From Caenorhabditis elegans (taxonomy: Eukaryota; Nematoda; Chromadorea; Rhabditida; Rhabditidae): a stretch of DNA of 64,000 nucleotides. The position numbers were made by a program, and so were the translations under genes. Below, one piece after another: positions 1 through 64,000 of the stretch. The stretch covers positions 2,852,001 to 2,916,000 of the forward strand of contig NC_003280.10 of assembly GCF_000002985.6 (NCBI RefSeq), written 5' to 3'. Positions within the stretch are counted from its first letter, which is position 1, and the number at the start of each line of letters is the position of its first letter. Below the pieces are notes generated by a model, which was given only the letters and a program-made list of their open reading frames with translations, made no database searches and was not told the DNA's origin.

Positions 1-44
1 ACTTTTTTTTTTAAATTTTTTTCAAATTTATTTTGATTTTTTAC

Positions 45-128
45 CTTCCTATGAGTACGATGAATAACATTCCGAATACAATGTTTAGCTTCTGATAATA
101 AATCAGTTTCCTCATCAGGAAACGACAT
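45..128 (-). CDS. First coding exon of an unidentified gene running off the left edge
   Basis: Reading the minus strand, an ATG at 128-126 opens 28 codons (MSFPDEETDLL... to ...HRTHRK) and ends exactly at a good 5' splice site, AAG|GTAAAA, at 45/44. Phase is 0 at the donor. Composition is protein-like (acidic start, basic end, no low-complexity runs), unlike the A/T-rich surroundings. An in-frame stop lies 21 nt before the ATG, so the start is well bounded. The rest of the gene is outside the window, so the product cannot be named; I do not recognise these residues. It would be transcribed away from the window, and the repeat-rich kilobases to its right would be its upstream region. Confidence 0.55.
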
Positions 129-455
129 TTGAAGCTTCGAAGGGCTTCAGTCAGAAAATGCGAAATTGTCGGAAGAAATGGGGGAAAACGAAAAGGAAAG
201 TTTTGAATCAATTCGATTAGCCGGGCGATAATTTATTGTCTTTTCAGTGATATGATAAGGAAATTTTCAAGGATTACAGAAATTTTGGGGAACAAAAATT
301 TTTCGATTAAAAAAAAATGTTTTCAAACTTTTTTTTTTCAAACATTTTTTTAAATAATTTTTAAAATGTTTTCAGCTGTCTAAGTTTTCCTATGATTTTT
401 TATTCCTTTTTATCCCTATTCCAAGCCCAGTTCTGAGCCTAAAGCCCGCACTTAC

Positions 456-512
456 CCTTCTGATCGGACCGGGTTCGTCCTTCCCGGGCGGTTGTTCCGA
501 ATGCACCTTCAT
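456..512 (-). other. Possible upstream exon or alternative first exon
   Basis: A GC-rich minus-strand island in A/T-rich DNA. An ATG at 512-510 gives 19 codons rich in Pro, Gly, Glu and Lys, ending at a strong donor (AGAAGG|GTAAGTG, donor at 455). It lies about 330 bp upstream of the exon at 45-128 on the same strand. The reading frames do not join simply, so if real it is a 5' UTR exon or belongs to another isoform. No homology is recognised; the donor and base composition are the only support. Confidence 0.25.
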
Positions 513-615
513 TCGGGGATTTTTACCGGATTCCAATCACCCGATTTTTAGATAATTTGCAGTATTTTGTTTGGTTTGAGTGATGGTGGATTTCTGAAAA
601 ATTGGGGAAAATTAG

Positions 616-1770
616 TTGGAAAAATATGAAATTTTGAAAAAAAAAATTTATGAAAGTGGGAAAAGTTATGCAACATTTCGGAGATTAGAGATATCAAAAA
701 GTTCAGTATTGGACAAATGTAGAAAATTAAATTTTCTACATTTTTGTAGTTCACAAATTACTGTAGCTCAAAGTACTGCAACGTTATCACGTTTTAAAGA
801 TGGAAGAAAGGAGGAGAGAAGGAGGGAAGGTGGGAAGGAGAGAGGGAGACGAAAAACGGTTATAACTCAAATACGGCTAGAGATAGAAAAATATTGCCAA
901 CCAGCAAAATGTAGGAAATTAAATTTCACATATTATAGTAATTAACAAATTTTTTCTAGCTAAAGAGGCTGCAAAGTTGCAAGGCATTAAAGGTAAGCAC
1001 CCCCTGCAGCAGCAACAGTTTGCTGTGAAGGGAGAAAAACGGGTACATCTCCAAAACGGTGAAAGTTAGAAAAATGTTGTAAACTGATAAAATATAGAAA
1101 AATAAATTTCCTCTAAATCACAAAAAAAAATAATTTTAAAATCTCAAACAACAACAGAGATATGGAGCTTTGAAAATGGCCGCCCAAAAAAAAATTTTTT
1201 TTGATTTTTTTTCAAAAATTTTTATTTTTATTACTATTAATGCTAAGATGAAGTTTTGCTATTAAAATGTAGAGAATTAATTTTTTTCTAATTTATAACT
1301 GTTTTGGAGCTCTTCCTCTTCTCTCAGTAGAGATATGAAAGTTTGAAAAAAGATATCAGTAGAAAAATTGAGGGGTAGGGTTAGGGTACAGCCAAACTTC
1401 AAATATAATATATATAATATATATAGCTCTACCTCCGTCTGAGTAACAAAAAAGTTGTCAACTGACAAATTATAGAAAATGAAATTTGTTATATTTTATT
1501 AGTTGAAAAATTTTTAATATCTCCAACATTAGCCGAGATATGAAGCTTTGAAGTTAGCTAGTCACTGCATGCGAAAAGAGAACGGTAAGATGAAATGTGT
1601 ATATCTCAGAAACCGTGCTAAATACCAAAAAGTTTTCAACTAACAACTTGTAGAAAAATAAATTTCCTACAATTTGTTAGTTTACAACTTTTTTCTAGCT
1701 TTTACGGTTTTTGAGAAAAATTAGTTTTTAGCAAAAAAATCAACTTCGAAATTTTTTTCCCAATTTTTGA
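616..1770. repeat. Cluster of foldback repeats (CAACTAACAAAATGTAGAAA family)
   Basis: At least six diverged units (near 700-760, 880-945, 1060-1110, 1255-1300, 1440-1500, 1620-1690). Each has a palindromic core: a short sequence such as TGTCAACTAACAAAATGTAG, an A/T spacer AAATTAAATTT, then the reverse complement, flanked by TTTTTCTAGCT and a GAGATATG motif. The same family recurs near 3220-3910, 6230-6850, 16260-16330, 21890-21960, 24030-24420, 24800-25400 and 29180-29440. No coding potential is seen; ORFs here are shadows of the palindromes. Confidence 0.8.
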
Positions 1771-2139
1771 TCTACATAGGAGGGAAGGTAAAAAATGAAA
1801 TGTTATGACCCTACAAAAAAATGTTAAAAAAATCTAAAATTTTCCGCGATAACATCTGTCTGTCTGACATGCCAACACACACACGGTTTCTAGTTCTTAA
1901 ATTGAACAAGTTTGGGTCGTCGAAAAAATTGAAGAATTTTTGAGGTCAGGAGAGGCAATTTGATCAGATTACAGAAATGGGTATATGGGGGAGTTGGACT
2001 GGTTTTTTATCGGAAAAATTTCATTTTCACCAGAGGAAAACAATTTGGAAATGAAAGTTAATGGGGTAAATTAATGCAAAAAAACGGGAAAGTGAGAAAG
2101 TGCTCTTTGTTGAAACCTGAGTACTATCATAGTTGCCTG

Positions 2140-2480
2140 CCTACCTATCTGGCTACCTAGGCGCCTGCCTAGCAGGTTGAATACCTACTTGAAAACCTAC
2201 TTGCCTACTACTTGCCTACCTACTTACATAGTGTCATAAGCCTATCTATCTAACAGATTGCCTAACTAGCTGCCTACCTAGCAGTTTGCCTGCCTACTTC
2301 TACTTGCCTACCTTCTCCCCCTGCTTACCTTTTTTTGCCTAGTTCCTTGCCTACCTACCTGTCTGCCTACTTAACTACTTTGTTGCCGGCCATATTTCGA
2401 GCATAGTTGTCTGCCTACCTGACTACCTAATTGCCTACCTACCTGCCCACCTTGACGCCTATTTTTTTGCCTACCTAGTT
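2140..2480 (+). repeat. Degenerate CCTACCTGCCTA simple-repeat tract
   Basis: About 340 bp of diverged 4-bp based repeats (CCTA/CCTG) on the plus strand. A shorter complementary tract (TAGG/GGCA) lies at 2620-2700, so the two can base-pair as an imperfect inverted repeat around a 130-bp spacer. No gene is seen in 1770-3170. The rest of that stretch holds only a (CA)n/(TG)n tract near 2955 and 3080 and purine-rich DNA. Confidence 0.7.
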
Positions 2481-3189
2481 GTGTTTCGCACTTGTGATTT
2501 GTAGCACAAAACCTCAAAAAAAGTTTTTGTTATATGTGAATAATCTGCAGATTTGCACCCACGAATGGACGAAACTCCATTTATGAAAAAATCATAGTAA
2601 TCAAAAAAAAATGGCAAGAGGGTAGGCAAGTAGATAGGCAAGAAGGTAGATATGTAGTTAGGTAAGTAGGTAGGTAAGAAGGTAGGCAACCGACTCGGCA
2701 ACCACATATTCAAACCAAAAAAGTACCCGGTACAGTATGAAAACTGGTAGATCAGGAAATAAAAGCTGAAACTAATAATAATAAACGTCATATAGTATAA
2801 AAACCACCGCCACCTCCACTACTACTACTTCATGCAATCGTCAGGGACTAATCGAAGTACGTAGTAGCACCGGAACGAGGGGAGGCAACGAGAGATCAAA
2901 ACAGTGTGGAGGGTAGGACAGAGAAAAAGACGAGAAAAATGACTAGAACCACCAATACACACACACACGGCGACTTGTTTCACGGAAGCACAGGATAAGG
3001 ATCGAGATAGTGTGGGGATTGGAGAGAGTGCGCTAGAGAAGCAGACGATTTATATATGGGGAACTGGATATTATGAATGACTGTGTGTGTGTGTGTATGC
3101 GGGTACGACAATATAAGCGGGATATGGAGAAAGTTGCGAGGACGGACCTACGTGAAAATCGCTAGGAAGGCTTTTGATTATTTTTTTCT

Positions 3190-3910
3190 AAATACAATTT
3201 AACTCAAACCCCATAAATGCTAGGAAAAAAATTGTCAACTGCAACATTGTAGAAAATTTAATTTGCTGTATTTTGTTAGTTGACAACTTTTTTCTAACTG
3301 TAGTAGCTTTTGAGATATGAGCGGTTGAAGGTTAAAGGTTGAAAAACGGCGTAACTTTGTGGCGGGTAGAGCTACCAAAAAGTTGTCAAGTAGCAAACTG
3401 TCAGAAATTAAATTTTCCACATTTTGTTAGTTGACAACGTTTTTCTAGCTTCAGTACTTTTTGAGATATGAACGCTCAAAGTGTGAGAACACTTGTCTGT
3501 GTCTCCTCTCCAACTTTTTTTAGAGCACATTGACTTTGGCGAGCTCTATCTCTGTACCGGGTATAGCTACAAAATAGGTGTCAATTAAAAAAATGTAGAG
3601 AATTAAATTTCCTATATTTTGCTAGTTGATAAAATTTTTCTAGCTGTAGTACTTTTTGAAATGTAAGCGCTCAAAGTGTAAAGGCAAAAGAGGGACGACG
3701 CAGAGAGCGAGAGTGTCTGCTTGTCTGCGTCTCCCCCTCCTGCTCCTCTCTTACACCCGTAATCTTTTGCAAGCTCTATCTTTGTAGCGGGTAGAGCTAC
3801 AAAAAAGTTGTCAACTAAGAGAATGTAGAAAATTAAATTTCCTATATTTTGTTAGTTGGCAATTTTTTGTTATCTCCACCAGTTTTAGAGCTATACCGCT
3901 TTGAAATGTT
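3190..3910. repeat. Foldback repeats with GACGCAGA/TCTGCGTC palindromes
   Basis: Four copies of the CAACTAACAAAATGTAG-type palindrome (near 3235, 3385, 3575 and 3805), spaced ~150-230 bp. Two are separated by a longer palindrome with a GAGACGCAGA arm and its reverse complement TCTGCGTCTC. This is one composite dispersed repeat. 3910-4600 contains no gene I can support: it holds poly-A rich sequence, a GAA-rich tract at 4300-4330 and a G-run near 4460. Confidence 0.75.
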
Positions 3911-4599
3911 TCAATTTAAAAACTCAAAACTCTTCATTTTCGCACTAATTTTTAAGGGTCTTTGTGAGGTAAATCCTAAAATTTTGCAATATCCAAATTT
4001 TATTCAAAAAAATGTTGCAAAACTACTGCAATTTCAGCGAAAATAGCCAGAATTTCTTTTTTTTATGCAAACGTAGCGGGGTTCCAAAATAGAACAGAAC
4101 TAACAAACAAAAATCAAAAACAAAGAAAAAAAACAAAAACAGTATGCAAATTTACCGCCGAAAAACTGGTAAATTTACCTATTTTTTCCATTAAAAAAAA
4201 CAGAAAACCACTAGAAATTTCCACTTTTCTATAGACTACATAACAAAATGTGACCGATTCTGTCCTCCCTGATGGTCATCAGATCAGAAAAAACGAGCGG
4301 AAAAGAAAAAGAAGAAGAAGAAGAAGTAGACCTAGATCGGTTCGAGATGACAAGGAGGGGAGATAAGGTGATAAGAAGGAAGAACCGGTGTGTGAGAATG
4401 AATTCGGGGAAGGAAAAACCGATGGAAAATTAAACGGATTGGTGTTGACAGTGAGGCGCGGGGGGGGGAGATTGAAAAATTCTGGGATCTGTCTGTGGAA
4501 GTTAGAGCATTTAGATGTTAGAGGTATAACGAAAAAATTTGTCAAACAATTTCCTATTTTTATGTACATAGTTAACATTTTTCAAATACCGCCTAAATT

Positions 4600-5480
4600 G
4601 ACTGACTTATGCGCCGTCAAAGTTTCTTAGTCGATGCACCATGTCTGGTACTTAACTCTGCCAACTCATATCTCGTCTGTCGCTAGTTTTATCATAAAAT
4701 GTTTTTAACGATATATATATACAGTTGGATTTTTTATATTTTTGCAGTTAAAAGTTTTTAGGTATCTTCAAAATGAGCTGAGATATAAGCGTTTGAACTT
4801 TATCGATGCACCATGTCCGGCTGTTGACTTTGCCAGCTTTTATCTCGGTTATCTTTGGGATTATCAAGAAAATGTTAACACAAAAAACGAACCTTTTAAT
4901 TTTCTATATTTTTGCAGTTAAATTTTTTTAGATGTCTTCCAAACGAACTGAGATATAAGCGGTCAAAGTTTTTAAGTCGATGCACCATGTCAGGCCCTTG
5001 ACTTTGATTTGTTTTATCTCGACTATCTTTGAGATTATCAACAAGATATAAATTGACAAAATGTTTATCATAAAATTTTCTATATTTTTGCAGTTAAAAT
5101 TGTTTTGATATCTTTCAAATAAAGCGAGATACGAGCGGCCAAAGTTTATCGATGCACCATGTCTGGCACTAAACTTTGCCAGCGTATATCTTGACTACCT
5201 ACGACACTAACAAAAAGTACATACTACCAACATACTACCCTTTTCATTTGCAATATTGTTGCAGTTAACTATTTGTAGATATCTCTTAAATGAGCTGAGA
5301 TATGTGTTGTTGAAATTTCCTAGTTGATGCACCATGTCTGACACCAATTTCGCTCAACTTTGGAAGCCCGTATCTCTGCGATTTCTGATTTTTTCAAAAA
5401 TTTGCTAACTAACAAAACCTTTTTCATGAGTTTTACTATAAATCTGTAGTTAAAATTTTTTGATATCACTCTAAAGAATC
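4600..5480 (+). repeat. Tandem repeat, ~173-bp period, five copies
   Basis: The motif GATGCACCATGTC occurs at 4633, 4805, 4979, 5151 and 5326, i.e. at spacings of 172, 174, 172 and 175 bp. Around it a common unit is visible: GCACCATGTC, then TATCTCG, then ATATTTTTGCAGTTAAA, then GAGCTGAGATAT. Copies are diverged at many positions, so this is an old array. The same GATGCACCATG motif appears singly at 8273, 9706 (inverted), 10635 and 11153 (one mismatch). Confidence 0.85.
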
Positions 5481-6200
5481 GGAATATCGTTTGTCAAACA
5501 AAAAGCAGTCCAGGGAAAAATATAGCACAGAAAATAAAGGTTAAAATAACTCTAAACTTGCCCACAAAGGCCAAAACCATTCCGCCGCGATAAAAATCAA
5601 TTCAACTCTATACCTAGATCCTTATCTCACCAGGTACCTACAAAACCACTACAAACCTTCTAGCCTCCGAAAAACATTCTCCAGCGATTTGTCACAAGAA
5701 ACGTAGGCAAAGAAATTGAGAAAATCAGTGAGAAAAAAGGAAATCAAGGCAAAAACCGCATCTGCCATTTGCTGGTGAGGAAACTGGAATATTGCCCGCG
5801 CGCGCGCGGCCGGTTCCACAGGGTCCTAGAGATAAGGGAAGGATAGTTTTACAGGTGGTATCAGAGAGATAGGAGGAAACATGAAACTTTTGAACTTGAT
5901 TTTTTTGGGTTATACCTGTACCCCAAGTACCCAAGAAGTTAATCAAAATGTTAATCAAAAGACCAAAAGTCTTCTTGGGGTATACTGTAGTGGAGGGTGC
6001 CGGGCAAACTGAAATCAGGTCTCTTTTCTCAAGTCCCTAAACTGAACTAATTACACCCCTTGTCCCCTTTCCTTTACAGTTTTTGATTACATGTTTCTGA
6101 ATCACTTGTTTGGAAAAAGTGTAAGAATATATGTATGTATGTATGAATACAGTTTTTGTGGTGACTCACAAGCCGCTGAAGTGACTGAGGGAAAATCGAA
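5480..6200. other. Intergenic stretch with a (CG)n tract; no gene seen
   Basis: Contains a CGCGCGCGCG tract near 5800 and an imperfect hairpin near 5905-5990 (TACCCCAAG... pairing with CTTGGGGTA). Short ORFs here have no recognisable features. Confidence 0.5.
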
Positions 6201-6209
6201 TTATCTCAA

Positions 6210-6890
6210 AAACTAAACAAGATATCACAAAAGTTTAAACTCATAAAAAATAGGAATTGAAATTTCCTACATTTTTGCAGTTAAAATTTTTTTAAAGCTC
6301 AAACCGCTAAATAGTTACGAGACTTTGAACTTGGAGGAGATCGCTTGCGGCTCTGTCCTCTATAAATGTGCGTATCTCCGAAACTATTACAGCTAGAAAA
6401 AATATGTTAACTGTCAAAATATAGAAAATTAAATTTCTCACATTTTTCCAGTTGACAACTTTTTGCTACCTGTTTTGGGAGCAGAGATATGGAGCTTTAA
6501 AGCCAGGAAGTCTAAATCACTCACTGACTAAAAACCAACTTATCTCAAAAACTTTGCGAGATATCAGTAAACTTACAACGATACAATTATAGAAAATAAA
6601 ATTTACTACATATTTACAGTTAACAATATTTTTATAGCTTAAACCGCTGGGAAGTTATAGTGCTTTGAAAATGGTGAGGTGAAGGAGAGACGCAGACAGG
6701 CAGACACCTTCGCCTCCTGCGCCTCTCACCTCTTGCTCATCAACTTTAATCGCGCATATCTCGAAAACCACTGCAGCTAGAAAAATGTTGTCAACTGGCA
6801 AAATATAGAAAATTAAATTTTCCATATTTTTCCAGTTGAAACAATTTTGTACCTCTGCTCCTTGCATAGATACAAGAGCTTTGAGAAAGG
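6210..6890. repeat. Foldback repeat cluster
   Basis: Four further copies of the palindromic repeat family (cores near 6250, 6410, 6580 and 6790), with a GAGACGCAGACAGGCAGA-type palindrome at 6680-6720. Nothing gene-like is seen up to 7140. Confidence 0.75.
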
Positions 6891-7141
6891 CACTCAGCCC
6901 AACGAGTAAAAAAAACTGAAATACCTAAAATATCTGCCCGCTAGTGTCCTAATCAAAAACCTAGTTGTAAACACAGGTTATCATCACAAGATACAGATCA
7001 AGATAACACGCAGACACGGGCGGACACTACAAAAAGACACTACTGTTGATTATTGATTATTGGTCATTTAAAGGTTGGTAGACAGATGAAAACATGGGCT
7101 ACAAAAACTACAAACTACAGTTTTACAGGGCCGAAGATTGA

Positions 7142-7735
7142 AAATTCTTAAGGTTAGGCCTGAGCCCAAGCCTAGGCCTTCACCTGAGACTAAATTAAAG
7201 CCCAGGCATAAGCCTAAGACTAAGTCTTAACATAAAACTAAGTTAAAGCCCAGGCATAAGCCTAAGACTGAGTCGAAGCCTAAGTCTAAAGCTAAGATTA
7301 AGCCTGAACCTAAGCCTAAACCTAAGCCTAATCCCAAGCTTAAGCCTAATGTAAGCCTAAAGTTCTGATCCTAAGGCCATAAGCCTAAGACCCTGAGCCT
7401 AAGCCAAATCTAAGAATAAACTTCTGATGCTAAGTCCCTAAGCCTGTTGCTCCAAGCCTAACCGTAAGCCTTAGCCTAAGCATAAGCCTAAGCCTGAGCC
7501 TAAGCCTAATCCTAAGCCCACTCCTAAGCTTAAGCCTAACCGTAAGCCTAACCGTAAGCCTAAGCCTAAGCCTATGCATAAGTCTAAGCCACAGCCTAAG
7601 GCTTTACCCTAAGCCTAAGCCTAAGCCTGAGCCTAAGCATTAGCCTAAGCCTACTCCTAATCCTAAGCCTACGACTAGACCTAAGCCTAAGCCTAAGCCT
7701 AAGCCTAAGCCTTAGCCTAAGTCTAAAGAACCTTG
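7142..7735 (-). repeat. Interstitial telomere-like array (TTAGGC)n, degenerate
   Basis: About 590 bp of GCCTAA/AAGCCT units on the plus strand, i.e. the nematode telomere repeat TTAGGC on the minus strand. Units are interrupted by variants (GCATAA, GTCTAA, GCCCAA), and the longest uninterrupted stretch is at ~7680-7720. The degeneracy shows an old internal array, not a chromosome end. Confidence 0.92.
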
Positions 7736-8341
7736 GTCTTTCACAAAAATCACATGGGCGGTATGATTTTTCGATTAAGAAAAAAAAAAGTTCGAAACAA
7801 CAGTCATGACAACAATATCAATTAATCAGTAGCGATCTTTCAACAAAAATGACATCAATTTTTATTTTTGTAGTTTTTGTAGTATCTGTAGTATTTGTAG
7901 TGTATCTAGCTTGAAGCTATTCAGAAAAATTTGGGTGGAAAATCGGAATCTCGAGGATCAGCAGCAGCAGCAGCAGCCCATCAATAGGGGGATGGGGGGA
8001 GAAAGTCGGAGGTCATCACCCCTTTTCGGACAAAATCGGGAAATAGTGTGGAGATTGGTGGAGACGCAGACGTTCAATGTCTGTTTTGGACCGAACTGGA
8101 GGAATTGGGGGGAACTTGAATGGAAAACGAGACGAGAAATGGGGTAGGAAGGGGGAGAAATTGGGAGAATAGAATTGGAAGTTGAATAGAGGAATAGGCG
8201 TAGCCGTTTTTTTTTAGGTGAAATTCTAAGTTTTATATTGATTGGGCCTTGATTTAGACTAAAATGGCATTTCGATGCACCATGTTGCTCACACTTTTCC
8301 CCCCTGCCACCTAACCACCCAGCTACTGGTATGTCGCCGGC

Positions 8342-8423
8342 GGAGAGATGGCCGAGCGGTCCAAGGCGCTGGTTTAAGGCACCAGTCCCTTCGGGGGCGT
8401 GGGTTCGAATCCCACTCTCTTCA
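8342..8423 (+). tRNA. tRNA-Leu (anticodon AAG)
   Basis: An 82-nt class II tRNA. The acceptor stem GGAGAGA pairs with TCTCTTC (one G-T) and the discriminator is A8423. The D arm begins TGGCCGAGCGG (A box). The anticodon stem CTGGT/ACCAG encloses the loop TTAAGGC, giving anticodon AAG (Leu, CUU). A long variable arm (TCCCTTCGGGGGC) and T arm GTGGG-TTCGAAT-CCCAC follow. There is no intron and CCA is not encoded. A TTCTTTTT run follows, a typical Pol III stop. Confidence 0.97.
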
Positions 8424-8716
8424 GTTCTTTTTGTAGCTATTTTGCAGTGGGTTTATCTGATAGCAAACGGAGATAAGTTGCGGGCTTTTGCAAAATAGGG
8501 GAAATTGTTTTGCAAAATACCGTTTTTTCACAAAACGTGTTCAACAAACACCTATTATTGTTGGCAGGAAGTCAGAAAACAGGGAGAAATTCAAAAAAAA
8601 AAGTATATGAGAAAACATTTGTCAACAAACAAAAGTGGTAAATATTTGAATAGACAAAACATATGAGAAAACATGGCAAAAAAGGTTTTTCTGGCAATAC
8701 AATTTAAAAAAATGTT

Positions 8717-8787
8717 GTCCAAGTGGAGCAGTGGGATTTTCGATGACTACTGATCTGAGGGTCGAGGGTTCGAGTCCGCACTGTGGC
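8717..8787 (+). repeat. tRNA-like element (Pol III A and B boxes, no intact cloverleaf)
   Basis: Begins GTCCAAGTGGAGCAGTGGGA, with a near-consensus A box, and contains the B box GGTTCGAGTCC 50 nt on, ending in GCACTGTGGC. The T stem pairs at only two or three positions and the acceptor ends do not pair, so it is a degenerate tRNA-derived sequence. Six more related copies lie in this window (9345, 10177, 22488, 23289, 23442, 23607). Confidence 0.75.
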
Positions 8788-9214
8788 AAATTTTTTTGTA
8801 ACCTCTTTTTAGATTATTTTAGGGGTGTAGAAGTTGAAAATATTACTTTAGAAGCTCGAAAAGTTCAGATTCAGAACGAAAAATTGGAAAAAAAAACAAT
8901 TTTTTTGAAAAAAGGTTTGCTAAAAAGTGTGGTCGATCAAAAAAAAATCTTCTCTCTAAAAAAATGTGGAGATGATGGGGGATCTGTACCAACATAGGGA
9001 TCTAGCTTCTGTCTAAGCCAATTCAAATCCGCAAATGACCGCCAGGCGTCGCAAGGCAGTAGCTACAAAAAACCAGAGTGATTCCACGTCATTTCGCTGG
9101 CTTCTTCTTCTATTAGAACTGGTCTCCAATCCCCTGCCCTGGCATGAAAAAGAACACACATTCGATCCCCCATGTAGCTTTTCGATATTTGTGTCACATT
9201 TTATCGCAGAAATT

Positions 9215-9232
9215 GGGGGGGGGGGGGGGGGG
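9215..9232 (+). other. Uninterrupted 18-nt G tract
   Basis: Eighteen consecutive guanines in the centre of the inverted duplication. Runs of this length form G-quadruplexes and are known sites of deletion in C. elegans lacking the DOG-1/FANCJ helicase. Confidence 0.9.
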
Positions 9233-9344
9233 AATGAATTGAGGGGATTTTTCATTTTGATCTGTAAATTTTTACGCATTGACAACTAATTATTCGAGTT
9301 CAGCGTATCAGAATTACTCTAAAACACTATTGAAAAAATTTTTT

Positions 9345-9405
9345 GCCACAGTGCGGACTCGAACCCAAGGCCATCAGATCGGAAATCCCACTGCGCCACT
9401 TGGAC
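9345..9405 (-). repeat. tRNA-like element, inverted partner of 8717-8787
   Basis: On the minus strand it reads GTCCAAGTGGCGCAGTGGGA (A box TGGCGCAGTGG), then GGTTCGAGTCC and GCACTGTGGC. It is 61 nt, ten shorter than its partner because of a deletion in the anticodon/variable region. It lies in the right arm of the inverted duplication. Confidence 0.75.
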
Positions 9406-9549
9406 AAAATTACAAAAACTGCTGGAAATAACTAAAAGTGGTGTGTTTTACGTTTTTTATGTCAGAATTTGATAATATTTATAAAAGCCCGCATCGTATC
9501 ACCGTTTGTTATCAGATAAACCCCCTGCAAAAAAGCTACAAAAAAGAAT

Positions 9550-9631
9550 TGAAGAGAGTGGGATTCGAACCCACGCCCCCGAAGGGACTGGTGCCTTAAA
9601 CCAGCGCCTTGGACCGCTCGGCCATCTCTCC
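9550..9631 (-). tRNA. tRNA-Leu (anticodon AAG), second copy
   Basis: All 82 nt are identical to the gene at 8342-8423, on the opposite strand, facing it across ~1.1 kb. Acceptor, D, anticodon (AAG), variable and T arms are all intact. Flanks match the left arm for ~20-60 nt at a time. Confidence 0.97.
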
Positions 9632-10176
9632 GCCGGCGGCACACCAGGAGCAGAGCGGTTAGATGTCAGGTGGAAAATTTAAAAGATGAGAGATAACGTG
9701 TTTGCAACATGGTGCATCGAAGTGTCATTTTAGTCTAAATCAGCGTCTAAATCAGCAATCAATGTCAAACTTTGTGTAAAAAAGGCAAAAGTCAATACAA
9801 TATATCGAGAAATTATATAAAAAGCCAGGAAAACCCTACAAACTTTGTCGAAATCTCCAAGAAGAGAAATAGAACGAAAAAGAAACCGAGTGAAAGTGTT
9901 TGGGGCGGAATCTATCTATGTACGGATCAATTGAATATATAAATATGGGGGTGTCATCCAGAAGGCGGAAAATTATTACTTCGTCATCGAGAGGAGGCTA
10001 GTAGCGCGCGGAAGAGAGATCGCAGTGCGTGACGGCAAAATGACTGTGGGGGGAGAGGTTGTGGAGGATTAAGTTTGGATTTATTAGGTTTTAAACAAAA
10101 AAAAAGTTGGGAAATTCGGGAAATTTTGGAATTTTGACCCCAAAAACCCACTTTTCCTGCAATTTTCAAAAATTTC

Positions 10177-10247
10177 GTCCGAATGGCGCAGTGGGATTCT
10201 CGGCGTCTACCAATCTGAGGGTCCTGGGTTCGAGTCCGCACAGTGGC
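10177..10247 (+). repeat. tRNA-like element
   Basis: GTCCGAATGGCGCAGTGGGA with a perfect A box (TGGCGCAGTGG), then CTGAGGGTCC and B box GGTTCGAGTCC, ending GCACAGTGGC. It is 71 nt and shares 3' sequence with the copy at 8717. A T-rich run (TTTTTTTT) follows immediately, a potential Pol III terminator. Confidence 0.75.
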
Positions 10248-10654
10248 AATTTTTTTTTGCACGACTTTTCTAGAGTAATTCAAGGGCGCTGAACACGAAA
10301 AACATACTCAAATTGCTTGAAAATTTCATTATGAAGCAAAAATGAGGATCTTAAAACAGAAACTACAGTTGAAACAGCGCCTCTGAAACAAGTCGAAAGT
10401 CCAAGAATCAAGGGCAATTCTTCTTCGTGCGTATTCCCGTTTTCTAGCACTAAATCGAAATGTGAACATTTGAATTAGCATGTTATTTCGCATTACACAT
10501 TTTCTCCTTTTGTGTTTCGTGTCGATTTCTACAGAATGGTCTCATCAATAGTTTAATCTGGAAAGTGTATAGGGGGGAGTGAACTGTATTAATTCAAGAA
10601 GCAATTGTAGGAAAGGGGTGCGATGAACCAAGAGTCGATGCACCATGAGAGAAA

Positions 10655-10950
10655 ACAGGCTTAGGCTCAGGGATAGGCTTAGGCTTAGGCTTAGGCCTAG
10701 GTTCAAGCTTCAGCTGAAAGCAAGGCTTAGGCTTAGGATTAGGCTTAGGCTTAGGCTTAGGCATATGCTTAGGCTTAGGCATAATATTAGGCTTAGGCCT
10801 AGACTTATGTTTAGGCTTAGGCATAGGCTTTGGCTTAGGCTTAGGATGAGGCTGAGGCTTAGGTTAAGACTTAGGGTTAGGGTTAGGGCGAGGCTTAGGC
10901 TTAATCTAAGGGCTTAGATTTAGGTTCAGGATTAGGCTTAGGCTTAGGCG
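10655..10950 (+). repeat. Interstitial telomere-like array (TTAGGC)n
   Basis: About 300 bp of TTAGGC units on the plus strand with variants (TTAGGAT, TTATGC, TTAGGG). It is in the opposite orientation to the array at 7142-7735, with which it could pair. ORFs rich in Lys-Pro or Leu-Arg here are translations of the repeat. Confidence 0.9.
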
Positions 10951-11152
10951 GGTGACAATTCCATTTTTCCAGTGATTTCTTGAAAAAATAACATGTCACA
11001 ATCTGAGGTCCGAAAGCAGTAAAAATCCCTAAATCCCAAAAAAAAAACCCCCGAAAATTGCAATTAAAAAAGCACGAAAATTGCCAGAAATCTTCAATGA
11101 AATCTCTGACCAATAGAAAAAAGAGGGAAATGCTCTTGACTTGGAAAAGTTG

Positions 11153-11462
11153 ATGCGCCATGTCGAGAAGAACAGTCCAGAATTGTTCCACAATGTCTAT
11201 GACTACCTCGGATTTGACCCCTCTTTGACAGCCAGGGGTCATTGTAAGAGCGAACACGGGCTCGGTCATTGGGCCTGAAACAAAATTTACTTATACGCTA
11301 ATTTTCTACGTTTCAGGCTGTGAGCTTTCGGGCCCAAAAGCCTTAAAAAGGCATTGGACCAGCGTTTCAGAGTGCATCTTTATTCCAGCTAATTTGGTTC
11401 GGCAACTCAGCCCCCTATGCTTCCATTTTTCTAAATTTTCCTTTACTAGCCATGCTAATTAG
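11153..11462 (+). pseudogene. Candidate coding fragment of unknown family
   Basis: An ATG at 11153 opens 41 codons (MRHVEKNSPELFHNVYDYLG... to ...GLGHWA, stop 11276-11278) of strikingly protein-like composition. Alternatively, a donor T|GTAAGAG at 11244 and an acceptor TACGTTTCAG at 11316 join codon 31 in frame to a further open stretch (11317-11462) containing SGPKALKRHW. Neither half is recognised. The ATG lies inside the dispersed GATGCACCATG-type motif, so it may be a gene remnant captured in repeats. Confidence 0.3.
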
Positions 11463-11792
11463 CCCCCAAGAAGTGTCTTGTCTCAATTTGACCAGAACCT
11501 TTAAAAAAATCAAAAATGTGTGAATCTGGCTGCTATTGGTCAAATAAATTAATTGCGGAAACTGGCCATGTCGTCACACACACACACACACGACGACGTA
11601 GAACGAAAAAAAACCCGACTTGGATCGAGTTTTGCCGCCGCGACAAGACGACACACTCAAATTTGCAAGTGGCGAGAGAGAATACGGCCTGCCATCTTGA
11701 GTAGTCTGGATGGGAGGGGGAAAGGTGTTGATGCGGGAAGAGTGATCGGGAAGTCAGGGGGAAGTTAATTTTTGTCGTGTATAGTATAGATC

Positions 11793-11960
11793 TTTTGGGT
11801 TCAGAACCAGGCCAGAACCAGAACGGACCAGAACGGACTGAAACGGCCTGAAGACCTGATTATCCAGAACCAGAACCAGTACCGACCAGAACGGACTAGA
11901 CCAGACCATACTAGACCAGAACCTGAACGGGCCAGATTTGGACCAGGACGGCCTGAAAAC
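11793..11960 (+). repeat. Degenerate CCAGAACGGA simple repeat
   Basis: About 170 bp of repeated (GA)CCAGAACGGA/CCAGAACC units. A (CA)n tract lies at ~11574-11592. Nothing gene-like is seen from 11960 to 12500, apart from an imperfect inverted repeat near 12225-12360 (AGAGCCACTGAA and TGGCTCTGGAG arms). Confidence 0.7.
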
Positions 11961-12528
11961 AGAGAACCTGATTACCCTGGTTAGCGAAATTTTCACATTA
12001 ATTTCATTTGAAAAAAGTTCGTTGTTTTTAAAACGACAGTAAGTACAAAGTAATTTATTAGGAAACTCAAATCATTTTGAAACAAATTTAATTTTAATGA
12101 ATCGTTGATGACTTCACCCGATTGACTTGATCCTGTTCACCTGAAATCAGAAAAAAGAAAGTTTGAGTAAGGGAATCATGTTAAAGTAATTTTCATTCTC
12201 GAAATTATTATTGGATTGTTGGCGAAGCTGTGGTGCCCCTAGATACCAGTCTTCAGAGCCACTGAACTCTCAAGTCAAGATTTAACTTTTTTCTGGCTCT
12301 GGAGACGGGCAGCTAAAAATGTCGACAACTGCATCAGTGTCAGAGAGCCAATGTGCCCCCAGTCTACCCTAAGTTCCTAAGCCAGTTTTTGCAAAACATT
12401 TCTATTTTCTACTTCCACCCGTTTCTACCAAGCAACCGATCCCCCTGACAACGTCAACACCTCTTAACGAGTTTTCGAGGCTGTGTTAGTTTCACACTTT
12501 CAAACTTTTTCCAGCTCACTAGCTAGTT

Positions 12529-13864
12529 ATGAAGTTCTTCTACCTTACCATTGCCCTTTTACTATATAAGCTACCTGAAGCCGATTCCCAGGCGTTCACC
12601 ATGGTTGTAATGGAGGGATCAGTTGCAACCGAGGTCCCTTCAGTCAGAGGGACGGTAAATGAGACCTTTAATTGTACGGCTGCCTGCGCCAACGACACTG
12701 AATGTATTCTGGCCTACTGGGATAGTGATAACAAGTGCGTCAACTACAAGTATTCGGAATTTGATGGTGGTAACAATATCAAAGTGGATCTTTCATCCAA
12801 GGAGTTCAAAGTGGCGATCAAGACCAATAAAATCGATCAATGCCCATCAGATACCACCCCCTTCGGCAATTATCCTTATATGGACATCCGTAACGGAGCC
12901 AACTTGGCCTATGAATGGGTCCCTAGTGGGAACGAGCTGACCCTGGTGAATCCTTGCCCCGCTCCTGGACAGCCATTCAGACGCACTGAGTCTCTAGTGG
13001 TTTGCATTTGGACTTTTAATGAAACAGTTGCGACTCGAGAAGAGGCTAAGACATTCTGTATTGGCAAGGGCCTGAAACTCACTGGCATTGCTAATAAAGA
13101 TGAGATACTAGCACTGGGAGGAGGTAGGTTTTGAGAATACGTAGCTAGCTACATTTATGAGACCTTAAATTTTCAGTGTGCTTAGATAAAGAAAGGTGTT
13201 GGGTTGATGGATACGCTCCCAGCTGTACTACAGGAAGTTGCACTGTAAATTTTTCGGTTGTGCAAAAGTATAGATAAAATTTAAGGCGTCGCAATATACA
13301 TTCGAAGATGGCTACACGATCACGGAAATTGGGCCATTTTATGAAAATGGAAAGGCGGTGTAAGTTCAACTATTAACATTTACTGAGAAATTGTTCCACT
13401 TACTGTCTTACTACAAAATACGCCTTCCGTGTTGGCGCAAAAATGCATGCCGCGCCCGCCTTGCAGCGACCTACGCCTGCCCCGCGCCGCAAGTCCTACC
13501 ATATAAATAGTGCGGCGCGGAACCCGAAGAGTGTCAGCCACGTCGGAAGAACCACCTCTTTCGCACTATGTGGTGTGAACACCAAGCTTTGTCTTCTCGT
13601 CAGGAGAGGCCGCCGTCTGGCGGGCAGGTTAGGTTAGTGGCAGGCGTCAGGCCCTGAAACCTCGCCTGCCACCCAAAAGCCCAACTGCATAATATCCATT
13701 TTTAGTTCAGGAAATTCAAAAATTAAACACTTCTGTAAATTTCCAGGATAGGCTCATTGTGCCTATATATGGCTGTTGTCAACCTACGTCCGTACAACTG
13801 CAATGGTGAGACGATCACTAACAAACACATTATGTGTGGAAAGCAGATAACGAGAACATTTTGA
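12529..13864 (+). CDS. Secreted PAN_3 / C-type-lectin-like protein, 284 aa
   Basis: Four exons: 12529-13123, 13177-13244, 13286-13359 and 13747-13864, all with GT-AG introns and consistent phases (1, 0, 2). The second intron is only 41 nt. Residues 1-20 are a signal peptide (MKFFYLTIALLLYKLPEADS). Residues ~22-105 look like the nematode PAN_3 domain (Cys pattern around NETFNCTAAC and ECILAYW). The rest resembles the degenerate lectin-like half of this family, with CWVDGYAPSC, FEDGYTITEIG and a late IMCGKQ. A splice acceptor at 12511-12514, 15 nt before the ATG, suits SL1 trans-splicing. A polyadenylation signal is at 13906. Proteins of this family are typically extracellular and often immune- or intestine-linked; no ligand can be inferred. 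Without the 41-nt intron the frame would be broken, which is how I fixed exon 2. Specific gene name not known. Confidence 0.85.
13430..13690. other. GC-rich insertion in intron 3 of the lectin-like gene
   Basis: About 260 bp, markedly GC-rich within an otherwise A/T-rich 387-bp intron. Ends carry short inverted copies of ACGCCTGCC (near 13471 and, reversed, near 13645). It includes a TATAAATA near 13501 and a palindromic GTGCGGCGCGG region. It looks like a short non-autonomous element, but I cannot name a family. Confidence 0.45.
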
Positions 13865-13905
13865 TAATTGAAATTTAGTGGCTTTGGGGATTGCTTTTTC
13901 TTGGA

Positions 13906-13911
13906 AATAAA
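13906..13911 (+). terminator. Polyadenylation signal AATAAA of the lectin-like gene
   Basis: Perfect AATAAA 42 nt after the stop codon at 13864. The facing signal of the minus-strand CC gene is only 74 nt away (13985), so the two genes converge tail to tail. Confidence 0.75.
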
Positions 13912-13984
13912 CTTGTGGCTAATTTATTGTTCAGAGGGCTCCCAGCTTGGAGCTTGGCCTTTCAAAAATTGAACTTGTAAATAC

Positions 13985-13990
13985 TTTATT
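13985..13990 (-). terminator. Polyadenylation signal AATAAA of the minus-strand CC gene
   Basis: TTTATT on the plus strand, i.e. AATAAA on the minus strand, 26 nt after the stop codon at 14016-14018. Confidence 0.75.
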
Positions 13991-14015
13991 ATGAAAAACT
14001 CTGCTGCCTGAAAAC

Positions 14016-14631
14016 TCAGTCAACAACCACAAAAGCAGTTTTGCAGCACAAATTTCCCTTGGTGACACTGTAGCCGGTTGGGCACACGCCATTGACAGCA
14101 GAACCCATTACAGAATTCGAGTATCCATATCCGGTATAACAAGTAGCAGTGGTGGGGTCTGAAAAGATAACGACTCTACAAAGTTCTCAAAACGAAGGGA
14201 ACTCACCAAAAACATCCTTGGTCGCGCAGCACCGGTAGCCGTACATCAATGTGTAGCCCGGACGGCAGAGCCCGTACCCAGCGGGTGTCATATCGCTTTT
14301 ACAAGACAACAGGGAGCTTACTGGAACAGGATATTTTTTTAATTTGGTTATCAAAATTGAAAAAGCTTACCCGCAACATTCTTGCTCTCACAGCACATGT
14401 TACCATTCACCATAACTGTGTCGCCCATGCAGAGACCGTTTGTGGGGAGCTCGGTCAGCCCGATGCAAATTTTGTTGTTGATTTCTGAAATATCGCTGAT
14501 AAGTTATGGTGCATGGGTATTGTACATGGGTCATGGTGCATCTACATAAGGGGCACGGTGCATCGACACCCCGACTTACGAGAGCTTACAGAAAGAGCAC
14601 AAGCTAACAATATAGCTACTAGTTGCATCAT
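14016..14631 (-). CDS. Secreted CC-domain protein, 140 aa, three CC domains
   Basis: Exons (minus strand): 14631-14580, 14484-14371, 14320-14207 and 14158-14016, all introns in phase 1. The signal peptide is MMQLVAILLACALSVSS. Each later exon carries one CC domain, the short nematode module with a Cys, a Gly-x-Cys and a Cys-Cys pair: CIGL...NGLCMG...GNMCC; CKSD...YGLCRPG...GYRCC; and CYTG...NGVCPTG...GNLCC. The four Cys per module probably form two disulphides in an extracellular protein; function is unknown for the family. It is transcribed divergently from the CC gene at 15107, with ~475 bp between start codons. The last module (NGVCPTGY...KGNLCC) resembles the last modules of the two plus-strand CC genes, showing common ancestry of the terminal exon. 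Confidence 0.9.
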
Positions 14632-14817
14632 TTTTCAGATTGATATGAGTTACGTATATTCCTAACTGCTAGCCCTCTTTTATATGGGGATTTGGTCAAC
14701 AACTCTATTGACCTTCAACCTTCGAACTTATTTCCTTTAATTTGAATTTTAAATTTCAACTTTCAAATAGTTCTCTAAAAAACAGCTGAGCACACTTTGT
14801 GGGTGTTGTTCCATAAA

Positions 14818-14860
14818 TTTTTTTTTTTTTTTTTTTTTTTTTTTAATCCTTTTTTTTTAG
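14818..14860. repeat. Poly-T tract between divergent CC genes
   Basis: About 28 T followed by AATCC and another T run, in the shared upstream region (14632-15106) of the two divergent CC genes. No motif other than this and an ATATAAAAGC box at 15061 is evident in the interval. Confidence 0.7.
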
Positions 14861-15106
14861 TACATCGTCGTTATACAAAAGTAATAATGAAATAGCAATG
14901 GTAGTTATGGTGCATCGATAATATACATATATTCGTTATTGTGCATAAAAAACAACAGTGTAGATCAAAGCAAATATACTATTTTGAAACGCCAAACGCC
15001 CTATGTTTACGGACTTAAACTTTAACAAGAATTTGAAATTCAAATTAGATCCAAAACTTGATATAAAAGCAGAATGAAGCAGGCTATAGATTCAGTGAAA
15101 AACACA

Positions 15107-15708
15107 ATGTTTAGATCGTTTTTGGTAGCCGTCTTTGTTTTGGCAGTTGGCATTGGTGAGTTATTGGGCTACCGTAATCCTGTACAGTACCCCTACATAG
15201 CATTTCACACATTTGGTACCGTACCCCGTATGGTTGCAGTAATCCTATAGCAATCTACACAACCACTACAATATCCAACATGTTCTTAAGCAACCTTGTA
15301 TTACTACTAAATTGACCCTACAGTACCTACACAGTACCCTTATTTTTTTCAGAAGCCTACTTGGACTGTAAAGGACCGATGTCGCCTGCGATATTCCGTG
15401 CGTGTCCTGTCGGCGAGGTTCTAGTATTGGAAGACAACTGCTGCGACAGCAAAGATGTATTTGGTAAGTAGTCCTTGAAAAATTCCCGAAACCTTCCAAT
15501 TTTTAAGACACCCTCACAGCCACGTGTCTCAAAGGATATGGTCACAAAGGAGCCTGGGCACCCGCTATTAACAACATGTGCCCAACTGGCTCTCGCGTCA
15601 CGAAAGGTTACTGGTGCTGTTACACAGAGGATATTCAGAGTAAGTTTATGATTTCTAATGAATTTTTTATGTAGTCAAATTGGTGTTTCAGGTGCGACAA
15701 ATGCCTAG
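15107..15708 (+). CDS. Secreted CC-domain protein, 102 aa, two CC domains
   Basis: Exons 15107-15155, 15353-15463, 15508-15639 and 15692-15708; introns phase 1. The exon 3 acceptor could instead be at 15519 (CTCACAG), which removes four residues in frame. The signal peptide begins MFRSFLVAVFVLAVG. Exon 2 has CKGPMS...RACPVGE...DNCC; exon 3 has CLKG...NNMCPTGS...KGYWCC. I chose the ATG at 15107 over the in-frame ATG at 15074 because a trans-splice acceptor (TAGATTCAG, 15095) lies between them and because it starts the hydrophobic segment. AATAAA lies at 15760. Same family and phase pattern as its two neighbours. Confidence 0.88.
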
Positions 15709-15759
15709 GATGAAGGGTGAATCACTGAATTATTATATTACACCAAAAGTATTCTATTG

Positions 15760-15765
15760 AATAAA
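15760..15765 (+). terminator. Polyadenylation signal AATAAA
   Basis: Perfect AATAAA 52 nt after the stop of the 102-aa CC gene. Confidence 0.75.
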
Positions 15766-16014
15766 GGCATTCATATTTTTGACATCTTGCCAATTTTTTA
15801 ACAGTTTTTATTCAGTTTCATAACATTTGGAGCAAGAGGTCAATGCGCAACTTTGCAACATATTTTCAACAGGCTCTTCCCGTATTTGCACACCTTTTGC
15901 AGAACGTCATTTGATATTTCAAGAATCAAATATGTTTAATCGTAAACATGTTTCAAAAAGTATAAAAGTAAAATTAATTCCGTTGAAAAATCAAATCAAA
16001 TTGGACATCCAATT

Positions 16015-18758
16015 ATGAGAGCATTCTTGGCTTCTGCCTGCATTCTAGCTGTTCTAGCTGCTGCTACCGGTGAGTCTAAAAGTTTTCTGACAAAAAAAAC
16101 TGAAAATTTAGAATCTACCAATCTGAAATGTAGGGGGCCGATGAGCTTCTCATTTTATGGGGTCTGTCCGTTTGAGCACGTTTTGACTGAGGGGATTTTC
16201 TGCTGTGCGGAGAGGGATACATTTGGTGGGTTTTATCGTGGAAACTGTAAGAGCTATAGAAAAATTGTCAACTATCAAAATGATGTCTGCAAAATTTGCA
16301 ACATTTCATTAGTTGACAACATTTTGCTAGCGGTCATACCCGCAGAGTTACAGAAGTTGGAAGATCAGCGCGTCAGAGAGTGAGGGAGGAGGAGAGACGC
16401 AGACACTCTCGCTGTCTGCGCTCTCCTTCTTGCACACGTTCCTTTTTTTTGCTTTTTCAAATTAGTATAAATCGTTAGCACAAGTTTTTCAACATTATTT
16501 TTCAGAAGAAACTTCCAACAAAACTCTGACTTGCAATGGTCCAACAACTCCCGCCAGTTTTGGAAGATGCCGATTCAATGACGTCCTGATTGATGAAAAT
16601 CGCTGCTGTGCAAAGGAAAATGTGTCTGACAGAGCTTCTTCAAACAAGTCCTGCCGCGGACCAACTAAGGCTCCAACTTTTGGAAGATGCTGGTTCGGAG
16701 CGGTAATGGTCGATGGAGATCGCTGTTGTGACAAGGAAAATGTGACTGGTGAGGCTTTGGATGGAAGTTTGAGAGATTGAGATTGGTAAATTCAGAAGGC
16801 TCTCCAAATAGTACTCAAACCTGCCGGGGACAAACTAAAGCTCCATCAATGGGAAGATGCTGGTCGGATGACGTCATGGTAGAGGGAAACCGGTGCTGCG
16901 CCAAAAGGGATGTTTTTGGTAAGTTGAAATGGATTCAAGTACGGTAGTATATGATACAGTGGCGATACTGTAACCTTCTGTAATGGTTCCAATACTGGCA
17001 TGTTCCCTATTGAGCTTCAATTTTCAGATGGATCTTCTTCCAACAGAAACGAAACCTGCCGCGGACCAACCAAGGCTCCAACAATGGGAAGATGCTGGTC
17101 TGATGACGTCATGGTCGAGGGAAATCGGTGCTGCGCTAGAGAAAATGTAACCGGTAAGTATACTTTAAACCACGCTGTTTTCTTTGTTAAGCCTGAAAAT
17201 TTCAGACAACTTTTCCTCAAACAGAACCCAAACCTGCCGTGGGCCAACCACAGCTCCCACATCCGGAAGATGCTGGTCTGATGACGTCATGGTTGAAGGA
17301 AACCGGTGCTGTGGTAAGAGGGATGTGTTTGGTAAGTTGATCTTGAATCAAGTACAGTAGCACGGTACAGTAAAGATACTGTAACTTTTTCGTAATGGTT
17401 AAAATACTAGGATGTTTAGCTTCGAATTTTCAGATGGATCCTCTTCCAACAGAACTCAAACCTGTCGGGGACCTACTACAGCCCCAACTATGGGAAGATG
17501 CTGGTCTGATGACGTCATGGTTGAGGGTAACCGGTGCTGTGCCAAGAGGGATGTGATTGGTAAGTTGATCTTGATTCAAGTTCAGTAGTATGGTATTGTG
17601 AGGAGACTGTAACCTTATGGAATGGTTTCAATACTAGCATGTTCCCTATTAAGCTTCACATTTTCAGACGGATCTTCCTCTAACAGAACCCAAACCTGCC
17701 GCGGGCCAACCACAGCTCCCACATCCGGAAGATGCTGGTCTGATGATGTCATGGTAGAGGGAAACCGTTGCTGTGCCAAGAGAGATGTTTTTGGTAAGTT
17801 CTCAGCACGTCAACAAAAAATATTTAGTTATGATTTTTAAGCCTAGAAAGCTGTAAACGTGAATTTTCACTCGAAGCTTAGAATTTCCAGTTAAAAAAAA
17901 AAACTTCGTAGCTGGAAAATATTCAAAACTACGATATTTCCTATCAATACTCAAAACTTCAGAAGGATTTTCCAACAACAGAACCCAAACCTGCCGCGGG
18001 CCAACCAAGGCTCCAACAATGGGAAGATGCTGGTCTGATGACGTCATGATCGAGGGGAACCGATGCTGTGCCAAAAGGGATTTGATTGGTAAGTTGATTT
18101 GATACCTGTACTGTATCACGGTAGGTTACCGTAACCTCCTAGAAAGCTAGAATCAAACTAGAATCAAATTACATAGAATGTTCCCTATTAAGCTAAAAAA
18201 AATTTAGATGGCTCTTCCTCCAACAGAACCCAAACCTGCCGGGGTCCAACCAAGGCTCCAACAATGGGAAGATGCTGGTCTGATGACGTCATGGTCGAGG
18301 GAAACCGGTGCTGTGCTAAGAGGGATGTGTCTGGTAGTAGCTGCACCACATTTTTCGAGTCAATTTAACTTTGAAATTTTCAGAAAACTCCGCCACCCTA
18401 GCCTGCAAGAAATCCACCAGAACCCCTAACTTCCGTGGAGAATGCCGCTCTGATGACGTCATGGTCAGCGGAAACCGCTGCTGTGAAAAGGAAGATGTTT
18501 ATGGTGGGTTTTAGAACTAACTCTGAACTGTTTTTAAAGAAAAAAATATTTCAGACCCCTCAACTGCTACCTGTGAGCCAAGACGTGGCACTGCTCACCC
18601 AGTTTTGGGAATGGCTATCAATGGAGAGTGCCCCAGAAATTACCTGGTCACCAGAGGAAATATGTGTTGCTTCAAGAAGAATGTCCAAGGTAGTATGCTA
18701 GAAATTTGCGGATTTTGAAAAAAAATCGATATTTTCAGAGCAAGGACGCAGGGCTTGA
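16015..18758 (+). CDS. Secreted multi-CC-domain protein, 521 aa, twelve CC domains
   Basis: Thirteen exons: 16015-16069, 16112-16225, 16506-16748, 16796-16918, 17028-17153, 17206-17331, 17434-17559, 17668-17793, 17963-18088, 18208-18333, 18384-18503, 18555-18689 and 18739-18758. Every intron is phase 1, so domain exons can be added or lost without breaking the frame. The signal peptide begins MRAFLASACILAVLAAATG. Exon 3 carries two CC domains, exons 2 and 4-12 one each. Exons 5-10 are exactly 126 nt and nearly identical, with TCRGPTKAPTMGRCWSDD then VMVEGNRCCAKRD. Exon 12 is the family's terminal type (GECPRNY...RGNMCC). Each central repeat contains Asn-Arg/Asn-Ser/Thr sequons before the first Cys. 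Predicted extracellular, function unknown. AATAAA is at 18818. Near-identity of exons and some introns implies recent tandem duplication, so copy number may vary between strains. Confidence 0.93.
16226..16505. repeat. Foldback repeat inserted in intron 2 of the 12-domain CC gene
   Basis: The intron contains one unit of the CAACTA...TAGTTGACAA palindrome (16265-16325) and the linked GAGACGCAGAC/GTCTGCGCTCTC palindrome (16385-16430), making it ~280 bp rather than the ~45-110 bp typical of the gene. Confidence 0.8.
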
Positions 18759-18817
18759 AGAGGAAGTGGAATTGGAATGTAAATAACTTTTTTGTGTAAA
18801 AATTGTTTCGAATCGAA

Positions 18818-18823
18818 AATAAA
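18818..18823 (+). terminator. Polyadenylation signal AATAAA of the 12-domain CC gene
   Basis: Perfect AATAAA 60 nt after the stop codon ending at 18758. Confidence 0.75.
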
Positions 18824-18884
18824 GTATTTCTAGAGCATTTTCTGAGACTTCAAACATTTATTTTTTTAAATCCAATACAGGATC

Positions 18885-19095
18885 CGGCTCAGGCTTAGGC
18901 TTAGGTTTAGGCTTGGCGTCAGTGGCGAGCGTTAGCTCGCTATTAAGCGACGCTATTTAGGCTTAGGATTTTCCGGTTTTTATTTTTTTTATTTTTTTAG
19001 GCTTAGGTTTAGGATTAGGCTTAGGCTTAGGCTAAGGCTTCGGCTTAGGCTTAGGCTAAGGTTTAGGCTTAGGCTTAGGCTCAAGCTTAGGCGAG
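18885..19095 (+). repeat. Interstitial telomere-like array (TTAGGC)n, interrupted
   Basis: TTAGGC units on the plus strand from 18892, interrupted at ~18916-18955 by a non-repeat segment with a GCGTTAGCTCGC palindrome and at ~18965-19000 by T-rich DNA. 19100-19376 is A/T-rich with no gene features. Confidence 0.85.
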
Positions 19096-19376
19096 GCAGG
19101 GCCTGTGTCCCATTCTTGTGTCGCTGAAGCTTAATAAAAAACACTTTTTTATAATTTTAAAATTATTTATTTATTAATATTAATCGAAATTTAAAATCAC
19201 AAAAGAAATACACGTTATAGCCCTAATGACACAAAAATAAATTACAAAATAAGTACAGAAAATTGAAAAAATACAGAAATGTTAGACAAAATATTTTCTA
19301 AAAATACAGAGTAAAATTAATAAAAATTCAGAATAATATAGTGAGTAAAAATACAGAAATTTGAAAAAAATAATCA

Positions 19377-20954
19377 CTAAAAGCTGAAAATTAGAACTCC
19401 CGGATTTTGTGGATGCTCACAGATGGAAATATATGAGCAATTTCCAAACTCCTGGAGCAATCGGAGCTTGATGGCAGGAATGTTACCTGGCGAGTGGTTT
19501 CCTCTTCCAGTTTCTAGCTGGATGGCTGAAAATTTTTTGAAAATCATATTTTGAGCAATTTTTTTCAGAAAAAAACTGAAATTTTTGGAGCTAGTCGTAA
19601 TTTTATATAAAAGTAAATTTCCATTTTTTATTGCAAAAAAAATTTACTGAAAAATTACCACATTTTTAAGAAACTATTTCTCATTTCTAATAAAATTTCA
19701 AAAAGTTCAAATTCAAAACTCACAACCACCCTTCTCCATCAGGCTCACAATTTGGAGCACAAAATCCAGAGCCCCTTGCGGAGTCATTCCATGGAGATCG
19801 AAGTACTCCGTTGCTCTGAGCACATTCAAGTTCCAGTGGATAACTTGTGCATTTATCGTATCGTTCCAGAATGCTCTTTCTTCTATTGTGCAGCTGTTGC
19901 TACGACACATCTGAAATTTGGGGTTTTTTTTTTGGAATTTTTTGGGGTTTTTTGAATTTTGGAAATTTTTCGGAATTTTCAAATTGTTTTCAATACCCGA
20001 AAATTTTTAAATATTCAAAATTGTAGAAGTTTTTGGAAGTTCCGAAAAATCTAAAATTTATGCAGTTATGTTTTGAAAAATGTCAATTTTTGAAATTTTG
20101 GGATATTTAAAATAATTTTCTGAATGTCTAAAAAACATATAAAATTTTAGAATTTCCAGTTTTTGAAACGTATATTTTTGGATGGATTTTTCCTTTAATG
20201 CTTCAAATGTTCAATATATGTAGAATTTCTGGAATGTTTGAACTACTCAATTTTTAATTTTTAATTTTTTTCGGAAATTGAAAAACTTTAATTTTTTATA
20301 AGTTTGGAATTTTTGAAATATTCTAAAAATTTCTTTAAATGCTCAAAATTTGTGGAATTTCTGAAATTTTATGGAATATCCAAAATTTTGATATTTTGCA
20401 TTTTTTGGAATTGCTGAATAATTAGAAAATTCTAAAAACTCAAAAATTACTAGATTTTGGAAATAGTTTTTTTTTCAAAACTGCTGCATTTTTTGGAGTT
20501 TAGAAAAAGAAAATAAAATTTTCGGAATTTATTTTTTAAAAACGCCCAAATATTTTGATGTTTTGATAATTTTTAAACTGCAAAAAATGTCACAATTTTG
20601 AAAAATATATATATATATATATTTCCAAAAGTTGTTATATTTATAAAATTTACTGTGTTTTAAAAAATTGCAAAAATATAGAAAATTATCAAAATATAAC
20701 CTATTAAAAAGCTGATCATAAATAAGGTTACTTATAAAAAACAGAAAAAGCTAAGATCAAAAAATGAATAAATAGGCAAAACCTCACTGTAAAAGAGCAT
20801 TTTTTGAGCTCCCAAATCGATACAGTCTTCCGTTTTCTCATAGAGGCGGGTCCACCATGCGTACATCCCTCTCATTTCCAGGTGTGACAATGATGCACTT
20901 TTACAACTGTGGAGGTATTATTGTTACCTTGCACCTTATATATTGATTGGTACG
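19377..20954 (-). CDS. Smr-domain protein (minus-strand paralogue), 5' end incomplete
   Basis: Exons recovered in transcription order: one ending at donor 20954 (start unresolved, open from ~20999, with LTLLGGTLFLPETEPS), then 20906-20783, 19910-19724 and 19525-19377 with the stop. The 47-nt intron between the first two and phases 2, 0 and 1 are consistent. The third exon carries YFDLHGMTPQGALDF and the last LETGRGNHSPGNIPAI. These are the two signature motifs (DLHG and TGxG-H) of the Smr (small MutS-related) domain, found in nucleic-acid-binding endonuclease-type proteins such as N4BP2. The residues just before (WWTRLYEKTEDC) correspond to the helical segment usually preceding Smr. A divergent paralogue is on the plus strand at 23092. 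The donor at 20783/20782 (GAG|GTTTTG) is weak but keeps frame. Confidence 0.72.
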
Positions 20955-20959
20955 AGGGC

Positions 20960-22480
20960 TCGGTTTCCGGGAGAAACAATGTCCCTCCGAGAAGAGTAAG
21001 ATTTTTTATCAGTAAACAATCAGAAAATGCAAAAAAAAATTTTCTTGAAAATGTTCAGATGAGAAGGAGGAGGCTGAAAATGTGAAAAATGAAAAAATGG
21101 CATTTTTCAAAAAAAAGAAACATTTAAAAAGAAATAGTAAAATTCGGACGTTTTTTAGAATTTTTAATTTGAAAAAAATTTAAATTGCAAACTTACGAAA
21201 CACTCAAAAATTTTCAAAAAATTTTGGAATACCCAGAAAATTCCAGAAATTTGAGGGGCGCAAAAATTTGAAATTTTGGATGTTAAAAAACAGAAAAAAA
21301 CCCAAAAAATTCCAAAAATGCAATTTCAGTTAGAATTTTGAAAATTCTTGGAAAGTTGAAATTTTTAGGTATCTTTTTGGAACTTATAGATTTTCTGAAA
21401 ATTTGTAAATTCCAGAAATTTTGATACTTTTACATTTTTAAACAACAAAGGAAGCCTCGGTCACCTTTAAAAAAAAGTTATATTTATGAAATTTACAGAA
21501 ATTTTGAAAACTCTGCAAAAAATTTAATGGCTTCAAGTTTCCGAAATTTTGATTTTTTTTTTTGAATATTTCAACTACATGAGTTTTTATTTGTAAGTTT
21601 GGAAAATTTGCAAAATTTTTAACGGGAAAAATTTTAATGGGAACTTGGGAATTTATAGATTTTCTAGAAATTTTGATATTTTGATATTTTTTCAACTCCG
21701 AAAATTAATTTCAAAATACCTTATATTTATGGAATTTACACAGTTTTTAAAAACTTTTTATCCCATTTTTAAAAAAATTAATTCAACAAAATACAGTTTC
21801 TGGAGATTTCTTTTTAAATTATTTGTAATTAATTTTCACATAGATTTTTTAAAACTGTCATATCTCAGTGGGAAGTAGAGTTATCAAAATCTTTTCAACT
21901 AATAAAATATAAAGAATTTTATGCTCTACATTTTTTCAGTTGACAACTTTCTGACAACTCTACTATTTCCAGAGATAGAGCAGTTTAAAGTTGTTGTCTT
22001 CAGTTTTCCTGCAGGGCAAGACACACTTATCGTCTCCCCATGCCCTCCCATTTTCAGGCGGTCTCTGAGAATCTTTTAGGACCACACGAAGGTTATGGTT
22101 TTTGAACACCTGTCAATAATATTGGGATGGAAGAGCTCTGTTTCAAGAAAAAAATTTTTAAATTAAAAATAAAATTTTGAAAAAAAAAATTTCAGTAAAA
22201 AGTTTTTTTTTTGCGAATTTTTAAAACTGAAAACTCTTTTGAAAATACGTTAAAAATATACTTTAAATTGTTTAAGTTTTAATTTCAGACACCTATTGAA
22301 TAAACATTTTGTTAAATAACATCACAGATTGCCAAAAAAAAAACTTAACTTTTAGAGATAATAAAAATTGAATTTTTCCCGATTTTTGGGAATTTTTTTC
22401 TAAAAGATCAAAAGAAAATTTCGATTTTTAACCGAAAAATGCGAAAAATGCTTAAAATTATTTTTTAAAACCTATTTTTC
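20960..22480. other. Shared upstream region of the two Smr genes; first exons not resolved
   Basis: A/T-rich. It contains one foldback unit at ~21880-21990 and a GC-richer island at ~21985-22135, with an acceptor CCCATTTTCAG at 22056 followed on the plus strand by 15 open codons (AVSENLLGPHEGYGF). The island could be an exon of either gene, but I could not join it in frame. Confidence 0.4.
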
Positions 22481-22487
22481 AGGAAAG

Positions 22488-22552
22488 GTCCAAGTGGCGC
22501 AGTGGTATTTCAGCTTCACTCCCGTGGTCCCGGGTTCGATCCCCACAGTGGC
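22488..22552 (+). repeat. tRNA-like element
   Basis: GTCCAAGTGGCGCAGTGGTA (perfect A box TGGCGCAGTGG), then B box GGTTCGATCCC, ending CACAGTGGC. It is 65 nt. The T stem pairs at three positions only. A T-rich run follows. Confidence 0.72.
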
Positions 22553-23091
22553 TTAATCTTTTTTTCAAGAACAAAATGAGATTTTTTGTGTTTTTCCCCC
22601 CAAAAACGTTCACCCCGTGTCCTGCACCTTGCCAGCCGGTAGTGATACACAGTTTTACGACACAGTGAAGATGGTGGGAAGAGGAGGGCGGGGAGGTGGG
22701 AGGGGCAAAACGCTTGAGCTCACAGATATAGTCATATCGGTTTTTTGCTCTCCCAGTGGACACACGTTAAACGATTTTTTGCTAGTTTCAGCTATTTTTA
22801 GCCTTTTTCTAATAAAAAAAACCCTTATTTTCAGCCTAACTCGCTTTTCAACTTCTTTTTCAGGACATTTCAGAAATTCCGGAATATTTTCAGATATATA
22901 AGGCCCTAATTCCTATTTTTCAGTTTCACCAAGTAACCAAATTAAAATTTTTGAAGGATTTCATTTTCAATTTGAAATCTATTTTAATTGTTCTAATTAA
23001 ATTCCATAAGTTTCCAGATTTTCAGCATTTTTTTTCCAATTTTCAATATCAACTCCTATATTTTTTGGCTCTTTGTGCCCCCGTTTTCCAG

Positions 23092-24618
23092 AAATTTACC
23101 AAAAAATGAACACAGAAAAATCAGAAAAATGCATCAACGTGGCGCCAAGCGGCATCCGGAGGATGAAGAAAATTCACCAAATGGAAATCGCGCAGCTTTT
23201 CGTGAGTTAACTTTTTTATTTGCAAAAATTTATTTGAAACCCTTAAAATTACTGCAAAAACTCACTTTTGGTCCGATAAAAAATTTTTACCTCGGCGGGG
23301 ATTGAACCCCTGGCCTCTTGGGTCTCAACCCTTGAAAATCCCACTGCGTCATTTGGTTTCAAGCTGAAATTAATGGTTTTTATAAAATTTTGCGGATTTA
23401 CTGAGATTCTCAAAAATTTATAAATTTACAAAAAATATTTTGATCTAGTGGGAATTGAACCCATGACCTTCTGGGCCTTAGTCATCGAAAATCCCACTGC
23501 GCCATTTGGACTCTTTTTTTGAAAATTGATAAAATTCGAAATTTGTAACTTCTGAAATACTTCCGGATGTGTCTATTAAATGCACCTGATAGTGAGAAAA
23601 ATATTTAACCCCGAGGGGAATTGAAATCTTGGCCTTCTGGGTCTCAACCATTGAAAATCCCACTGCGCCATTGGGACACTTTTTTTGAAAATTGGTAAAA
23701 TCTGCCAAAAAAAATTTTTTCCCTATTTTTTCGAACGATTTTAAAGTTTTTTCAAAGCCAAACTTCACACATTTTGTCTAGTTTTTTTTTAGAAAATTTA
23801 TCCGAATTTTCAGACCTTTTTATTTTTTCAGGAGTACCGTAGGAATTGCCTGGGAGAGAAGCGAACAGCTGTGGAAAATGTCATCAATGCAAAAGTGGTC
23901 GCTTGGAACCTGGCAGTGGTCCGTAGGCGACACTACTTCGACCTGCACGGAATGACGCCGCAAGGAGCCGTCGACTTTGTGGCTCAGATCGTTGAAGGGA
24001 GGAGGCCAGGCTGTATGTTTTTGAGTTTACGTGAAAGAAAATTAAATTTTAAGAATTTTTGTAGTTGAGAATTTTTCGATATCTCAATTTTCTGCCGAGT
24101 TATTGAAGTTTTAGAAACAACTATTTGAAAACGAATATATCTCCCCAGGGTTTAAAGCTATCAAAAAATTGTTAACTAGTAAAATATAGAAAATAAAATT
24201 CTAAACATTTAATTAGTTGAAAACTTTTTTCTATCTTAACTCTCCGCCGAGATACGGCAGTTTAAAGTGAGACAAAGAGAGAGAGGAGAGACGCAGACCG
24301 CCTCGCCGTCTGCGTCTCTCCCCCCTCCCTCACTCTTTTGCGCACTAAACTTCAAAGCCCTGTAACTTTGCAGGTATTTAAGCTAGAAAAAAGTTTCCAA
24401 CTAACAAAATGTGTGAAATTTTACGCAGAGTATGATTATTTTAAAAAAAATCCTAAAAATTTTCAGATATAAAACTCGAAACTGGACGCGGCAACCATTC
24501 CAAGGACAACATTCCGGCGATTCAAAACCGGCTGCTTCAGGATTTTGGCAATCTTTCCGGATTTCAAATCGCCATCGACCCGAGCAATTTAGGAGTTCTA
24601 ATTCTCAGTTTTCAGTGA
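23092..24618 (+). CDS. Smr-domain protein (plus-strand paralogue), 5' end uncertain
   Basis: Exons 23092-23201, 23832-24012 and 24467-24618 (stop at 24616-24618). The first listed exon follows an acceptor GTTTTCCAG at 23091. It may be the trans-spliced first exon with ATG at 23106, or internal, since it is open back to the acceptor (IYQKM aligns with LYEKT of the paralogue). Exon 2 encodes YFDLHGMTPQGAVDFVAQIV and exon 3 LETGRGNHSKDNIPAI, the DLHG and TGxG-H motifs of the Smr domain. Phases 0 and 1 match those of the minus-strand paralogue, so the pair arose by inverted duplication. From the ATG at 23106 the protein would be 142 aa, basically an Smr domain with a short helical lead. AATAAA is at 24747. 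Confidence 0.75.
23289..23360 (-). repeat. tRNA-like element in intron 1 of the plus-strand Smr gene
   Basis: On the minus strand it reads AATGACGCAGTGGGA, then GGGGTTCAATCCCC (B box). It is one of three minus-strand copies spaced ~155-165 bp apart in this intron. Confidence 0.7.
23442..23511 (-). repeat. tRNA-like element in intron 1 of the plus-strand Smr gene
   Basis: GTCCAAATGGCGCAGTGGGA then GGGTTCAATTCCCAC on the minus strand. This is the best preserved T arm of the family here, pairing at four of five positions. Confidence 0.72.
23607..23677 (-). repeat. tRNA-like element in intron 1 of the plus-strand Smr gene
   Basis: GTCCCAATGGCGCAGTGGGA on the minus strand with a decayed B box (GATTTCAATTCCCC). 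Third of three in tandem. Confidence 0.68.
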
Positions 24619-25420
24619 TTTGTTCTGTACTATTTTCGTGTATTTCGGTGTAATTTCATTTTTGTCATATTCTTGCAGTTCATATTTTGTCATTATTGTT
24701 TATTGTACTATTATTATAATATTATTTATTAATATGGTGTACATAATAAACTTGATACAAATTTCAAAAACATTGAGCCTCCGTATCTCAACAGTGGTTT
24801 AATTTATCAAAAATTGCCAAAACGCAGAATGTAGAGCTAAAAATTCTGCACATTTCACCAGTTGAAAATTTTTTGATAGCTCTACCGCGAGCAGAGATAC
24901 AGCTGGATTAAGGAAACGAGGAGACGCAGACGACGAGAGAACCCACACACTCTCTCTCTCGCGCGCGCGCCAAACTTCAAACCTCTGTAACTTTGCGAGT
25001 TTTACAGCTAGAAAAAAATTTCCAACTATGGCCATGTGTAGAATTTTAAGGCCTATCTGATAATATTAATATTAAATCAAAACTCTAACGCGGTAAAAAC
25101 TTTGAACCTTCGTATCTTGGCAGGTATTAGAATTATCGGTAAAATTACAACAGTAAAAATGAGGAGCTAAAAATTCTGCACATTTCATCAGTTGAAAGTT
25201 TTTTGATAGCTCTTCCCTCCGCAGAGATACAGCTGGATAAGGAAACGACTAGACGCAGACGGCGAGAGAGCCTGCGTCTCTCCCCTCCCACACTCTCTCT
25301 CTCTCTCTCGCGCGCGCTAAACTTTGAGGCTCTGTAACTTTGCGAGTTTTACAGCTAGAAAAAAGTTTCCAACTAAGAAAATGTGTAGAATTTTAAGATC
25401 TATCAGAAGAACCATTCATC
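24020..25420. repeat. Foldback repeats with GAGACGCAGAC palindromes
   Basis: Repeated units of GAGATAC/TTTTTCTAGCT with GTAGTTGA cores and long palindromes at 24275-24335, 24910-24975 and 25240-25315 (GAGACGCAGAC... TCTGCGTCTC). The units at 24820-25060 and 25130-25400 are direct copies of each other with ~310-bp spacing. No gene follows until 26911. Confidence 0.75.
24747..24752 (+). terminator. Polyadenylation signal AATAAA of the plus-strand Smr gene
   Basis: Perfect AATAAA 129 nt after the stop codon. Confidence 0.6.
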
Positions 25421-25859
25421 TATCCAATAAAATTTATTCGAAAAATTTCGTTGTGAGAGCCGAAAAAACAAATAAATAAGAGTTTACAAGTTCGGGAGAT
25501 CCAGAAAAAAAACGATCAAAAAATTACAGACAATGAGTGAAAAAAAAAACTAGAAATCAGGGGGGGGGGACAAGAGACAGTGAAAGATTTGGTGGCCGAG
25601 GAAATGGGGAAAACTAGGCCACGTGGCAGAAAAAATGCAAAAAATACAGAAAAAGAGAGGTAGAAATCTGAATATTATGAATGTGAAAAAAAATTAAAAA
25701 TTCGAGAAAAAAATTTAAAATGCATTAGAAATGTGCGTATTTTGGGGGGAAATAAAGAAAGGGGCGGGGCGTATTAGGCCACGCCCACAAAATGGACATC
25801 GAGCTTTTTGCAGAAAAAAAGTGAGAGAAAAAAAAACTGGAAAACTTTTTTTGCGATTT

Positions 25860-26830
25860 TTTTTTGATGGCCGCCAAAAAAAAAACTCGGCCACCAAAAC
25901 TTTTTTTTGGTGGCCGAGGTTTCTCTTTCACGGCCATGGGAAATTTTTCTTTAAAAAATCGCTTTTTTGAAAATTTTCACAAAAAAAAAAGGCCGCGGCC
26001 GCCAAAAATTGTTTGGTGGCCGAGTTTTTGTTTGGCACGGCCACGGAAAAAACAAAGATTTTCCCAAAAATTCTTAAAAATAAAAAACATGGCCGCAAAC
26101 GAAAAAACTCGGCCACCAAAAATGTTTTGATGGCCGATTTTTCTTTTTGGCAGCCACACGAGTCGATTTTTTATCAAAAATTTCGATATTTTCGTGCCCC
26201 CCGCGAATGAGAAAACTCGGTCACCAACAAAAATTAGCTTTTTTTTTTCGGAAAATCGATGGCAAAAATTGTGAAAATTCAATTTGGAGGCCGAGAAAAA
26301 ACTCGGCCACCAAAAATTTATTGGTGGCCGAGTTTTCTCTTTGGCGGCCACGTAAAAAATTCGTGAAAATCTCGATTTTCTTCTAATTTTTTTTGGCAAA
26401 AATTTGACTTTTACATGGCCACCGGTGAGAAAACTCGGCCACCAACAGAAATTAGCTTTTTTTTGCGAAAAATCGACTGCAAAAATTGTGAAAATTCAAT
26501 TTGGAGGCCGAGAAAAAACTCGGCCATCAAAAAATTTATTGGTGGCCGAGTTTTCTCTTTGGCGGCCACGTAAAAAATTCGTGAAAATCTCGATTTTCTG
26601 CTAATTTTTTTTGGCAAAAACTTGACTTTTACATGGCCACCGATGAGAAAACTCGGCCACCAACAGAAATTAGCTTTTTTTTGCGGAGAGAAAAAACTCG
26701 GCCACCAAAAATTTATTGGTGGCCGAGTTTTCATTTCGGCGGCCACGTAAAACATTTTAGGCAAAATTTAAATTTCACATGGCCGTCAATTTGAAAACTC
26801 GGCCATCAACAAAATTTGCAATATTTCAAC
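25860..26830. repeat. CTCGGCCACC/GGTGGCCGAG palindrome array
   Basis: Many copies of AAACTCGGCCACCAAAAA facing its reverse complement, forming perfect ~40-bp palindromes at ~25885-25925, 26290-26330, 26515-26560 and 26694-26735. Within it a 218-bp tandem repeat is visible: GAAAACTCGG(C/T)CACCAAC recurs at 26211, 26429 and 26647. All ORFs here (FFFLVAEF, KTRPPKLF and similar) are translations of the repeat. Confidence 0.88.
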
Positions 26831-26910
26831 AAAAAAAATGGTACAAATTATGCATTTTCCATCATTTTTTCGGCGAAAAAGCAAAAAAATTCTCTAAAAT
26901 TTCAGAAATT

Positions 26911-29900
26911 CTACTCGGCGTGGGGTCTCGTCGCAAATTTAATTTTCCGGTATTCTAAAAAGTGCATGAGACCGGTGCACACAGTGACATATGCCAAGAG
27001 AATGGGGAAGGCAATGTGCGGAGGCTGGCGATGAGCATCAACCGAGAGGTTGACAAGGCCTGTGAGCACATTTGAGACGAGGAAAAAGAGCAGTGAGTGG
27101 CGATTTATAGAATCAGAAAGACACGGAGACACCACGGAATACGGATCTTCGCCATTTGAGAACTGCGGGAAACTGGAACACCAGGCGACTGTATTGAACA
27201 TTTGGATTGATAGGCAGACTCCGGTGGCGAAGGTCATGAGGGTTAACTGAAAGAAGAAGAAGGAATTTTACATCAAAAAGTGCTCTCACAACGATGCTCC
27301 GTTATTCCGGGTGTGTGGGCGGAGCTTGTTATAAGCGGAGTGTCGTTGTAAATTAATTAGACATTGAACATTGCTCGATTTGCAATTTTTTCGCTGAGAA
27401 AATTAGAAATTCGGCCACCAAAAAATGTTTGGCGGCCGAGTTTTTTTGGCGGCCACGCTTTTTCGAATTTTTTTTAAATCGTTGAAAAAGTGATTTTTTA
27501 AGAAATTTATCTCGTGGCCGTGAAACTGAAAACTCGGCCACCAAAAAAAAATTTTGGTGGCCGAGTTTTTTTTTTTTTTTTTCGCGTTTTTCGTTTTTAT
27601 CAATTTTTGGGAAAAAAATCAGAAACGTTTTTGCGTGGCCGTGCAAAGAAAAAAAATCTCGGCCACCGATAAAAATTTTGGTGGCCGACTTATTTGTAAA
27701 AATTTTCAAAAATATTAAGCTTAAAAAAATCGGCAAAAAAGTTATTTTTCTATAAAATTTTTTCGTGGCCGTGAAAGAAAAAACTCGGCCACCAAAAAAA
27801 ATTTTACATCAAAAAGTGCTCACACAACGATGCTCCGTTCTTCCGTACAAACGGAGCGTCGTTGGAAACAAATTTGACATCGAAAATTGCTCTCGGGGGG
27901 TGATTTTTGGCTTTTTAGCCCATTTTTAGCCCAAAAAATTTGAATTTTGGACTAAAAATTGGCCTAAAAATCGAATTTTGGACAATTTTTCGTTTTTTAA
28001 TTTTTTTTTCGTAAAAATCACTTGAAAATTTCAATTTTTGGCCTAAAAATCGACTTTTTCTAACTTATTTTAGTTCAGAAAGAAATCGACGCCGAAAATT
28101 GCTTGCTCACAACGATGCTCCGTTCTTCCGTATCGAAAATTGGCGATTTTCAACTTTTTCGCCCGAAAAATTGATGGAAAAGTGGGAAAATTAGACTTTT
28201 TAAGAAATATTTTTTTCAACGCGGCCGCCAAAGGGAAAACTCGGCCACCATTTTTTTTGTTGAAAATTTGCAAATTTTGCTGGTGGCCGAGTTTTCTCAT
28301 TGTCAGTGCCATGTAAAATTCTATTTTTTGCCGAACATTTACGAAATTTTTTTCGTGGCCGCAAAATAACTTTGGTGGCCGAATTTTTAGGAAAAAATCA
28401 GAAACTTTTTTCCCGTGGCCGTGCAAAAAAAAAAAAAACTTCACCGAAAAAAATTTTGGTGGCCGAATTTTTCGTAAAAAAAAAAATATTTAGCTTCATA
28501 AAATCGTTAAAAAATGTGATTATTCTAGAAATGTTTCTTTTTTTCTCGTGGCCGTGAAAGAGAAAAACTCGGCCACCGAAATTTTTTTTTTATTTTTTCG
28601 GATTTTTCGGCAAAAAAGTGGGAATCAACGCCGAAAATCGCTCGCAACGACACTCCGTTCTTCCGCGCGCGCGAGGAATTAACAAATTGATCTACCTGTG
28701 AAAAGATATACGTGGCATTAACCACACGTCGACACGGTGGGTCAACGCATTTTTCGGCGGCAATTTGAATAAAAAATAGGATCAGCGAGAGTGCGAAGAG
28801 CTGGAAGCATCGGCGGATCCACGATTTGATGCGGATGCTGAAAAAAAAATTTTTTTTTTTTGTGAAAATTTGAATTTTTTCGTTTTGGCGGGAATTCAAA
28901 TCACCTAGTCTTCGCCATAAACTCTCCGATGGCCAAACTCGCGTAGAATATCGTCAAATATCCCATGAGTGACGTCAGACCCTCCGCGTTGGCGGTGATC
29001 AGATTCTCGCGGCGATTCGCCGACTCGTCAAGGATCCATGCCTGGAGCCCCGTGGATTTGAGCATTGTTTGATGGCAAATTCCAAAGATCACAGAGAGAA
29101 CGAGAGGGTAGCAGCGTGGCAGAATTGAGGAGGACAGGATCTGGAAGAAAAATTTGAAAAAAATCTAAAAATTCCAGATTGTAGTCCCAATGGATGCAGA
29201 ATCTAATTCTGATCCTTTCTGCTTTTTGAAGTTTTTTGATAGCTCTCCCCATTGCAGAGATACACGCGATCAAAGTTTCGCGGCGAGAGAGTGTATGGGG
29301 AGGGGAGACGCAGCAGGGGTGCGCGCCGCCGCGTCTCCCCTCCTCACACACTCTCTCACCTCTCAGCTTCAAATCAGTGTATCTCTGCAGCGGGGAGAGC
29401 TATCAAAAATCTTCCAATTGCAAAAATGATCAGAATTGAATTCTGCGTCGATTGGCACTAATTTCCAGTGGCCTAGTTTTCCAAAAAAAACTCGGCCATC
29501 GTACCCTGATAGCGGCCATCGTGAAGAAAAAGTTCCAATGAACGCCATATTCGGTGACGTGTTGCGGATAGCCAATCACTTCGAGGAGCACAGCACGGCC
29601 GGCTCCGAGAGCAAATAGAAGAAATGTGGAGCTGAGGTACCACGGGCGGGGGGAATGGCTGGAAATTTGATTTTTTTTTTGTGGGAAATCGACAACGAAA
29701 ATTGCTCACGGGGTGGGTGATTTTTGGCGTTTTTAGCCCGTTTTTAAGCCAAAAATTTTGAATTTTCCAACTTTCTCGTCGATTTTTAGGTAAAAATGGC
29801 CTAAAAATTGGATTTTTCCGCTAATTTTTGAGTTTTTTGATTAGAAATCGACACCAAAAATGGCTCGGCGGGTGGTTTTTCTGCGTTTTTAGCTATTTTT

Positions 29901-32896
29901 CGGTAAAAAATGCTGAAATTTTGACCTTCCTCGTCGATTTTTAGGTAAAAATGGCCTAAAATTTGGGTTTTTCGCCAATTTTGCGCCAAAATTCAATTTT
30001 CTACGATTTGAGCAAAAATCTACAACACAAATTGCTCTCTGGGTGGTTTTTCGGCGTTTTTAGCCATTTTTCGAGCAAAAATTCTGGATTTTTGGCTTTT
30101 CAACCGCTTTTTGAGCATATTTGGCCTAAGAAACTGGATTTTTTCGCCAAATTTTGAGCCTAAACTCAATTAAAATTTTCTACGCTTTGAGCAAAAATCG
30201 ACAGCATAAATTGCTCATGGGGTGATTTTCGACCTTTTTAGACCGTTTTAAGCCAATAATTTTGAAATTTTGGCGTTTCTTATCGATTTTTAGGTAAAAA
30301 TGGGCTGAAAACTGTATTTTTAAGCCATTTTTTGAGCCAAAACTCAATTTTATACGCTTTGAGCAAAAATCGGCAACAAAAATTGCTCGGGGGTGATTTT
30401 CGACGTTTTAGGCAGTTTTTCGGCCAAAAATTTCGGATTTTCAGGCTTTCTTATCGATTTTTACATAAAAAAGCCTTTTAAAAATGGATTTTTAAGCCAA
30501 TTTTTGAGCCAAAACTCAATTAACGGAAATCGACAGCCCAAATTGTTCAATTGTTCACTGGGTTATTTTCGTCGCTTTTTAGCCATTTTTCGACCAAAAA
30601 TTTCAGATTTTTTGGCTTTTCAACCGCTTTTTGAGCACATTTAGCCAAAAAAACGTGATTTTTTTTCGCGGATTGCTCACTGTGAAAGTTGTCGTCCGGA
30701 GCTCGGCGACTTTGCCATTCGGCTGCCTAGCGCCGCCTGAAACAGGAAAGCCGCCACTCCGACATCCATCATCGAATGTCCGAATTTCTCGGTTTTTGCG
30801 TATTTTCTCGGAAAAATCGGAAAATCCACAGCCAAAATGGCGAGAGTGACCAAAATCATGGTAAGGGACCGGAAATAGGTGACAAATTGCGTGGGTTTAT
30901 GCTGTTCTTCGACGAATCGACTCCACGATTGTCGAAGAATCACGGAGAGCTGATGGTGGTTGTGGTGTTGCTCGGCGGCTTCGAAGAGCACAAAAATGAG
31001 CAAAACTGCAGAGATGATGATCATTATGGTGGAGAGGAGGATGAGGTGCTCGTTGAGCACTGTCATTGCGAGAAGGGATGGAACGCAGAGGAATATGACG
31101 TCGGCAACGAATTTTAGCCAGTAGGTGAATCTGCAAAATTGGGAGGGAATTTGAGGGAAAAAAAGTTTTTTGGAATTAAAAAAAAAAATTTTTTGGACTA
31201 AAAAAAATTGTTTTCGAAATTTTTTTTGGAATTTTTTTGGAATTTAAAACTATAGGTTATTGGCTAAAAATTCAGAAAAATCCAAAAAAAAAACATTTTT
31301 TTTTTGGAACTTTTTTGAATTTTTTTGGAAACTGTTTGGAATTTTTTTTCAAGGAATTTTAGCCAGTAGGTGAATCTGAAAATTGGGGGGAATTTAAGAG
31401 GGGAAAATTTTTTAAACAAATTATTTTTTGGACTTAAAAAAAGATTTTTTGGAATTTTTTTCAGGAGTAAAAAATTTTTTTTTTTGGGTTCTCTTTAGGA
31501 TAAAAATTTTTTTTCGGAATCTCTGGGTTTTTTTGAGCAAATTTTAGGTTAAAAAGCTTAATTTTTGAAATTTTTATATTGAAATCATAATAAATTGGCT
31601 AAAAACCGAAAAAATCCAAAAAAAATCACAAAAAAAAATGTTTTTGTGATTTTTTTTCAGATTTTTTTTAATTTCAAAAAAAAATTTCAGAACTTTTTTT
31701 GGAATTTTTTTAGATTATTTTCAGATTTTTTTTGGAATTTAATTTGTTTTTTTTTTTTTGAAAATTTTTTGGAAATTTGGGTTTTTTGTGCAAATTTTAG
31801 GTTAAAAAGCTTAATTTTTGAAATTTTTATATTGAAATCATAATAAATTGGCTAAAAACCGAAAAAATCCAAAAAAAATCACAAAAAAAAATGTTTTTGT
31901 GATTTTTTTTCAGATTTTTTTTAATTTCAAAAAAAAATTTCAGAACTTTTTTTGGAATTTTTTTAGATTATTTTCAGATTTTTTTTGGAATTTAATTTGT
32001 ATTTTTTTTTTTGAAAATTTTTTGGAAATTTGGGTTTTTTGTGCAAATTTTAGGTTAAAAAGCTTAATTTTTGAAATTTTTATATTGAAATCATAATAAA
32101 TTGGCTAAAAAACCGGAAAAATCCAAAAAAAATCACAAAAAAAAATGTTTTTGTGATTTTTTTTCAAAAGTTTTTTAATTTCAAAAAAAAATTTCAGAAT
32201 TGTTTTTGGATTTTTTTTTTGGAATTTTTTTGGATTTTTTTTTGGAATTTTTTTGGAAAATTTTTTGGATTTTTTTTGGATTTTTTTTTTTTGGAATTTT
32301 TTTTTGGCATTTTTTGAAATTTCTTTTTTGAAATTTCTCTTTTTTTTGGAAAATTTCAGAGTAATTTCAAAAAAAATTTTTCCAAATTTTAGTCTAAACA
32401 AATTTAATTTCAGCATACTTAAAACTATATGATATTAGCTAAAAATACAGAAAAAATCCAAAAAAAAAAATCCGAAATTTGTTTTTTTTTTTTGAATTTT
32501 TTTTACAACTTTTTTGTTTAAAAATAAGGCGTTTTTTTTTCAAATTTTAGTATCAAAAAATTGTAAGCTGTTTAATTATTCTTTGAAATTGGGTAAAAAA
32601 ACAGAATTTTCAAAAATAATTTTTTTTTGGAAAATTTGGAAAAAATTTTTTTTTCCAAAAATTAAAAAAAAAATTGTTTTCAAAATTCCAAATTTCCTCG
32701 CGGCTCAAAATTCGGCCCCGCACCTTCCGGTATCATATCGTCGTCCTAAGAAAATCCACGGCAACGTTAGATTCCGTATAAAAAGTCCCAACATTGTGAT
32801 GAGGAACGTCAAAAAGAGCTCCCGTTGAGCACATCCTGTCAGTGTTCCAACGAATGAACTGTGCTCAGTTGTTGCTCCGACATCGGCTTGGCTCAT
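26911..32896 (-). CDS. PIGW/GWT1 orthologue: GPI-anchor inositol acyltransferase, 496 aa
   Basis: Exons: 32896-32724, 31130-30681, 29658-29505, 29140-28905, 28837-28696 and 27246-26911; phases 2, 2, 0, 2, 0 all join in frame. The enzyme acylates the inositol of GlcN-PI in the ER during GPI-anchor synthesis. Diagnostic stretches of the family: MDVGVAAFLFQAAL (exon 2), TEYGVHWNFFFT (exon 3), RRENLITANAEGLTSLMGY (exon 4) and NRHSLLFFLVSNVLTGLVNL (exon 6). Many hydrophobic segments along the protein fit a polytopic ER membrane enzyme of ~480-500 residues. A trans-splice acceptor (TTTTTTCCAG) lies at 32911, 15 nt upstream of the ATG. Introns 1, 2, 4 and 5 are inflated by tandem and palindromic repeats. 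It is the leftmost gene of the minus-strand block, 1.5 kb after pinn-1. Confidence 0.94.
27360..28640. repeat. CTCGGCCACC palindromes in intron 5 of the PIGW gene
   Basis: Same family as 25860-26830: pairs of ACTCGGCCACC and GGTGGCCGAGTTTT at ~27412-27440, 27530-27568, 27655-27690, 27783-27800, 28235-28290 and 28560-28580. Copies of ACGATGCTCCGTTCTTCCG recur at 27287 (variant), 27827 and 28111. These would form strong hairpins in the pre-mRNA. Confidence 0.85.
29690..30665. repeat. ~170-bp tandem repeat filling intron 2 of the PIGW gene
   Basis: Six diverged copies, each beginning with a variant of AAATCGACAACAAAAATTGC followed by a GGGTGATTTTCGGCGTTTTT-like block; starts near 29687, 29845, 30015, 30195, 30367 and 30528. 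Spacing is 158-180 bp. Confidence 0.8.
31560..32165. repeat. 253-bp tandem duplication in intron 1 of the PIGW gene
   Basis: Two almost identical copies (from ~31590 and ~31843, offset 253 bp), sharing TTGGCTAAAAACCGAAAAAA and the following A/T-run pattern, then a partial third copy from ~32096. Near-identity shows a recent duplication. Confidence 0.88.
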
Positions 32897-33639
32897 TTAA
32901 ATGTGTGTCTCTGGAAAAAATGTTGAAATTTGAGAGGATAAAAATTTTTTTTTGAAAAAAAAAATTTTTTTTTTGAGTGTTTTTTAAACTGAAATTCCTT
33001 AAATTTTAGGCAGTTTTCAGCAAATTTTATTCAAAAAATAACAAAAATCTGTTAAATACCTTTTTTTTTAATTAAAAACAATTCTGAAAAAAACCTAATT
33101 TTTTCAGACATTTTCTGCCAGTTTTTTCTGAAAATTCATAATTTTTAAAAGTATTTTTATCGAACTTTATTCCAAACTGAATGAAAATATAATTTTTAAA
33201 ATTAATTTCAGACAAAAATTTGAAAAAAAATAACTTTCGAAATTTTTTTTTTCAGAAAAAAAATTCAAAAAATGGTTTTATTTTTCAAATTTTCATTTAA
33301 AAATTCTTTAAAAGATTTTTTCAATTTTTTCAGAAACATTATTTAAAAAAAACGATTTTTTTCAAAATTACAGAGAAAAAATCAAAAATATTTTTTTCAA
33401 AAAATTTTCTAAAAATATCTTATTATCTGTGAAAATCACTAAAAAATTTTTTTTTTTAATTAAAAAAAAATTCCATTAGGGCTGAGACCCATATATTCCA
33501 CAAAAAAATGAAAAAAAAATTTTCATCGAAAAAAAAATACTATATGGAAATTTAATCAAAGGTACATTTTGCAAATAAAATTCAAAAAAAAAGTAGAGAG
33601 CGAAAAATGGGGGAAAAACTGAGATATCTGGAGGAATAG

Positions 33640-34385
33640 CAGCGGAAAAATCAATAAATTATCGACTTTTCAATTTAAAAAATCAATAAAATATCGATTT
33701 TTTAGGGAAAATGGTCAAAAATCGATAGATTATCGATTTTTTAGTGAAAATACTGAAAAAATCAATAAATTATCATTTTTCGCGGAGAATTTCAAAAAAA
33801 AAATCAATTTTTTTAGTCCAAAAAAAATCATTAAAATATCGAATTTTTAGTAAAAATTCTTTTAAAAAACGATTTTTCAATAAAAAATCAATAAATTATC
33901 GATTTTTCAGTGAAAATGGTCAAAAATCGATTTTTTAGTGTGAAAACTCTCAATAAAATCAATAAGTTATCGATTTTTCAATAAAAAAAATCAATAAAAT
34001 ATCGATTTTTTAGTGAAAATTCTATAAAAACCGATTTTTCAATTAAAAAAATCAATAAATTATCGATTTTTTAGTGTGAAAACTCTCGATAAAATCAATA
34101 AAATATCGATTTTTCAGTGAAAATACCGAAAAAAAAAATCGATTTTTCAATAAAAAATCAATAAAATATCGATTTTTAGGGAAAATTCTTTAAAAAAATC
34201 GATTTTTCAATAAAAAAATCAATAAATTATCGATTTTTCAGTGAAAATTCTATTAAAAATTGATTTTTCAATAAAAAAATCAATAAATTATCGATTTTTC
34301 CAAGAAAATGGTCAGAAAATCAATAAAATATCGATTTTTAGTAAAAATACTGAAGAAAAAAAACAATAAAATATCGATTTTTCCA
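33640..34385. repeat. AATCAATAAA(A/T)TATCGATTTTT array between pinn-1 and PIGW
   Basis: At least fifteen copies of a ~35-65 bp unit centred on AATAAATTATCGATTTTT followed by AGTGAAAAT, between the pinn-1 stop and the PIGW start. No gene is seen in 32900-34390 otherwise. A similar but separate array lies at 48660-49700. Confidence 0.85.
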
Positions 34386-34391
34386 GGCAAT

Positions 34392-37005
34392 TTATTTGAT
34401 ACGATAGATGAGATGAACACCGGATGAAGTATCCACAATATCAGACATTTCTCCAATTTCCAGTGCAAATGAGGCGTCTTCGAATGGTTTCTGCATTTGA
34501 CGACGTTCGAATGGCTGAAAATTTTAGAGTTTTTGGGTTTTTTGGGGTGAAAAAATCGATATTTTTGAAGATTTTTTGGAGGTGAAATTAGCTGAAATTG
34601 CAGGTTTTTAGGCGAAAAATTGACCTTTTTTCAAGTTTTTAGAGGAAAAATTGGTAAAAATGAATTTTTTCGCAGTTTTTCACGCAAATTTATAGCTAAA
34701 ATATTATATTAAAATTGATTTTTTTTCCCTGATTTTCAGGGTAATTTTACAGGCAATTTTTCGTGATTTTGTCATAAAATTCGAAGAAAAATTGTATTTT
34801 TCGGAGCATTTTAAGGGTAATTTTGATATTTTTAATTTTTGAACATTTTTTTGTGAATTTTTGATAGCAATTTACAAAAAAAACAAAGTTTTCCGTGAAA
34901 ATCGATTTTTTTTCAGACTTTCGGAGATTTTTCAGGTTTTTCATATTAAAATCCAAGAAAATTGGGGCTCTTTTTGACGCTTTTTCAATAATTTTAACAG
35001 TTTTCAATGGATTTTCGACAAAAATCGGACGTTTTTGAGCTTTTTTCACCCGAAATTCGACAGTTTTCTGGGCATTTTTCACTTTTTAGAGGTTTTTAGG
35101 CTTTTTTTCAGCTATAAAATCGAAGGAAAATTGTATTTTTGAAGCTTTTTCACACAAAAATTTCAGGAAAAACGACATTTTTCAACAAAATTTGAACTTT
35201 TCAGGGCAAAAATTTGCGTTTTTTCGGTACTTTTCCTCCGCCCGGCGGTTACAGTACCCCAAGATCTCCGCCACGTTTTGCCGAACTGCAATCGCTGAAT
35301 TGTTTGGCGAGTTCACGGAATTTTCCCTCAATGTTCGACGCATCTTTCAGCTCCTTTTCGTAATCTGAATGAAAAAATATTGATTTTTAGACCAAAAATT
35401 CCGATTTTTTAGCTTAAAAATCATTGAAAAATTGGAAAATTCGGCGAAAATATACTTTTTCTGTCGAAAAATCGAAAAATAGAGCTATTTTTCGATTTTT
35501 TTTTTAGTAAAAAACCTGCAAAATGCAGTTTTTAGCCGATTTTAGACACAAAAATGAAGAAAAATCGATGATGAAATCCAATTTTTCGGCTAAATGTGAG
35601 AAAATCCGCAATTTTCAGCAAAAACCCGGGGAAAATCGATTTTTAGCGCTGAAAATTGAATTTCCGCGCGAATTTTTAGGTTTTTACTGTGAAAATGGGT
35701 GATTTAGAGCTTTTTTGGCCATTTTTCCGCGAAAATGCCAGATTTTAGGCTGAAAATTAAGAAAACGTCGATAAAAATCATTTTTTCTGGAATTTTTGCG
35801 GCTAAAATTCAGGAAATTGGCAATTTTCGGCTCATTACTCTGAAAAATCAAAATGTTTCTCGGTTTTTCAAGTGATTTTTAAGGAAAAAATGCGAAAAAC
35901 CGCAAATTTCCCGAAATTCTCGTTTTTTTTATACAATTTTTAGTCAAAAATTTCATTTTTTTAAAGCAAAAAACGGCAATTTTAGTGCTTTTTTCGGACA
36001 AAAACGGTGAAAAACTGACTGAAATGCCGATTTTAGGCTGAAAAATGAAGAAAAATCGATTAAAAACCCATTTTTCCGGGTAAAATTAGAGAAAATCGCA
36101 TTTTTTTGGGATTTTTGAGAACCAATTTTTCATAATAAAAAACAATTTTTAGTGCTGAAAATCCGCATTTTGGGGGTTTAAAATGTGAAAAATCCGGATT
36201 TTTCCGAGAAAAATTTAGTATTTGAGCTAAACAGCCGAAAAACTTGCCATTTTCATGAAAATTTCACTAATTTTCCGCTAAAAATCAGAAAATTGGCAAT
36301 TTTCGGGTTAAAACTCTAAAAAATCGTAATTTTTCGGGGTTTCAACGCGATTTTTCAATTAAAAATCGGTTTTTTGCGCGGAAAATTGGTCAAAAATCAG
36401 AGAATTTGCTTTTTTAAGAAATTTTCTCGAGAAAAATCGAAAATTTCGGCTAAAAATTAAATTTCCGCACGGTTTTTCAGGTTTTTAATATAAAAAATTG
36501 GCGAAAATCCGGTTTTTTTGGCATTTTTTACAGGAAAAACACGTTTTTCGAGCTAAAAAATCCGATTTTTCACGAAAATTCCGCAAATCCGCACTTTTGA
36601 GGATGTTAATCGCGTCATCCTTGGATCTTGTGATGTGATCGGACCGCCAAGACGATGGATTACGGCTTCCATCGTGTTTTACGAGCAAATGAAGGCATTG
36701 GACGGATTTTAGCTCGCTTCCCTGGAAAAATATCGATTTTTGCGGGGTTTTTGGGTGAAAAAACGCGAAAAATCACGAATTTTGAGTGATTTTGAGCGAA
36801 AAATCAGCTAAAAATTGCCATTTTCTCACTTTTCCAAACGCCGACTCGTCTGGGCGCTCCCATTGGCTGCGGCCGGTGGCCGTGTTGAAGTAGTAGACGC
36901 GATCTGGAAAAATTATCGATTTTTTTCGCAGAATTTCGCGAATTTCCAACCATTCGAGCGGCTCTGACGCTTTTCCCATCCGGCTGGCAGCGAATTATCG
37001 GACAT
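34392..37005 (-). CDS. pinn-1: PINN-1, Pin1-type peptidyl-prolyl cis-trans isomerase, 161 aa
   Basis: Exons: 37005-36951, 36903-36830, 36721-36595, 35364-35258 and 34514-34392; phases 1, 0, 1, 0. The WW domain (residues ~5-38) has Trp10 and Trp33 and the YYFN core, and binds phospho-Ser/Thr-Pro. The parvulin domain (~48-161) has [32 protein letters not shown] with the catalytic Cys at 111, and a C-terminal GVHLIYRIK with the second His at 155. The phosphate-binding basic cluster of human Pin1 (Lys63, Arg68, Arg69) is present as Lys58 and Arg63, but the third position is Asn64. The enzyme isomerises pSer/Thr-Pro bonds, mainly in the nucleus. The acceptor TTCTCACAG abuts the ATG, and the sqv-2 stop is 217 nt upstream, so it is probably a downstream operon gene. 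Confidence 0.97.
35640..36392. repeat. Left arm of a long inverted repeat (pinn-1 intron 3)
   Basis: The sequence from ~36040 to 36392 is the near-perfect reverse complement of 38546-~38895 in sqv-2 intron 3. The segment ~35640-35770 pairs with ~38895-39030. An extra ~270 bp (35770-36040) is present only in this arm. Pairing runs across blocks such as AAAAATCGGTTTTTTGCG and CCGGATTTTTCCGAG. Confidence 0.88.
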
Positions 37006-37221
37006 CTGTGAGAATGTATGGGTTTTTCTGGGGATTTTGCGTAAAAATAGGTATTTCTGGGAAAAATCAACGATTTTTCGGGGGGAAAAATGAATAAAAT
37101 CGGTTTAAATGTGGAAAAATGCAATATTTATACGAGAAAGACAATTATTATGCGCGGAAAAACCGTAGAAATCTGGAAAATTGGCCCGTATTCAGTAAAA
37201 AATGCGATAAAATGCAATAAA
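37006..37221 (-). promoter_or_regulatory. Operon-type intercistronic region between sqv-2 and pinn-1
   Basis: Only 216 nt separate the sqv-2 stop (37222-37224) from the pinn-1 ATG. The region ends in a splice acceptor (CATTCTCACAG) joined directly to the ATG and contains U-rich stretches on the transcribed strand, as expected for SL2 trans-splicing. A GTATAAATATTG near 37132 is the closest to a polyadenylation signal. Confidence 0.65.
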
Positions 37222-40200
37222 TTATGGAATATTCGATCCGTTGACTCTTGTACAACATTCGCTGGGTGCTTTCGAGAAATCGTACACGTAGGATGGATGT
37301 TTTCTGCAAGAAATTGGTTAAAAATTGGTGAAAAATGATGGAAATTGATTAACGCGGCCGAGAAATCGATTTTAGGCAAGCGCGCTCTATGGAGAATCGG
37401 TCGTCGCGGCCACGGAGTCCTCTCGGAGAAGAGGTGAATTAATAATTTCGCGAATTTCGCATAATTTTGGCGATTAAAAGGGGTTTTTGCAGGTTATTTC
37501 CGGTTTTTCGATGGGAAAATTGATGAAAATTGCATTTTAAATACGAATCCAGCAAAAAACAAGCGAAAATTCGATTTTTTCGCTGTTTTTTCCCGAGAAA
37601 CTTCGAAAATGGCTTAATGTTTCGCCGACTTTCTAAAAAATCGGCCTATAAATGCGAATTTTGCAATTTTTCGAGTGATTTGGCGCAATTTTCGCACGAA
37701 AAATCAGTTTTTTGGTCGAAAAATGGAAAAATTGGCAAAAAATTGGAATTTTTCGGGGTTTTGTACAAGAATGTCGAAAATTGGACGATTTTCGGTAAAA
37801 ATCGACCATTTTTATCCGATTTTTCCAATTTTCCGGCCGATTTTAACACAAAAATCTGGTTTTTTTGCGGAAAAACCCAGAAAATGGCCAAAAATGGGTA
37901 AAAATTGCGAATTTTCTAATTTGTCCAGCAGATTTTGGCAATTTTTAGGCAAAAATCTGAGAAAATAGCTTTAAAAAATTGGTGAAACTTGTGAATTTTC
38001 TAATTATCCGAGCGATTTGGCAGTTTTAGGCTAAATTTCGGTTTTTTGGGCTGAAAATTGGTGAAAATTGCGATTTGTCCAATTTTCCGGGAGATTTTGA
38101 CGATTTTTTTACTAAAAAAACCCAAAAAATTAGCGAATCCGGGGCAATTTTTTCGCATTTTTCACAAAATCGGCTTAAAAATTTCCGAAAAAAAAGGCGA
38201 TTTTTCTAATTTTTCGAGCGATTTCATGGGTTTTTTTTGGTGGAAAAATCCAAAATTTGGCGTAAAAATTTTGTCAAAAAATTCAGTTTTTCGAAAAATG
38301 GACCATTTTTTCCGATTTTTCTTAGGAAAAAGTGAATTTTCCAATTTTCCGGGCGATTTTGACGATTTTTAAACCAAAAATTCAATTTTTTTTTGTTTTT
38401 AAATTCAAAAAATCCAAAATTTTAAGGCTAAATCCTTTAATGTTAAGGCCAAAATTTTGATTTTTAGGCCAAAAAATCAAAATTATTTTTAAAAAATCTT
38501 AAAATTTTTTTTTTAATTTTAAAAATCCAAAATTTCCAAATTTTTGGCCAATTTTCCGCAAAAAACCGATTTTTAATTGAAAAATCGCGTTGAAACCCCG
38601 AAAAATTACGATTTTTTAGAGTTTTAACCCGAAAATTGCCAATTTTCTGATTTTTAGCGGAAAATTAGTGAAATTTTCATGAAAATGGCAAGTTTTTCGG
38701 CTGTTTAGCTCAAATACTAAATTTTTCTCGGAAAAATCCGGATTTTTCACATTTTAAACCCCCAAAATGCGGATTTTCAGCACTAAAAATTGTTTTTTAT
38801 TATGAAAAATTGGTTCTCAAAAATCCCAAAAAAATGCGATTTTCTCTAATTTTACCCGGAAAAATGGGTTTTTAATCGATTTTTCTTCATTTTTCAGCCT
38901 AAAATCTGGCATTTTCGCGGAAAAATGGCCAAAAAAGCTCTAAATCACCCACAATTTTCACAGTAAAAACCTAAAAATTCGCGCGAAAATTCAATTTTCA
39001 GCACTAAAAATTGATTTTTATTGAAAATTGGTTCAAAAATCCCAAAAAATGCGATGATTTTTCGTCCATTTCCGCTGACTTACTGGAACTCTTTAGCACA
39101 AAGTTTTCCAGTTTTCTTCAAATTTTCAAACATCTCTTGCATCTCTTGCTCCGTGTGCTTATGAGTAATTAAATACTCATTATTACATCCACGGGATCTC
39201 CATTCGGTATCAAATCTCGGATCATGTACATATTTAACATCTAGGCCGCCTATCCAGGCGCCTACCGACACATCTTCATTCCGATAGTGTCGGAAGAGTT
39301 GGGCATTGATTGCCAAGAATCGAATGAGCTCATAAGAGAGCACATAACCACCGCCAAGTTGATATGGAAGATAACGATCACACAGATTCCATTCGGGTTC
39401 TTTCCATTTTCCTTTACGGAATGGTTTAGCTCGACCATCTAGGAATCCCCAGTAGAGCATTGGATCTTGAATTTGTTTGAGATTTATGATTAGTGGGGTG
39501 ATTCGGACGAATGAGTCGATGTCGGTCTGATGAAAAAATGGGAGATTTTGGGGGAAAATCGGCGGTGGTTTTAGAGTGAAAAATTGGAAAATTTTAATGC
39601 AAATAATAACAATAATAATTCTACCGGAGTTTTTTTTTTGTTGAAAAATTTAATGTTTTTAGCCAAAAAATGAAAATTTGGGCAGAGGTTCCCCGTAAAC
39701 GTGACTAAATGGAGCCCATCGGGAATTGTGATGAGAATATCGTAATTCTATTGGCGAATTAACGAGGTTTTGCACATCACAATACTCAATAGATACATCC
39801 ATTTGCCACAGGAAAATTGAGGTTTTTGAGTCAAAATTTGCACAAAATTGGGCAAAATTTCACATTTTGCCGATTTAAAAAAAATTTGAGGATTAAAACC
39901 GTTTTTCACAACAGTTTCTCATCATTTTTTTGTGCTGAAAAATCTAAAAATTTAGCCGATTTTCGATATTTTTCGGGTTTATTAAATTATAAACATTTTT
40001 CCTGACAAAATATGGCATTTTTGATAATTTTTAACGATTTTTCGCAAAAATCTCCCAACTTTGGAGTAATTTATCTCTAAAACTGACCGAGAATCTTAAT
40101 TGTTAGACTAAAACTTCAAGTTTTTTTATAAGAATAAATGAATTTTTCCGTGAAAATCTACAAAATCACTGCAACTTTTTCCACACGAGGGACGAGGAAA

Positions 40201-42380
40201 AGTGGTTTCTAGGCCATGGCCGAGGGGCCGACAAGTTTCAGCGGCCATTTATCTTGCTTTGTTTTCCGCCTGTTTTCTTTCGTTTTTCATCGATTTTTTT
40301 TCGTTTTTTCTTAATAAAACTGATAAATAAATACTTTTTGCACAGATGCTAAAACAATTTCCGAGTAAAAAATTATGTATTCAGTGGGCAAGCAGCGGTG
40401 AAAGTGGTCAATGTAAAATGATGGATTACGGGAATACAAAACCTAAACTTTTTCTGAAACATGATACATATGATGCTTAGATGCTGAAATTACCTGATTT
40501 TCATAACGAGACCGCTGAAAAAGTTTTGAGATTTTCAAAATTAAACTTTTTGTGCGAAAATCTCGACTTTTTCACTAAAAAATTTGAATTTTGAAAACCT
40601 CAAAACTTTTTCAGCGGTCTCGTTATGAAAATCAGGTAATTTCAACATCTAAGCATCATATGTATCATGTTTCAGAAAAAGTTTAGGTTTTGTATTCCCG
40701 TAATCCATCATTTTACATTGACCACTTTCACCGCTGCTTGCCCACTGAATACATAATTTTTTACTCGGAAATTGTTTTAGCATCTGCAAAAAATATTTAT
40801 TTATCAGTTTTATTAAGAAAAAACGAAAAAAATCGATGAAAAACGAAAGAAAACAGGCGGAAAACAGAGCAAGATAAATGGCCGATGAAACTTGTCGGCC
40901 CCTCGGCCATGGCCTAGAAACCACTTTTCCTCGTCCCTCGTCAGGAAAAAGTTGCAGTGCGGATTTCCAGCCAAATTCCAGTTGTATACCTTCAAGAAAA
41001 ATTTGAATTTAAAATTGGCAAAAGCGTGTACAAAACAGGCCAAAGTCTTCTTTGCCAGCCTCTCATAGGACTCTTCATGGCGGTCGAGAAGCGCCAAATC
41101 GCCGAATTTCTCATTTTCCTCGGCCAGCAACCGACGATCTTCGGCCGCGAGGCCCATCGTTCCGACGGCGAATTTTGCGATAAAAACGGACGGTCCTTTA
41201 GTTGATAGGCGGAACCATGTGTCACGGACATTTTGACGTCGTTCTGTTTCGTTTGGTGACGTCAGAATTGAAATGTACAGAAATGTTTCGGGAAGATTAG
41301 TTGGAGAGGAGATTAAAGGAGCATTGGAGCCACCGCCTGAAAATTGGGGAAAATTATCGATTTTTCTGGAAAAAAAATCGGAAATTTGGAGAAAAAATCG
41401 GGTCTTGAAGCGAAATTTGAGCAATTTCTGAGCTCAAAATTCGAAATTTTTCGCAAAATTATCAATAGGGCGCAGTTGCTGCTGACATTTGGAGCAAAAA
41501 TCACTGAAAATCAAAATTTTGCGGAGAAATGAGTCTCGAAACGAAAATTTTGCAATTTTTGAGCTCGAATTTCCAAAATTTTGAAAAATTATCAGTAGAG
41601 CGCGGTTGCTGCATTTTTCAAAAATTCAAAATTCGCTTTACTGACAATTTTTCTAAAATTTTGATGTCTCGAAACGAGATTTAAACAATTTTGTGCCCAA
41701 AATTTGAAATTTTTAGAAAAGTTATCATTAGAGCGCGGTTGCATTCTTCAAAAATTCAATTTTCATGTTTTTTAAATTTCCGAATAATGCAACTGCACTC
41801 TACTGTTAATTTTCCTTTAAAAAATTGGAATTTTGTGGAAAAAATGGGTCTCGGAACGAAATTTATGCAATTTAGCTCAAAATTCGAAAATTTTAGAAAA
41901 ATTATCAGTAGAGCACGGTTGCATTTTTCAAAAACTAAAATTTTATATTTTTCTAAATTTTCGAATAATGCAAGTGCACTCTGCTTCTAAAAAATTTGAA
42001 ATTTTTAGAAAAAATATCAGTAGAGCGCGGCGCATTATTTGAAAATTCAAAAAATTTGAATTTTTCGAAAAATGAAACTGCGCTCTACTGATAATTCTCG
42101 GGAATTTCGGGTTTTTTAATGGAAAAATTCAAATTTTTGGGTCAAAATCTCCGAAAATGGCTAAAAATGGCAATTTTCGAGCTAAAAATTCAAAATTCAA
42201 AGTTTTTTCCGAAATTTCGAGGATTTTTTCAAATTTTTCCGCTTAAAATTGCTCCGAACCATTGATGGCTGAAGGTGTTGCTGGCGGTGAATCATCCCAT
42301 CCACAATTGAATATTACTGCAAGTGTGCACAATGAGCAAAAAGCGCCAGCTACGAGCAAATATGTTCGGTAGAATCTCAT
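37222..42380 (-). CDS. sqv-2: SQV-2, beta-1,3-galactosyltransferase II (GAG linker), 330 aa
   Basis: Exons: 42380-42260, 41336-40990, 39526-39084 and 37303-37222; phases 1, 0, 2. It adds the second galactose of the xylose-Gal-Gal-GlcA linker on which chondroitin and heparan sulfate are built, in the Golgi (family of human B3GALT6). A short cytosolic start is followed by a signal anchor (~residues 6-25, [18 protein letters not shown]), type II topology. The DxD metal/UDP site is TDIDSFVR (Asp158, Asp160), followed by [16 protein letters not shown] and [11 protein letters not shown]. The last exon supplies YVYDF...SECCTRV, matching the family C-terminus. Without it exon 3 would read to a stop at 39080, but CCA|GTAAGTC at 39084 is a strong donor and the spliced length equals the known 330 aa. 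Introns 1-3 are 0.9-1.8 kb and hold repeats and duplicated modules. Confidence 0.97.
38546..39040. repeat. Right arm of the pinn-1/sqv-2 inverted repeat (sqv-2 intron 3)
   Basis: Reverse complement of 36040-36392 and 35640-35770 in pinn-1 intron 3 (see that entry). Spacing between the arms is ~2.15 kb, including both the end of sqv-2 and the start of pinn-1. Confidence 0.88.
39592..40167. repeat. Block X: ~575-bp duplicated block in sqv-2 intron 2, with hairpin and small ORF
   Basis: Almost identical to 56961-57533 in intron 2 of the large E2 gene. It contains a 130-bp GC-richer island (39685-39815) with a strong hairpin at 39726-39782: TTGTGATG pairs with CATCACAA, and inside TCGTAATTC pairs with GAATTAACGA around a TATTGGC loop. 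On the minus strand the island is open for 47 codons (39802-39659: [20 protein letters not shown]...). Either reading (exon remnant or structured RNA) is possible; the product is not recognised. Confidence 0.85.
40167..40959. mobile_element. Palindromic foldback element Y, copy A (sqv-2 intron 2)
   Basis: A 793-bp inverted repeat: arms ~40167-40543 and ~40573-40959, loop ~30 bp, arms near-identical. Termini are CACTGCAACTTTTTCC and its reverse complement. Each arm carries a 44-codon ORF (plus 40346-40480; minus 40783-40649) starting [18 protein letters not shown], preceded by a splice-acceptor-like TTTTTGCACAG or TTTTTTGCAG. There is no transposase and no clear target-site duplication. A second copy is at 53897-54691. 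Confidence 0.85.
41455..42080. repeat. GTAGAGCGCGGTTGC dispersed repeat in sqv-2 intron 1
   Basis: Five copies of a unit with TATCAGTAGAGCGCGGTTGC (or CACTCTACTG on the other strand) and CTCGAAACGAAATTT, spaced ~110-170 bp and in both orientations. Confidence 0.75.
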
Positions 42381-42391
42381 TCCGGCAGCAT
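42377..42391 (-). promoter_or_regulatory. Four-codon upstream ORF overlapping the sqv-2 start (ATGA)
   Basis: After the predicted acceptor (TTTTTCAG, 42396) the leader reads CCAA ATG CTG CCG GAA TGA. This encodes Met-Leu-Pro-Glu-stop, with the TGA overlapping the sqv-2 ATG as ATGA. If the mRNA is trans-spliced at this site, ribosomes scanning from the leader meet this start first. Confidence 0.6.
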
Positions 42392-43596
42392 TTGGCTGAA
42401 AAAAAAAACAACATTTCAGTAGTGAAAAATTGGAAAAAACCCGCCACGAGATCCCATAGTTTTTGGAATTTTTTCGCGTTGGGACTCTTTTTTTCTCTAA
42501 ATTTTTTAATTTTTAAACTCAGCTCGCCGAGAGACCCACATAAATTTCAAACTTCTCCGAACCTTGTCATGTTTATATTCAAATTGAAGCTCTTGGTAAG
42601 CTGTATTCAAATATAACAAAAAATTTCGAAAATTTAGGGTCTCGCAGCGAAATTGGCGGGAAATTCAAAAACCTGTAAATTATTGGAAAATATCCAAAAA
42701 AAAAATATTCAAAAGCTCACTGAAACTTGGAAAAAAAATCAAAAAATTCAAAAAATTATCTGGAAAAATCGTTTAAAAATTCAAATTTATTCCAAAAAAT
42801 CCACAAAAAGGGAAAAATAAAAAAAAAATATCACAGGAGGCAAAATTTTTTATTTTTTCAAAAGGAAGAAATTAAAAAAAAAAAGTTCAGTTTTCCTTCA
42901 AATCGGGGCGGGGCCATGTGTGTGGAGCCTAAAATTCGGAAAAATGACCAAGAAAGGGGCGGAGCCGGACCTACAGGTATGGAAAAAGTCAATTTTTGCG
43001 TGGGCGGCGGACGAAAAAAGTCGACAAGTACAAGAGAAGAGGAAATCAATGGAAAATACACACACACGAGCACACATACGAGAATTACATATATCGGTTA
43101 AAAAACTTGGCAAAAGCCGGATAGACACGTGGAAATACGGGCGCGCGCGGGAAATTTGAAATTTTGAGAAAAATTGCGCGATTTTTGAGCATTTTTGTGA
43201 TGAAAAATCGGCCTATTTTAGCCTTGAACCTGAATTTTCGGCTTTTTCAGCCTAAAATTACTCGGTTTTTAAGGAATTTGAGCGAAAAAATTCGAAAAAA
43301 TTTTCCAGAAAAAGCCCAAATTTTTGGCTTAAAAAATACAAGATTTTAGGGCTTAAATCGAAAATTGGCCTATTTTAAGCCAAAAATGTCAAAAAGCTGG
43401 AAAATTCCAAAATATGAAAAAAATCTAAAAATTCGACCATTTTTAAGCCTAAAACCTTCAAAAAATCACAAAAAGCTTGAAATTTTCCAGAAAAATCCCA
43501 AATTTTGGCTTAAAATGGTCCAAAATTGGCCATTTTTGGACTAAAACGGCTCATTTTCACCAAAAAATCTACAAAAAATCAAAAATAAATTTCTCA

Positions 43597-46500
43597 TTAT
43601 CTCCGTTGTTTTTCAAATTCGGCGGCCGCCAGTACCACGTATCTAACTGCAAATGCAAGTACCGCCACGCCTGCAATCATCATCATATTCGATAAAAATG
43701 AAGAGAGTCGGGGAACTCCGACGCCACCGCGCGATGCATCGCCTCTGCGTCTATAAATTGAATTGAGAGAGAGATTACTGTAGGGATACTGTAGAAAATT
43801 AGAGGAAAATTTTGGCTCATTTTCATAGATTTTGAGCCTAAAAAATCGAAAAAATTATGAAAAAGCCAAAAATTTGGCTCATTTTTTACAAATTTGGGCT
43901 AAAAATTCCGAAAAATTCGAAAATTGGGCTCATTTTCATGGATTTTGAGCTAAAACATCGAAAAACCACTAGAAAATTTGGAAAAAATTCCGAAAAATAC
44001 GAAAATTTGGCTCATTTTTCCAAATTTTGAGTTAAAAAGCTTTAAAAATCCAAAAATTAGGCTTGAAATGGCCAAATTTAGGCCATTTTCAGACTAAAAA
44101 TTTAAACTTTCAGAAAACTGAAAATTAGGCTTAAAATGGTCCAATTTAAGCCTAAAAAGGGTCCAAATTCAGCTTAAAATGGTCCAATTAAAGCCTAAAA
44201 TGGTCCTATTTCAGCTTAAAATGGTCCAATTTAAGCCTAGCAGGGGTCCAATTTAAGCCTAGCAGGGGTCCAATTTAAGCCTAAAATGGTCCAATTTAAG
44301 CCTAAAAAGGGTCAAATTGAAGCCTACAAGGGATTCAATTTAAGGCTAAAATAGTCCAAATTAAGCCTAAAACGGTCCTATTTCAGCTTAAAATGGTCCA
44401 ATTTAAGCCTAACAGGGGTCCAATTTAATACTAGCAGGGGTCCAATTCAAGCCTAAAATGGTCCTATTTAAGCCTAGCAGGGGTCCAATTTAAGCTTAAA
44501 ATGGTACAATTTCAGCCTGATATGGTCCAATTTAAGCCTAAAATGGCCCAATTTCAGTCGAAAATGGTCCAAATTCCAGCGTAAAAGGGTCAAATTGAAG
44601 CCTAAAAGGGATTCAATTTAAGCCTAAAATGGTCCAATTTAAGCCTAAAAGGGATTCAATTTAAGCCTTAAATAGTCCAAATTAAGCCAAAAATCCAATT
44701 TTCAGCCGATTTTTCCAATTTTTCCGCTTTTTCTGCCTAAAAAGCCCAAATTTCCGGGCTTTTTCCGTGCTTCTTCAGGCCATACCGATTCTTGATAGCA
44801 GTCTCCTCTTCACGGATACTATCCAACTCTTGCTGATTCATTTTTTCCATTTCTTCACGAATTTGATCGGCTTCTTCGGGAAACAGGGCACAAAACGATT
44901 TGTCCTTCAAATTCCACTGCTTTGACTTCTTGGCGAGCAATTTTCGTTCAGATTCTGACGTCACAAGAGAGCCCAGTGTCGGTTGATTATCATTCATAAA
45001 TGACATGAGACCGGTGATAATTGTTGAGACAGTCCACGCAGGATTCCATGTGTCGGGGTGATAATCAGAGATTGACAGGCACAGGCGGGTGTTTGTCTGC
45101 AAAAAATGCAAACTTTGGGTGGTTTTAAGCTTGAAAATTGAGGTTTTTAGTCCAAAAATTGTGATTTTTAGTCCAAAAATTGAGATTTTTAGTCCTAAAA
45201 TTGAGGCTTTTAGTCCAAAAATTGAGATTTTTAGTCCAAAAATTGTGATTTTTAGTCCAAAAATTGAGATTTGTAGTCCTAAAATTGTGATTTTTAGTCC
45301 ATAAATTGAGGTTTTTAGTCCAAAAATTGTGATTTTTAGTCCAAAAATTGAGATTTTTAGTCCAAAAATTGTAATTTTTAGTCCTAAAATTGAGGCTTTT
45401 AGTCCAAAAATTGAGATTTATAGTCCTAAAATCGAGGTTTTTAGTCCAAAAATTGAGATTTTTAGTCCAAAAATTGTGATTTTTAGTCCAAAAATTGAGA
45501 TTTTTAGTCCTAAAATTGAGGCTTTTAGTCCAAAAATTGAGATTTTTAGTCCAAAAATTGAGATTTGTAGTCCTAAAATTGTGATTTTTAGTCCAAAAAT
45601 TGAGATTTGTAGTCCCCAAAAATTGAGGTTTATAGTCCTAAAATTGAGATTTATAGTCCTAAAATTGAGGCTTTTAGTCCAAAAATTGAGATTTTTAGTC
45701 CAAAAATTGAGATTTGTAGTCCCCAAAAATTGAGGTTTATAGTCCTAAAATTGAGATTTATAGTCCTAAAATTGAGGCTTTTAGTCCAAAAATTGAGGTT
45801 TATAGTCCAAAAATTGAGATTTTTAGTCCATAAATTGAGGCTTTTAGGCCTAAAATTGAGGTTTATAGTCCTAAAATTGAGATTTTTAGTCCTAAAATTG
45901 AGGCTTTTAGTCCAAAAATTGAGATTTTTAGTCCAAAAATTGTGATTTTTAGTCCAAAAATTGAGATTTGTAGTCCTAAAATTGAGGCTTTTAGTCCAAA
46001 AATTGAGGTTTTTAGTCCAAAAATTGTGATTTTTAGTCCAAAAATTGAGATTTTTAGTCCAAAAATTGTGATTTTTAGTCCTAAAATTGAGGCTTTTAGT
46101 CCAAAAATTGAGATTTATAGTCCTAAAATCGAGGTTTTTAGTCCAAAAATTGAGATTTTTAGTCCAAAAATTGTGATTTTTAGTCCAAAAATTGAGATTT
46201 TTAGTCCTAAAATTGAGGCTTTTAGTCCAAAAATTGAGATTTTTAGTCCAAAAATTGAGATTTGTAGTCCTAAAATTGTGATTTTTAGTCCAAAAATTGA
46301 GATTTGTAGTCCCCAAAAATTGAGGTTTATAGTCCTAAAATTGAGATTTATAGTCCTAAAATTGAGGCTTTTAGTCCAAAAATTGAGATTTTTAGTCCAA
46401 AAATTGAGATTTGTAGTCCCCAAAAATTGAGGTTTATAGTCCTAAAATTGAGATTTATAGTCCTAAAATTGAGGCTTTTAGTCCAAAAATTGAGGTTTAT

Positions 46501-48328
46501 AGTCCAAAAATTGAGGCTTTTAGTCCAAAAATTGAGATTTTTAGTCCAAAAATTGAGATTTATAGTCCTAAAATCGAGGTTTTTAGTCCAAAAATTGAGG
46601 TTTGTAGTCCTAAAATTGTGATTTTTAGTCCATAAATTGAGGTTTTTAGTCCAAAAATTGAGGTTTGTAGTCCTAAAATTGTGATTTTTAGTCCAAAAAT
46701 TGAGATTTATAGTCCTAAAATTGAGGCTTTTAGTCCAAAAATTGAGGCTTTTAGTCCAAAAATTGAGATTTTTAGTCCTAAAATTGAGATTTATAGTCCT
46801 AAAATTGAGATTTATAGTCCTAAAATTGAGGCTTTTAGTCCAAAAATTGAGGCTTTTAGTCCAAAAATTGAGATTTTTAGTCCAAAAATTGAGTTTTGTA
46901 GACCACAAAAATTTAGGTTTTTAGTCCATAAATTGAGGCTTTTAGTCCTAAAATTGAGGTTTATAGTCCTAAAATTGTGATTTTTAGGCCTAAAATTGTG
47001 ATTTTTAGTCCGAAAATTGAGATTTGTAGTCCCCAAAATTTGAGGTTTATAGTCCTAAAATTGAGGTTTATAGTCCTAAAATTGAGGCTTTTAGTCCAAA
47101 AATTGAGGTTTATAGTCCTAAAATTGAGATTTTTTAGTCCAAAAATTGAGATTTGTAGTCCTAAAATTGAGGTTTTTAGTCCAAAAATTGAGATTTGTAG
47201 TCCTAAAATTGAGATTTTCTTTTGGATCCAAAAAACCAAAATTTCGAGCTTTTTGTGTTTGTCAAGCTCAATTTTGCTCCAATTTGCCGGAAAATAGCTC
47301 AATTTTTTGGCCAAAATTCACCTGAAATCTGCCATTCGGTGTTAGCATAAGAATTGCGGGCGGTTTGAATGGAAAATCTTTGGGAAAAAGCAATTTTCCC
47401 ATATAAATTCCACCTTCGTACGGTGTTTTTGGCGCTCCAATGATAATATATCGCCATTCGAGAATATTCGTCTCCAGTGGTGCAGCTTTCATGAATGGAA
47501 CGGGTTCTCTGCAAAAAATTAGGCTTTTTAGGCCAAAAATTGAAATTTTTAGTCCAAAATTTGGGCTTTTTAGGCTAGAAATTGAGTGTTTTAGTATAAA
47601 AGTTCAGGTTTTTAGCCTGAAAAATAGGGGTTTTAGTCCAAAAATTAAGGGTTTTAGGCCACAAATTGAGGGTTTAAAACCTGAAAATTGAGGTTTTCAG
47701 GCCAAAAATTGACATTTATAAGCCAAAAAATGAGATTTCAATACCAAAAATTGAAGTTTTTAGTCCGAAAAATAGGCTGTGAAGCCTGAAAATAGGCTTT
47801 TTAGCATGAAAAACATGGTTTTCTAGAGCAAAATTGAGGATTTTAGTCCAAAAACTTTTTGTTACTCCAAAATGTGGGCTTTTCAGGCCGATAATTGAGG
47901 TTTTTAGTCCGAAAATAGGCTGTCTAGCCTAAAAAAAACAGGCCTGTTAGCCTGAAAAATAGGGTTTCAAGTCCGAAAAATGAAGTTTTTAGCCCGAAAA
48001 TTGAGGTTTTTAGTCCGAAAATTAAGGCTGAAAGCCCGGAAATTGAGTTTTTTAGTCCAAAAACGGGCTTCTGAGCCTGGAAAATAGAGATTCAAGCCCA
48101 AAACTTGAGGTTTCTAGTCCAAAATTCTTACATTTCAAGCATTTCAAGCCGTTTTTCTCAGAATTTCTGCGATTTTACCAAATTTACACCGAATTTCTTC
48201 ATTTTTGGGCCAATTTTCTCAATTTTCGGCGCATTTCAAGCCAACTTTAGGCCCCAAACTCACTTCAACAATCTCTGATAGTCCTTTTTAAGCCTCTGAA
48301 GTGCAACTGTAGATACTCCCGACGTCAT
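43597..48328 (-). CDS. UBE2J2-type ubiquitin-conjugating enzyme, tail-anchored, 238 aa
   Basis: Exons: 48328-48264, 47508-47322, 45096-44786 and 43750-43597; phases 2, 0, 2. This is an E2 of the Ubc6/UBE2J2 class, which ubiquitinates ER proteins in ER-associated degradation. The UBC fold covers residues ~8-170 with NILEWRYIIIGAPKTPYEGG, LMLTPNGRF and [20 protein letters not shown]; the catalytic Cys is residue 90. NLKDKSFCALFPEE matches the family downstream helix. The C-terminal exon provides the membrane anchor (~209-229, MMMIAGVAVLAFAVRYVVL) and a short EFEKQRR tail. A reading of exon 3 past 44786 stops at 44737, but the donor CG|GTATGG joins the anchor exon in frame. C. elegans has two named genes of this type, ubc-15 and ubc-26; I cannot tell which is which. 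Confidence 0.95.
44130..44690. repeat. 21-bp minisatellite GGTCCAATTTAAGCCTAAAA in intron 3 of the tail-anchored E2 gene
   Basis: About 25 copies of a 21-bp unit with variants (GCCTAGCAGG, GCCTAAAAGG, CAGCTTAAAAT). It is cleanest at 44170-44480. Confidence 0.88.
45125..47220. repeat. 21-bp minisatellite TTTTTAGTCCAAAAATTGAG in intron 2 of the tail-anchored E2 gene
   Basis: About 2.1 kb, roughly 98 copies of the 21-bp unit AGTCCAAAAATTGAGATTTTT with a few substitutions (GAGG/GTGA, CCTAAAA). The period is a multiple of three and units lack stops in several frames, so long spurious ORFs run through it on both strands. Higher-order repetition is visible: blocks of ~700 bp (e.g. 45380-45735 and 46075-46430) are near-identical. 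Confidence 0.95.
47517..48130. repeat. Diverged relatives of the 21-bp minisatellite in intron 1 of the tail-anchored E2 gene
   Basis: Units such as GGCCAAAAATTGAAATTTTT and AGTCCGAAAATTGAGGTTTT at ~20-25 bp spacing, more diverged than the array in intron 2. Confidence 0.75.
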
Positions 48329-48348
48329 TGTGTGTGTGTGTGTGTGTG
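48329..48348 (-). promoter_or_regulatory. (CA)10 5' UTR of the tail-anchored E2 gene
   Basis: On the minus strand a splice acceptor (CATGTTTCAG, 48349) is followed by ten CA dinucleotides and then the ATG. If trans-spliced here, the whole 5' UTR after the spliced leader is a CA microsatellite. Confidence 0.6.
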
Positions 48349-48659
48349 CTGAAACATGAAATTAGTCTGAAAATTACACCAAAAAAATTGATAAAAATTG
48401 GTAAAAAACCAGCGAAAATCGTTAAAAAAATCGATAATAATGGAGCCCAATGCATTTTATTCGGGGGGAAAATCGGGGAAAATATCGCGAAAAAAAGAGG
48501 AAAAATTACCGAAATTGGAGTGGAAGAAACGAGAAATGATTGAAAAATCGATAGGGAACGGTCAGTTTTTCGGGAAATTGATTTTAAAAAAATAAAATTA
48601 AAATTCCGTCTAAATGTCACGGAAATCGGTGGGGAAATGTCAAAGATCGACGAGTTTTT

Positions 48660-49700
48660 GATAAGTTTTGGGGGGTTAAAATTGAATAAATTATTGATTT
48701 TTCGGGGGGAAAATTGATAGAATATATCGATTTTTTAGGGGAAAAATCGATCTTAATGGAAAAAAAAAACGATATAAATACACATATTTTTCGGAGAAAA
48801 CCATAAAAAATATATATGTGTACAGGAAAAAATGATAAAAAATAGGTAAAAATCCAGAGAAAAAATTGAGAAAAATCGATAAATTATTGATTTTTGTGGG
48901 GGGGAAAATTGATAAAAGTTCGATTTTTAAAAGGTTAACCCGATTGAATGTCGATTTTTCGGGGAAAAATTGGTAAAATATCGATTTTCAGAGAAAAAAT
49001 CAATAAAATATCGATTTTCAGGTAACAAAAGTCGATAAATCATTAATTTTTGGAGAAAAATTGGTAAAAATAGCGTTTTTTGAAGGGGGAAAATTGATGA
49101 AAATTCGATTTTAAAACGGAAAAATCGATGAATTACGATTTTTGGGGAAAATATCAATTTTTGGAAAAAAAAAATCAATAAAAATATCGATTTTTGGGGT
49201 AAAAACGATGTTTAAATGGAAAAAGTGATAAAATAAGTGAAAAATCCAGTAAAAATTGAGAAAAATTGAGAAAAATCGATAAATTATTGATTTTTTAGGG
49301 AGAAAATCGATGAGAAATCGATTTTTAATGGGAAAAATCGATAAAAATGCCGATTTTCGGTTAGACCTCGATTTTCGCGGAAAAATCAATTAGAAATCGA
49401 TAAAATATCACTTTTTCACTGAAAAAATCGATAAATCGTTGATGCTTAGGGGGAAAATTGATAGAAAATATCGACTTTTTGAAGAAAAATCGATTTTTAC
49501 GGAAAAATACCGATTTTCTCGTAAAAATTGATAATTCATTGATTTTCGGGAGAAAAAATAGGAAAAAAAGTCGATTTTTAGGGAAAAAATCAATAAAGTA
49601 TCGATTTTTGGAAAAAAAAAACCGGAGAAAAGCCGATTTTCGGGGGAAAATTGATTTTGATTAAAAAAAAGTGAAAAATCCCAATAAAAATAGAGAAAAA
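48660..49700. repeat. Degenerate (A)ATCGATTTTT-type array between the two E2 genes
   Basis: Repeated GATAAATTATTGATTTTT/GGGGAAAATTGATAAAAT units of ~35-45 bp. No gene in 48350-49790. Confidence 0.7.
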
Positions 49701-49789
49701 CCGAGACGAAAATGGGGGAAAATGGGGAATTTTGTGCATCAATATGTACACTTTTTGGGGGAAAATTGTTGAAAAAAAGGAGAAAAAAA

Positions 49790-52700
49790 TTAATTTCCGC
49801 GGCGGGCTCGTTTCGGTGGAATTACGACGACTTCGGGATTCTGAAAATGTAAAATTTGAGCTTTTTCGGACATTTTTGACTGGAAATTTGAATTTTTTCT
49901 GTTAAAAAGTGATTTTTTGATGAAAAAAACGAGTTTTTAGTAGAAAAAACAGAGTTTTTCACATTTTTTGGCTGAAAATTTCGATTTTTTCAGCAATTTT
50001 TGAGCTTTTTCTTGTCGATTTTTGGCGAAAATCTCAATTTTTTGAACTTCTTGGCTGGAAATTAGACATTTTTCGGTCTGAAATGCGACTTTTTTGTGGA
50101 AAAACACAGTTTTTTCATATTTTTCTCGAAATTTTTTGAGTTTTTTCAGGCATTTTTACTTTTTTTTCTGAAATTTTAAGCAATTTTTGGCTGAAAATTT
50201 GACTTTTTTGATGTAAAATCCGAGTTTTTTCGTATTTTTCGGCTGGAAAATTGAATTTTCATGAAATTTTTTTTATTTTTCCTATAAAAAAGAGGCAAAA
50301 AATGAGTTTTTTAGCGAAAAAATCACCTAAAAATTCAATTTTTCCAATATTTTCCATAAAATTCAGTCGAAAAATCGATTTTTTTCATTAAAAAACCCCA
50401 AAAACCAGAAAAAAAAACATACAGAGAACAATACACAAAATCGTGGTGAGAGAATTAGGAAGAAATAGGCTTCAGGCAATGGCTTTATGTTAGAGTAGGC
50501 AGGCAGGCAGGCAGGCAGGCTTCATGCACCGTAGTAGTTCTATAAAAAAAAGAAAACAAAATCAAAGAATTTTCGGCCAAATTTTGGGGGATTTTTCGGA
50601 ATTTCGAGTTTTTTTTTCGGCCAAATTTTACAGATTTTTGTATTTTTTTTTACGGAAAATCCGCGATTTTTGCCCACATTTTCGCGTTTTTTAGACAAAA
50701 TTTCCGGAAAATTTCCAATTTTCAGGGGAAAATCCCAGTTTTTGGCCTACATTTTCGGGGTTTTTCCACAAAATTTCACAAATTTCAAAGCTTTTGCCTC
50801 AAATTTCTGATATTTTTCCAATTTTCGGCTCCAAATCTTAGTTTTTGGCTCAAATTTTCCAGATTTTTCCAATTTTTAAGCTCGAATTCCGAAGTTTTTG
50901 GCTCAAATTTTTTTTTTTTCCATATTTTTTCCAATTTTTAAGCTCGAATTCCGGAGCTTTTGGCTCAAAATTGCTAGATTTTTCGCAAATTTTTTACGGA
51001 AAATCCGAAGCTTTGGCCGAAAATTTCCAGATTTTTCAACATTTTCAGCGTTTTTTGCTACAATTTTCGTGGTTTTTCCACAAAATTTCACAAATTTCAA
51101 ATTTTAGGGGAATTTTCCAATTTTCAACCTCAAATCTTAGTTTTTGGCTCAAATTTTCCAGATTTTTCCTCATTTTTAGCAGAAAATGCGCAAAAAAAAA
51201 AAACTCACAAACCTGTGGTGGTGGTGGATGTAGAAGACGTCCTTCAGCTGCTCGAAGATCAGCGAAATCGCCTTCTAAACGAGCTTCAAGAGCACGTTGC
51301 TCATTGGCGAGAGCACCAGCTTGAGCATCAGCAGCTCGGCGAGCACGAAGGCGAGCAACAAATCGAGCACGTCGATCACGAAGTTGTGGTGCTTGAGCTT
51401 CTGGAAGGCCAGCGACGGCCGCTTCAAGAGCACGTAGCTGCTCGCCGAGCTCAGCTCGAGCATCACCATCAGCAGCTCGGCGAGCATCAGCTTCTTGTGC
51501 TTCTTGTAGAAAACGTTCTCGACGATCAGCGGCGGCGGCGGCTTCCAAACGAGCATCTCGAGCATCAGCTCGGCGAGCATGAGCTCGAGCTTCTTGTACA
51601 ATACGTTCTCGACGAGCTCGAAGATCATCAGCTAGAGCATTATGACGAGCAAGTTGATCTCTCTGAGCTTCAAGAGCACGTCGTTGCTGCTCGGCGAGCT
51701 GATCTCGAGCTTCAGCTAGCTCAATTCGCTCATTGGGCAACTCCTGCCGGTGAGCCACCCCCAAATCCATTCCAAATCTATCCAGAAGCTCATCGCGACG
51801 GTGGAATCGGATTGGAATCGGATCTCTGAGCATCGGAACCAGCTGCGGTGGCGGAGCCGCAGCAGCCTGCCGAGCCTGCTCAGCCGCCAGCTCCACGAGA
51901 TCCCGGTAGTTTGGCTGCTCTTGGTAGAGCGGAGCCTGAGCTCGAGCTGCTCGGCGAGCAGCTCCCCCTCCCAGACGGCCGAATCTCGGTGGGCCCTGCA
52001 TTAAACGAACACCCGGACGTTCGAGAAGAACTTGTGGAGCTCCTGGAGCACCTACTTCTGCGGCTTCTGCTGCTGCTGGTGGTGGTGGTGGTGGAGCTGG
52101 AGCACCGCCGCCGCCGATCGGAATCGGACGACCCAGTACTTGTTGGAACTGTAAATAATGGGGAAAATGACGATTTTTCGCGGGGAAAATTGGACCGAAT
52201 TACCGGGGAAAAAGCTCGTTTTTACACCGAAAAATTGGAAAATTCTAGAAATTTCGGAGGTTTTTAGCCGGGAAAAAGCTCGTTTTTATCGAAAAATTGA
52301 GATTTTTAAGCGGAAAAATTGGGAAATTTGGCCAATTTTTGTAGTTTTCTCCGGGGAAAAATGGGGTTTTTAGGTGGTTTTTACAGGAATTTCGGAGATT
52401 TTAACCGGGGAAAACCTAGTTTTTTATCGGAAAATTGAGATTTTTAAGCAAAAAAATTGCAAAATTTGGGCAGTTTTCAGGGTTTTAGATGGTTTTTTAG
52501 CTAAAAAATTGGAAAATTCTAGGAATTTCGGAGGTTTTTTCCGGTTTTTACCCCGGCAAAATGTCAAAAAAAATTCAGAAAATGGGGATTTTTGCCTTGA
52601 AAAATTGCAAAATTTGGCCAATTTTCGTGGAAAAACTGGCTTTTTCAGGTTTTACATTAAAAAAAAGGAAAATTCGAGGGATTTCCATAGATTTACCGCG

Positions 52701-55700
52701 GAAAACCTAGTTTTTATCAAAAATGGAAGTTCTAACCTCGAAAAATTGAAAAATATGGGCAATTTTCGTAGTTTTCCCGGAGAAATTGCCGAAAATTCCA
52801 TGGAAAAGGGGTTTTCAGGTGGTTTTTACCCCACGAAAATTTGGAAATTTTAGAGATTTTGTTGGTTTTTTACGGTTTTTAGCCCGAAAAATTGGGAAAT
52901 TCGGGCAATTTTCGCAGTTTCAGGGGGTTTTTACACCGAAAAATTGGAAAATTCGAGAGATTACGGAGGTTTTTACCGGGGAAACCCTAGTTTTTTATCG
53001 AAAAATTGAGATTTTTAAGCGGAAAAATTGGGAAATTTGGGCAATTTTCGCAGATTTAGGGGGGAAAATGGGTTTTTAGGTGGTTTTTACAAGAATTTTG
53101 GAGGATTTTACCGGGGAAAACCTAGTTTTTATCAAAAAATGGAAGTTTTTACACCGAAAAATTGATAAATTTGGGCAATTTTCGTAGTTTTCCCGGAGAA
53201 ATTGCCGAAAATTCCATGGAAAAGGGGTTTTTAGGTGGTTTTTACCACAAAAAATTTTAGAGATTTTGCTGGTTTTTTACGGTTTCTACGGGGATTTTCT
53301 CAAAATTCAGATTTTCAACAAAAAAATTCCCCAAAAACTCAACTTTTACGTTGAAATTCCCAATTTTAACTGAAAATCCGAGGTTTTTGCCGAAATTTTT
53401 GCAAATTTTGCGCTCAAAACTGGACCAATATTGAAATTTCTGTCGGAAAAATAGAGAAATTTGGGTTTTTAATAGTGTCCTGAGATTTTTTTAGCTCAAA
53501 ATTTCGCCAAAAGTCAAAATTTTCAAAAAATCCGTTTTTTTTAAGCTTTTTTTGCGAAAAAATCAAAAAAATAGCTTTTTTAATGGAAAACTTTAATTTT
53601 TTTTCGATTTTTTAACAAAAAACAAAAACTCACACGTGCCGGGAGATTGTTGTCGAAACCGAATCCACGTACAATTGGAGCATTTGGAGCAGCATTTGGT
53701 GCTCCTCCAGTTGGAGCAGCATGCTCTGGGAGCATTGTTGGAGCAATATTTGGCTCATTCGGTGTCGGCAGTACTCCGGTCCAATCTTTGACGAATTGTG
53801 GAAAGAATCGACGGAATTCGCGGTACTGGAAATTGAATTTTGATGGAATTTCTAGCAATTTTTCTTGGTAAAAAGCGAAAATTTCACCAAAATTTACACT
53901 GCAACTTTTTCCTGACGAGGGACGAGGAAAAGTGGTTTCTAGGCCATGGCCGAGGGGCCGACAAGTTTCAGCGGCCATTTATCTTGCTTTGTTTTCCGCC
54001 TGTTTTCTTTCGTTTTTCATCGATTTTTTTCGTTTTTTCTTAATAAAACTGATAAATAAATATTTTTTGCACAGATGCTAAAACAATTTCCAAGTAAAAA
54101 AATTATGTATTCAGTGGGCAAGCAGCGGTGAAAGTGGTCAATGTAAAATGATGGATTACGGGAATACAAAACCTAAACTTTTTCTGAAACATGATACATA
54201 TGCTGCTTAGATGCTGAAATTACCTGATTTTCATAACGAGACCGCTGAAAAAGTTTTGAGATTTTCAAAATTAAACTTTTTGTGCAAAAATCTCGACTTT
54301 TTCACTAAAAAATTTGAATTTTGAAAACCTCAAAACTTTTTCAGCGGTCTCGTTATGAAAATCAGGTAATTTCAGCATCTAAGCAGCATATGTATCATGT
54401 TTCAAAAAAAGTTTAGGTTTTGTATTCCCGTAATCCATCATTTTACATTGACCACTTTCACCGCTGCTTGCCCACTGAATACATAATTTTTTACTCGGAA
54501 ATTGTTTTAGCATCTGTGCAAAAAATATTTATTTATCAGTTTTAATAAGAAAAAACGGGAAAAATCGATGAAAAACAAAAGAAAACAGGCGGAAAACAAA
54601 GCAAGATAAATGGCCGATGAAACTTGTCGGCCCCTCGGCCATGGCCTAGAAACCACTTTTCCTCGTCCCTCGTCAGGAAAAAGTTGCAGTGCGGATTTCC
54701 AGCCAAATTCCAGTTGTATACCTTCAAGAAAAATTTGAATTTAAAATTGGCAAAAGCGTGTACAAAACAGGCCAAAGTCTTCTTTGCCAGCCTCTCATAG
54801 GACTCTTCATGGCGGTCGAGAAGCGCCAAATCGCCGAATTACACATTATTTATTGGAATTTTAGGAGAGAAAAACCAAATTTTTAGCCCTTTTTCTAGTT
54901 TTCCGGGCATGTTTACATGATTTTTCGGCAAAAAAAGCCCAAAAAATCTGGTCAATTTTGATGGAATTTTCGGTTTTTTTTTTTTCAAATTTTATGAGGA
55001 AAACTCAATTTTAAGGCCTTTTTTTTCCGAATTTTAAATAATTTCTGTGATTTTTAACGTTTTAAAATGGAATTTTTCCGGTTTCCTTATTTTGTGCAAT
55101 TTTTTCGCTTAAAAACCTGCTTTTCAGCGAAAAAGTGGCTTTTTTCTACATTTTTTCCAGGGAAAAGGGGGCTTTTGCAGCAAAAATCATATTTTTTCTA
55201 AATTTCTGAATTTTTCCACCAAAAGTTCGGCTTGTTTAGCACAATTTTGTCAATTTCAATCGATATTTGCGAAACTTTGACTAAATCTCTTGTTTAAGCG
55301 ATTGAAACCAGTTTTTCGACGAAAAATCGCTTAAACAAGAGATTTGGTCGACATTACGCAAATATCGATTGAAATTGTCAGAATTGTGCTAAAAAAGCCG
55401 AATTTTTTGTGGAAAAATTCAGAAATTTAGAAAAAATGTGTTTTTTGCTGCAAAAATTCCCTTTTCCCTGGAAAAGTGTAGAAAAAAGCCCCATTTTAGC
55501 TGAAAAGCAGGTTTTTAAGCGAAAAAATTGCACAAAGACAGAAAACCGGGCAAATTCCATTTTAAAACATTAAAAATCACAGAAATTATTTAAAATTCGG
55601 AAAAATGCCTAAAAATTTGGGGTTTCCCCATAAAATTTGGAAAAAACCGAAAATTTCATCGAAATTGACCGGATTTTGGGCTTTTTTGCCGAAAAAATCA

Positions 55701-58700
55701 TGTAAAAATACCCGGAAAACTAGAAAAAGGGCTAAAAATTGAATTTCGTCCAAATTTCTCGGTTTTTGCCAGAAAAAAGTCATTTTTTCACCAAAATTCT
55801 TGGTTTTTAGTCAATTTTCATAGATTTGCGAATTTTTAAATCAATTTTTCGTTGTAAAATTCCGGTTTCTTCAATTTTCAGGAGCATTTCGAGCAAAAAT
55901 TCTCCCAGAATTTTTCGGCTCAAAAATCGGAAAAAAACGCTTTGAAAAAAAGATTTTTGAGTGGAAAAAAAATGAAGAAAAGTCGATTTTCTGCGCAAAA
56001 ATCGAGATTTTATGTCAAAAATTAGCAATTTTTGTTGAAAAACCCTGTTAAAAGCGATTTTTAGCGAATTTTTCGCATAAAAATGACACGTTTTTAGTGA
56101 TTTTTTACGGATTTTCTCGCAGCAAAATTCGACACTTTTTTTCTAAATTTCTCACTTTTCCAGACAAAATTTCCGGAAATTTTCCAAATTCCAATAGAAA
56201 ATCCGCGATTTTTGTCCAAATTTCGGGGATTTTTCCAATTTTTAAGCTCGAATTCCGGAGCTTTTGGCTCAAATTTGCCAGATTTTTCGAATTTTTTACG
56301 GAAAATCCCAGTTTTTCGGTCAAATTTTGGCTGAAATTTAAAATTTTTAGGAAATATTTTAAGATTTTTCCAATTTTCAGCCCAAAATCCGCGATTTTTG
56401 GCCAAATTTTCGGGGTTTTTTCTCCAAAATTTCACACATTCCAAGGCTTTTGCCCCAAATTTTGGGGAATTTTTGCAATTTTGAGCCAGAAATTCGAGTT
56501 TTTTCGCAGAATTTTCCATTTTGGGTTTTTAAAATTCTACATTTTTGCTCAATTTCTGCGTTTTTCAGGTAAAATTTAAGGATTTTTCCAATTTTTTTTT
56601 CCAAATTTTCAGGAGCATTTCGAGAGCAGCAGCAGCAGCACCTTAACATTAAACTCTTTGCTCGCCGCCGCATACATCCTCTGATCCTGTGGAGTTCCGG
56701 CAATTGATCCGGCAGCCGGCGAATTTTCGTTCATAAATGAATGAAGTCCTATTAGAATTGCAGATACAGTCCATCCGGGATTCCATGATTCCGGATGATA
56801 ATCAGAAATTGATAGGCATAGGCGGGTATTTGTTTGGAATCTGCAAAAAACACTTTTTTTTTTTTAAATGAAACTTCGACAGAAAATGACTGAAATTTTA
56901 CCGTTTTAATGACATTTTTTACCATTTTTCAGCGATTTTTTAAAGGAAAATTTGGGGCACTTTTAATGCAAATAATAATAATAATTTTTTTTCGGAGTTT
57001 TTTTTTTTTGTTGAAAAATTTAATGTTTTTAGCCAAAAAATGAAAATTTGGGCAGAGGTTCCCCGTAAACGTGACTAAATGGAGCCCATCGGGAATTGTG
57101 ATGAGAATATCGTAATTCTATTGGCGAATTAACGAGGTTTTGCACATCACAATACTCAATAGATACATCCATTTGCCACAGGAAAATTGAGGTTTTTGAG
57201 TCAAAATTTGCACAAAATTGGGCAAAATTTCACATTTTGCCGATTTAAAAAAAATTTGAGGATTAAAACCGTTTTTCACAACAGTTTCTAATCATTTTTT
57301 TGTGCTGAAAAATCTAAAAATTTAGCCGATTTTCGATATTTTTCGGGTTTATTAAATTATAAACATTTTTCCTGACAAAATATGGCATTTTTGATAATTT
57401 TTAACGATTTTTCGCAAAAATCTCCCAACTTTGGAGTAATTTATCTAAAACTGACCGAGAATCTTAATTGTTAGACGAAAACTTCAAGTTTTTATAAGAA
57501 TAAATGAATTTTTCCGTGAAAATCTACAAAATCGTCAAATTAGGCCATTTGTAGGTTAAACTTTTCAAATGCAAAACTGAATTTTTTACAATTTATTGGT
57601 TAAAATTCTGTAAATTCTGAGAGAATGGAATGTGAACTTTTTTGAATCAAAATCTGAAAAACCAAAGAAAATTGCAATTTTCTCAGAAATTCATCGAGAA
57701 AAAATGAATTTCCGGGTAAAAATCGATTTTTTTTGACGATTTTCAATGATTTTTATGTAACTTTTGAGCAAAAATTAATTTTTTTGACGATTTTCCTCAT
57801 TTTTTCAGCAAAAAATTGATTTTAATCGCATTTTTTGGCCATTTTCCAACTTTTTTGTGCAACTTTCCAGCGAATATGTAAATTTAATCGTATTTTTGAC
57901 CATTTTATACGCTATTTTCCAGCAAAATTTGGTTTTTTACCGCATTTTCTACCATTTTTCTCGATTTTTTCGATATTTTTCAGAAAAACTTGGTTTTAAT
58001 CGTATCTTTACTGATTTTTCCGAATTTTTCAAAAAAAAAAATTAGATTTTTTGCATTTTTCGAGGAAAAAAAAAGGATTTTGTGCCGTTTTTGGCTGATA
58101 TAATCCAATTTTTAAAAACAAAAATGACATTTTTGAACATTTTCAGCAAAAATCGATTTTAATCGCATTTTTCGACCAATTTCAATGATTTTCTTACAAT
58201 TTTTCGGGAAAATTTAATTTTAATCGTATTTTTGGCGATTTCCAATGATTTTTATTTACAAAAAAGTTGGAAAATGGCCAAAAATGCGATTAAAATCAAT
58301 TTTTTCTGAAAAAATGAGGAAAATCGTCAAAAAAATTAATTTTTGCTCAAAAGTTACATAAAAATCATTGAAAACCGTATTTTTTGACGATTTTTTTTTC
58401 GCAATTTTCGTGTCCGTCCGTCATTACTACCTTCCATTCGGTGTAATCATCGTGATAGCAGGTGGACTCCACGGGAAATTCTCCTTAAAAATCACTTTTC
58501 CCCAATAATAACCACCATAGAATGGTGTATCCGGTGATCCACGAAGGCAATAATGCCATTCAAGAATATTATCCTCATTTGGAAGTGCTTTAATTCCATC
58601 AACAGGATCTTGCATCAGTTTTGCGTAGTCTTTTTGGAGGCGTCGAACGGCTGAGCTGGATGCTGTGCCAGCTGCTGGTACGGATACGCCGGGACCCTGC

Positions 58701-61547
58701 AAATAATTGGGAATTATTAGGGTAAAAACACCCAAAAAAAGTAGCGAAAAATTGAAAAATTTAGGGGTTTTTCCATTTTTATAGTGGAAAAATCGAATTT
58801 TTTAAGAGTAAAAACACCAAAAAATTAGCCAAAAATTGAAAAATTAGTGGAAAAATTGAAAATTTTTGGTTTTTTTGCCAGAAAATTGGGGGTTTTTTGG
58901 AGAAAATTTGAAATTTTTGGTTTTTTCCAGAAAATTTTTTTAAAATTTCGAATTTTTTAGGGTGAAAACCCAAAAAATTAGCGAAAAATTGAAAATTTAA
59001 TTTTGTGAAAAAAAAAGTGAAAAAAATCATTTTTTAAGCCAAAAATTTCCAGTTTTTCCGAATTTTTGCTCCGAAAACTGTCGTATTTTAGCAGAATTAT
59101 TAAAAAATTCTCTGAAAAATCGATGAAAAAATTAGGATTTTTGGCATTTTTGCCGCGAAAAATTCCAATTTTTCAGAAAAAAAAATCCAAAAAAATGAAA
59201 TATTTACTGGAGGAAAATTATAAACTTTCAGAAAAAATCAATATTTATTTGTTAAAAAAACAATTTTTCTGAAAAATTCAACATTTTCGAAAAAAAAATC
59301 TAAAAATCAAAATTGATCTGTTTTTCCTCCAAAAAATTCAAAACTATAAGAAAAAATTAAAAATTCACTTTTTTTCAGAAAAATTGATTGCTTGGTTAAA
59401 AAAATTGAGAATTTTTAGGGTAAAAACCCAAAAAATTAGCGAAAAATTGAAAAATTTAGGGGGTTTTTCAATTTTATAGTGGAAAAATCGAATTTTTTAA
59501 GGGTAAAAACACCGAAAAATTAGCCAAAAATTGAAAATTTTTGGTTTTTTTGTCAGAAACTTGGGGTTTTTTTGGAGAAAATTTGAAATTTTTGGTTTTT
59601 TCCAGAAAATTTTTTTTTTGTAAAGCTTGAATTTTTTAACAGAATTTTTTGATTTTTTCAGAAAATTTCGAATTTTTTCAGAAAATTAAAATTTTTTGAT
59701 TAAAAAATTGAATTTTTAGAGTAAAAACACCCAAAAAATTAACCAAGAAATTGAAAATTTTCGGGGGTTTTCAATTTTATAGTGGAAAAAATTGAAAATT
59801 TTGGTTTTTTTTGAAAAGTTTGATTTTTTAACAGAAATTATTGATTTTTTCAGAAAATGTTGAATTTTTTATGGTAAAAACCCAAAAATTAGCCTAAAAT
59901 TGGGCAATTTTGTGGGTTTTTCCTGAAATTTTCGGGGAAAATTGGAATTTTGGTTTTTAAAATAAAACATTGATTTTTTAAGAAAATTTTGAATTTTTTC
60001 AGTGAATTTTTAATTTTTTTTAGAGTAAAAAACCCAAACAAAGTAGCGAAAAATTGAAAATTTTTGGTTTTTTTGCCAGAAAATTGGGGTTTTTTTGGAG
60101 AAAATTTGAAATTTTTGGTTTTTTCCAGAAATTTTTTTTTTTGGAAAGCTTCAATTTTGAACAGAATTTATTGATTTTTTCAGAAAATTTCGAATTTTAT
60201 AAAATTAAAATTTTTTGATTAAAAAATTGAATTTTTTAGGGTAATAACCCAAAAAATTAGCGAAAAATTGAAATTTTAATTTTGTTAAATTTCCAATTTT
60301 TCCGGATTTTTGCTCCGAAAACTGTCGTATTTTAGCAGAATTTAAAAAAAATTATCTGAAAAATCGATGAAAAATTAGGATTTTTGGCATTTTTGCCGCG
60401 AAAAATTCCAATTTTTCAGAAAAAAAAATCCAAAAAAATGAAATATTTACTGGAGGAAAATTATAAACTTTCAGAAAAAAACAATATTTATTTGTTAAAA
60501 AAACAATTTTTCTGAAAAATTCACCATTTTCGAAAAAAAAATCTAAAAATCAAAATTGATCTGTTTTTCCTCCAAAAAATTCAAAACTATAAGAAAAAAT
60601 TAAAAATTCACTTTTTTTCAGAAAAATTGATTGCTTGGTTAAAAAAATTGAGAATTTTTAGGGTAAAAACCCAAAAAATTAGCGAAAAATTGAAAAATTT
60701 AGGGGGTTTTTCAATTTTATAGTGGAAAAATCGAATTTTTTAAGGGTAAAAACACCAAAAAATTAGCCAAAAATTGAAAAATTAGTGGAAAAATTGGAAA
60801 ATTTTGGTTTTTTTCGATAAGCTTGAATTTTTTGAAAATTTTTAATTATGTTTTTTTTTTATTAGTTTTTTTGAAAAGTTCGATTTTTTAACGGAAATTA
60901 TTGATTTTTTCAGAAAATTTTGAATTTTTTTATGGTAAAAACCCGAAGAATTAACCAAAAATTGGGCCATTTTGAGGGTTTTTTCCTGAATTTTTCGGGG
61001 AAAATTGGAATTTTGGTTTTTAAAATAAAACATTGATTTTTTAAAGAAAATTTTGAATTTTTTTAGAGTAAAAAACCCTAAAAATTAGCCAAAAATTGAA
61101 AAATTGGGGGATATTTGGTTTTTTAAACAGAAAATATTAATTTTTTCTGATAGTTTTGAATTTTTTTGAGGAAAAACAGATCAATTTTGATTTTTAGATT
61201 TTTTTTTCGAAAATGTTGATTTTTTTCAGAAAAATTGTTTTTTTTAACAAATAAATATTGTTTTTTTCTGAAAGTTTATAATTTTCCTCCAGTAAATATT
61301 TCATTTTTTTGGATTTTTTTTTCTGAAAATGTGGATTTTTTCGCGGCAAAAATGCCAAAAATCCTAATTTTTCATCGATTTTTTAAAAATTCTGCTAAAA
61401 AAAATCCGAAAAAACTGGAAATTTTTGGCTTAAAAATTGAAGTTTTCCACATTTTTTTCACAAAATTAAATTTTCAATTTTTTTAAATGAGAATTTATAA
61501 TTTTTAATGATTTTTCGTTTAAAAAAAAAACTCACCAAATTCAGCAT
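49790..61547 (-). CDS. UBE2J2-like E2 with a ~330-residue Ala/Arg/Glu-rich tail, ~551 aa
   Basis: Exons: 61547-61536 (MLNL), 58696-58431, 56840-56642, 53825-53634 and 52148-51213, then either 49840-49790 ([16 protein letters not shown], stop) or 50539-50522 (NYYGA, stop, followed by a GC-richer 3' UTR-like stretch); both final exons join in phase 0. The UBC domain (~17-165) has [28 protein letters not shown] and [20 protein letters not shown], with catalytic Cys 101. Residues 160-270 are Pro/Ala/Asn rich; ~280-530 are Ala/Arg/Glu/Leu rich with coiled-coil character ([20 protein letters not shown]). No membrane anchor is found, unlike the paralogue. The 5' exon follows an acceptor (CCGTCCAG) at 61604. 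Either ubc-15 or ubc-26 in C. elegans terms, not resolved here. Confidence 0.88.
50495..50521 (-). repeat. (TGCC)n microsatellite
   Basis: Plus-strand GGCAGGCAGGCAGGCAGGC, five to six units, immediately downstream of the alternative stop codon of the large E2 gene; it would lie in that isoform's 3' UTR. Confidence 0.85.
50870..51110. repeat. Direct repeat shared with 56228-56460
   Basis: TTTTTAAGCTCGAATTCCGG and the following GAGCTTTTGGCTCAAA, CAGATTTTTC and TTTTTTACGGAAAATCC blocks occur here (twice, near 50878 and 50938) and again at 56240-56320, i.e. in introns 5 and 3 of the large E2 gene. Confidence 0.8.
52170..53290. repeat. Diverged tandem repeat in intron 4 of the large E2 gene
   Basis: Repeats of TTACCGGGGAAA(A)CCTAGTTTTT, CCGAAAAATTGGAAAATTC and TTTCGGAGGTTTTTA in the same order at ~100-200 bp spacing from 52200 to 53270. 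Confidence 0.75.
53897..54691. mobile_element. Palindromic foldback element Y, copy B (intron 3 of the large E2 gene)
   Basis: 795 bp, arms ~53897-54280 and ~54310-54691, same termini (CACTGCAAC...GTTGCAGTG) and internal 44-codon ORFs as copy A. Copies A and B differ at scattered positions only. The right flank is sqv-2 sequence in both copies, so B was copied together with part of sqv-2. Confidence 0.85.
54692..54840 (-). pseudogene. sqv-2: sqv-2 exon 2 fragment duplicated into the large E2 gene
   Basis: The 149 bp are the same as 40960-41108: 30 nt of sqv-2 intron 2, the donor AAG|GTATAC, and 119 nt of exon 2 ([20 protein letters not shown]...). Orientation is the same as both host genes. 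It ends abruptly at GCCGAATT. It has no acceptor of its own visible, so it is a truncated passenger exon inside intron 3. Confidence 0.93.
54866..55746. repeat. Long inverted repeat in intron 3 of the large E2 gene
   Basis: Arms ~54866-55297 and ~55327-55746, loop ~30 bp. Pairing examples: CTCTTGTTTAAGCGATT with AAATCGCTTAAACAAGAG next to the loop, and AGCCCTTTTTCTAGTTTTCC with GGAAAACTAGAAAAAGGGCT near the ends. It lies directly next to palindrome Y copy B. Confidence 0.88.
56228..56460. repeat. Direct repeat shared with 50870-51110
   Basis: See the entry at 50870. Neighbouring blocks (GCTTTTGCC, CACAAATTTCAAAG/CACACATTCCAAGG) also correspond to 50780-50800, so the duplicated unit may be longer. 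Confidence 0.75.
56961..57533. repeat. Block X, second copy (intron 2 of the large E2 gene)
   Basis: Nearly identical to 39592-40167. The hairpin is at 57096-57152 and the 47-codon minus-strand ORF is preserved. It lies 2.1 kb to the right of Y copy B, whereas in sqv-2 block X lies immediately left of Y. Confidence 0.88.
57727..58393. repeat. Inverted repeat in intron 2 of the large E2 gene
   Basis: Arms ~57727-57868 and ~58256-58393, loop ~390 bp. Example pairing: AACTTTTGAGCAAAAATTAA with TTAATTTTTGCTCAAAAGTT; GGCCATTTTCCAACTTTTTT with its complement at 58260. Confidence 0.85.
58740..61500. repeat. Direct and inverted repeats filling intron 1 of the large E2 gene
   Basis: A block with CTCCGAAAACTGTCGTATTT followed by ~500 bp (to the TAGTGGAAAAATCGAATTTT segment) recurs with a 1,244-bp offset (59069 and 60313). 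Parts recur a third time (58770-58890). An inverted partial copy lies at ~61190-61460, so the intron can form a long hairpin. Confidence 0.85.
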
Positions 61548-61861
61548 TTTCACCAGATAATCGATTCGGTTTCACCAAGTTTTTGGCGCCCCAAGAGAGT
61601 GATCTGGACGGAAAATTTGATGAAATTAACCGAAAATTGGCGAAAAATAGATAAAATGCGGTGAAAAATAACCGTTTCCGGGGAAAAAATAGCAAAAAAT
61701 CAATAAAAATGACTGAAAATTGTCCATTTTTGACGGAAAAAATCAGAAAAAAGCAGGGAAAAATCACAGAAGCTATTAACAATTAAAAAAAAATTCGAAA
61801 AAAAAATGAAATGGGACAGGAAATTTCAATAAATTAGCGATGGAAAGCGTAGAGAAAAGGT

Positions 61862-61925
61862 GGAGAGAGAGAAGTGAAGAGACGCAGACAGTTGTACGGA
61901 GAAGAAAGATGACGTCATCGCTTAG
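61862..61925. other. Purine-rich GAGACGCAGACAG segment upstream of the large E2 gene
   Basis: Contains GAGAGAGAAGTGAAGAGACGCAGAC and GATGACGTCATCGC, the latter a perfect CRE/ATF-like palindrome (TGACGTCA) ~360 bp upstream of the ATG at 61547. Core promoter position is not determined. Confidence 0.4.
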
Positions 61926-62866
61926 AAATCTCTGAAAATTTGGGGATTTTTAGTCGGAAAAATGGATTTTTTGGGGAAAAATCGGGATTTTCTAGTGAAA
62001 AATCACGAAAAACTGGAATTTTGTGTTAAAATCAGTGATTTTTACTCTAAAAATCACTGAAAAACTGATTTTTTGGTTGAAAATCCAATTTTTTTCGATT
62101 AAAAATCAAATTTTTGGCTCAAAAATCGGAATTTTCAGTCTAAACTCATTTTTAAACGGGGTTTTTTTGGAAAATTTCGAGTTTTTTGGCTGAAAATCCA
62201 GAATTTCAGGGATTTTTAGCTGAAAATTGACTGAAAAACGATAATTTTCAGCGGAAAAATAAAATTTTTGGTCTAAAAACAACTTGATTTTCTAGTGAAA
62301 ATCCAGTTTTTTTTCAGTGAAAAAGTGGAAAAATCTATATTTTTTCAGGCAAAATTAGTGATTTTTGATCGAAAATTGATTTTTAGTCTAAAAAAAAGTG
62401 TTTTTTTGGCAAAAAGTTCAGGTTTTCACGTAAAAAACTAAAAACCTCAAATTTTTGGCTTAAAAATCGGAGTTTTTGTCGAAAATGCTGTGTTTTTCTT
62501 GTGAAATAGCACTAAAAACTGAATTTTTACCCCCGTAAATCCACAGTTTTTCGAGTAAAAATAGAAAATTCAGGGATTTTTTGTGTGTGAAAAATTGAAA
62601 TTTGGCCATTTTTCAGAATTTTTGGCCTTTTTAGGCGATTTTCGGCCTTTATTAGGTAATTTTTGGCCTTTTTTCGGTGATTTTTATTAATTTTTAGCGG
62701 GAATTTCCTCAAAATTTGAGATTTTCGGCGATTTTCAGATAATTTTTGGCCGTTTTTCGGTGATTTTTAGGTCATTTTTCAGAATTTTCGGCCAATTTTG
62801 AGGATTCTTTGGCCATTTTTTGTGAATTCCATCAATTTTTCACTCAAAAACGAGCAAAAAACTGAC

Positions 62867-62991
62867 AATAAATTGCCAGACGTCGCCGTTGTGCTCGTCG
62901 AAGAGCTCGGAGCCGGCGGTGGAGCAGCAAAAGCAGAAGACAGAGAAGATGAAGCCGTAGTGGTGGTGGTGGAAGGACGAGAGTTTCTGAT
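62867..62991 (-). other. Possible exon of a gene extending beyond the right edge
   Basis: A GC-rich island with acceptor ATTTTCAG at 62992 and donor TT|GTCAGT at 62866. One frame is Ser/Thr/Pro/Ala rich (SRPSTTTTTASSSLSSAFAA...). Another is hydrophobic with four His. A candidate first exon on the same strand lies at 63889-63944 (MEIGDEFRSESLRLF, donor G|GTTTTT), but the two do not join convincingly in the better frame. Confidence 0.3.
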
Positions 62992-63119
62992 CTGAAAATT
63001 GGGGAAATTTTAGTCGAAAATATACAAATTTTAGAGGAATTTCTATGATTTTTGAGTGGAAAACTCGAATTTTTGAAGAAAAAAAGTTGATTTCGAGCAA
63101 AAATCCGTACTTTTATCGC

Positions 63120-63800
63120 ATTTTTTGACTGAAAATTGCAAATTTGGGCTTAAAAATTCGAATTTCAGCGTTTTTAGCTACTTTTCGGAAATTTTATGCG
63201 AAATTCTGACGAAAATCATAGTTTTTTGGCAAAATTTCGACTAAAATCATGAATTTTCGAGTTTTAAAATCGAAAAATTCGAATTTTGTGGCTTCAAAAT
63301 GGCAAATTTCACGAATTTTTCAGATTTAAACCGAAAAAATGGGGTTTTTTAAGATTTTTTTCTCAGAAAATCGCAATTTTTTTCAAAAAACTCGAAAAAA
63401 GCATAGTTTTTGGTGAGAAAATGTCTAAAAACCCAATTTTTTCGGCCAAAAATGCGATTTTTCAGCCAAAAATCGCTGAAAATTCGCGAAAAAGCACGGT
63501 TTTTCGGCAATTTTTTTTTGGAGAAAAAGGCATATTTCACGAACTTTTGAGCAATTTTTTGAGTGAAAAATTCGAATTTTCACTATTTTCAGCTACTTTT
63601 CTGAAATTTTATGCAAAAAATCTGCCGAAAATCAAATATTTTTTGGTAAAATTTCGACTTTTTTAAATCGAAAAATTCAAATTTTGCGGTTTGAAAATGG
63701 CAAATTTCACGAATTTTTGAGATTTAAACTGAAAAAATGGTTTTTTTTGCATTTTTTATACAATTTTTTTCAAAAAGCTCGGAAAAAAACCCTTTTTTTG
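63120..63800. repeat. ~400-bp tandem duplication at the right edge
   Basis: AAAATGGCAAATTTCACGAA followed by the same A/T-rich pattern occurs at 63297 and 63696, and the preceding ATTTTATGC(A/G)AAA(A)TCTG blocks correspond. No gene recognised in 63000-63880. Confidence 0.75.
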
Positions 63801-64000
63801 GAGGAAAATTGTCTAAAAATCGCGCGAAAAACACACAAAAATGTGGGAAAAAGTGGAGAATTAGAGAAGCAGACGGAGGATTTTCAGAGAAAAAAAAACC
63901 AAAGAGGCGCAGAGATTCCGAACGAAATTCGTCACCAATTTCCATGGAAACTCTGAGCAAAAAGTGGAAAAAATTGCACTTTTCAGCAATTTTTAAGCTA

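Follow-up and report, generated by a model that had tools for sequence, protein, structure and literature searches.

Shared blocks in sqv-2 and the E2 gene

The window analysed here is a 64,000-nucleotide stretch of Caenorhabditis elegans DNA, and the copies were compared within this one genome. It contains sqv-2 and a large E2 gene, which share three blocks that we call X, Y and P (Table 1). In a BLAST search of the window against itself, 40167-41115 matches 53897-54847 with 97.9% identity and 39569-40167 matches 56938-57533 with 96.5% identity, both in the same orientation. The three blocks, of which P is a piece of sqv-2 itself, are contiguous in sqv-2; in the E2 gene Y and P come together and X follows 2.1 kb to the right, with orientation kept. 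The original prediction had described just this contiguity, and a swapped block order with a common X/Y border, and the search recovers all of it. Sixty-seven residues of the E2 exon that separates the blocks match 2f4w 88-154 (1.3e-18), and its match to Pfam UQ_con (E 0.006) is below the family cut-off. A second long palindrome, of 863 bp, lies near the E2 insert (54878-55740).

Table 1. Positions of the shared blocks and neighbouring features in the window
Feature	Position	Strand	Remarks
X in sqv-2 intron	39592..40166		one of two full genome copies
Y in sqv-2 intron	40167..40959		near-perfect palindrome, ~790 bp
P in sqv-2	40960..41108	-	intron piece and exon end, beta-1,3-galactosyltransferase gene
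ATTTA, left	53892..53896		left half of presumed 5-bp target duplication at E2 insert
Y in E2-gene intron	53897..54691		
P copy in E2 intron	54692..54847	-	strand is that of the host gene
ATTTA, right	54848..54852		right half of presumed 5-bp target duplication at E2 insert
E2 (UBE2J2-like) coding exon	56642..56842	-	separates Y+P from X; exon borders by eye
X copy in next E2 intron	56961..57533		

In sqv-2, P comprises 30 bp of intron with the 5' splice site (assigned by eye) and the last 119 bp of an exon, which encode 39 codons (FGDLALL...FFLK). The exon part at 41008-41340 matches Galactosyl_T (1.7e-8) and the B3GALT6 structure (6.3e-14); the 39 codons of the E2 copy reach 14.8 of 23 bits against Galactosyl_T, below the curated cut-off. 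All 149 bases of P are identical to 54692-54840, and 7 more bases can be aligned beyond them with 2 mismatches. Because P is a coding exon of sqv-2 with its splice donor, it appears to have moved from sqv-2 to the E2 gene, the two copies being 13.7 kb apart on one chromosome. A galactosyltransferase exon end with its splice donor now sits in an E2 intron, on the strand of the host gene; no splice acceptor was seen by eye upstream of this copy, and an effect on the E2 transcript therefore looks unlikely. One 25-letter piece of P had no exact match in genome contigs, a set from which near genomes may have been left out.

Y, a dispersed palindromic repeat

The Y copy in the sqv-2 intron has the termini CACTGCAAC...GTTGCAGTG, and its arms are 95-98% complementary, in agreement with its proposed palindromic nature. 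Termini of this family were found 413 times, versus 0 for a reversed-pattern control. We tested flank duplications at 51 Y copies, 21 of them from 30 loci of a genome search (after removal of three window copies, which were tested as sqv-2 and E2, one repeated locus and five loci lacking one end or truncated) and 30 picked for both ends intact among about 100 listed of the 413 termini. An exact 5-bp duplication is present at 23/51 copies, versus 0.4% in mismatched pairs, and one with at most one mismatch at 29/51, versus 4.5%. In its dispersed copies, constant inverted termini and target duplications, Y resembles a palindromic DNA transposon of the foldback/MITE-like type, and it seems to carry no transposase gene itself. 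The one long-spaced pair of Y termini that we examined as a possible autonomous partner (C2:13383678-13387258) was rejected: it is a Y split by another inserted repeat, which has many partial copies elsewhere.

In sqv-2, Y is flanked by AAAAT and CGGAT and so has no 5-bp target duplication; indeed, a duplication at Y's own two ends was found in neither locus. Its absence in sqv-2 is weakly informative, because 22/51 other Y copies also lack one at up to one mismatch. Direct repeats of other lengths occur at some of the copies without a 5-bp duplication. The miRNA-like matches in Y, below gathering score, correspond to its hairpin.

A chance meeting of two common dispersed repeats had been named as the finding that would overturn a shared origin of the blocks. 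This description fits Y (413 termini) but not X, which was rejected as a dispersed repeat: the genome holds two full copies of it and 40 short matches, confined to X positions 42-149. P also has two full copies genome-wide, both abutting Y at the identical base, and among 53 Y loci sqv-2 and E2 are the sole pair with a common flank at a Y terminus. We rejected separate Y insertions next to neighbours that matched by chance, because P is present only twice and each time joins Y at one and the same base.

Age of the copies and proposed entry of Y and P into the E2 gene

The sqv-2 and E2 copies of P differ at 0/149 positions. For the X core (alignment columns 111-638), 2/524 compared bases are substituted and two gaps of 2 bases occur; a low-complexity stretch to its left (columns 62-101), which this count leaves out, adds 10 substitutions and one gap. 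P and the X core are thus probably of similar young age, judging from sequence divergence, and the copying was recent, as had been proposed. The accompanying claim of very high identity throughout needs amending, since Y (14/792) has diverged roughly sixfold more than P and the X core taken together, mostly at family-polymorphic sites. The two Ys are mutual nearest relatives among 23 aligned loci, that is, 21 loci and the two in the window (98.2%, next 97.3%), and have in common variants at columns 430, 503 and 510 that are in no other aligned copy; these columns lie near the Y loop, where the alignment is gappy. At 10/14 differences, further copies in the same alignment orientation also carry the rarer state, a pattern consistent with recombination between Y copies.

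In the E2 gene, Y and P are bounded together by ATTTA on both sides, at ends previously set by BLAST. A transposon with its flank is hence enclosed in a presumed target duplication of the 5-bp length seen in the Y family. The chance of such a match in this register is 0.4% given ATTTA and 0.8% for any 5-mer, and 2.9% or 5.3%, respectively, with offsets of 0-7 allowed; since the match was spotted only in hindsight, 3-5% is the fairer figure. Just 5/7 of the bases immediately left of the right ATTTA match sqv-2, so these 7 bp may be filler. The repeat on both sides suggests that Y probably entered E2 carrying its sqv-2 flank, or that a break was filled from sqv-2.

We therefore lean, with some confidence, towards an origin in which Y carried P into E2 or a break was filled from sqv-2, X being copied separately or in a linked event. 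The Y of the sqv-2 intron would have reached the E2 intron with 149-156 bp of adjoining right-hand sequence. Transposase may have used Y's left terminus and skipped the right one (end bypass, or transduction); otherwise, a Y already resident in E2 would have suffered a break at its right edge, and repair would have copied the sqv-2 Y with its flank into the gap and closed it at the ATTTA end. X would have been copied between the two genes in separate or linked break repair anchored at Y's left terminus. We infer both the route that moved P and the triggering of X copying by a Y end. The possible filler at the junction, the outer end of P, where no Y-like terminus was seen by eye, the single junction that links X to Y, and the fact that no transposase was found, with one long-spaced terminus pair examined, all speak against this origin.

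Both routes for P are already published. End-bypass transduction is described in PMC8277862 for TIR transposons including P elements, where a transposon and its flank are inserted as a unit; here, similarly, Y and P lie together between 5-bp repeats of the family's duplication length. Unlike the P-element cases presented there, Y is palindromic and from a nematode, up to 7 junction bases are possibly filler, and the outer end of P has no visible terminus: by eye, neither a Y-like end nor a likeness to GTTGCAGTG was seen, a resemblance that end bypass may or may not require. For gap filling at TIR transposons and Pack-TIRs, the same source gives duplicated regions with a median of 224 bp. P is similarly short, has a parental copy less than 15 kb away on the same chromosome and adjoins a transposon. 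Its form is not that of a Pack-TIR, because P lies beside Y, and not between the transposon ends as the non-TE sequence of Pack-TIRs does. In the C. elegans transduplication by Turmoil-1, as described in PMC2572040, a worm DNA transposon is likewise joined to host coding sequence, but there the coding pieces lie inside terminal repeats, whereas the exon piece of P lies beside Y and has one extra copy. About 50% of young C. elegans gene duplicate pairs are partial or chimeric according to PMC2728529; P is equally short, partial and of high identity, yet it has the transposon-like Y at its breakpoints and its copy is not annotated as a gene. The case suggests a route by which palindromic repeats could shuttle parts of exons from one worm gene to a nearby one, and a check for a target duplication that encloses both a transposon and its flank should come first.

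The X block and the swapped order

In sqv-2, the end of X's homology to E2 and the left terminus of Y coincide to within a single base (a shared C), and copying of X therefore probably involved this terminus. The link depends on one junction, because the E2 copy of X is not beside a Y in this genome; the 202 bp to its right have no other match in the genome. No target duplication around X was seen by eye in the printed flanks of either locus, and CGGAT versus CGGCG near 39560 is a 3/5 match, which is not significant.

The original prediction offered a circle or two-step template switching as sources of the swapped order. An X-Y-P circle opened at X/Y and inserted as Y-P-X would explain the exchanged order in the same orientation, the X/Y border in common and the similar divergence of the X core and P. 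For circular-intermediate segmental duplications (A-B to B-A), PMC7450558 predicts one contiguous insert; the exchanged donor and recipient order, as in its cattle KIT translocations, is seen here as well. Unlike those cases, the E2 blocks are non-contiguous, 2.1 kb with the UBE2J2-like exon separating them, and the borders lie at a transposon terminus. The fusion point that a circle predicts is missing, the right end of P meeting the left end of X in neither copy, and Y+P carries its own flanking ATTTA. The circular reading is largely refuted in this genome, and we hold such an excision and insertion to be very improbable. The case appears to be an ordinary transposon-assisted duplication, for which no DNA circle is needed, and swapped block order by itself is no evidence for one.

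Copying in two steps comes nearer to the evidence, but its likely agent is the transposon-like Y. FoSTeS/MMBIR, with Y+P and X copied as two blocks and Y as bystander or fork barrier, is a doubtful explanation: two short blocks on one chromosome, with orientation kept, high identity and long palindromes nearby (Y and that of 863 bp), are what it would leave, yet two borders (E2 left of Y; X right end) fall on a Y terminus, which is unexpected of random switching, and ATTTA brackets Y+P.

The coincidence of the X copy's end and the Y-P copy's start at the same donor place, together with the similar divergence of P and the X core, could also reflect one event with all material from sqv-2. Cutting at the left terminus of Y would send the Y-P end into E2 at ATTTA; X, the broken end left behind, would be copied into another break in E2. 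We regard this as possible but unlikely: X would have to be native to sqv-2, where the flanks of Y lack a target duplication (AAAAT / CGGAT), and a trace of the second break was not found. Its specific version, in which one sqv-2 cut made both pieces, transposase integrating Y+P and X serving as a run-off template, seems unlikely to us; if true, it would offer a natural case, resolved to the base, of a transposon triggering the shuffling of two blocks in the germline of an animal.

Tentatively, X may instead have gone from E2 to sqv-2, an E2 haplotype with Y inserted at the AAAAT of X's right end having recombined with the sqv-2 Y and taken X with it. The X/Y junction does resemble an ordinary Y insertion junction. 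Between the tip of the sqv-2 Y next to X (columns 17-179) and the E2 Y there are 3 substitutions and one T insertion; at column 18 this tip has the base of the family majority, unlike the other three arms, which have a rare one. Arm-to-arm conversion in the E2 Y could give the same differences, however, and no Y stands beside the E2 X in this genome; we regard this route, too, as possible but unlikely.

As to the nature of X, one 22-letter piece had no exact match in viral contigs (near genomes possibly left out). A structured RNA in X was considered and rejected: the two tRNAs that pass Rfam's gathering score in the window both lie outside X, and with a limit of E 5 every match within X has E >1. 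The plus strand of X does not fold clearly better than shuffled sequences (z -0.9, 33/200 as good), whereas the minus strand does (z -2.9, 0/200 as good).

Arrangement of the shared blocks

Self-BLAST of the window (C2:2852001-2916000) bore out the block order of the original prediction, from which the name sqv-2 is also taken: X-Y-P in sqv-2, and Y-P followed at a distance by X in the UBE2J2-like E2 gene, presumably ubc-26. This observed arrangement is sound. Here X is a block within a sqv-2 intron, Y a palindromic repeat of about 790 bp, and P the intron/exon piece to its right. The open frames of both genes lie on the minus strand, with exon borders judged by eye. The exon contributing to P is supported by Pfam (1.7e-8) and by a structure match to B3GALT6 (6.3e-14), and from the position of the next sqv-2 exon, X and Y occupy most of one intron. 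The E2-gene exon scores under the cut-off of its Pfam family, UQ_con (E = 0.006).

Coordinates of the blocks, exons and repeats (window positions, unless prefixed C)
Feature	Position	Partner or copy	Remarks
Y+P match	40167-41115	53897-54847	direct orientation
X match	39569-40167	56938-57533	direct orientation
P in sqv-2	40960-41108		30 bp intron with 5' splice site, 119 bp exon end; beta-1,3-galactosyltransferase domain exon
Next sqv-2 exon	left of 39527		Pfam 3.2e-10 for 39080-39535
E2-gene exon	56642-56842		between Y+P and X; matches UBE2J2 residues 88-154
ATTTA repeat	53892-53896	54848-54852	bounds E2-gene Y+P
Palindrome, 863 bp	54878-55740		arms 86% alike; begins 30 bp right of Y+P in E2 gene
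Inverted duplication	36022-36397	38540-38914	98.9% identical, 2.1 kb between; immediately left of X-Y-P
Y locus L012	C5:971055-971847		40-bp direct flank repeat
Y locus L025	C4:1609484-1610276		12-bp direct flank repeat
Y locus L064	C3:583086-583873		8-bp direct flank repeat
Y locus L075	C2:13383600-13387350		split by about 2.8 kb of another repeat, of which many incomplete copies exist elsewhere
Y hairpin	40471-40657		miRNA-precursor matches under gathering score, both strands
tRNA genes	8342-8423	9550-9631	equal Rfam scores, opposite orientation
Inverted repeat around tRNA genes	8295-8489	9483-9677	
Tandem array	45134-47218		long; in many alignments the offset is a multiple of 21 bp

A circular intermediate or template switching had been proposed for the swapped order. 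The published signature of a circle (PMC7450558) is that A-B becomes B-A and a fusion point is left behind, whereas the E2-gene pieces straddle a UBE2J2-like coding exon, and the right end of P is joined to the left end of X at neither of the two genomic copies checked. The circle reading is thus not sound.

Number and divergence of copies

Across the 100,286,401-base genome, X has two full copies (the remaining 40 matches cover no more than short stretches towards its left end) and P has two. Y is a dispersed palindrome with at least 79 arm matches among the 40 of 303 candidates scored, and its 24-letter end has 413 matches at up to one mismatch (control, 0).

The sqv-2 and E2-gene copies differ at 0 of 149 positions in P, 2 of 524 in the X core (the low-complexity left end, which would bring 10 more substitutions, was kept out of the count) and 14 of 792 in Y (Y versus X core plus P, Fisher p = 0.009). 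Because the rarer state at 10 of the 14 Y differences also occurs in other same-orientation aligned family copies, conversion among Ys is a likelier source of this excess than greater age. The two Ys share variants at alignment columns 430, 503 and 510, near the palindrome loop where the alignment is gappy, that are absent from all other aligned copies. The two Ys are mutually closest (98.2%, 23 loci aligned). Most likely X, Y and P were duplicated recently and locally, as two separate pieces and with a transposon as anchor.

Possible routes of transfer

The 5-bp flanks of Y are identical in 23 of 51 other copies with both ends intact, and 29 copies show at most one mismatch between them; when left and right flanks of different copies are paired, the rates are 0.4% and 4.5%. 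Flank repeats of other lengths perhaps reflect repair or staggered breaks at insertion. Neither the sqv-2 Y (AAAAT / CGGAT) nor the E2-gene Y (ATTTA / CGGAT) has a flank duplication at its own two ends. ATTTA instead bounds E2-gene Y+P, measured to the BLAST match end. The chance of this is 0.4% given ATTTA (0.8% for any 5-mer) in exact register, and 2.9% (5.3%) with any offset of 0-7 counted, the larger figures being the fair ones because the repeat was spotted after the fact. Together with the 5-bp duplication habit of the family, the double ATTTA favours either joint insertion of Y and P or gap filling at a break that lay on the right-hand border of a resident Y. The adjacent 863-bp palindrome is a possible fragile site; its left arm matches only itself, its other arm and two short stretches in the genome.

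Tan et al. (PMC8277862) describe end bypass, in which a transposon carries flanking DNA along, as seen with P elements, and gap filling, for which nearby templates are preferred: in 160 of 281 cases (56.9%) the template lay no more than 15 kb away. Both routes are compatible with block P. Y would have moved into the E2 gene taking its sqv-2 flank along, or P would have arrived by gap filling at a break beside a Y already present. We consider a Y-anchored route of either kind moderately probable. X homology stops within one base of the Y left terminus in sqv-2, so that this terminus was probably also involved in the transfer of X, in either direction. In the E2 gene no Y lies beside X, and the 202 bp to its right have no other match in the genome.

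We did not find this case in the literature searched, which does not rule out prior publication; such a duplication most likely belongs to an already known kind of event. Since a repeat encloses both the transposon and the exon piece, the route can be tested in wild isolates, which gives the case moderate interest.

Coding potential and RNA

The E2-gene P retains its open frame and splice donor; its use as an exon is unlikely, since no upstream acceptor was seen by eye. X and Y hold short open frames only, and no RNA family accounted for X in an Rfam search. Other features of the window include the Y hairpin, the paired tRNA genes and the tandem array.
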